From a virus, in the IMG/VR virus record IMGVR_UViG_3300009128_000081, positions 1 to 32,532 of that record: a DNA stretch of 32,532 nucleotides. The stretch is one strand, 5' to 3'. The position numbers and the translations under genes are program-made. This document shows, in pieces, positions 1-32,532 of this stretch. The stretch's first letter is position 1. Each line of letters starts with the position of its first letter. The notes under the pieces were generated by a model that ran no database searches, had not been told where the DNA came from, and saw only the letters and a list, made by a program, of their open reading frames with translations.

Positions 1-2
1 GG

Positions 3-161
3 GAAGTTCGGGAATTAGAAAAGGCTACAGAGGAATTGAAAGGTCTGTATGATTGGAAAACCAGAGGCGCAGGCACATTTGAGGAAATTGGCGAAGACGT
101 GGACCTTGACGCAATTTCAAGAGCTGCTACGGAAGTTGGAAGCGCAGCAGAAGAGGAATGA
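3..161 (+). CDS. C-terminal end of a gene upstream of terL, possibly terminase small subunit (partial)
   Basis: The third frame is open from the window edge to a TGA at 159-161 and encodes about 52 residues ending in an acidic tail (EEIGEDVDLD, then GSAAEEE). Acidic C-termini and a position directly before the large terminase fit a small terminase subunit, but no diagnostic motif is present because the DNA-binding N-terminus lies outside the window. If real, it overlaps the annotated terL start by over 100 bp, which is more than usual, so either this frame or the first residues of terL may be wrong. The assignment rests on context. Confidence 0.4.
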   Translation, partial: EVRELEKATEELKGLYDWKTRGAGTFEEIGEDVDLDAISRAATEVGSAAEEE

Positions 162-1740
162 AGTTAAAGCGGCCGTCTGTGCTTATGCCTATTGGAATGT
201 TGGATTCTTTGCTAAATTCTTCTTAGGGGAATATTGCCTTTTGCCGTTTTCCCAGATGCACTTTGACTTGTTCCAGAAAAACCCAGAACGACGCGGGCGA
301 CATGAAGTCATTGCGGCGCCGCGAGGACATGCGAAGACGACTATCCGTAGTTTTATCGACATTGTTCACGATATTTGCTATAGGTTGGAAGATTACATTC
401 TGATTATCTCCGAGACGGCGACCGTAGGAGATGATCGGGTTCGTGATCTGAAATATGAAATCGAAACAAATGAACGCATCCGGGAATACTTCGGCGACTT
501 GAGTGGTGACCGCAAATGGTCTGAAACCGACTTTGAGACCAGCAATGGGATTGCCGTGACTTCCAAAGGTAGGGGAAAGCAAGTGCGCGGTTTGGTACGC
601 ACCGGACGGCGTCCATCGAAGGTCGTTATCGACGATATCGAGAGCAAGGAAAGTGTTCGCAATCCGCAACAACGCGAAAAGGTGTGGAACTGGATTCAAC
701 AAGACGTGATGCGCGCTGGACGGGTAGACGGAACGACAAATTTCAAGTTTATTGGGACGTTTCTCCATGATGAAGCGGCACTCCCTCAGCTGGTGAAATT
801 GCCGGGATACCGCAGCAAAGTTTACAAAGCGGTTCTGTCCTGGTCAAATCGTCAAGACCTGTGGGAAGAATGGAAAGATATTTATTGTAATCTTGAAGAT
901 GATGACCGCGAACAGAGTGCCATTGAGTTTTATCAAACCAACGAAGCGGAGATGCTGGACGGGGTAAAAGTGTTGTGGCCGGCGGGGATGTCTTACTATG
1001 ACATTCAGGAAGCGATTATCAACACAGGACGGTACGCCGTCAACTCAGAACTCCAGAACGAACCGCATGACCCGGAGACGCAAATCTTTGATATGGAAAG
1101 CGCCGGCAAGTTTAGTATCGAAGGCAATCCGGGGGAAGAGATGCTCAACGTCAGCGGACAGAGCGCGCACTTCCGGCCTTTTAAGGGCAAGTTAAAACCG
1201 TTGGATCAAATGCAGAAGGTTTTATTTCTTGACCCGGCTTTAGGCAGTGATAGTGGAGTATCGTATCCCGCCATCGCCGTTGTCGCACGCGATGATAAGA
1301 ATTATAATTATGTCATAGATATTTGGCTGGACAAAGTGCCACCCAGTCGGCAAGTCGTTCAAGCCTTTGAGATGGCGGAAAAGTGGGGAGTTACCACAGC
1401 GGGATTGGAGACCAATTTATTCAAAGATTACATGCGTAAAGACTTCGAAGCCGAAATGTTACGACGCAAGCAAAAAGGCGACTATTGGCAGTTAAATATT
1501 ATTCCTGTCCATCAGTCAGCGAATAAAGAGGACAGGATTTCCGCGTTAGAGCCGAAAGTAGCCAATGGATGGCTGCTTTTCAACAACATCCTAAACGAAG
1601 CTGCCGTGCGGAGTTTTGAGCAATTCCCTACGGCAGCCTTTAACGACGCGCCTGATGCTGTTGAGGGCGCGTACTCGTTGCTAACTAAGCCGAGAACGCG
1701 CACTGGCAAGGTGGCGCATAATCGGCAGAGAAAACGTTGA
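49..1740 (+). CDS. terL: Phage terminase large subunit (ATPase plus nuclease)
   Basis: This is the DNA-packaging motor that pumps genome into the prohead through the portal and cuts concatemers. The 563-residue protein carries a Walker A-like motif APRGHAKTT at residues 90-98 and a Walker B VVIDDIES at 192-199. The RNase H-like nuclease half shows FLDPALG with D395, GLETN with E454 and NDAPDAVEG with D533 and D536, the expected acidic metal ligands. ATG 49 follows a purine-rich AAAGG about 5 nt upstream. The next in-frame Met is residue 70, which is too late. A copy of the 31-bp E1 repeat lies in the linker between the two halves (residues about 369-379, GQSAHFRPF), so that stretch may be an insertion relative to homologues. 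The portal gene normally follows directly; here two accessory genes intervene. Confidence 0.95.
   Translation: MIGKPEAQAHLRKLAKTWTLTQFQELLRKLEAQQKRNEVKAAVCAYAYWNVGFFAKFFLGEYCLLPFSQMHFDLFQKNPERRGRHEVIAAPRGHAKTTIRSFIDIVHDICYRLEDYILIISETATVGDDRVRDLKYEIETNERIREYFGDLSGDRKWSETDFETSNGIAVTSKGRGKQVRGLVRTGRRPSKVVIDDIESKESVRNPQQREKVWNWIQQDVMRAGRVDGTTNFKFIGTFLHDEAALPQLVKLPGYRSKVYKAVLSWSNRQDLWEEWKDIYCNLEDDDREQSAIEFYQTNEAEMLDGVKVLWPAGMSYYDIQEAIINTGRYAVNSELQNEPHDPETQIFDMESAGKFSIEGNPGEEMLNVSGQSAHFRPFKGKLKPLDQMQKVLFLDPALGSDSGVSYPAIAVVARDDKNYNYVIDIWLDKVPPSRQVVQAFEMAEKWGVTTAGLETNLFKDYMRKDFEAEMLRRKQKGDYWQLNIIPVHQSANKEDRISALEPKVANGWLLFNNILNEAAVRSFEQFPTAAFNDAPDAVEGAYSLLTKPRTRTGKVAHNRQRKR
1153..1183 (+). repeat. 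E1 dispersed ~30-bp repeat, copy A, inside terL
   Basis: This 31-bp stretch matches 6517-6547 at 30 of 31 positions; the only difference is G at 1165 versus A at 6529. The two copies are read in different frames of their host genes, so the similarity is at DNA level and not due to protein homology. Core bases are AGAGCGCGCACTTCCGGCC. Confidence 0.85.
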
Positions 1741-1763
1741 AATTAAGATAAAGGGGCGTAAAA

Positions 1764-2294
1764 ATGGACTATGCAAATGGTAGATGGCTAAAATATCTAT
1801 CAAAGAAGGAAGTAAAAAAGTTTTTTGCTGTAATTGAAAATAAGCGGGATTATGCGTTATTTCTGATTATTTATTACTACGGCTTACGTGTATCAGAAGC
1901 TACGCTGTTGACTTTGAATAGCATTAACTGGGATGATAGGAAAATCTATATATATCGGGTCAAAAATGGCGATTCAACCGAACGGCGGCTCTATGATGAT
2001 GTCAGAAAAGCCCTCAAAACATATCTACGGATTCGGCAAGAGGCCGGAACGGCTCTATTTACAGGACGAGAAGGATGCTTAAAACCAAACACAATTAGCA
2101 AACTCTTTAAAAAATATGCACGATTGGCGAGGTTAAATCCTGAATACTCGGTACATTGTTTACGCCATAGTGCCGCTATGAGGATGTTAGAAAACAAAAG
2201 GCCGATTGAAGAGATACAAAAAAGGCTTGGACATGCACAGATTAACAATACCGCGGTGTATTTGAAAGAGAGGGTTGCTAATGGAATTATTTAA
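1764..2294 (+). CDS. Minimal tyrosine recombinase (catalytic domain only)
   Basis: This is a site-specific DNA strand-exchange enzyme of the tyrosine recombinase (phage integrase/XerC-D) superfamily. All six active-site residues are visible in 176 residues: R42 in GLRVSE, K67 in RVKNGD, H131 and R134 in HCLRH, H157 in LGHA and nucleophile Y166 in VYLKE. The protein starts almost directly at the catalytic domain and lacks the roughly 100-residue core-binding domain of usual phage integrases, so it is closer in size to FimB/FimE-type invertases. ATG 1764 has a good AAAGGGG site 8-10 nt upstream. It lies between terminase and portal instead of in a lysogeny module, so it need not be the prophage integrase. 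Moving a small element, inverting DNA or acting on the local hairpins are speculative alternatives. Confidence 0.9.
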   Translation: MDYANGRWLKYLSKKEVKKFFAVIENKRDYALFLIIYYYGLRVSEATLLTLNSINWDDRKIYIYRVKNGDSTERRLYDDVRKALKTYLRIRQEAGTALFTGREGCLKPNTISKLFKKYARLARLNPEYSVHCLRHSAAMRMLENKRPIEEIQKRLGHAQINNTAVYLKERVANGII

Positions 2295-2772
2295 CGGGAT
2301 ACCGATTCCAGAGGAATTGGATATTCGGGGTGGTAAATTCATACATCGTTGCCCTGGATGCGGATTTGAAATCAAAAGAGAAACTATTTGGAATATTATA
2401 GCAAATGCAACTCAGAACAAACCGAAATTATTGGGGCTATTACGTGCCTTTTGTAGCTTAGTGCTTTGTCAGATAATGCCATGTAGTGTCGTTTATTTCG
2501 CGGAAGATACACAGACTAACAACATAAAAATAGGATTTACATCTAATTTACCACAACGATTACGGAAGTTGAAGAATGCAAATCATACTAAAATAAGACT
2601 ATTGGCTGTTGTGCCGGGGAATAATAAATTAGAGCAGGCATTACATGATAAATTCCAAAGTTGTCAGGTTCAAGGTGAGTGGTATAAACAGACGGCAGAA
2701 TTGAATTTTTATATAATTGGATGTTTATCACCATGGATTAACAGTAGTGAGGAATCATGTCCGACAAACTAA
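2281..2772 (+). CDS. T5orf172 / GIY-YIG-like domain protein
   Basis: The 163-residue protein has a short N-terminal CPGC (C24, C27) and a C-terminal half resembling the T5orf172 domain, a GIY-YIG-related family found in phage proteins. Visible signature parts are VVYFAE, then IKIGFTSNLPQRL, then an E-x2-LH-x-KF stretch and a closing GEWY. These domains are thought to be nuclease-like, but the function of most members is unknown. ATG 2281 is preferred over the TTG at 2275 because GAGAGG lies 7 nt upstream. The gene overlaps the recombinase stop by 14 bp and runs 16 bp into the portal gene, so the three are translationally coupled. With the recombinase it looks like a two-gene insertion between terL and portal. 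Confidence 0.75.
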   Translation: MELFNGIPIPEELDIRGGKFIHRCPGCGFEIKRETIWNIIANATQNKPKLLGLLRAFCSLVLCQIMPCSVVYFAEDTQTNNIKIGFTSNLPQRLRKLKNANHTKIRLLAVVPGNNKLEQALHDKFQSCQVQGEWYKQTAELNFYIIGCLSPWINSSEESCPTN

Positions 2773-4214
2773 AAAAAGTTCTCATCGAAACGCATCCACA
2801 ATATGACGCCCGAAAGCCCAACTGGGATTTCTTTCTGCAATCCTACGAAGGCGGTTCACATTATTTCACCAAAGAGAACATCTTCACGCATGGGCGTGAG
2901 CTTGCCTCTGACTACGAAGAAAGATTGAAGCGGGCACATTATCAGAATTACACCGAAGCCGTCATTTCTATCTATACTGGACATTTGTTCAAAAAGCCGA
3001 TAGTACGTGACACCAACGGTGATGAAGACTTTGAGCAGTTTTTCACAAATGTTGACCGCAATGAGGACGGTATTGATAACTTTATGAAAGATGTCGCCGA
3101 CCTCGCTCAAGTGCATGGGAATGTTTATATCTTGGTTGACAAGCCTTATACCAACGGCGAAATCATAACCAAAGCCGATGAGCAAGCGAACAACATCACG
3201 CCCTACTATACCGTCGTCTATCCGCAGAACCTAATCAATTGGGAACTGGATAACGATGGTAATCTCATCTGGGCGCGCCTGCAGGAGATTCAGCAAAAAC
3301 AGGAGAATCCCTTTGAGAGCCGGGAAACCGAAACGCTTTATCGCACGTATACGAGGGATGAATGGTACATCCACGATGACAAAGGCAACCAGATTAGCAC
3401 CGGGACGCATAACCTCGGAGAAGTGCCAATAGTGCCGGTTTATAATAAGAAGCTGAAGCGATATCCGTTCTTTGGGTGGTCGGCGATTGAAGACATTGCT
3501 TATATCAACCGTGCCATTGCTAACATTGCCTCGTTGATGGACGAATACATCTATCGGCAATGCTTCAATATTCTGGTTTGGCCGTCTTCTGGTGTCCCAC
3601 AGTTGGAAGAAGCTGAGGGGGAAGTTGAACTATCGACCGATAATCTGATGGCAATTGCTGATGATGTCGGTTTTCAACCAGATTACCTGACCCCTCCGAC
3701 AGAACCGGCGGAATTTCTCCTGAGCTATGGGCAAGAGTTGCGCGATATCATCTATATGTTGGCGAAGACGGAAGCCCCTGACTTTTCCCCTAAAGAGGAA
3801 TCGGGGTTATCCAAGCAATACGACTTCCACGAAACGAATCAAAGCCTTGCCGACAAAGCCGATAATCTTGAAAATGCTGAAATAAAATGCCACAAAATCA
3901 GAGCGCGGTGGATGGACAAGGAGTGGGATGGGATAATTGATTATCCAGAGGACTTTGATATTCGGCAGATTAACGCCGAATTGGAAGAAGCTCTGAAGGT
4001 GAAGATGTACGGTTTCCCTGCCAGTTTCCAGAAAGAATATGATCGATCGTTATATCGTAAGTTGTTGCCCAAGCTCCAGAAAGAGCTGATCGCAAAAATA
4101 GACGAAGATATTGACCGCGGAGTAGGGACGTTGAATCAGGTTACTGAAGAAGAGGAGGCTGTGGTAAGAAGGGTGACTGAAAGATTAAGAGGGCGTGAAA
4201 ATGAACCAGTGTAG
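2757..4214 (+). CDS. Portal protein (DUF4055-like)
   Basis: The portal is the ring at the capsid vertex through which DNA enters and leaves and to which the tail attaches. The 485-residue size, the position after terminase and the N-terminal pattern (HPQYDARKPNWDF, then a YEGG turn, YEERLKRAHYQNYT and a HLFKKP stretch) fit the DUF4055 family of phage portal-like proteins. The C-terminal quarter is charged and helical, as expected for crown or barrel helices. GAGGA about 5 nt before ATG 2757 supports the start. The gene ends in TAG. It overlaps the preceding gene by 16 bp and the next by 14 bp. Assignment is from recognisable family features and synteny; no catalytic residues are expected. Confidence 0.85.
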   Translation: MSDKLKKVLIETHPQYDARKPNWDFFLQSYEGGSHYFTKENIFTHGRELASDYEERLKRAHYQNYTEAVISIYTGHLFKKPIVRDTNGDEDFEQFFTNVDRNEDGIDNFMKDVADLAQVHGNVYILVDKPYTNGEIITKADEQANNITPYYTVVYPQNLINWELDNDGNLIWARLQEIQQKQENPFESRETETLYRTYTRDEWYIHDDKGNQISTGTHNLGEVPIVPVYNKKLKRYPFFGWSAIEDIAYINRAIANIASLMDEYIYRQCFNILVWPSSGVPQLEEAEGEVELSTDNLMAIADDVGFQPDYLTPPTEPAEFLLSYGQELRDIIYMLAKTEAPDFSPKEESGLSKQYDFHETNQSLADKADNLENAEIKCHKIRARWMDKEWDGIIDYPEDFDIRQINAELEEALKVKMYGFPASFQKEYDRSLYRKLLPKLQKELIAKIDEDIDRGVGTLNQVTEEEEAVVRRVTERLRGRENEPV

Positions 4215-4536
4215 AAATATATCGGCGAGAGAAAGATTCCGTCACAGCAAGATGGAAGATTTGCAAATAGTGGGCTGTTTAATAGTTTTGTTTTTTGAGA
4301 TAGTCTTGGTGTTAGGGTATTTATGTTCTTTGCCTAAATGGATAATGGTAATTGTCGGTATTCCGCCGGTTCTTTCCGCGCTTGTTGGATTGGGATATAC
4401 CGGTCCGTTTTTCCTCTTCATGCCACTTGTTATCCCGATTTTTGGTGTTTACTATGGGGTTTGGAGATTGACAAAAACCCGAGTTCATAGGTTTTATGTT
4501 GAAAATAAGAAGGAGTCACAAAATGGCAGATATTAA
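4201..4536 (+). CDS. Small membrane protein, unknown function
   Basis: The protein has about 111 residues with three hydrophobic stretches: residues around 20-40 (VGCLIVLFFEIVLVLGYL), 48-66 (IMVIVGIPPVLSALVGLG) and 70-90 (GPFFLFMPLVIPIFGVYYG). The tail is basic. It should sit in the host membrane. ATG 4201 is chosen over GTG 4195 because GAGGG lies 8 nt upstream. It overlaps the portal gene end by 14 bp and the next gene start by 14 bp. A holin is conceivable but the position among head genes is atypical and no lysin is nearby, so no function is assigned. Confidence 0.6.
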   Translation: MNQCRNISARERFRHSKMEDLQIVGCLIVLFFEIVLVLGYLCSLPKWIMVIVGIPPVLSALVGLGYTGPFFLFMPLVIPIFGVYYGVWRLTKTRVHRFYVENKKESQNGRY

Positions 4537-4783
4537 ATGTATAAATGAACCATGCCCTGTAAAAGGCACAGTTGAAAACCCCGATGGCATGGAAATAACG
4601 GACTTGACCAGAATTGACCACGAACCGGATTTAAAAGCAAAAGGACAAGATTATCTGATTTGGGTTTGTCCGGCTTGTGCTACCTCGGCTGTGGCGATAT
4701 TGAAAGAGAAAGCCCCAGAGGAAGCTCGATACCGCCAGACCGGCCATAAAGCGGCTAAGAAAAAAGAGGAACCGGAAGCATAG
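4523..4783 (+). CDS. Small zinc-ribbon-like protein
   Basis: The 86-residue protein has four cysteines arranged as CINEPC near the N-terminus and CPAC near residue 52, consistent with a zinc ribbon or knuckle, and a Lys/Glu-rich C-terminal tail. The start at 4523 is chosen because AAGGAG is 7-8 nt upstream. The longer frame from 4496 has no such site. Codons near the end (PEEARYRQTGH) coincide with the E2 repeat, which recurs exactly at 18253-18283 in another frame of another gene. The function is unknown; a small head accessory protein is likely from position. Confidence 0.7.
   Translation: MADIKCINEPCPVKGTVENPDGMEITDLTRIDHEPDLKAKGQDYLIWVCPACATSAVAILKEKAPEEARYRQTGHKAAKKKEEPEA
4718..4748 (+). 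repeat. E2 dispersed 31-bp repeat, copy 1
   Basis: The 31 bases here recur without mismatch at 18253-18283. Core bases are GAAGCTCGATACCGCCAGAC. Here they are read as EEARYRQTGH; there as GSSIPPDRP, in a different frame, so this is DNA-level repetition. Confidence 0.85.
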
Positions 4784-4800
4784 AAATTCCCCTCTCGGGA

Positions 4801-5012
4801 GGGGCCAGGGGTCAATGTTGTTGACTTAAGGAATGAACGCGAAGATTGATACTTCCTAAATCCCCCCGGCCCCCTTTACGAAAGGGGGAGGAATGCTGAT
4901 CTTTCCGCTACGGATTGTGAGAAGAATCACTGAAGTCCCCCTTTGAGAAAGGGGGATTTAGGGGGATTTTTCTGAATCAATCCGCTAAGTCAACAGTATT
5001 GGGGCCAGGGGT
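4801..5012. mobile_element. MITE-like insertion with 12-bp target-site duplication
   Basis: The 12-mer GGGGCCAGGGGT occurs at 4801-4812 and again at 5001-5012. The 188 bp between has imperfect terminal inverted repeats: the left end contains TGTTGACTTA (4819-4828) followed by AGGA, and the right end TCCGC followed by TAAGTCAACA (4986-4995). The ends begin just inside the duplicated 12-mer. No coding capacity is present. Inside lie two large G/C palindromes around 4854-4892 and 4934-4971, themselves inverted relative to each other. Joining the flanks across the insertion restores a run from 4786 to the ribosome site of the next gene. This is the structure expected for a non-autonomous DNA element. 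Confidence 0.7.
4854..4971. repeat. Inverted pair of CCCCCTTT...AAAGGGGG palindromes
   Basis: The left unit has CCCCCTTTACGAAAGGGGG (about 4871-4889) preceded by TAAATCCCCC. The right unit has CCCCCTTTGAGAAAGGGGG (about 4937-4955) followed by ATTTAGGGGGATTT. The two are inverted copies. Similar C5T3/A3G5 palindromes are common intergenic repeats in many bacterial genomes, so the phage probably picked them up from a bacterial chromosome. Confidence 0.75.
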
Positions 5013-5021
5013 GGGTTGATA

Positions 5022-6071
5022 ATGCCAAAAACCGTTCAACAACTCATAGCCTCCATAAGAGAAGTTGCCATAGTACACCAAAAGCATTTGGATAGTCTCA
5101 CCGATGATGCTGAACGCTCTCTCATCTCCAGCACCCTTGCAACCGAGAAACGGATAGCGACTCGGTTGCAAGGGCTTTTACCTGAATTTGAGCAGGGGCA
5201 AATCGGTGATGACAAGGCATTTCGGATTTTGAACCGAGCGGAGAACATCGACATCGCAGCACGGATTTACAGCTTGATTCAAAATGAATTGCAACCTTTT
5301 TCGGACGAGGCTACGAAATGGGCGATTGAATACCTGTCCGATGCTTTTGTCGCCGGGACGGAAGCGATTACTGATGAATACAACGCCGGATCTGATGAAG
5401 AATTATCCTACGCTTTTGATGAACAGGACGCGATGGTGATGGAAATAGCCTTGACCAAAGGCTATGGCAAAGAGCAAAAGGGCATTGGCAAGATTAAAGA
5501 ACTGACGCAAGAGACAGCGAATTCAGTTCGGGATGTTATCTTGCGTGGGATTGCCGAACGGAAAACCACAACGGAATTGATGTCAGAACTCTGGAATCCA
5601 GAAGTCGGCTTGACTTCGTTGGAGATTTTTGATTCCCTTGGACGCAAGCGAACGATGTCTGTCAGAGAACGAGCAAAGCTAATAGCAAGAAATGAAATAG
5701 CGCAAATATATCAAGTCGCCGCCAACGAAAAGGCAAGAGATGTGTTTGGCGACGACCCGTTTTGGTACTATGGCTCCATCTATGAGCCAAATACTATGAC
5801 GGATTGGTGTAAGAAAAGGTTTGGTAGAATCGCTAAAGTTTCAGAATGGAATGATGTCAATTGGGTACAATCCCAGTTTGGAGATTCTCGCACCGGCACT
5901 GGACACATCCACGTTAATTGTAGGCAGAGCGGATATTCCGTGACGCCGGATTGGTTTGATGATGATGATTGGCAGGAAATTGAGAACGGTAAACATACTT
6001 TAGTTGGTGAGGATTTGAAGGAATGGCAAAGTGATGATGAAAAGAAAGTAGAATCATCTTGGCCGGTGTAG
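5022..6071 (+). CDS. Mu gpF-like head morphogenesis protein
   Basis: This is a minor head protein of the Mu F family, which binds inside the portal region and takes part in prohead assembly or is ejected with DNA. About 349 residues: the N-terminal two thirds are helical. The C-terminal domain (roughly residues 215-310) shows the family pattern of ARNEIAQIY, then a W-Y region with a D-x-x-T-x-W-C segment (TMTDWCKKRFG), and closes with GHIHVNCRQ, equivalent to the conserved H-x-x-C-R motif. ATG 5022 is chosen, with AGGGGTGGG upstream; that site is the right-hand target duplication of the neighbouring insertion, so the insertion lies immediately against the ribosome-binding region. It ends in TAG. 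Confidence 0.85.
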   Translation: MPKTVQQLIASIREVAIVHQKHLDSLTDDAERSLISSTLATEKRIATRLQGLLPEFEQGQIGDDKAFRILNRAENIDIAARIYSLIQNELQPFSDEATKWAIEYLSDAFVAGTEAITDEYNAGSDEELSYAFDEQDAMVMEIALTKGYGKEQKGIGKIKELTQETANSVRDVILRGIAERKTTTELMSELWNPEVGLTSLEIFDSLGRKRTMSVRERAKLIARNEIAQIYQVAANEKARDVFGDDPFWYYGSIYEPNTMTDWCKKRFGRIAKVSEWNDVNWVQSQFGDSRTGTGHIHVNCRQSGYSVTPDWFDDDDWQEIENGKHTLVGEDLKEWQSDDEKKVESSWPV

Positions 6072-6157
6072 CGGAATCGACCTTCCTCACAAGTATTTTA
6101 ATCAGGAACTTAAAAATGTGTAGATACAAACGAAAAACGAAAGAAGAGGGGCAGAAA

Positions 6158-7102
6158 ATGATATTTCAAAAGATTCAGATACCATCAGCATTATCATATG
6201 TAATTGCCCAATTCCTTTTTGGCGAGACACCGAAAGAAGGCGACCCGCCAGCGGACAAGGAAGGGGAAAAGAAAACCACCCCGCCGCCAGAAGAAAAGAT
6301 GATTCCCGAATCCGAATGGAAGCGGATGTTAGGTGATGAGCGGAAACGGATGGCAGATGAAACCAGAGCGGCGGTGTTAAAAGAAGCAGAAACGAAAATT
6401 GTTTCAGAGGAAACCCTGAAAGAATTAGGTTTCAAGTCAGTTGAAGAGCTTTTAGCAGATGTTAAGAAAACCAAAGAAAGCGGAGATGATGACAAGAAAG
6501 GAAAAAAGAGCAAGGAAGCGGACAGAGCACGCACTTCCGGCCTTTTAGAAGAAGGGAAAGCTAAACCGGAAGAAATCCAAGCATTGGAAAGCCGATTCCA
6601 AACTGAAGTCGAACAGCGCGATAAAGAGATTGAAAAACAAACCAAAGAAGCCGAGACGCTAAAAGCAGAGCTTGAGTTGGAGCGCATCGACAATGCGCTG
6701 AAATATGAATTGGAAAGGCTACGCGCTTCAAGTTCAGATTTGATCGCCATGGGCTTGCGCCAATTTGTGAAGATGGACAATGATCGAAAACCGATGGTAG
6801 TCAATGAACAAGGCGAACCGCGAGTGAAAACCGTCGAGTATACCGAAGACGGCGTGAAACGATTCCGTACTGACGACATGGCTATCGGCGATTTGGTAGA
6901 AGAATTTCTCCAGAAAGAAGAGAATCAACATTTCCTTCCAGCATCACCTAAAGAGGGCAGTGGCGCTGGAGGCATCTTGCCACCGAATGAGAAAGTGGCA
7001 AAGCAAACCCAATATAATACACTCAAGGAAGAATTAGCGAAAACAGGGGAAATAACACCGGAATTTCATCGCTTGCAACGTGAGTTGTACGCACAAAACT
7101 GA
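6158..7102 (+). CDS. Scaffold-like capsid assembly protein
   Basis: The 314-residue, highly charged protein has long predicted coiled coil from about residue 45 to 195 (many K/E/A/L heptads) and a shorter structured C-terminus, typical of phage scaffolding proteins encoded just before the major capsid protein. ATG 6158 has GAGGGG 7 nt upstream. ATG 6116, with CAGGA upstream, is a longer alternative. The frame remains open back to 6059 but that start is a TTG without a site. An E1 repeat copy lies at 6517-6547 (read as EADRARTSGLL) in the middle of the coiled coil, where an insertion would be tolerated. No protease motif was found. Confidence 0.7.
   Translation: MIFQKIQIPSALSYVIAQFLFGETPKEGDPPADKEGEKKTTPPPEEKMIPESEWKRMLGDERKRMADETRAAVLKEAETKIVSEETLKELGFKSVEELLADVKKTKESGDDDKKGKKSKEADRARTSGLLEEGKAKPEEIQALESRFQTEVEQRDKEIEKQTKEAETLKAELELERIDNALKYELERLRASSSDLIAMGLRQFVKMDNDRKPMVVNEQGEPRVKTVEYTEDGVKRFRTDDMAIGDLVEEFLQKEENQHFLPASPKEGSGAGGILPPNEKVAKQTQYNTLKEELAKTGEITPEFHRLQRELYAQN
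6517..6547 (+). repeat. E1 dispersed ~30-bp repeat, copy B, inside scaffold gene
   Basis: It matches the terL copy (1153-1183) at 30 of 31 bases but is read in a different frame, as ADRARTSGLL. The same frame is used by the copy at 12553-12581. Confidence 0.85.
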
Positions 7103-7124
7103 TTACTGACAGGAGGTTTTTCAA

Positions 7125-7249
7125 AGGCGGAGGTTATTCCACTGAAAGTGGAGCTATAAGTTTTGATTTCACAGGATTTTTTAAAGGCCGAACGTGCGCG
7201 CTCTATTCCCACGGAATGGGTTGTGAAATCAAAACAAATAACACCGCCT
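7125..7249 (+). promoter_or_regulatory. Nested stem structure in the capsid gene leader
   Basis: The outer stem pairs AGGCGG..GTTATT (7125-7138) with AATAAC.CCGCCT (7237-7249). Inside lie a small hairpin CCACT/AGTGG (7139-7151) and a perfect 14-bp stem, GTTTTGATTTCACA at 7160-7173 with its complement at 7222-7235. The 48-nt loop of the latter holds an E1 element in minus orientation (7182-7209) and a hairpin ATTCC/GGAAT. Together this is a three-way-junction-like leader ending 44 nt before the major capsid start. It could act on mRNA stability or translation; that role is inferred only from position. Confidence 0.6.
7182..7209 (-). repeat. E1 repeat, minus-strand copy in hairpin loop
   Basis: Read on the minus strand it starts GGAATAGAGCGCGCACG and ends TTCGGCCTTTA, aligning end to end with the other E1 copies (shared GGA start, AGAGCGYGCAC core and CGGCCTTTA end). 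It occupies the loop of a 14-bp hairpin. Confidence 0.65.
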
Positions 7250-7293
7250 GATCAGATAACCACGGGGCGGGGCAGAAGAGGAGTAACACCAAA

Positions 7294-8427
7294 ATGCCTT
7301 TTACAGGTTTTGCAACTTATGATGATACGGCTACGATTAAACAAGACATCGTAGACCTGATAATGATTTTACGCAGTCGCACTCCCATTTTGAATGCGGT
7401 AAACATGGGAGACAACCCGGCGGAAAATACTATCCACTATTGGAATGAAGAATCAGAATCGCCTGGCACTATCACAAATAGCACTGCGATTGCCAGCGCA
7501 TCGGCAGCGACGGCGTTTCAAATTAACGCCACTGGGGGACGTCTCCAGGTTGGCGACATTCTGGAATTTTTGGGCGCCAGTTCTCTGACTTATCGTGAGC
7601 ATGTTCAAATCGCGTCGGTGGTAGGTACGAACTCGATAGTAGTCACTCGTGGTGTCGGATCCGTCGGACCAAGCTCAATAGCAGCGGGTGGTAGCTTGAC
7701 ACTGTTGAGTAATGCTGCTTTAGAAGGTTCTGATTTTGAGCAGAGCGATATCACTCGTCCACGGTCTCAAAAACAGAACACAGTTCAGTTGTTCAGAAAA
7801 CCGATCTCTGTCAGCACAACTCGAAGACGTGTTTCGCAACATGGAATCAGTGACGAATATGATAAGCAGAAAGGAAACCGTTTATTGGAGTGTATGCGAG
7901 ATCTTGAACAAGCATTGATAAAAGGGATTGATTCTCAGACCATAGGAAGTGACAGCGTTTATCGAACCATGGGCGGCATATGGGAAAGAATCACCACGAA
8001 CGTCGCGACTTTCGCAACCGTTTCCGCCAGTGCAATTGACAATCTATTGATTAAACCAGCGGTCGAAAAAAATGGTTGGGATGTTGATATGATTTTCATC
8101 GATCCGACTTGGAAGGTTGAACTTGATGCACTGCAAGATGGACGCGTCAGAACAAATGTATTTGATGAGACTTTCGGACACGTCGTTAGTCAATATCTCT
8201 CAGGCTTGGTCGATAATCCATTGAAGGTCATTTCATCAAATCAGATGTATGCCAAATCAATGATTGTCACTTCCAGCCGCAGAGTTAAGACAGTGCCGCT
8301 TCAGGATGGTATGTTTGAGCATACGCAATTAGCGCAGACAGGTTCGGCGATTAAAGGTATGATTGAAGGCGAGTACACGTCCGAAATATGGCTTGAAGAT
8401 GCAATGGCAAGAGCTTATAGCAGCTAA
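7294..8427 (+). CDS. Major capsid protein (SU10-type, DUF5309)
   Basis: This is the shell-forming subunit of the head, of HK97-fold type. The 377-residue protein resembles the SU10 major capsid family: a short N-arm, an inserted beta domain around residues 65-145 (GGRLQVGDILEF, then VTRGVGSV and GGSLTLLSNA), then the conserved STTRRRVSQHGISDEYDKQ segment, a helix DLEQALIKGI, a spine-helix and beta region (MIFIDPTWK), and a C-terminal strand with MIVTSSRRVKTVPLQ. The start lies after AGAGGAG about 8 nt upstream. A structured leader precedes it and a GGAATTC palindrome follows, both consistent with a strongly expressed, separately controlled message. Confidence 0.88.
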   Translation: MPFTGFATYDDTATIKQDIVDLIMILRSRTPILNAVNMGDNPAENTIHYWNEESESPGTITNSTAIASASAATAFQINATGGRLQVGDILEFLGASSLTYREHVQIASVVGTNSIVVTRGVGSVGPSSIAAGGSLTLLSNAALEGSDFEQSDITRPRSQKQNTVQLFRKPISVSTTRRRVSQHGISDEYDKQKGNRLLECMRDLEQALIKGIDSQTIGSDSVYRTMGGIWERITTNVATFATVSASAIDNLLIKPAVEKNGWDVDMIFIDPTWKVELDALQDGRVRTNVFDETFGHVVSQYLSGLVDNPLKVISSNQMYAKSMIVTSSRRVKTVPLQDGMFEHTQLAQTGSAIKGMIEGEYTSEIWLEDAMARAYSS

Positions 8428-8429
8428 TC

Positions 8430-8490
8430 GGAATTCGGAATGCGGAATTAAAAAACAATTCAGAAATCCGAAATCCAAGTTCCGAATTCC
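8430..8490. repeat. GGAATTCGGAA palindrome after the capsid gene
   Basis: An 11-bp perfect inverted repeat GGAATTCGGAA (8430-8440) / TTCCGAATTCC (8480-8490) starts 3 bp after the capsid stop. Related sequence occurs at 17968-18097, 24719-24744 and 29195-29214. Such degenerate GGAATTCGG repeats are widespread in environmental bacterial genomes. It may act as a hairpin between capsid and the modification genes but lacks a U-tract. Confidence 0.75.
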
Positions 8491-8506
8491 CCAAAGGGGC
8501 GTTTTT

Positions 8507-9310
8507 ATGTTTCTACGTTGGATACACAAAATTGAACCCTCAGCGCATTGCAATCGCGCTTGTGAATATTGCGTCAACCCGATACTCGGTTATCCCAAGG
8601 GGCATATGTCGATGGAGACATTCGAGTGTGTGCTATATTGGACACGCCTACTAAATCCCACGGGACAGCCCCCAATGGAAAAATGGGTTCATTTCCGAGG
8701 CATTGGCGAACCTTTATTAAATCCGAACATCGTTGAAATGACGGCGAAAATGAGCGACGTAGCTCCTAAACACGATAGTACATCGTTCTCTTCCCGCGTC
8801 TGGATTTCAACAAATGGTGATTTGTTGGATGAAGCCTTGCTCAAAGAGCTAATCAAAGCAAAAGTGAGCAAAATCAGTGTCTCCAAGCATGATGAAGAAG
8901 TGACGGCACGATGTGAAGAATTGCTAAAAAAGTATCAAGTCGATTATTACATTCAAGACCAATTTGATGATGACTGGGCAGGGCAACTCGAAGACTGGGA
9001 ATGTACATCGGGACCATGTACTTGTGCTCACATCGAAACCGGCGGAGCGATGGTCATCCACAACGGTGACATAATCACTTGTTGCATTGATGGGCAGGGC
9101 GATCCAGTATTGGGCAGCGTCTATGATGGCGAGATTCGACATATTGAAATCGCCCCAATTCCACTGTGTATCAATTGCCGGAGTAATTATTACTGGAAAT
9201 GGCAGAAGTTCAATGAATATTCCCGAACACTGTCAACAGAGCAAAAAGAAAAGGCTTTTGCTCATTGGGTGCGCCAAAGTCAACCAGAACAAGAACAACA
9301 CGGCGTTTGA
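8507..9310 (+). CDS. Radical SAM protein with SPASM-like cysteine tail
   Basis: This is a 4Fe-4S enzyme that cleaves S-adenosylmethionine to a radical. In 267 residues it shows the CX3CX2C motif as C15, C19 and C22 (CNRACEYC), the GGEP-equivalent RGIGEP at 64-69, and WISTNGDLL around residue 105. The C-terminus has clustered cysteines (GPCTCAH, ITCCIDGQG, PLCINCR) like a SPASM/Twitch domain binding extra clusters, with the typical V-x-x-G-D-I-x-x-C-C layout. ATG 8507 follows AAAGGGG; the open frame extends further upstream but overlaps the capsid gene. Close relatives act on peptides, nucleosides or sugars. The substrate is unknown; adjacency to capsid and glycosyltransferase genes suggests a virion or surface-glycan modification. 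Confidence 0.88.
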   Translation: MFLRWIHKIEPSAHCNRACEYCVNPILGYPKGHMSMETFECVLYWTRLLNPTGQPPMEKWVHFRGIGEPLLNPNIVEMTAKMSDVAPKHDSTSFSSRVWISTNGDLLDEALLKELIKAKVSKISVSKHDEEVTARCEELLKKYQVDYYIQDQFDDDWAGQLEDWECTSGPCTCAHIETGGAMVIHNGDIITCCIDGQGDPVLGSVYDGEIRHIEIAPIPLCINCRSNYYWKWQKFNEYSRTLSTEQKEKAFAHWVRQSQPEQEQHGV

Positions 9311-9350
9311 ATGATTTAGGATATAAAATTTGATAGGGGGCGTGTAACAA

Positions 9351-9734
9351 ATGACATTTGAGGAGTTCCAAGAATACTGGGAACAAGAAAGAACACGGGT
9401 GACCAAGGGCTTAGATAAATTTGCTGCAATGCGTGCAGAGGGCGCGTTAGCGGATAACATCGCGATGATGTGCCAATCAGGGATGATTGAAGTAGATGAA
9501 CCAGAAAATACATGGTCTTGTAGTGAGACATCTTGGGAACATTATGAATCGCCGAAAGATGATATAGACTTAGCCGATAAAGGCCAGGAAGTGCATGCTC
9601 TGTCCGCAAGTTTAACCGAAAGTTGCACTTTAACACCCGGCAGCCCGGATATGATTCAGGGCGCGGTTGAGATACCGCAAGGCGATTTTAAACGCACATT
9701 ATCACCTATAACTCGCAGGGGGCGGAACAAATGA
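9351..9734 (+). CDS. Acidic protein of unknown function in the modification cassette
   Basis: A 127-residue protein with no recognised motif. It begins with a charged helix (MTFEEFQEYWEQERTRV) and becomes low in structure after residue 50, with a Trp/Ser/Glu-rich segment (WSCSETSWEHYESP) and a basic end. It overlaps the following glycosyltransferase gene by 4 bp in an ATGA junction, so the two are translationally coupled. It lies between radical SAM and glycosyltransferase genes and could be their substrate or partner, but the sequence itself does not show this. Confidence 0.65.
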   Translation: MTFEEFQEYWEQERTRVTKGLDKFAAMRAEGALADNIAMMCQSGMIEVDEPENTWSCSETSWEHYESPKDDIDLADKGQEVHALSASLTESCTLTPGSPDMIQGAVEIPQGDFKRTLSPITRRGRNK

Positions 9735-12715
9735 ACTACGACATCGCATTCTATTGTAACTCAATACCTTTCACCGACGCCACTTGTCGATTAGAGCACA
9801 GTTTGGGCGGCTCTGAAACCATGCTTATTGGCATGGCACGGGAACTGGCGAAACTGGGTAATAGAGTGCAGATCTTCACCAAATTTGAGAGTATTGAACA
9901 TGAGGGCGAATATGACGGAGTATGGTTTTACGACCATAGCCATTTCAGGGACCTGTTATCGACGATAAGTTGGGACATTTTTATTTCTTTACGTATGCCG
10001 GGGATTATGACTTCACCCGTCAGAGCTGGCGCAAGGTTTCTCTGGAATCAAGACGAACTGGTTCATCCCAAGAACTTCATGGGACATCTCTGGCAAACCG
10101 ATGGCTTATTCTTTGTTTCCGACTGGCACAAAGAGCATTATTGCGAGAAATTACCCGAATTACGACCGTTTTCTTGGGTAACTCGCAACGGAGTAGATTT
10201 AGAACTTATCAGGCAATCAACTCAGGGGATAGAAAAAGACCCCTACAAACTAATCTATATTTCTCGTCCCGAGCGGGGCTTGGAGCCGTTATTGCAGATT
10301 TCCCCAAAGATACAACGTCATTGCCCAGAATTAAAGCTATATTGCGCCCGCTACTATTCGATGTATGAGCCGATGCCAGGGATTAAAGCAATTTGTGACC
10401 GCGCCGATGCAGCGATGGCGGAAACACCGGGATGTGAATATCTGGGGAATCTGTCCAAAGAAGAGCTATATCGTGAAATAGCTTCATCGCGTTTGATGGT
10501 TTATCCGGGTGTGCCAAACTTCAACGAAACGGGTTGCATTGCGGCGATGGAAGCGCAAGCCTGTGGCACACCGATAATTTGTACCAACACAGGGGCACTG
10601 ATGGAAACCGTCGCCGATGGCGCTGGAGTAAAGATAACAGGTGATTCTTACAGCGACGAATATCAAGCAATTTTTACCCAAAACGTGTTGAACTTACTGG
10701 TAGAGGATGAAAAATACGCTGAGATGCAAGAAGCTGGTTACCAGCACATGCAGAAATATGATTATTCGGTGATTGCCAAGGAATGGCAAGAATATTTCGG
10801 GGTTTTCTTTGAAAGCCGCATGAAAAAGCGCGGTCGAGCTATTTATCGCCAATTGCGTCATCATGACGATGTTTTGGCGGCTCACCATTTAGCATCAGAA
10901 CTGAATTTGGTCTCCGAATTAAAGGAATGTGACGAGGTTTTAAGCTATACCGAGGAGAAAAAAGAGAGTGAAAAAGAAGTATATGCCAAACACGCGGCAT
11001 CTCCAGAAAAAGAAGTAAACACCGTTCGCTTTCAAGAAGTGCTTAAATCTCTTGGGCAAGAAATAGGACTAAACGGGCAGGAGGAATTACGTGTTCTTGA
11101 TTTTGCTTCTGGTAATGGAAGCCTCGCGGCAATGTTAGCGAGCGCATTGCCAAACAGCGTTGTAGTCGGTATGGATTTCTCGCCGCAGTTAGTTGCCGTC
11201 GCTACTGAATTTGCCAGAACGCAAAAGATTAAAAATATTAGTTTCCAAGAAGGCAGTTTAGAGCACATCCAAGGCGTTTTTGATATTATCGTTTGCGGTG
11301 AGTTTTTAGAACATTGTGATGATTACAGAGCGGTGATTGAAAAACTGGAAAGTCATCTCACACAGAACGGCTGGATTTGCTTCACTCTGCCATATGGGCC
11401 AATGGTGGAATTGTTTCTCCATCAAAAAGACAAAGCAAAACATCGTGGACATGTTGTTCATTGGGAATTTGCCGACTTAAACACCGTATTCGATCAAAAG
11501 AAAAACTTTCAATTCCGCGCTTTGCCACTTGGAATCACTGCCAGAGGCAACCCTTTAGGGCATTGGATTATCACATATCAAAACTCACCCGATAACCCCA
11601 CAGGTTCGATAGACTTTGATAAGAAAATCCGCGTTACTCGTCCATACGAAGGATTATCAATCTGTATGATAGGGCGGAACGACGCCAAATGGGTTGATTT
11701 ATGTTTGGTAAACTTAGTTGACATTGCTGATGAGATCATCGTAGCAACAAACGACGAAAGTGAAGATTTACATCTTGATTCGCCAGATGATATGTTGGAA
11801 CGCCTTGAGAAGTGGCGTGATTATTTTCATGGCGACGAAGAAAATGCCTTTAAGATAATCCATCTCCCCGAACTTTGCCCAGGTGTACCGCTTGAAACAC
11901 CGCCTCCAGGTAATTTTTCATGGTTGCGAAATGAGAGTATCAAACTCGCTATTGAGAATTGGATAGGATGGGTTGATTTTGACGAAGGTTTAACGTATCC
12001 CATCGCCATCCGTAAATATCTTACAGACAGCGTTTTCAACGGCTTTGGTGTGCGTCAAGTTCATTTGTCAGTTGACAAAGAGAAACATCATGATGTCCCG
12101 ATTCGCATTTTTCGCAATGGCAAAGGCTATCAATTCTTCGGCTGCATTCACGAACACGCTGAAGCGGAACTGGACAAACCGATTCACCCATCACTGGAGA
12201 TTCCTGAATCATCTTTAGCGCACTTTGGTTATGTTCACGAAGACCAACGCCGAAAGAAATGTATTGACCGCAATTTCGCCATGCTGAAACTCGACCAACA
12301 ATTCTTCCCAGGTCGGCAACTTACCAACGTCCTTTGGGCGCGAGACCATATCAACTTTGCTATGTGGGAGCGCTCAGGAAACGGCAATCGTATGACCCCA
12401 GAGGCGGTAGATCAATGCTGGCAAACCGTGAAGAAATACAAAGACGGGCCGTGGTTTAACGATCCAGAACATATCTATTTCAAGCTCATTTTTGGATTCT
12501 ATCAAACCGCCTTGCAATGGCTACAAGCTGGATTCGAATTTGATATGCAAAGGGAAGAGAGAGCGTCACTATCGGCCTTTAATGAAAGCGGTCAGAAAAT
12601 GCGTTTTCTGTCGCTGGAAGAGTTTAGCGAATATAGCAAAAAGTTAATTGACCGGAAAGTAGACGAAATGACTTATGATTATCCTCACTTACCGCGGGCA
12701 ATAATACCGGAGTAA
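9731..12715 (+). CDS. Trifunctional glycosyltransferase-methyltransferase-glycosyltransferase
   Basis: The 994-residue protein has three modules. Residues 1-375 are a GT-B (GT4-like) glycosyltransferase: N-terminal GGSETM loop, VSDWHKEHY, ISRPERGL and a donor-binding GCIAAMEAQACGTPII around 266-282. Residues about 430-620 are a class I SAM methyltransferase with VLDFASGNGSLA (motif I, about 453-465), VVGMDFSPQLV and a later FDIIVCGEFLEH. Residues about 640-900 are a GT2-like glycosyltransferase: LSICMIGRND start, RNESIKLAIENW then WVDFDEG (the acidic metal-binding motif) and FFGCIHEHAE. The C-terminal stretch contains the E1 repeat (REERASLSAFN). Combining these activities suggests synthesis of a methylated glycan on the virion or host surface. 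It follows the radical SAM and capsid genes in the same direction. Confidence 0.85.
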   Translation: MNYDIAFYCNSIPFTDATCRLEHSLGGSETMLIGMARELAKLGNRVQIFTKFESIEHEGEYDGVWFYDHSHFRDLLSTISWDIFISLRMPGIMTSPVRAGARFLWNQDELVHPKNFMGHLWQTDGLFFVSDWHKEHYCEKLPELRPFSWVTRNGVDLELIRQSTQGIEKDPYKLIYISRPERGLEPLLQISPKIQRHCPELKLYCARYYSMYEPMPGIKAICDRADAAMAETPGCEYLGNLSKEELYREIASSRLMVYPGVPNFNETGCIAAMEAQACGTPIICTNTGALMETVADGAGVKITGDSYSDEYQAIFTQNVLNLLVEDEKYAEMQEAGYQHMQKYDYSVIAKEWQEYFGVFFESRMKKRGRAIYRQLRHHDDVLAAHHLASELNLVSELKECDEVLSYTEEKKESEKEVYAKHAASPEKEVNTVRFQEVLKSLGQEIGLNGQEELRVLDFASGNGSLAAMLASALPNSVVVGMDFSPQLVAVATEFARTQKIKNISFQEGSLEHIQGVFDIIVCGEFLEHCDDYRAVIEKLESHLTQNGWICFTLPYGPMVELFLHQKDKAKHRGHVVHWEFADLNTVFDQKKNFQFRALPLGITARGNPLGHWIITYQNSPDNPTGSIDFDKKIRVTRPYEGLSICMIGRNDAKWVDLCLVNLVDIADEIIVATNDESEDLHLDSPDDMLERLEKWRDYFHGDEENAFKIIHLPELCPGVPLETPPPGNFSWLRNESIKLAIENWIGWVDFDEGLTYPIAIRKYLTDSVFNGFGVRQVHLSVDKEKHHDVPIRIFRNGKGYQFFGCIHEHAEAELDKPIHPSLEIPESSLAHFGYVHEDQRRKKCIDRNFAMLKLDQQFFPGRQLTNVLWARDHINFAMWERSGNGNRMTPEAVDQCWQTVKKYKDGPWFNDPEHIYFKLIFGFYQTALQWLQAGFEFDMQREERASLSAFNESGQKMRFLSLEEFSEYSKKLIDRKVDEMTYDYPHLPRAIIPE
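12553..12581 (+). repeat. E1 repeat, copy inside the glycosyltransferase gene
   Basis: The 29 bases from GGAAGAGAGAGCG to ATCGGCCTTTA are identical to 16768-16796, which lies in an intergenic hairpin loop. Here they are coding (EERASLSAF). Confidence 0.9.
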
Positions 12716-12720
12716 TCAAG

Positions 12721-13686
12721 ATGTCGAGAACCGCTTATTGTAATACTTCATACGATTTACAGAAATGGTTGCCATCGTTACACCGCATGGTATTACAGGA
12801 TGAATTGGAGGGCACAGACGGCATATTTCCAAGCGGATGTACCACCTTCATTTCCAGTTCTGCCGTATTTTCCTCTTATTCGTTACAACAAAACGACACC
12901 ATCATTATCCCAGAGCGAGAAAGTAATGAAGGGGTATATCATGTTGATAGCATTGTCTCCGACAACGTGCTCATCTTAAATCGTACCTCCGTGACTTCTG
13001 CGGCAAGTATAACCTGGCAATCAACCAAGATGCTCAATCGCATAGTTCAAGACGCCAGTGATGAAGTAGACGAACATTTCGCCGATCTAAGTGACGTTAT
13101 CGCCGTTCCGTTTGATAAAACCATGTTACAATGTGCTCTTTCTGCCCTCGATGACCTCGACGAAAGTATTCCCTTGTCCTTAGCCGGCTATTATCTTGAT
13201 TTAGATGTAATTGCAACTACTTTTTCCGTTGGTGTGACCATCACCGGCTATGGTGACTGGCAAGACTGGCGCAATGCTGGCGTGACAACCAAATTCACCA
13301 CTGATGACACTCCACGCCCGACCACTGACGCCAAAAGCCAGACGGAATCATTGACTTTTACCGCTGCCGGAACAATGACGACAACGAAGCGTTACCGGGA
13401 AATCACCGAAATCGGTGCGACATATAGCGACGCCGGGACGCTAACCGTGCGCTTGAACGTACCACGTCAAATCAAGCGTATAGCAGCATTGGAAACAATT
13501 ATCCAATTAGTTGACGGAAACTATCTACAAGGCACGCCAAACCGTAGCGAATGGTTAGAAAGCCGGGTTGAAAGATTAGAGGGAATGTATGAAGATTACC
13601 GCACCGGAGCGCGACGGTTAGCGGAATTGACCGAATCGACTATACAAAGAGGACTGAATCGATCGGTGAAAATTCAACGAAGGTAA
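12721..13686 (+). CDS. Putative head-tail connector or head protein, unknown family
   Basis: A 321-residue protein directly after the modification cassette and before tail-completion genes. The N-terminus (residues 1-60) and the segment MLNRIVQDASDEVDEHFAD (about 102-120) resemble the helical start of gp6-type connector proteins, which often open with short helices and a Y-x-x-F pattern. The middle is beta-rich (TTKFTTDDTPRP, SLTFTAAGTMTTTKRY). The C-terminus is helical and charged. The role is inferred from order (after capsid, before virion morphogenesis proteins) and is not certain. A weak GGAG lies upstream, and the gene starts 5 bp after the previous stop. Confidence 0.6.
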   Translation: MSRTAYCNTSYDLQKWLPSLHRMVLQDELEGTDGIFPSGCTTFISSSAVFSSYSLQQNDTIIIPERESNEGVYHVDSIVSDNVLILNRTSVTSAASITWQSTKMLNRIVQDASDEVDEHFADLSDVIAVPFDKTMLQCALSALDDLDESIPLSLAGYYLDLDVIATTFSVGVTITGYGDWQDWRNAGVTTKFTTDDTPRPTTDAKSQTESLTFTAAGTMTTTKRYREITEIGATYSDAGTLTVRLNVPRQIKRIAALETIIQLVDGNYLQGTPNRSEWLESRVERLEGMYEDYRTGARRLAELTESTIQRGLNRSVKIQRR

Positions 13687-13692
13687 GAAAAA

Positions 13693-14265
13693 ATGAAAGC
13701 TAAAAACATCCAGATTACTCCTGATAAAATATCCTTTTCAATCTTCAATGATGATGGTACACCCTTTTTAAACGCTTCCGGCCGTCCAGTTACGCATGAA
13801 TCGAATGGCTGGATGAATGACGAAATAACAAATTTCACCGCAGATGACGTCGAAGAGGAAATTGATAATCTGATGTATACGACTGTTAATCTGGTAAACA
13901 GAGCGAAACAACGTGTTAGCCAACGCAATCAAAAAATTGACCGCCTATCGGAGATTAAATCTAATGTCACGGCTGAACTGACGATGATTGAAACTCCGAC
14001 CATAACGATTACAAGTGAAGAGGGGGAGCAGACTTCACCATATACCTTAGCGGGTAATTTTGCTCATGTTGACGGGGTGGATTATATCTTAAAGACCAAA
14101 GATGAGACGATAGAGACTGGAAGCATGATAAAAACCCCTTTTTCCAAAGATTTTAGTTTAGACTCTGATATATCATATTCTATTATATTAAGTGCATCAA
14201 ACAAGCGTGGGGAATGTACTGAGACCATAAATATTACTATTACGGCAGCCCCTGTTACGTTTTGA
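13693..14265 (+). CDS. Virion-associated protein with Ig-like C-terminal domain, unknown
   Basis: This 190-residue protein has a polar N-terminal half with a helix (VNRAKQRVSQRNQKIDRLSE, about 75-95) and a beta-strand-rich C-terminal half (ITITSEEGEQTSPYTLAG to TINITITAAP) that reads like an Ig-like or PKD-like fold. Such domains decorate phage heads and tails. AAGGTAAG before ATG 13693 supports the start. The TGA stop lies inside the left arm of the hairpin at 14259-14272, so insertion of that hairpin may have set the present C-terminus. Confidence 0.6.
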   Translation: MKAKNIQITPDKISFSIFNDDGTPFLNASGRPVTHESNGWMNDEITNFTADDVEEEIDNLMYTTVNLVNRAKQRVSQRNQKIDRLSEIKSNVTAELTMIETPTITITSEEGEQTSPYTLAGNFAHVDGVDYILKTKDETIETGSMIKTPFSKDFSLDSDISYSIILSASNKRGECTETINITITAAPVTF

Positions 14266-14362
14266 TTTTACAAACACTCAATTTACATCTTGTTTCAACA
14301 ACTACTCAATTGAATTTTCTGTTGAAACAAGATAAACAATTGAATTAGTGTAAAATCAAAAC
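14259..14362 (+). repeat. Two nested 14-bp-arm hairpins
   Basis: The outer arms GTTTTGATTTTACA (14259-14272) and TGTAAAATCAAAAC (14349-14362) are perfectly complementary. Within their loop sits a second perfect hairpin, ATCTTGTTTCAACA (14287-14300) with TGTTGAAACAAGAT (14320-14333), whose 19-nt loop centres on CTCAATTGAA. Inner and outer arms are related to each other (pattern RTYTTGWTTYNACA). There is no U-tract, so it is not a standard terminator. Confidence 0.85.
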
Positions 14363-14416
14363 AAAGGTAGAACTTTAGAAAAATAATCGCAGGAATGAAA
14401 GGGATAACAATCGACG

Positions 14417-15007
14417 ATGTTGACCACGAAACTGACGGGTGTGCCGAAGGCACTCAGGAAAACTGAATTATTAAATAAAGTTCTCCAACGTGTCGGGCGT
14501 GAGATGTTCGGGGAAATCGGACAATACATGGTCCGAAGTACCAAAAGCGGATTAAGCCGACAAAGGACGCCAGACGGTGCGCCCTTTGTGCCATTATCCG
14601 ACCGTGCTATCGCAAGCAAAGGACATCGGCGAATTTTGTTCAAGACTGGCGCAATGAATCGGGGGATTCAGATTGTTTCTCTTGATTACAAAGCCGTTTC
14701 CGTTGGTTTAACTGGCACAGAAGCAAAAAAGGGAATTACCCACCAGTTCGGTAGAGAGCGGATAAACAACGTCACCTTTCACATTCCAGCGCATCGGCGC
14801 AAAGCATACACCAGAGCAACGAAATCAGGAAAGACAGTTCGGGTTAAAGCCAGTCAAGTCAAAGCACATACCAGAGTAGGCAATTTGCCACCGATTCCAG
14901 CGAGACCGTTCATCGGCTTTTCCGAGCAACGAAAGGACCAACAAAACATCGCAAAGATTGCCCGAAAACATTTGAAAGAAGAGGCGAGAAAGATAAGTGG
15001 CTCTTGA
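14417..15007 (+). CDS. Tail completion / virion morphogenesis protein (Mu gpG-like)
   Basis: The 196-residue basic protein fits the phage virion morphogenesis family (Phage_tail_S, Mu gpG): LTGVPKALRKTELLNKVL at the N-terminus, SRQRTPDGAPFVPLS, then FKTGAMNRGI and the C-terminal IPARPFIGFS signature. Such proteins join the completed head and tail. ATG 14417 has only a weak and distant AAAGGG; no better start is seen. It follows a double hairpin in its leader and overlaps the next gene by 11 bp. Confidence 0.75.
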   Translation: MLTTKLTGVPKALRKTELLNKVLQRVGREMFGEIGQYMVRSTKSGLSRQRTPDGAPFVPLSDRAIASKGHRRILFKTGAMNRGIQIVSLDYKAVSVGLTGTEAKKGITHQFGRERINNVTFHIPAHRRKAYTRATKSGKTVRVKASQVKAHTRVGNLPPIPARPFIGFSEQRKDQQNIAKIARKHLKEEARKISGS

Positions 15008-15527
15008 AACTGATATTTATACCGCTGTATGGGACGAAATCTATGGCTATCGCAACTCAAACCTGAATTATATTCGAGGTTGGTTCGAAGCGGATGTCGG
15101 AAATATACCGTTGGCGAGTTTGCCAGCCATTTCCTTATATCCTGTGAATGTCGCCACTCCCAGTCGAGAAACTGGCGGGGATATATTTTTGCTATCCTTG
15201 ATTCTTAAAGGTATTGTCCAGCATTTTGACCCGATAGAAGTGCCAGACGGCGCCACCGGCAGAAAAGGGATACTCGATCTTTATCATGATCTTGACCGGG
15301 CTGCTTTTACCATGTTGCTCCAAGAAGAAGTCACAGTTGACAGCGTTACCACCACAGTACAAACTTTCCCCATTTTCACTGACGCCCCGGCGGTGCGCGA
15401 CATTATCATCGATACTGCCGAATTTACTACCGAAATGTATGAAGACGATTATCCGAATTTGGCAGTCAGGATACCAATTGATATTTGGTATATCAAGACT
15501 GATGAAGTACGAAGAATTTTGTCTTGA
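14997..15527 (+). CDS. Probable tail terminator protein
   Basis: This 176-residue protein starts with GTG 14997, inside the end of the morphogenesis gene. It has an N-terminal helix (ETDIYTAVWDEIYGY), a hydrophobic strand and LPAISLYP, followed by strands that could form the alpha/beta fold of lambda gpU-like tail terminators. Order (after gpG-like, before tail tube) supports a protein that caps the tail tube. The fold match is by pattern only. The stop TGA lies in a copy of the repeated hairpin arm. Confidence 0.6.
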   Translation: MALETDIYTAVWDEIYGYRNSNLNYIRGWFEADVGNIPLASLPAISLYPVNVATPSRETGGDIFLLSLILKGIVQHFDPIEVPDGATGRKGILDLYHDLDRAAFTMLLQEEVTVDSVTTTVQTFPIFTDAPAVRDIIIDTAEFTTEMYEDDYPNLAVRIPIDIWYIKTDEVRRILS

Positions 15528-15575
15528 TTTTACAACCACTCAAATAACACAGGGCGGGGCGGAGGAAACTAAAAA
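15521..15575 (+). repeat. Orphan hairpin arm plus leader resembling the capsid gene leader
   Basis: GTCTTGATTTTACA at 15521-15534 matches the hairpin left arms, but no complementary right arm follows. Instead it is followed closely by AAATAACAC and then GGGCGGGGC and GGAGG. The capsid leader has AAATAACAC (7236-7244), then GGGGCGGGGC about 20 nt later, directly after its right arm. The two leaders therefore appear to share an origin, with the hairpin's right half lost here. Confidence 0.6.
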
Positions 15576-16283
15576 ATGAGCTATCGATCAGAAAAACTTA
15601 ACGGAATATGCCCAGGATTCAAGGAAATGACTCTGGGTGGCAAAATAGATGCCCTTCTTACTCTCGGGCGGGAATTACATGATGACCACGCTACTTTGGT
15701 TACTTGGATAACGGAAGTGGACGCTGACGAAGACCTTATCAATAATTACTTGGATTTTCTGCAAGAAGCCGATGGAGTTATAGGCGGCAACTTCTCCATT
15801 AGCGCAGGTGCGGCAGTTACTCTTACAGGTGCAGGGCATATCAAATACCGTATTGGCGGACAAATTTATTATGGTGATTTAGATACCACTATAACACTTG
15901 CAGACGATGGGGATGTAGATACTACCAAATGGCGAGCATGGAGAATCGAAATAGCGCGTGATGGTACGGTAACCGCCACAGCCGATGGCGATACTCAACA
16001 TGCCAGTGAAGAAGACGCAGTGATGAGTTTGGCTGGAACGGCCCCAACTGCGAATACTGCGACAATCGGTTATTTTACCATTAACAGTAATGGCGGGTTT
16101 AACATTGGCACTGATAATGTCAATGGAGAAACTGCTGAAAATGTTTATCATGTGCGCGGACCAAAAAATCAAGTGAGTGGGCTTACGGCGGCTTTAGGCA
16201 GCGCCGTTGTTGCCGATGCTGCGGCGGCTACTTGGTCATCTGGTACAATTGATGTTATGCGAAATGGACTTCGTTTAGCGTAA
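15576..16283 (+). CDS. Tail or fibre-like structural protein, part 1 (ends at in-frame TAA)
   Basis: This 235-residue protein has a helical N-terminus (GKIDALLTLGRELHDDH) and beta-rich repeats with VIGGNFSISAGAAV, AWRIEIARDGTVTATADGD and TIGYFTINSNGGFNIGTDN. GGAGG before ATG 15576 gives a strong start. TAA 16281 is followed in the same frame by 151 open codons whose sequence looks like the natural continuation of this protein (next feature). Residues after about 120 and the downstream part appear to be tandem copies of one beta module. The reading frame, intact on both sides, suggests a recent nonsense change or stop-codon readthrough. Function is unknown; it lies between tail terminator and tail tube. 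Confidence 0.7.
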   Translation: MSYRSEKLNGICPGFKEMTLGGKIDALLTLGRELHDDHATLVTWITEVDADEDLINNYLDFLQEADGVIGGNFSISAGAAVTLTGAGHIKYRIGGQIYYGDLDTTITLADDGDVDTTKWRAWRIEIARDGTVTATADGDTQHASEEDAVMSLAGTAPTANTATIGYFTINSNGGFNIGTDNVNGETAENVYHVRGPKNQVSGLTAALGSAVVADAAAATWSSGTIDVMRNGLRLA

Positions 16284-16736
16284 ATCGGAGCTATCACCAA
16301 CCAAGCGATGGACGACGCTGATACCATCGCTACGGTTAAAGCAGGAGGTTGGCTCTTAGTAGTCGATTTGGCTGGAACTGGGGTTTATGCTTTGGCTGCC
16401 GATGGCGCGGCCGGTTCGGTTAGCGCGATGACTTACGCAGATACGGATGCGGTTGATACTGCACTTGATACACTTTGCGACCAGTTACCAGAATTACTCG
16501 TTCCGATAGCGAAAATTGTTGTTGACAATGCTTCAGGCGGTACATTCACAGCTGGAACGACCAATTGGGATGCTACCGATATCACAACGACTGTCACTGA
16601 TATGACACTTGGAACGTGGGACAGAACTGCGAACACTGGTTTTGATAGTCATAAAATCAATCCGCCAAGTATACCAGCAAGTATCGCGGCGACGATTTTG
16701 GCGACTTTAACAGCAGCGAAACCAGAGGCATTATAA
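16284..16736 (+). pseudogene. In-frame continuation of the 15576 gene after TAA
   Basis: The frame stays open from the codon after TAA 16281-16283 to TAA 16734. The first Met is at 16308 and has no ribosome site, so independent translation is doubtful. The sequence (GGWLLVVDLAGTGVYALAADG, then LLVPIAKIVVDNASGG and FTAGTTN) parallels the module in part 1 (W-x-x-E-I, G-x-V-x-A-x-A-D-G, then F-x-x-GT-x-N), which indicates one two-module protein of about 385 residues. It may be made only by readthrough, or not at all. Confidence 0.6.
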
Positions 16737-16742
16737 AGTTAC

Positions 16743-16819
16743 ATCTTGTTTCAACAGAAAATTCAATGGAAGAGAGAGCGTCACTATCGGCCTTTATTGA
16801 GTAGTTGTTGAAACAAGAT
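16743..16819 (+). repeat. 14-bp-arm hairpin with an E1 element in its loop
   Basis: The arms ATCTTGTTTCAACA (16743-16756) and TGTTGAAACAAGAT (16806-16819) equal those at 14287-14333. Its loop is the reverse complement of that hairpin's loop with 30 bp added at 16768-16797. This is a near-perfect inverted copy of the other hairpin carrying one insertion. Confidence 0.9.
16768..16796 (+). repeat. E1 repeat, copy in hairpin loop
   Basis: All 29 bases are identical to 12553-12581 inside the glycosyltransferase gene. It sits exactly between GAAAATTCAAT and a TGAGTAGT tail that are contiguous in the related hairpin loop. Confidence 0.9.
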
Positions 16820-16830
16820 AAAAAGTTAAA

Positions 16831-17160
16831 ATGAACGCTGTAGACCAACGAATCAAACTCTTAAAAACCAAAAATTTCACCTACCCCTATGTTGTAGCAG
16901 CGGGTCGAGAATGCGCTACGACAAAAGGGGATATCTTGTTGTTTCAAACCTTAGCGGCGGCGATTGCTTGCCGTGATAGTTTGAATGAAGGCGAGCAAAA
17001 CTATCGCTTGAAAGCAAACTGGGAAGTCAAACGCCTTGATGTTCGAGACATGGCTTTTCCATCTGTTTTTTTCGAAGAACTAATTGATAACCAACATATC
17101 CCGACGAGGCGAGACGAAACCAAACGGGATAATATGAACTGGTGGAAGGTTAGTCCGTGA
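16831..17160 (+). CDS. Small protein before the tail tube gene, unknown
   Basis: A 109-residue mixed alpha/beta protein (QRIKLLKTKNFTYPYVVAAG; then FQTLAAAIACRDSLNEG) with a basic Trp-containing C-terminus (NMNWWKVSP). ATG 16831 has no clear ribosome site and lies 11 bp after a hairpin arm. No family is recognised. Conserved order suggests a tail assembly role, but this is not shown by any motif. Confidence 0.6.
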   Translation: MNAVDQRIKLLKTKNFTYPYVVAAGRECATTKGDILLFQTLAAAIACRDSLNEGEQNYRLKANWEVKRLDVRDMAFPSVFFEELIDNQHIPTRRDETKRDNMNWWKVSP

Positions 17161-17207
17161 CCGTTTCGGCACGGCGCTGACACCGGCATAAGGAGGAGGT
17201 TAGAACA

Positions 17208-17966
17208 ATGCCAGTAACGATAGGAAATATCATTACTGGGGGCGCAAACTTTTTTGAAGGGGATACGACCTCCCTTCGAGACCTCGGAGCCACAGTCGGG
17301 GGTGTAGTACTGGCTCTTGGGGGCAATGACTTTGTTCGGATAGAAATTGACCAAATGCGAGGGTACGCAGACATCGAGCAAGTTCTTCAAAGCTACATGG
17401 TCAGAACAACCTTGAGTGAACCAACATTGGCGAACATGGCAGCCGCGTTTAACAAACCTGAAGCCAGCGTCGCCAGTGATGTGTTTAGCGTAGAAGATGA
17501 TGTGCGAGATCAAAGACGTGTAGTATTCGTAGGGCCCGCGCCCGGAACTAACAAAAAACGCAGTTTTAGCACCGACCAAGCTATGTTTGTCGGGACCAGC
17601 GATCACACTTACCAACGTGGCGAAGCGACCGTTATTCCAGTCGAATTGGAATTAGTGCCAGAAGCAAGAACATGGGCGCAGACATTGGTTGTGGGCGCTA
17701 CTGTGAGCAATAATTTCGTAACCATAGACAGTGTGGCCGCAGGTGACGCTTTGGTTCAAACAGATAAACTTGCCGGTGGTATCCTCAACGATGTTAGCAA
17801 TAATCAAAGCCGTGCTATCACTAATTGCTCAACCATTACCAGCGGAGCAGCCGGTAGCGGTTCGATTGTCGTTGACCCGACTTTTACGACCACGCCATCC
17901 GATAATGATTACATCTATGTCGAAGCGCAACGAGCGGCGTTGTGGGCTACTATTAGAGATGTGTAA
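17208..17966 (+). CDS. Major tail (tube) protein
   Basis: A 252-residue protein with a strong AAGGAGGAGG ribosome site 10 nt upstream, as expected for an abundant virion protein. The N-terminal domain (residues 1-165) has tail-tube-like features: VLALGGNDFVRIEIDQMRGY, then a region leading to VIPVELELVPEA, which resembles the strand-turn before the C-terminal strand of tube proteins. Residues about 168-250 form an extra beta domain (NNFVTIDSVAAGDAL, SGSIVVDPTF) possibly exposed on the tail. It is followed by the frameshifting chaperone gene, the usual order for siphovirus tail genes. Confidence 0.75.
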   Translation: MPVTIGNIITGGANFFEGDTTSLRDLGATVGGVVLALGGNDFVRIEIDQMRGYADIEQVLQSYMVRTTLSEPTLANMAAAFNKPEASVASDVFSVEDDVRDQRRVVFVGPAPGTNKKRSFSTDQAMFVGTSDHTYQRGEATVIPVELELVPEARTWAQTLVVGATVSNNFVTIDSVAAGDALVQTDKLAGGILNDVSNNQSRAITNCSTITSGAAGSGSIVVDPTFTTTPSDNDYIYVEAQRAALWATIRDV

Positions 17967-17967
17967 C

Positions 17968-18097
17968 GGAATTCGGAATTGGAAATTCGGAATGCGGAAT
18001 TAACATCTTGATTCGACAAAAATTCAATTGAGTCAGTGTCGAATCAAGATAAAAATTAAAAACAAAGAAAATCTTTTAAATCCGAAATCCAAATTCC
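17968..18097. repeat. GGAATTC palindrome with a 14-bp-arm hairpin nested inside
   Basis: The left part (17968-18001) is GGAATTCGGAATT-like and the right part (18081-18097) is its imperfect complement TCCGAAATCCAAATTCC. Between them lies the hairpin ATCTTGATTCGACA (18005-18018) / TGTCGAATCAAGAT (18037-18050). Relative to the copies at 14287 and 16743, both arms change together (T to A and A to G, with matching changes opposite). The palindrome at 8430 has no such insert, so one element appears placed within the other. Confidence 0.8.
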
Positions 18098-18106
18098 AAA
18101 AGAGCG

Positions 18107-18166
18107 TGCAAAGGAAACGTTCTAGACGTTATGGAGGCGAACGCCCCCGCCTCCTCTGCCTTTGCA
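18107..18166 (+). promoter_or_regulatory. Three-way-junction RNA candidate before the tail chaperone
   Basis: TGCAAAGG (18107-18114) pairs with CCTTTGCA (18159-18166). Within are two hairpins, AACGT/ACGTT (18116-18130) and GGAGGCG/CGCCTCC (18133-18154). It ends about 40 nt before the chaperone start and may tune translation of that gene. No known RNA family is recognised. Confidence 0.5.
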
Positions 18167-18206
18167 TGAAACCAGACAACCAGACAAGGGGTTTAAGGGG
18201 GTAGAG

Positions 18207-18953
18207 ATGGAAACACCAAAACCAGAAATCCTCACTAATCCACTGCCACCAGGAGGAAGCTCGATACCGCCAGACCGGCCATATGGAGAAACGGAAGAGG
18301 ATGAGGATGTTTTAGATAGGCCTGTTACCGAGGTTTTTTTTCGCGCCTTCCGCAATGAATTCGAGGCGAAATTTGCCGAGATAGAAAAGTTTCTTGATGC
18401 GCTCAAACAACAGGAAAACGCCAAGTTGCGTGATACTGCTTTAGATGTTCCGCAAGAGATTAAGATTGGCAAGAAGAAATATCAACTCAACCGCCTGCCA
18501 GCCGGTTATCGGGTTTTAATGATTAACAAGCTCCAACAGATTGCCGACCTTATTCCCAAACCCGAACCAGCGCCGGTGGAAACTCTGGCGCAAATTCTCG
18601 CGGAATGGAACGCTGCACCCTCGTCTGCTCAAGATAAAGACAAGCAAGAGCCCGCCGAGCTTGCCAACCAGTTGCTTGAAGCAACCCAACAACCCGGACT
18701 ATTAGCACAAATCACCGGACAATCGCAAGAGATTTTTCAACTCATCTGCCAGACTATTCAACTTGCCATACAAGCTGGACGCGGCAAGCCAGACATTGAC
18801 CCAGAAACTGGAGCGATCAAGAACGCGATAATTGATTTAGAAACGCTGGAGTGGGAATGTGATGGCATCGAAGAGATTTTCACTTCAATTATAGAAATGA
18901 ATCTACCGATCTTTTTTACTATACAGAGCGTCCAGAGGAGTCTGATGGTGTAA
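18207..18953 (+). CDS. Tail assembly chaperone, G product
   Basis: This 248-residue protein matches lambda gpG-type chaperones in layout: a Pro-rich N-terminus, a helical core (IADLIPKPEPAP, then ELANQLLEATQQPGLLAQI) and an acidic end (LEWECDGIEEIFTSIIEMN). These proteins coat the tape measure during tail polymerisation. ATG 18207 follows AAGGGGG; an upstream TTG at 18162 is less likely because it overlaps the structured leader. An E2 repeat lies in codons for GSSIPPDRP. Near the end the frame overlaps, by about 90 nt, another open frame at -1, as in the G-GT frameshift system. Confidence 0.75.
   Translation: METPKPEILTNPLPPGGSSIPPDRPYGETEEDEDVLDRPVTEVFFRAFRNEFEAKFAEIEKFLDALKQQENAKLRDTALDVPQEIKIGKKKYQLNRLPAGYRVLMINKLQQIADLIPKPEPAPVETLAQILAEWNAAPSSAQDKDKQEPAELANQLLEATQQPGLLAQITGQSQEIFQLICQTIQLAIQAGRGKPDIDPETGAIKNAIIDLETLEWECDGIEEIFTSIIEMNLPIFFTIQSVQRSLMV
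18253..18283 (+). repeat. E2 dispersed 31-bp repeat, copy 2
   Basis: It is identical over 31 bases to 4718-4748. It lies in the 5' part of the chaperone gene and is read in another frame than copy 1. Confidence 0.85.
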
Positions 18954-19174
18954 AACTGGATGGTCTGGATTGGTACTGGTATGATTTAATCAACATGGCA
19001 GCCGAACGATGGCATATGTCGCAAGAAGAAATAGTCTGGAATATTCCATACGTAACTCTGTTATATCGGTTCAAATCAGCCGAAAGATTTATCCCGAAAG
19101 CGAAGGAATTGGAAGATACTAAAGATTTGCCAGACATTACAGCGTTGGGCTTTGAGGGATTGGAGATAGCATGA
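18863..19174 (+). CDS. Tail chaperone T extension, made by -1 frameshift (GT product)
   Basis: This frame is open from 18863 to TGA 19172-19174 and lies at -1 relative to the G gene, with no good start codon of its own. After the proposed slip it encodes about 85 residues with YYTERPEESDG, then LDWYWYDLINMAAERW and EEIVWNIPYVTLLYRF, a helical pattern very like the T domain of tail chaperones that binds tail tube subunits. The stop overlaps the next start (ATGA). Without the shift this well-formed segment would be untranslated. The arrangement just after the tail tube gene and upstream of the tape measure is diagnostic for siphoviruses and myoviruses. Confidence 0.75.
   Translation, partial: WHRRDFHFNYRNESTDLFYYTERPEESDGVKLDGLDWYWYDLINMAAERWHMSQEEIVWNIPYVTLLYRFKSAERFIPKAKELEDTKDLPDITALGFEGLEIA
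18911..18917 (+). promoter_or_regulatory. Candidate -1 slippery site C TTT TTT
   Basis: In the G frame the codons TTT TTT (18912-18917) form a run of six T within the overlap of the two frames. A -1 slip of the second Phe tRNA is fully re-paired; the first would meet CTT. It is the best candidate in the overlap but not a canonical X XXY YYZ heptamer, so the exact site is tentative. Confidence 0.5.
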
Positions 19175-19386
19175 GTAATGAAATAGTCTACGCCTTATAT
19201 GTGTATTGCTCAGAGGACAGAGAAGAATTTTATGGGTCATTCGATACATATGATGAAGCCTCTCAAAGAGGGCGGGAAGTGGTAGAAGGTTCAATTTGGA
19301 AGTATGAAATAGTAAAATCACAATTAGTGCCTTTTACAGGAGAATGTATTCCTACCACTTTGGCTTTTGGTGTAGGTGCGCTGTGA
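19171..19386 (+). CDS. Small acidic protein, unknown
   Basis: A 71-residue protein coupled to the chaperone extension by ATGA overlap. It has a compact alpha/beta pattern (IVYALYVYCSEDREEF, then DTYDEASQRGREVVEG) similar in style to small phage proteins of unknown role. It shares TGATG overlap with the next gene. No family is recognised. Confidence 0.65.
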   Translation: MSNEIVYALYVYCSEDREEFYGSFDTYDEASQRGREVVEGSIWKYEIVKSQLVPFTGECIPTTLAFGVGAL

Positions 19387-19664
19387 TGAACCCTGAAGCA
19401 TTCTGCCAAACCATCAATGATGCCTTTGGTGATGATGTCCACGCCGAAATTGACGGCGGGATAAATGGCACTCGAATAATCCGGCTACGTATTGATAATA
19501 GATATGTCAGGATGACGGAAAGTGGGGGGATGCTTGATAAAGGCACTGTTGAAAAGGAGAATCCTTGGCTTAAATTTGCGGGGATATTTAAAGATGACCC
19601 GGATTTTGAACGTGTGATGTGGCATATTGAAGAGAATAGAAAGGAATGGGATGGGGGTTATTGA
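19386..19664 (+). CDS. Small protein before the tape measure region, unknown
   Basis: A 92-residue protein beginning MNPEAFCQTINDAFGDD with strands TRIIRLRIDNRYVRM and an acidic, Trp-rich end (MWHIEENRKEWDGGY). ATG 19386 overlaps the previous stop; the frame is open further upstream but only within the previous gene. The role is unknown. Confidence 0.65.
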   Translation: MNPEAFCQTINDAFGDDVHAEIDGGINGTRIIRLRIDNRYVRMTESGGMLDKGTVEKENPWLKFAGIFKDDPDFERVMWHIEENRKEWDGGY

Positions 19665-19707
19665 ACTGGCGGGTCGCTATCCCGCCCAACAACGCTAAAT
19701 GATTAGT

Positions 19708-19791
19708 TTAGCGTGACTTGCGAATCATGATAATTGTTAAAACGCCGGCTACTATTGTAGTAAAAGCAGCGGCAATTTCCAAATATATCAT
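19708..19791 (-). CDS. 27-residue membrane peptide, type I toxin or holin-like candidate
   Basis: Read on the minus strand from ATG 19791 to TAA 19708, it encodes a single hydrophobic helix (LEIAAAFTTIVAGVLTIIM) with a short start and a basic end IRKSR. GAGGTG lies about 6 nt before the ATG. Size and layout resemble the small holin-like toxins (Hol_Tox type) and other type I toxin peptides, known to insert into membranes. Its stop is inside a hairpin (19692-19714), followed by a second G/C hairpin, a plausible transcript end. It is the only gene on the minus strand in the window and has its own promoter candidate. It could also be a host-derived element inserted in the phage. Confidence 0.6.
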   Translation of the reverse strand: MIYLEIAAAFTTIVAGVLTIIMIRKSR

Positions 19792-19985
19792 ACTTATCAC
19801 CTCGTTTCATGTCAGGATGCTTGGTAAGACAATAGGAACAGCAGGCAGCCCATAGTAAAAAAGGGCTGTCCGATTTTTTAACCGGGCGGCCCTTGATGAT
19901 TATTAAACGCTCAGTTGATCAGACCGAGCTTTTACCAAGCAATTTTGACATAGGAAGTGATGAATATGATATTTTTAGAAATTAT
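19775..19985. repeat. Long imperfect inverted repeat spanning the peptide leader
   Basis: On the minus strand, TTACCAAGCA is followed by TGACAT, GGTGAT, ATGATAT and GAAATT. On the + strand from 19932 the same order occurs: TTACCAAGCA, TTGACAT, AGTGATGA, ATGATATTT, GAAATT. The two arms thus carry the same leader and first codons, in opposite directions. Confidence 0.75.
19847..19894. promoter_or_regulatory. Mutually exclusive hairpins
   Basis: GGGCTG (19863-19868) can pair with CAGCCC (19847-19852) or, in a longer 12-bp stem (19861-19872 with 19883-19894), with the downstream GGGCGGCCCTT strand. The long stem is complete on the + strand using two G-U pairs but has two A-C mismatches on the minus strand, which favours a + strand RNA. 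A T-tract follows on the minus strand. Confidence 0.5.
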
Positions 19986-20013
19986 TCGCAAGTGGATTAA
20001 TTATACTACATGA
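19960..20013 (+). pseudogene. Degenerate + strand copy of the membrane-peptide gene
   Basis: From ATG 19960 it reads MNMIFLEI, then IRKWINYTT and a stop. The minus-strand peptide begins MIYLEI and ends MIRKSR. The copy thus keeps both ends while the membrane helix is missing, as if about 45 bp had been deleted. Confidence 0.55.
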
Positions 20014-20028
20014 TTTTGAGGGCGTCAA
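20000..20028 (-). promoter_or_regulatory. Sigma-70-like promoter on the minus strand
   Basis: On the minus strand TTGACG (20028-20023) is followed after exactly 17 nt by TATAAT (20005-20000). Transcription would start near 19993 and run through the hairpins to the 27-residue peptide gene. Confidence 0.6.
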
Positions 20029-20058
20029 GGAAAAACTGGCAATTTATATAGGTGACTT

Positions 20059-22206
20059 ATGGCAATCACAATCGACGATCTTGTATACAGTGTTGGACTT
20101 GATGACAGCGACATGAAAACTGGCGCTAATCGCATCCAAAAGACCATCCGCGGTTTATCCGAATTCGCCGCCGGTGCAATGGGCGCTTTTGCCATGCCAC
20201 TCAGTATGATGTCTGGCTTTGACGCCTTCGGTGAAGCGGTCGGCCGCGCTGGAAAAGCGATAGTTGACTTTTCCCGTGACGCGACGGTTTTTAATACAGT
20301 AGAGCGTTCTTTCCAGAACTTAGCAGCCTCCGCAGGGCAAAGCGGAAACGCAGTTCTGTCAGCGATGAAAGAAGCAACTGCGGGCACTGTGGATTCTCTT
20401 ACCTTGATGCAGCAAGCCAACCAAGCGTTGATGTTGGGGTTGGAAGTCACGCCCGAACGCATGACTGACTTAATGCAAATTGCCCGTAGCGCCGCCCAGA
20501 GCACAGGAAAAGAATTCTCCTACATGGTAGAATCCATCATAGGTGGATTAGGGCGTCAGGAGCGCGACATTTTGGACAACCTCGGAATTATTGTCCGTGC
20601 CGACGACGCCAACCAAAAATATGCCGAATCCATCGACAAAACCGCCAGTGAATTAACCGAAGCCGAGCGCAAACAAGCCTTTATGAACGAAGCGCTTCGC
20701 ATCGGTACGCAAAACCTCGAAAAAGCTGGCGGGGTGCAAGCCTCCGCAACGGAAAAGTTTCAGACGATGGATGTCGCCGTTAAAGACCTCCAGTATTCCA
20801 TCGGTCGTCTGTTTGCTCCAGCGACAACCGGGTTAATCAGTTCCTTCGCAACTGGTATATCAAACCTTGCCGATGGGCTTATGCAGTTGCCACCGCTGTT
20901 TGAGGATGCCCAAGATAAAGCCGATCGCTTGACCCGCAGTTTTCAAGACGCCAAAACCACCGCCGACACTCAGATCGAAACCATCACCGATTTACAAAGC
21001 CAATACAACGAACTCAATCAACAACTGGATGACGAGAATCTGTCAGCCGAAGAATCCCGCCGTTTACACGATGAACTGAATAAAATCATTGCCAAGATGA
21101 GCCAGAGCGTTCCCGGATTGACGTCAATCTTTAGGCAATACGGAAACGATGTCGGCAAAGTCAACGAACATCTGGAACGTAGCAAAACCTTACATCGCGA
21201 AATACTTGAGGGTGACGCGCAACGAACCGCGCAGAGTTTACGTCAAGCCTATCTCGAAGCCGTTAAAGCTGCTGAAGAAGGGCAGAAGCGATTAGAGGTG
21301 ATGCAGACAGGATATACCAAGCGCTTGGCGATGACGGCCGCAGAGCGGGAAGAGGCATTTATCAAAATGTCCATTGCAGACGCGGCAGGGGCTAAAGCAT
21401 TGTACGGGAGTAACTATCAAGAATTCCGCAAAATGCTTCTCAAAGAAGGTCAAGACCTCCAGCAATTCAAGAAAGACGTAAAGGCGATGAATGCGGACAT
21501 TGGTGTTCAGACAACCAAACTGGGCAACTTTGTTGAATTGTATGGACTGGACGACGCGGTTGAGGGAATGCGCGAGTTGAACAAAGCAGCGTATCCACTG
21601 GGGAAACTAACGGGCGAAAATGTCGATAAGATGGCTGATTTTCAAGCAATCATCCGCGACACCTTCGGGCTCGGAGTTGAAGAAGCCGAAAAGTTTATAC
21701 AGATTTTGTTGAATATCCCTAAAGCGGTTAAGACTTCTGGCGGTGGATTAGGTGACCTCAAAGATACGATTGCCGACATGGCGAAAATCAGTAAAGAAGC
21801 AGATGATGTCATATGGAAAAGCGCCGAAGCCACCGGGCAAAAGATCGCAGCTTATAACAAAATGGTGATTGAGGGTGCGAAAAAAGCTGCTAAAGAGCGC
21901 GAGAATGCTGCGAAAGATGCTGCTAAAAATGCTATTAAAGCCGAAGAAGAGCGACAAAAGGACCTCACCAAAACGATAGCGGATGCCGTTGCTGACCGTG
22001 AGAAGCTCCTAAAGGATGCATCCAAAAAGGAAGCGGATGTTTATGAGAAGCTGCAAGATTTCAAAGCCAAGATAGAAAAAGCATCAACTCAGGAAGCTCT
22101 TGACGCTCAGAAGAAGGAATTTCAGCAATACGTCAAGGAAAATCAGGCGGTAATTGAGGGCAAAAGGGAAATCCATCGTCTGTCACGTGGAATCACTCAT
22201 CTGTAA
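20059..22206 (+). CDS. Tail tape measure protein, N-terminal part (ends at in-frame TAA)
   Basis: The tape measure sets tail length and is ejected with DNA. The first 230 residues show the TP901-type core: a hydrophobic AAGAMGAFAMPLSMMSGF, then FQNLAASAGQS and a segment LGRQERDILDNLGI followed by ASELTEAERKQAFMNEAL, typical of this family. Residues 270-715 are long coiled coil rich in A, K, E and Q. AGGTGAC lies before ATG 20059. The frame stops at TAA 22204-22206 in the middle of a coiled coil and then continues open in the same frame to 23901, so the present 715 residues are probably only part of a protein of about 1280. Confidence 0.85.
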   Translation: MAITIDDLVYSVGLDDSDMKTGANRIQKTIRGLSEFAAGAMGAFAMPLSMMSGFDAFGEAVGRAGKAIVDFSRDATVFNTVERSFQNLAASAGQSGNAVLSAMKEATAGTVDSLTLMQQANQALMLGLEVTPERMTDLMQIARSAAQSTGKEFSYMVESIIGGLGRQERDILDNLGIIVRADDANQKYAESIDKTASELTEAERKQAFMNEALRIGTQNLEKAGGVQASATEKFQTMDVAVKDLQYSIGRLFAPATTGLISSFATGISNLADGLMQLPPLFEDAQDKADRLTRSFQDAKTTADTQIETITDLQSQYNELNQQLDDENLSAEESRRLHDELNKIIAKMSQSVPGLTSIFRQYGNDVGKVNEHLERSKTLHREILEGDAQRTAQSLRQAYLEAVKAAEEGQKRLEVMQTGYTKRLAMTAAEREEAFIKMSIADAAGAKALYGSNYQEFRKMLLKEGQDLQQFKKDVKAMNADIGVQTTKLGNFVELYGLDDAVEGMRELNKAAYPLGKLTGENVDKMADFQAIIRDTFGLGVEEAEKFIQILLNIPKAVKTSGGGLGDLKDTIADMAKISKEADDVIWKSAEATGQKIAAYNKMVIEGAKKAAKERENAAKDAAKNAIKAEEERQKDLTKTIADAVADREKLLKDASKKEADVYEKLQDFKAKIEKASTQEALDAQKKEFQQYVKENQAVIEGKREIHRLSRGITHL

Positions 22207-23901
22207 GAAAGTCAATCGAGAGAAATCCTCAATATTCGGCTGGAGACCACCAGGAGGAAGAATGAAGAACAGGCGCTAACTGATGAGTTGGAATTTCAAA
22301 TTAAGCAAGAAGAAAAAAGAAATGCTCTCATTCAGAAAGGGTTGGCAGCACGCGCCAAGCTGGAATCAAAGCTCAGCATTCCGCAGACCTATCAGAAAAT
22401 TATGGATAATCAAAAGTTGCTGGATGCAGGAAATCAAATCACCGACATAGCGCAGGAGGCAGAATTAACCTGGCAAGACTTTTTAGGAAGTGTAGGGGAC
22501 GGTTTGCAAGTGATGGGTTTTCAGCTTGACGAGACCACAGACCGCGCCCTTGATTTAGCCAACGCGATGATGACAGGTAATCCATACGCTGGCGTCATAT
22601 CTGCACTTGGGTTGCTTCAGAGCATGTTGGCAGACACAACCCCGGCGTTCAAGCAGATGTTGGACCCGTTGGCATATGATTCGCGCTTAGAATTTGTAAA
22701 AGCAGAGTTAGACCGCGCAAGAGAAGAGTTAGAATACGAAGAGGGCAGAGTTAAACAACTACGCTCAGAAGGCGATATTAGGACGGCAAAGCTAATTGAA
22801 ACGCAGACGCTCCCAGGATTGCGGGTACGTATCCAAAACTTTGAGAAGGAATTACAGAACAAATTAGTTGGGGTTGGATTTGGTAATAGTATGGCATCGG
22901 CAATGAGTGGAGCTTATGATAAGATGTTTGATCCCGACAATTACGAAGACCCTTTGAAGAATTTCACCAGATCATTTGAGTGCAGTATTTTCAATGAACT
23001 GGTTGCTGTGTTCACGGCAAACTCTGGGGTTATTGAGAAAGCGAAGGAACTGGGGGAATACCTCAGTTGGGCACTTCAGGACGGTGTTATTTCCGCTACC
23101 GAAAAATATGAGATTGATAAAAAAACGGCTTGGGTGAAGCATTACTTCAACAAAACTACCAAAGAATTTGAAGCGGCAGTTGATGTTCTTGGAATTGAGT
23201 TTGAAGGAGCGGGTGAAGCTGCTGCTGAGAAAGTAGAAGAGGGATTTACAGAACAGATTCAAGCCGCCCCCTCATTGCATGGCTTTGACAATGCTATCAC
23301 TGGCGCTATTTCCCAAGCCATCGAATCCGGCGAGATGGAAAACTTAGGTGGTACGTTAGCCGAACGCTTCAACCGTTCATTTATGAACACCATCATCGAA
23401 AAGATGTTGGAAACATCGGCTTTAATGCCACTTCTCAAAGATTTTGGCGAAGATTTCTCCGCAGCCCTCGAAGATGGGGTTTTGGACCCCATGGAAACCG
23501 CGATGCTCAGCGCTCAGAAAAGTAGTATAATGTCCATGAGCAAATCCCTCGGCCGCGATGTAGACGACGCCCTCCGCCGTCTCGACATAGACTTCACCAA
23601 AGCCGAAGAAGAATCAATAGCCCGAAGGGAAGGAGCAACTGAGACCGAAGCCTTTGAGACTTTTTCTAACATTTCACGCTATCAGGCAAATTCCTTGATT
23701 CACCAACTTTCATTACATTCGGGATATCTTAAATCCATTGCGGATACGAACATCCGCATCGCAGAACTAAGCGACACCATCGCGAAAAACACACAAAACA
23801 TTGGCACATTACAACAAACCGTTGTCACCAACGGTTTAGATGAGGTTGCGTTGGCAAATCAGCAGTTGAATCAACGTCAAGCGAAGGGGCTACAAATTTA
23901 A
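22207..23901 (+). pseudogene. Tape measure, C-terminal part in the same frame after TAA
   Basis: The frame is open from the codon after the stop to TAA 23899. Sequence either side of the TAA reads as one charged helix (KREIHRLSRGI before, ESQSREILNIRLE after). The first possible start in frame is TTG 22288. The only strong ribosome site nearby (AGGAGG, 22252-22257) precedes an ATG at 22262 in another frame that stops after five codons. The 560-residue region contains VGDGLQVMGFQLDE, a hydrophobic AGVISALGLLQSML and more helical repeats, ending in a Gln/Asn-rich tail. A C-to-T change from CAA would explain the stop. Separate translation, readthrough or an assembly error are alternatives. Confidence 0.7.
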
Positions 23902-23914
23902 TGAAGGGGCAAAT

Positions 23915-24511
23915 ATGAACACCATAATTATCGACATAGACGGCATCTGTCTCGACCCAACCGCCAGATTAGAACGCTGCAAAGACACAAAAGGTGTGAT
24001 TGATTGGGAAAGAGTGTTCAGCAACGAAGAAGTTAGCCAAGACCCACCCATCGAAGGAGCTTTCGAAGCACTTGGCGAAATAGATGAAGAAAGCAGTTAT
24101 CATTTCATCTTCATCACTGGTAGATCGGATAAATGTAGGGATGCAACTGAAAACGCTTTATTAGATTCGGATGACCCCATTTATGCTTGTCCCTGGGCGC
24201 GTATTTTCATGCGAAAAGATGGCGACACCAGACCTGATTATGAAATTAAAAAAGAATTCATCGAGGCATATAAAATTATCTTCCGTGAAGACTTCATCGC
24301 AGCAATTGATGATGACTGGAGCGGAAACCTAAAACGGATGTACGAATCATTAGGCATACCGATGTTTTACTCGTTTGACGAGTTTTTTCAAAGCGATTGG
24401 TGGGACAAAGAAGAACGGTTGAAATCCGATATTCAACATAGCGAAGAGAGCAGAAGCATTATAAGAAAACAAATAATGATTGAGAAACGATCCCGAAAGG
24501 GTCATCAATAA
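23915..24511 (+). CDS. HAD-superfamily phosphatase, polynucleotide 3'-phosphatase-like
   Basis: A 198-residue protein with the HAD nucleophile motif DIDGIC (D7, D9), motif II as IFITGR, and later MRKDGDTRPDYEIKKEF and IAAIDDDW. The M-R-x-x-G-D-x-R-x-D-x-x-x-K pattern and the spacing closely resemble the phosphatase half of T4 polynucleotide kinase, which removes 3'-phosphates from nucleic acid ends. No kinase domain is present. This suggests RNA or DNA end repair, perhaps against host nucleases that leave 3'-phosphates. AAGGGG precedes ATG 23915. Its place inside the tail operon is unusual. Confidence 0.75.
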   Translation: MNTIIIDIDGICLDPTARLERCKDTKGVIDWERVFSNEEVSQDPPIEGAFEALGEIDEESSYHFIFITGRSDKCRDATENALLDSDDPIYACPWARIFMRKDGDTRPDYEIKKEFIEAYKIIFREDFIAAIDDDWSGNLKRMYESLGIPMFYSFDEFFQSDWWDKEERLKSDIQHSEESRSIIRKQIMIEKRSRKGHQ

Positions 24512-24515
24512 AATC

Positions 24516-24719
24516 ATGCTGCATAAACTAAAATGCCGCTTTGGTCTTCATGAATATCAGCTTGTAGAAGTTCTTAAACACGTTGTCGCGCTCTATACGT
24601 GGAACATATATGTCGCACTGGAGAAATGCTTGCATTGTGGTAGATATAGATTGGAGCGAAAACTTACCTGGCACAGGCATGTATTTACAGACCATTATGA
24701 GATTAGCATAGGTAAATAA
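24516..24719 (+). CDS. Small Cys/His protein, possible zinc binder
   Basis: A 67-residue basic protein with CRFGLHEY near the start and CLHCGRYRLERK later, followed by several His. The arrangement C-x-F-G-x-H ... C-x-x-C is common in small phage zinc-finger proteins. ATG 24516 is preferred over the upstream TTG 24480, which overlaps the phosphatase gene, although no strong ribosome site is visible. Function unknown. Confidence 0.55.
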   Translation: MLHKLKCRFGLHEYQLVEVLKHVVALYTWNIYVALEKCLHCGRYRLERKLTWHRHVFTDHYEISIGK

Positions 24720-24744
24720 TTCCGAATTCCGAATTCCAAATTCC
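24719..24744. repeat. AATTCCG-type repeat before the Dit gene
   Basis: Tandem TTCCGAATTCC units, the right-hand half of the GGAATTC palindrome family seen at 8430 and 17968, abut the GGAGGT ribosome site of the next gene. The left half is absent. Confidence 0.7.
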
Positions 24745-24754
24745 GGAGGTTATC

Positions 24755-27700
24755 ATGGCAGGCACGCAAACAGGAGTAGTAAAATCATTCACTATCAACG
24801 GCGTTGATGCCAGGGATTGGGGCGTAGAGGTAATTGGCATCGAAGGCAGGGGATTAGCGGCGGAAGTAATCGCCAGAGAATTCCGTTTCCCCGATGAAGG
24901 CGGCGCGCCCCGGCAGTATGGCGATTTGCCCGGCGTGCTTACACATAGGTTAAGTGGTTATGTAGTCGGCACTAATATTGCCGATTGTCGGATGAAATAC
25001 GAAGACTTTCTCCTCAATATCGGCTTACCGATTGACATCGAACAACAACTGATAATTCGATCTGTCAAAAGCCAAATGCACGTTCTCACCTACTGGGACG
25101 AACCCCACAAAGAATGGCGAGTTTTGTACTCTGGTGGACACACGCGGCGCGAACTGAAACCTGAGCAATGGAAAATTGGGAAATATCTGTTCTTCACCGT
25201 TGAGTTCAAAGTCCCCGATGTTTATGCCTACGGAGACAAAGTATTACGCACCCTTGCGCTATCATCCACAGCCCATTTTCTCAATGTTCCCACTGGCAGC
25301 GCCCCAAGTCGTCCGAGGGTAATCTTTAAAAACAACACCGGAGATGACATCACCACTTTGGATATTGTCGGCGGTAAATATGCCTTTAACTCACCTTTCA
25401 ACGACATGGATAGCGGTGGTTATCCCAAAGGCAGAGGCATCAAAAATGACCAGTGGTTTACTGGCGACTTTGGTACGATTTACTATCAAACGGGAAAACT
25501 GAATCAAGGAATAGCTCTGTCTGGCGGGATAGTTCAATCTGACACTTGCTGGTATTACAACCGCGTTGACGAAGCCACGCCCACCGGCGCTATAAACGCC
25601 CGAATCAATGCCAATCAAGGCACAGTGGCGATGTGGGTGAAAGCGAGCAAAAACTGGGACGATGATAAAAAGTGGTACTGCTGGGATGCTGGAAATAGCG
25701 GATTACATATCATCAAAGACACTGACAATTACTTGAAAATCTACGATGCTGCCAGTGGCAACAACTCGACGTTGGATGTGTCAGCATATCTGGCGGGAAC
25801 GTGGTATCTTATCATCGGTTGGTGGGATGACAACGGTGCGTCCACTCTATTACAGATTTTCGCCGGTGCGTCTTCGTTAAGTTCCGGGAGTGCAATCACC
25901 GATTACGATCCAACGACCCCAGGACAGAAAGCCTATATCGGCAGCGACATCAACGGCGATTATCCGTGTAACGCCGTCATAGACGACTTCCGAATATACA
26001 AAAGAGCTTTAACCAGCGCCGAGCGAGACGAAATTATCAACTCAGGTTCAGGTACAACCGCCCCACTTTATCCAGAAGACTTAATCGCTTATTTTCACCT
26101 CGACGGCACAGCAGGTAGCGATGTCGGTAGCACCGTTTACGGTTCGCAACATCATCGTCGCTTGGACGTGTCAGCAATTAGCGCCGGCGGGACAGAGGCG
26201 ACTTTGACAGTTGCTGCAGGCGGCGGAATCTTTAATGATAATGATCGAGTTTTTGTCGGTGACGAAACTGGATTTGGTAAATACGGGCTGGTTGACGGCA
26301 CGCCTTCGGGGACATCGTTGGACGTGGATGACGGCGCAGGCGCGGCAATTTCAGGGATTGCGACGGTTGGTGTAAGTATTGATTGTGATAGCACTTACTT
26401 TGCTTCAGGCGGCAACATTCACGACATTACAACAGAAGATATAGGGATTGCCGGATGGGTTAATATTGAATCTTCATCTGGTAGATATAGCCACATTATA
26501 GGCAAGGCACCTGCTGGCACTAATCCGTCCTATAGATGTTTCGCTGACAATGGTCTAATACAGCTTCACATTAATGATGGTGTAGACAATTATAGTGTAC
26601 GAAGTAACACAGATATAAGGGATGACAAGTGGCATCATTTCGCAATCATTATTGACAGAGATAATGCTGCTAATTGCAAAGTGTATCTGGATGGATATGA
26701 GGATGGGACAACAAACAAGGTCGGGACTCTTGGCGATGTAGGCTCTCTAACAAATGCGGGGTCATTTTACTTAGGCCGGTCTAACGTTGCAAACTCTTAT
26801 TATTATCTGAAAGGGAAAGTAAGGGATGTTGTTCTTTCCTACCCCGCTGATATAATGGCAGCGAACGAAATGGGTGCCAGCGGCGAAATCTTAACTTTAG
26901 CCACTAATCCGCTCACGTCTGGGTCCTACTGTAATTATGAGGATTACTGGGCTTGCACCGACAACACCGGAACGACGGTAACCGGAGCTAATAACAATCT
27001 GGCTTTATCCAATAGCGCCGCCTGGTCTCAAGAAGCTTTTATCACCAAGAATCTTGTTCCCGATAACGGCGTCAACGGAGGCATCGGAGCAGTCAGCAAC
27101 ATCGGTACAAATGTCACAGTAACGAAATCGACAAGCGTGCTTAAATATTCCCGGTCATGGAAAGCTGTATGGGCATCGGCAAACGACAACGAAGAATTCA
27201 CCATCGCAGCTGAGACATTAGCCAATGGTGAAGATAGAAAATACGCTTTCTGGGTTTATGTTGACAGTATAGACGGCAGTAGTAATCTGCATTTTGATGT
27301 TGACGGCAGCGCCAATGTCGTGACTCGACAACTTGACAGCGGCACAGACGACCACGGCACCTCTTACGCAGTTGATACATGGCTATACTTCGAAGGCTGT
27401 TATAGCGGAGACCAAAACGGCACGCATAATCTCAATTTCCGGGTGACAGGCGCAGGAGCAGGCGCAAACGCCGCAACTATCTACGTCGTTTTCCTTTATG
27501 ACTTGCCCAACCTAATAGATAACGGTGAATGCGAAGCAACCACAAGCTGGAATAGTGTCGGTACACCAAGCACCTTCGCTGTCGTCGCAACTCCGCACAC
27601 CGGCACTAACGGACTACGAGTAGTGGCAGATGCCGATAACGAAGGCGCGGAAACGGACGCCCTCACCCTCGAAGCAAATCAATACTACGAAGTATCAGGA

Positions 27701-28981
27701 TTTTTCAGAGGAGCTTCCGGGGCTGAAAGCATCATCTTTTCAGTGCAAGGCTATGATAGCGCAACGGGAACCACTTCACGAACCATCACCGCAACAACAA
27801 CTTATACCCGTTACAGTTTCGTATTCCGCACTGCCAGCGACACCAGCGGCACAATTAGAATTACATGCACAAATGGTGATGACATCTATTTTGATGATAT
27901 TTCAATTCACAAATGCGAAAACATCGACGCTACTCTCACCGCTTTGGGTGCAGGCAGCCATTTTGTACCGGCCAGAGAAGGCAAAGGCTTTCAGACGGCA
28001 GCCGACTTGTTGGTATACGGAGTTGTCGGCAACCCGAATCAATGGGCTTGCGTCTGGCGTGGCCGTCCACAATTTGCTGATGACATCGCCGAGGACGTGA
28101 CATTATTCGAGCATTATTTTAGCGCAGATGATTACATGCGCCTGTTTTACGATGCCAGTGAGGACAAATATACCTTCCGAAAAACTACTGGTAGCACTGA
28201 TTACGACGCCACTTCGAAGGCGATGGATTTCGAGATGGACGAAGAAATCGAAATCACTTGCACATTTGACACTACCAACGGCAGCCAAATATACATCAAC
28301 GGTAGCAGCACAGGTTCAACAGCACAATCAGACACCAACGCACTGGGAACAGGCACAACCAACGAACAAGGCACAGCCCAAGCAGGAACATCGACAACAA
28401 TCACCTTAGCATCGGGAGCAAGCGCAAGCGATGATAACTATAATAGCTATGTTATAGAAATCACCGGAGGCACAGGTGCAGGTCAACAGCGACTAATCAC
28501 CGATTACGTCGGCTCAACCAAAGTAGCAACCGTCAACAACGCCTGGACAACAACGCCAGACAGTACCAGCACCTATCTCTTATACTCCTCGACCCTCACC
28601 CTCGGCGGCACAACCGGAGGCTTGCAATTAGCCAATATCATCACCGATGAGCTGGTTATCTTCACCCACAAACTCACAGCAAACGAAGTTATGATCATCT
28701 ATACCCGCGCTCAACCACTGTGGAATCACAACGGCGCTATAAAGCTCTCAGCGACGATTTCCAGCGATGATTTTGTCGAGATAGACTGTGATGACCTTGA
28801 CATCGAACAGATGGACGCCAGTGCAAATGACAGAGTTTCACTGCTATCGAATGGGATAACGACTAACAACTCACGATTCTTCCAACTGCACCCCGGCGAA
28901 ACCTTAGACGACGGCGACATTATCTGGTGTGAGAACGCTTCGGGGGAATTGGAAGTGAGGTATGATTTGAGGTTTGTTTGA
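24755..28981 (+). CDS. Giant distal tail protein (Dit) with lectin-like insertions
   Basis: The 1408-residue protein starts as a Dit baseplate-hub protein: KSFTINGVDARDWGVEV, then PGVLTHRLSGYV and FTVEFKVPDVYAYGD (residues 1-165). Its end (about 1322-1408, with FFQLHPGETL and CENASGELEVRYDLRF) looks like the C-terminal galectin-like part of Dit. Between are LamG/concanavalin-like modules at about 239-420 (MWVKASKNWDD, DDFRIYKRALT), 540-695 (IAGWVNIESS, WHHFAIIIDR, VYLDG) and 1095-1305 (YINGSS, DELVIFTHKLT), and carbohydrate-binding-like beta domains near 765-917 and 918-1046 (NLIDNGECEATTSW, FDDISIHKCE). Such evolved Dit proteins bind host glycans. GGAGGT precedes ATG 24755. The residue count is several times a plain Dit. 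Confidence 0.8.
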   Translation: MAGTQTGVVKSFTINGVDARDWGVEVIGIEGRGLAAEVIAREFRFPDEGGAPRQYGDLPGVLTHRLSGYVVGTNIADCRMKYEDFLLNIGLPIDIEQQLIIRSVKSQMHVLTYWDEPHKEWRVLYSGGHTRRELKPEQWKIGKYLFFTVEFKVPDVYAYGDKVLRTLALSSTAHFLNVPTGSAPSRPRVIFKNNTGDDITTLDIVGGKYAFNSPFNDMDSGGYPKGRGIKNDQWFTGDFGTIYYQTGKLNQGIALSGGIVQSDTCWYYNRVDEATPTGAINARINANQGTVAMWVKASKNWDDDKKWYCWDAGNSGLHIIKDTDNYLKIYDAASGNNSTLDVSAYLAGTWYLIIGWWDDNGASTLLQIFAGASSLSSGSAITDYDPTTPGQKAYIGSDINGDYPCNAVIDDFRIYKRALTSAERDEIINSGSGTTAPLYPEDLIAYFHLDGTAGSDVGSTVYGSQHHRRLDVSAISAGGTEATLTVAAGGGIFNDNDRVFVGDETGFGKYGLVDGTPSGTSLDVDDGAGAAISGIATVGVSIDCDSTYFASGGNIHDITTEDIGIAGWVNIESSSGRYSHIIGKAPAGTNPSYRCFADNGLIQLHINDGVDNYSVRSNTDIRDDKWHHFAIIIDRDNAANCKVYLDGYEDGTTNKVGTLGDVGSLTNAGSFYLGRSNVANSYYYLKGKVRDVVLSYPADIMAANEMGASGEILTLATNPLTSGSYCNYEDYWACTDNTGTTVTGANNNLALSNSAAWSQEAFITKNLVPDNGVNGGIGAVSNIGTNVTVTKSTSVLKYSRSWKAVWASANDNEEFTIAAETLANGEDRKYAFWVYVDSIDGSSNLHFDVDGSANVVTRQLDSGTDDHGTSYAVDTWLYFEGCYSGDQNGTHNLNFRVTGAGAGANAATIYVVFLYDLPNLIDNGECEATTSWNSVGTPSTFAVVATPHTGTNGLRVVADADNEGAETDALTLEANQYYEVSGFFRGASGAESIIFSVQGYDSATGTTSRTITATTTYTRYSFVFRTASDTSGTIRITCTNGDDIYFDDISIHKCENIDATLTALGAGSHFVPAREGKGFQTAADLLVYGVVGNPNQWACVWRGRPQFADDIAEDVTLFEHYFSADDYMRLFYDASEDKYTFRKTTGSTDYDATSKAMDFEMDEEIEITCTFDTTNGSQIYINGSSTGSTAQSDTNALGTGTTNEQGTAQAGTSTTITLASGASASDDNYNSYVIEITGGTGAGQQRLITDYVGSTKVATVNNAWTTTPDSTSTYLLYSSTLTLGGTTGGLQLANIITDELVIFTHKLTANEVMIIYTRAQPLWNHNGAIKLSATISSDDFVEIDCDDLDIEQMDASANDRVSLLSNGITTNNSRFFQLHPGETLDDGDIIWCENASGELEVRYDLRFV

Positions 28982-29142
28982 TGACTTGTAAAGTATGCGA
29001 AAAAGACATCACCCTTTTTGGTTGGCATTTTTTCGGCAAAATAACCTTAGATGATAAGGTTTATCCGTATATATCCATCTGCCGGGAATGCTTGCGTTGT
29101 AAAGATCTCAAAGATAAATTAAAACAAGTGTTCTCCAAATAA
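28981..29142 (+). CDS. 53-residue zinc-ribbon-like protein
   Basis: It starts in a TGATG overlap with the Dit stop and encodes CKVC near the N-terminus and CRECLRC near residue 34-40, a paired-Cys zinc-binding layout, with Lys-rich ends. The overlap implies coupled translation. It is between Dit and Tal genes; the function is unknown. Confidence 0.7.
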   Translation: MTCKVCEKDITLFGWHFFGKITLDDKVYPYISICRECLRCKDLKDKLKQVFSK

Positions 29143-29194
29143 GGCTGAGAAGGGAAAAATGCTTGACAAAAATCGGGGCATAAATATTAACTTA

Positions 29195-29214
29195 AATTCC
29201 GAATTCCCAATTCC
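29195..29214. repeat. AATTCCG-type repeat before the Tal gene
   Basis: ATTCCGAATTCCCAATTCC lies directly before ATG 29218, where a ribosome site would be expected, and none is visible. A purine-rich AGAAGGG lies about 65 nt further upstream. The repeat may have displaced it. Confidence 0.65.
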
Positions 29215-29217
29215 ACC

Positions 29218-32200
29218 ATGGCCGATTATACTTTTATTTTATACGATAGAACAAACACAACATCCAAATGCACTTTAGCCCCCCGTTCCGCCGTTGACGC
29301 TACCATAGAAGACGAAATCAACGGAGTGCAGCATTTACGCCTATCCATCCCTTTAGACACCGCCGACCAGCGCTCACGCTCCGAACAGGTAGCGCGCTTC
29401 GATGTCATTCGGTTAGTAGACACCGAAAACAAAACTCATCGTAGTTTTCGGGTATATTTTCTGCACGAATCCAAAGATCGATTAACCCTAACCATCGAAG
29501 CCGACGACCTTATTCTCGACCTTGCCCGCGTCCAGTTTGTAGCCGATGGGCGAGCAGACATCGACTATACCTATACAGGTGATGGAAAATATATCGCCTC
29601 CAACGCTACGGTAACGACCGTACTCACGGCAGCTTTAGCGCGGTCAGATTTTAGCGTTGGCACAGTGTCATCCGCTTTGGATAACGCCCCAAAAGAATAC
29701 CAATTTGTTAATGAAACCGCTTTGTCGGTACTCCAGAAGATAATCTCCGCTTATAAAGAAGACTACCCCAACTGTGGATATCGGCGCAACGAAGACGGTA
29801 CGATTGATTTCCTTTCCGACCTATCGCAAAACACCGGCACATTCTTAATCAACCGCAAAAATCTGCTCAGTCTAAATCACACCCTCGATGTTCGCGAATA
29901 TGCCAATAGGATTTTCCCCTTTGGCGCAAAAGCGGACTGGCAGCACGTCCATTCGGGTATCGAAAGTGAAATCACCAGCGTTGTCGCTAAAACTGGCATT
30001 GATGCTGAGAAAGTCTACGTCGATGAAACCAATGATGCGTGGAAGTGGCGATATGGAGATGTTGGTGACATTCTCTATTCTACCTCAGCAGGTTCAGTCG
30101 ATAGTGGCTCATCCGCGCAGACGATGGCCGTTGCCGGCGTAACGATGTATGATAACGAATATCGTGGGGGGATTTTCGAGGTTACCGGCGGCGACTTGAA
30201 AGGTGTTCTGCGGGCTATCGACGCAAACGATGATAGTGGGAATCTCGCTTTAAACGATAAACTCCATTTTGTCAATGATGCTGACGACATTATTGGTGAA
30301 TCCTGCCGCTTGGCAAAAAATGTCCGCCCAGTTGACATCTGGGGTTTTGCCGTCAAAAGTTCCGAGGTGGAATCGGCGACGGCCAGTATGTTGTATGATT
30401 CGTTTGCCAGTTATGGAACATCGCAAGAATATCAAAACGGTTATATTGAATTTTTGGACGGCAACGCCCAAGGCATTGTTACCAGGGTTAATAGCCACGA
30501 CAATGATCAGCTTTATTTCACCACTCTTACTGCAACGCCCGACACCGGTGTTTCTTATCGCCTCACAGCCAACACGCCCGTTGACGGCTGCTTGTCTATT
30601 GAAGAGCCGGAGGAGGCCCCCTCAGCAGGTGATGTGATTATTTTACGCACCGTTGATTTTGGCGGGGGCTTAACCATCGGCAAGCATCCCCGATTTCGAT
30701 CAACAATCAATAGCGCGACCAACGCCTTGGTAAACCTTCCCACGGACGATGGTAGTAAGTTCAGCACCTATCAGATTGGGCAAATATTCACGTCCGAAAT
30801 CAACAGCATTGACCGCACCCGTCATTTTAATATTCAGCAGTTTGAGATAAACAGTATCAACGGTGATGTAATCTATCCCACCTCAACCCTTACCACAACT
30901 CCGACAAAAGGCGACCAAGTTGAAATTTTAACTTTGGTAAACTCAACAGAGGTTACATCATGGGGAGCTAAAGAAAGAACATTTAGGGATGACAGCATCG
31001 CCGACCCGTGGGAACTATATCTCACCGCCACGGACGAATTAGCCAATTTAGTTAGTCAGCGCACCTCTTATCAAATAAACTGCTTGGATTTGTGGAAAAC
31101 CGACCCGGACACCTACCAGTTTTACCAGTTTGATATTGGCGATACATTGTCGATTTTCGATGAAGAAACTCAAATCAATGTTGGCGATTTACGTGTACGA
31201 CGGAAAACCTGGCGGCCGCTTACCCCGTGGGTTGTTGATCTAATTGAACTCAATGAAACAATACAAACAACGTCAAAGCTGGATGTATCAGACCAACAGA
31301 AACTCAAACAAACGGCGGATAAAATTGACATTTTAACTCGCGAAAAGCAGCACGAAACTTGTCAACATTGGGATGAACAAAACAAGGAATGCCTCAAAGA
31401 TACAGCCCCAAACACCTTCTGCCGCACTTCTAAATCAAACCGAGATGGAAAATTACGGTCGGATAAATCACCGATTACCAAAGCCGATTGCAACAACTTC
31501 GAGCCACGTGCTAAGGGGGAAAAGGGGGAGCATGGCGGATACGCTTTTCGTTGGTCTTATAGCAGTAGCACATCAGCGCCGCCAAGCTCAGGTTTTTTTG
31601 AGTTTAACAACAGCGATTTGTCCTTAGTAACGGAGATTTACGCTCACGATACCAGCTATAACGGGACAGACGTTAGCGACTTCCTTGATTCTTTTCTTGC
31701 CGCTGGTATAATTAAAATCTGGAAAGAAGGCAGCCCCTCGATCTACTGGCTTGGCAGCATCACCAGTAAAGCCGATAATGGAACTTATTTCACCTTTGGC
31801 GTTTCGTATACCGGCCATAGTGGTAGTTTCAACTATCTTGAGACGGCTGTGATTGAATATAGTAATAGCGGCACGGCTGGAGGCACATCAGGGACTTCAG
31901 AAGTCGGAACATCTGGAACAACTGGCACTTCTGGGACCACCCCGCCGGAATTTACTAGTGGATCAAGCGGCACATCTGGCACGGGTACATCCGGCGTAGA
32001 TGGCACGAGTGGCGTTGATGGCACATCTGGCACGGGTACATCCGGCGTAGACGGCACGGACGGAGTAGATGGCGACCCTGGCGGGCCCTCGGCTCCGTAT
32101 AAGTTTAGCACAGTAACAACGGACGGCGACCCGGGCAGTGGGTATTTACGATTTAATCATGCCACGTATTCAAGTGTAACAAAGATTTATATTGATAATA

Positions 32201-32532
32201 ACGACAGAAACGGGAGTGATGTTAGCAGTTGGCTTGCAACTTGGGATGATAGCTCAAATGTGCCTAGAAGTATATTAAAAATATTTGAAGAAGGCGATTT
32301 GACCAATTTCATCTTTTTTGAAGTAACGGCCCGTTCTGTCGGGGTTGGCTACCAAAAATTTAATCTGACCTATGTTGACCACGCAGGCAGTTTTTCCGCT
32401 GGAGATAATATAATTGTGTCATGTATGCCAGTAGGTGATGCTGGCACTGACGGCGTCGATGGAACGGATGGCGTCGATGGCGTTGATGGAACCAACGGCG
32501 TCAATGGAACGGATGGCGTCGATGGAACGGAT
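29218..32532 (+). CDS. Tail-associated protein/fibre (Tal-like), 3' end outside the window
   Basis: The frame is open for 1105 codons to the window end. The N-terminus (MADYTFILYDRTN, then IEDEINGVQHLRLSIPL and LTIEADDLILDLA) and the following region to about residue 370 resemble the baseplate hub domain of Tal/prophage tail endopeptidase proteins. A short coiled coil (KLDVSDQQKLKQTADKIDI) sits near residue 690. Then come two related beta modules of about 105 residues (775-884 and 961-1074) sharing GTDVS/GSDVS, IIKIWKEG/ILKIFEEG and HSGSF/HAGSF, separated by a Gly-Thr-Ser and Gly-Val-Asp collagen-like stretch, with a second collagen-like stretch at the end. No ribosome site is seen. It likely forms the tail tip fibre that contacts the host. 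Confidence 0.8.
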   Translation, partial: MADYTFILYDRTNTTSKCTLAPRSAVDATIEDEINGVQHLRLSIPLDTADQRSRSEQVARFDVIRLVDTENKTHRSFRVYFLHESKDRLTLTIEADDLILDLARVQFVADGRADIDYTYTGDGKYIASNATVTTVLTAALARSDFSVGTVSSALDNAPKEYQFVNETALSVLQKIISAYKEDYPNCGYRRNEDGTIDFLSDLSQNTGTFLINRKNLLSLNHTLDVREYANRIFPFGAKADWQHVHSGIESEITSVVAKTGIDAEKVYVDETNDAWKWRYGDVGDILYSTSAGSVDSGSSAQTMAVAGVTMYDNEYRGGIFEVTGGDLKGVLRAIDANDDSGNLALNDKLHFVNDADDIIGESCRLAKNVRPVDIWGFAVKSSEVESATASMLYDSFASYGTSQEYQNGYIEFLDGNAQGIVTRVNSHDNDQLYFTTLTATPDTGVSYRLTANTPVDGCLSIEEPEEAPSAGDVIILRTVDFGGGLTIGKHPRFRSTINSATNALVNLPTDDGSKFSTYQIGQIFTSEINSIDRTRHFNIQQFEINSINGDVIYPTSTLTTTPTKGDQVEILTLVNSTEVTSWGAKERTFRDDSIADPWELYLTATDELANLVSQRTSYQINCLDLWKTDPDTYQFYQFDIGDTLSIFDEETQINVGDLRVRRKTWRPLTPWVVDLIELNETIQTTSKLDVSDQQKLKQTADKIDILTREKQHETCQHWDEQNKECLKDTAPNTFCRTSKSNRDGKLRSDKSPITKADCNNFEPRAKGEKGEHGGYAFRWSYSSSTSAPPSSGFFEFNNSDLSLVTEIYAHDTSYNGTDVSDFLDSFLAAGIIKIWKEGSPSIYWLGSITSKADNGTYFTFGVSYTGHSGSFNYLETAVIEYSNSGTAGGTSGTSEVGTSGTTGTSGTTPPEFTSGSSGTSGTGTSGVDGTSGVDGTSGTGTSGVDGTDGVDGDPGGPSAPYKFSTVTTDGDPGSGYLRFNHATYSSVTKIYIDNNDRNGSDVSSWLATWDDSSNVPRSILKIFEEGDLTNFIFFEVTARSVGVGYQKFNLTYVDHAGSFSAGDNIIVSCMPVGDAGTDGVDGTDGVDGVDGTNGVNGTDGVDGTD
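31870..32089 (+). repeat. Collagen-like G-X-X coding repeat 1
   Basis: It encodes mostly G-T-S and G-V-D triplets, for example GTSGTGTSGVDGTSG, which form a triple-helical stalk in phage fibres. The DNA contains two near-identical units (GGCACATCTGGCACGGGTAC at about 31970 and 32020), prone to slippage. Confidence 0.85.
32440..32532 (+). repeat. Collagen-like G-X-X coding repeat 2 (cut by window end)
   Basis: It encodes GDAGTDGVDGTDGVDG and more G-V-D, G-T-N and G-V-N triplets to the window edge. The DNA is a short tandem repeat of GGAACGGATGGCGTCGAT type. Confidence 0.85.

Follow-up and report, generated by a model that had tools for sequence, protein, structure and literature searches.

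A 30-bp repeat at the apex of a MITE-like hairpin in a phage record, with related copies in a Poribacteria genome

The DNA analysed here (the window: 32,532 nucleotides, positions 1 to 32,532 of IMG/VR virus record IMGVR_UViG_3300009128_000081) is a phage record with a late region resembling that of Mu-like phages. Its terminase is 31-35% identical to those of BalMu-1, Mushu, D3112 and a related record, and the late region also has genes for a portal protein, a Mu F-like protein and a major head protein. Dispersed among the intergenic gaps of this region are copies of a hairpin family, designated H, whose typical form is an AT-rich intergenic palindrome of ~46-50 bp with 14-bp arms and an 18-19 nt loop in which CAATTG is central. 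The copy at 16743-16819 has a perfect 14-bp stem, a DNA fold z-score of -3.6 and a longer loop that contains E1, a dispersed repeat of ~30 bp with the consensus GGAAnAGAGCGCGCACTTTCGGCCTTTA. The parts of this hairpin, and the empty hairpin with which it was compared, are as follows.

16735..16741, plus strand: flanking direct repeat AAAGTTA, left copy (direct-repeat scan)
16743..16756, plus strand: left arm, 14 bp, of the E1-carrying H hairpin (perfect stem, arms identical to those of 14287-14333)
16757..16805, plus strand: filled loop, 49 nt (loop comparison)
16768..16797, plus strand: 30-bp E1 insertion, with 2 nt of ambiguity in its placement (loop comparison and family model)
16806..16819, plus strand: right arm, 14 bp (perfect 14-bp stem)
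16822..16828, plus strand: flanking direct repeat AAAGTTA, right copy (direct-repeat scan)
14287..14333, minus strand: empty H hairpin with the same arms; the empty site, reversed in orientation, is its loop at 14301-14319 (loop and stem comparison)

To the left of the filled hairpin, ORFs 15576-16283 and 16308-16736 are in the same frame with one in-frame TAA between them (16281-16283), and may represent a read-through gene or a broken gene.

The original prediction held that the loop at 16757-16805 equals the reverse complement of the loop at 14301-14319 with 30 bp placed in the middle of CAATTG. Direct comparison showed this to be exact, in both coordinates and sequence. The reverse complement of 14301-14319 is GAAAATTCAATTGAGTAGT (19 nt) and the filled loop is GAAAATTCAAT followed by GGAAGAGAGAGCGTCACTATCGGCCTTTAT and TGAGTAGT (49 nt), a difference of exactly 30 bp that lies mid CAATTG. 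The two loops match over an 11 nt prefix and a 10 nt suffix; because two bases are common to both insert junctions, three placements of E1 are equivalent (CA/ATTG, CAA/TTG and CAAT/TG), the exact centre CAA/TTG being one of them. The two hairpins also have identical 14-mer arms. The presence of a filled and an empty site in one genome, in opposite orientations, is therefore directly observed, and the comparison of loops and arms confirms the prediction on this point as well.

We identified five members of the H family in the window (7160-7235, 14259-14362, 14287-14333, 16743-16819 and 18005-18050), all with related arms and with perfect stems of exactly 14 bp. In addition to the two hairpins given above, the H-related features are:

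7160..7235, plus strand: capsid-leader H hairpin with E1 in a 48-nt loop (stem and family model)
14259..14362, plus strand: outer H hairpin, stem 14 bp, with the 14287-14333 hairpin at its CAATTG apex (two copies of CAATT, one at 14279-14283 and one at 14337-14341)
15521..15549, plus strand: half H hairpin, left arm and half of the loop, ending at the apex (repeat comparison)
18005..18050, plus strand: third empty H hairpin, arms ATCTTGATTCGACA and loop AAAATTCAATTGAGTCAG, flanked by AATTAA repeats (stem and direct repeats)

The window has six stems of exactly 14 bp, and Markov-1 shuffles of it gave none longer than 12 bp. A perfect 14-bp palindrome with a 13-nt loop at 5134-5174 lies within the coding sequence of the Mu F-like gene, is without H sequence and was excluded from the family. 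Among the four distinct H stems, 5 of the 14 pairs differ on both sides and 0 on one side only, as is typical of a palindrome whose perfection is preserved, whether because selection maintains it or because one arm is corrected against the other. G-T pairs are absent from these stems, which points to DNA rather than RNA, although four sequences are few.

Direct repeats around H copies were also observed directly. They flank three of the five copies (CAATT at 14287, AAAGTTA at 16743 and AATTAA at 18005; P = 4e-4 in base-composition-preserving shuffles), and ATAA flanks a fourth. Since these repeats of 5-7 bp have the form of target site duplications, and perfect 14-bp arms serve as terminal inverted repeats in all five members, H looks like a small insertion of the MITE type. 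It had also been predicted that one hairpin sits within the loop of another at 14259-14362, and this was found to be the case. Without the inner hairpin and one CAATT, the outer loop reads AACACTCAATTGAATTAG and has the same length as other H loops. At its apex the outer hairpin has the CAATT that is duplicated; the nested structure is therefore an H copy inserted in the apex of another. A pattern scan of viral_contigs found no hairpin with H arms, and Rfam covariance models found no family in the window at its gathering score.

E1 has six copies in the window, together with a diverged relative, E3. Two of the six lie in hairpin loops and four in genes. Apart from the copy at 16768..16797, they are:

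1153..1183, plus strand: E1 in the terminase large subunit gene, in a segment missing in four homologs (homolog alignment and family model)
6517..6547, plus strand: E1 in ORF 6059-7102, an unassigned gene (family model)
7181..7210, minus strand: E1 in the loop of the capsid-leader hairpin (family model, E 1.3e-7)
9578..9607, minus strand: E1 in ORF 9351-9734, an unassigned gene (family model)
12550..12585, plus strand: E1 in a glycosyltransferase/methyltransferase gene; this and the 16743 loop copy are the two best copies, identical at 34/36 bases (repeat comparison and family model)
18601..18630, plus strand: E3, the diverged E1 relative, common to phage contig L008 (repeat comparison and family model)

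The second of the loop copies agrees with the prediction that the capsid-leader hairpin at 7160-7235 carries an E1, on the minus strand. All eight E1 copies of the window, L008 and L010 (a bacterial contig described below) score E <= 2e-4 with the family model; membership of the family is directly observed and is far above chance. As the gene copies are read in different frames, E1 is maintained at the level of DNA and not as a peptide. Terminal inverted repeats and self-complementarity are absent from E1, and its copies have no consistent target duplication (at most AT at 16743), so that the customary signs of transposition are missing. When 14 E1/E3 copies were folded, they did no better than shuffled sequence (z -0.64 to 1.27).

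Outside the window, E3 adjoins an E1 in the opposite direction in L008. A strict E1 pattern had two matches in ~85,000 species genomes. One, on an Oscillospiraceae contig (L009), was rejected as chance: it is a single copy at a contig end, and several chance matches are expected. The other is in UWMA-0232, a MAG of the candidate phylum Poribacteria, on a contig of ordinary chromosomal genes, where a hairpin with a 14-bp stem has E1 in its loop (L010, 7510-7538). With a sequence model, UWMA-0232 gave four E1 matches at E <0.1 and one more at E 0.28, against one weak match in 84 other Poribacteria genomes. At least two of the five copies are in genes and one is in the hairpin loop; a search of UWMA-0232 for the L010 hairpin in a second copy with a shorter spacer gave none. 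Searches for E1 by blastn in phages or plasmids gave only weak partial matches. Other candidates were also judged to be chance, namely a match with three mismatches in DNA that reads like a conserved comM-type gene (G001:C1068) and matches in L147, L148 and L149, which lie inside phage coding sequence and are without E1 ends.

One of the gene copies in UWMA-0232 is in flgI. Here, E1 is directly seen as an exact 10-codon insertion relative to the four highest-scoring Poribacteria homologs (50-51% identity), and it corresponds to an 11-aa gap in solved FlgI proteins. Because some more distant FlgI homologs carry a different segment of their own at the E1 site, this site is a variable part of the protein. 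The second gene copy is in a sensor-kinase-like ORF. Thus, the unit length of 30 bp has been seen twice independently, in the hairpin loop and in flgI. UWMA-0232 has other repeats in common with the window, and these suggest that the phage infects the UWMA-0232 lineage or a near one, although they are no proof of it.

Several further repeats were noticed during this analysis. A perfect 31-bp repeat, GAGGAAGCTCGATACCGCCAGACCGGCCATA, occurs at 4718-4748 and 18253-18283 in two genes and in different frames, and may be a third E1-like repeat. Repeats of the AATTCCGAATTCC type form runs at 8430-8490, 17967-18100, 24717-24747 and 29195-29215, and are also frequent in UWMA-0232 and L008, as a common repeat dialect. 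The hairpin at 4855-4962 (CCTAAATCCCCC..GGGGGATTTAGG) has a left part with many close copies in UWMA-0232. L008 has two nested 14-bp hairpins at 6334-6413, TTGTTGCTTCGACA being in the loop of TTGTTGCCCGCATA, and the inner arm matches an H arm at 10/14 bases. Among 414 kb of UWMA-0232, four of the seven stems of at least 13 bp are 14 bp long, too few for a rule. The last ORF of the window, which is open, has collagen-like, GGN-rich nine-base repeats at 31969-32523.

The direction of the change at 16743 was judged from paralogous loops. The loops at 14301-14319 and 18019-18036 and the reconstructed outer loop of 14259 are 18-19 nt long, nearly identical and without E1; because of these three, insertion fits better than deletion, and we infer one insertion at 16743 in place of several independent exact deletions. 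That E1 was instead ancestral in the H loop and was lost cleanly from the 14287 copy is very improbable. The capsid-leader hairpin does have a loop E1 as well, so that a loop E1 could be old, but that copy is on the opposite strand, with different flanks, and belongs to another subtype (GCGCGCAC rather than GCGTCACTAT). No relatives of the phage were found by DNA in the phages collection, and searches of viral_contigs with the capsid, the terminase and the 16831 ORF gave none either; the 16743 hairpin itself thus has no orthologous empty site, and the flgI gene of the MAG is the best substitute for a comparison of empty sites between genomes.

It was also proposed that apex-targeted insertion is a repeated event. 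Insertion in loops does recur (E1 at 16743, E1 at 7160, H at 14259 and E1 in L010), but E1 is not confined to apices, as shown by its copies in genes (4/6 in the window and at least 2/5 in UWMA-0232). The nested hairpin had been counted as a further example; H does sit at a CAATTG apex there, but it is a different element with a CAATT duplication and not an E1 event. The suggestion that the insertion point is always CAAT/TG was not supported. Insertion at CAATTG was found only in H copies having CAATTG in the loop, and E1 has unrelated flanks in the 7160 loop (TTTTT and CACGG), in the L010 loop (CATC and TGAA) and in genes. Two kinds of small mobile repeat therefore appear to have entered hairpin loops, neither always at CAAT/TG nor in loops only. 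It is quite possible, if somewhat less probable than its opposite, that there is no targeting at all, and that E1 inserts anywhere while loops tolerate 30 extra bases in a compact genome; this would replace only the loop-entry step of the explanation given below. The gene copies and the flanks without a common target speak for it, as does the small amount of noncoding DNA (~2 kb of the window). On the other hand, H loops account for ~5-6% of noncoding DNA and contain the two noncoding E1 copies of the window (P ~0.003-0.004 for uniform insertion over noncoding bases, a value computed after seeing the data), the bacterial intergenic E1 at L010 is also in a loop, and the insertion of H in H is likewise at the apex. 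The data agree both with entry through a single-stranded loop and with tolerance of insertions there; apex targeting amounts to a preference or tolerance, observed in a small number of events, and is no established mechanism.

Probably, two non-autonomous repeats have met here, E1 having inserted into the apex of the MITE-like H, and E1 inserts both in loops and in protein segments. According to this explanation, H would spread as a short palindromic insertion through the intergenic gaps of the late region, and E1, an insertion repeat common to the phage and at least one bacterial lineage, would have entered one H copy at its apex as a clean insert of 30 bp. Its sites of insertion would be hairpin loops and also variable protein segments, the latter by multiples of three bases; loops may be favoured because they are single-stranded upon hairpin extrusion, or at least because insertion is harmless there. 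Transfer might involve a trans-acting transposase, an RNA copy or template switching. Against it, loop events are few, the enrichment is post hoc, and loop tolerance alone would give the same pattern. A different origin, which we consider unlikely, is that a polymerase switched template at the apex, copied ~30 bases from the 12550 E1 and returned, so that E1 is not mobile and loops collect copies where polymerases stall. The near identity of the loop and 12550 copies would agree with this, since it includes AA on the left and TGA on the right, both also present in the empty loop, and so would the fully compensated H stems, as hairpin-templated correction would leave no one-sided changes. However, recurrent copies of ~30 bp at six window sites, in L008 and at five MAG sites exceed what local template switching predicts, and the bases beside the insert differ from those beside the source. 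There is even less reason to believe that E1 has a regulatory function instead of mobility, for example by pairing of an E1 RNA loop with opposite-sense E1 in the terminase and other late mRNAs. The capsid-leader loop is indeed antisense to E1 in the terminase gene and in ORF 6059-7102, but most gene copies agree in sense with the 16743 loop, E1 is present in unrelated bacterial genes such as flgI, and its folding is no better than that of shuffled sequence. Returning to the meeting of two mobile repeats, a bolder form of it is that E1 represents a mobile unit of a new class, consisting of 30 bp with neither inverted repeats nor self-complementarity. In phages and their hosts alike, such a unit would enter the single-stranded loops that are exposed when hairpins extrude, and its multiple-of-three length would let it pass through genes in frame. 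This stronger claim is rather doubtful.

To our knowledge, few bacteria have small repeats that enter genes in frame. For the repeat of exactly 30 bp described here, the phage genome itself supplies an empty hairpin as a yardstick and related bacteria supply E1-free flgI homologs, and the presence of E1 in phages and a bacterium links phage traffic to the spread of such repeats. The E1/H pair also offers a clean case for asking whether hairpin loops are an entry point.

Among known systems, H resembles MITEs, including ERIC-like intercistronic elements, in being an AT-rich intergenic palindrome with inverted repeats and a target duplication of 5-7 bp, although it is at the very short end of their range and consists of one perfect 14-bp helix in every copy. 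Rickettsia palindromic elements (RPE) are palindromic repeats of ~150 bp found between genes and in frame inside unrelated proteins (PMC10969869, PMC3733652). E1 shares these locations, with the 10-aa insertion in FlgI and the terminase segment as in-frame examples, but is 30 bp long and lacks self-complementarity. REP elements are known in the middle of larger palindromes, such as GTAG-15 of A. variabilis, GTAG-23 of T. roseum and CGTC-1 of H. neapolitanus (PMC3733652), an arrangement like that of E1 in H. Those inserts are palindromic and tagged with GTAG or CGTC, and several are dimers, whereas no E1 copy is palindromic, GTAG is absent from E1, and CGTC is only internal in some copies and not conserved. 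Furthermore, A. variabilis and H. neapolitanus showed no palindromes without an insert (PMC3733652), whereas empty and filled ones coexist here. Yeast mitochondrial GC clusters are short as well (GC42 = 42 bp) and spread and merge with one another (PMC4478555), but these are G+C-rich hairpins with AG target sites in mitochondria, whereas E1 is unstructured and bacterial or phage-borne. E1 resembles REP and RPE repeats in behaviour but not in palindromy, their defining feature; similar repeats are already known, and E1 is unusually short and non-palindromic among them.
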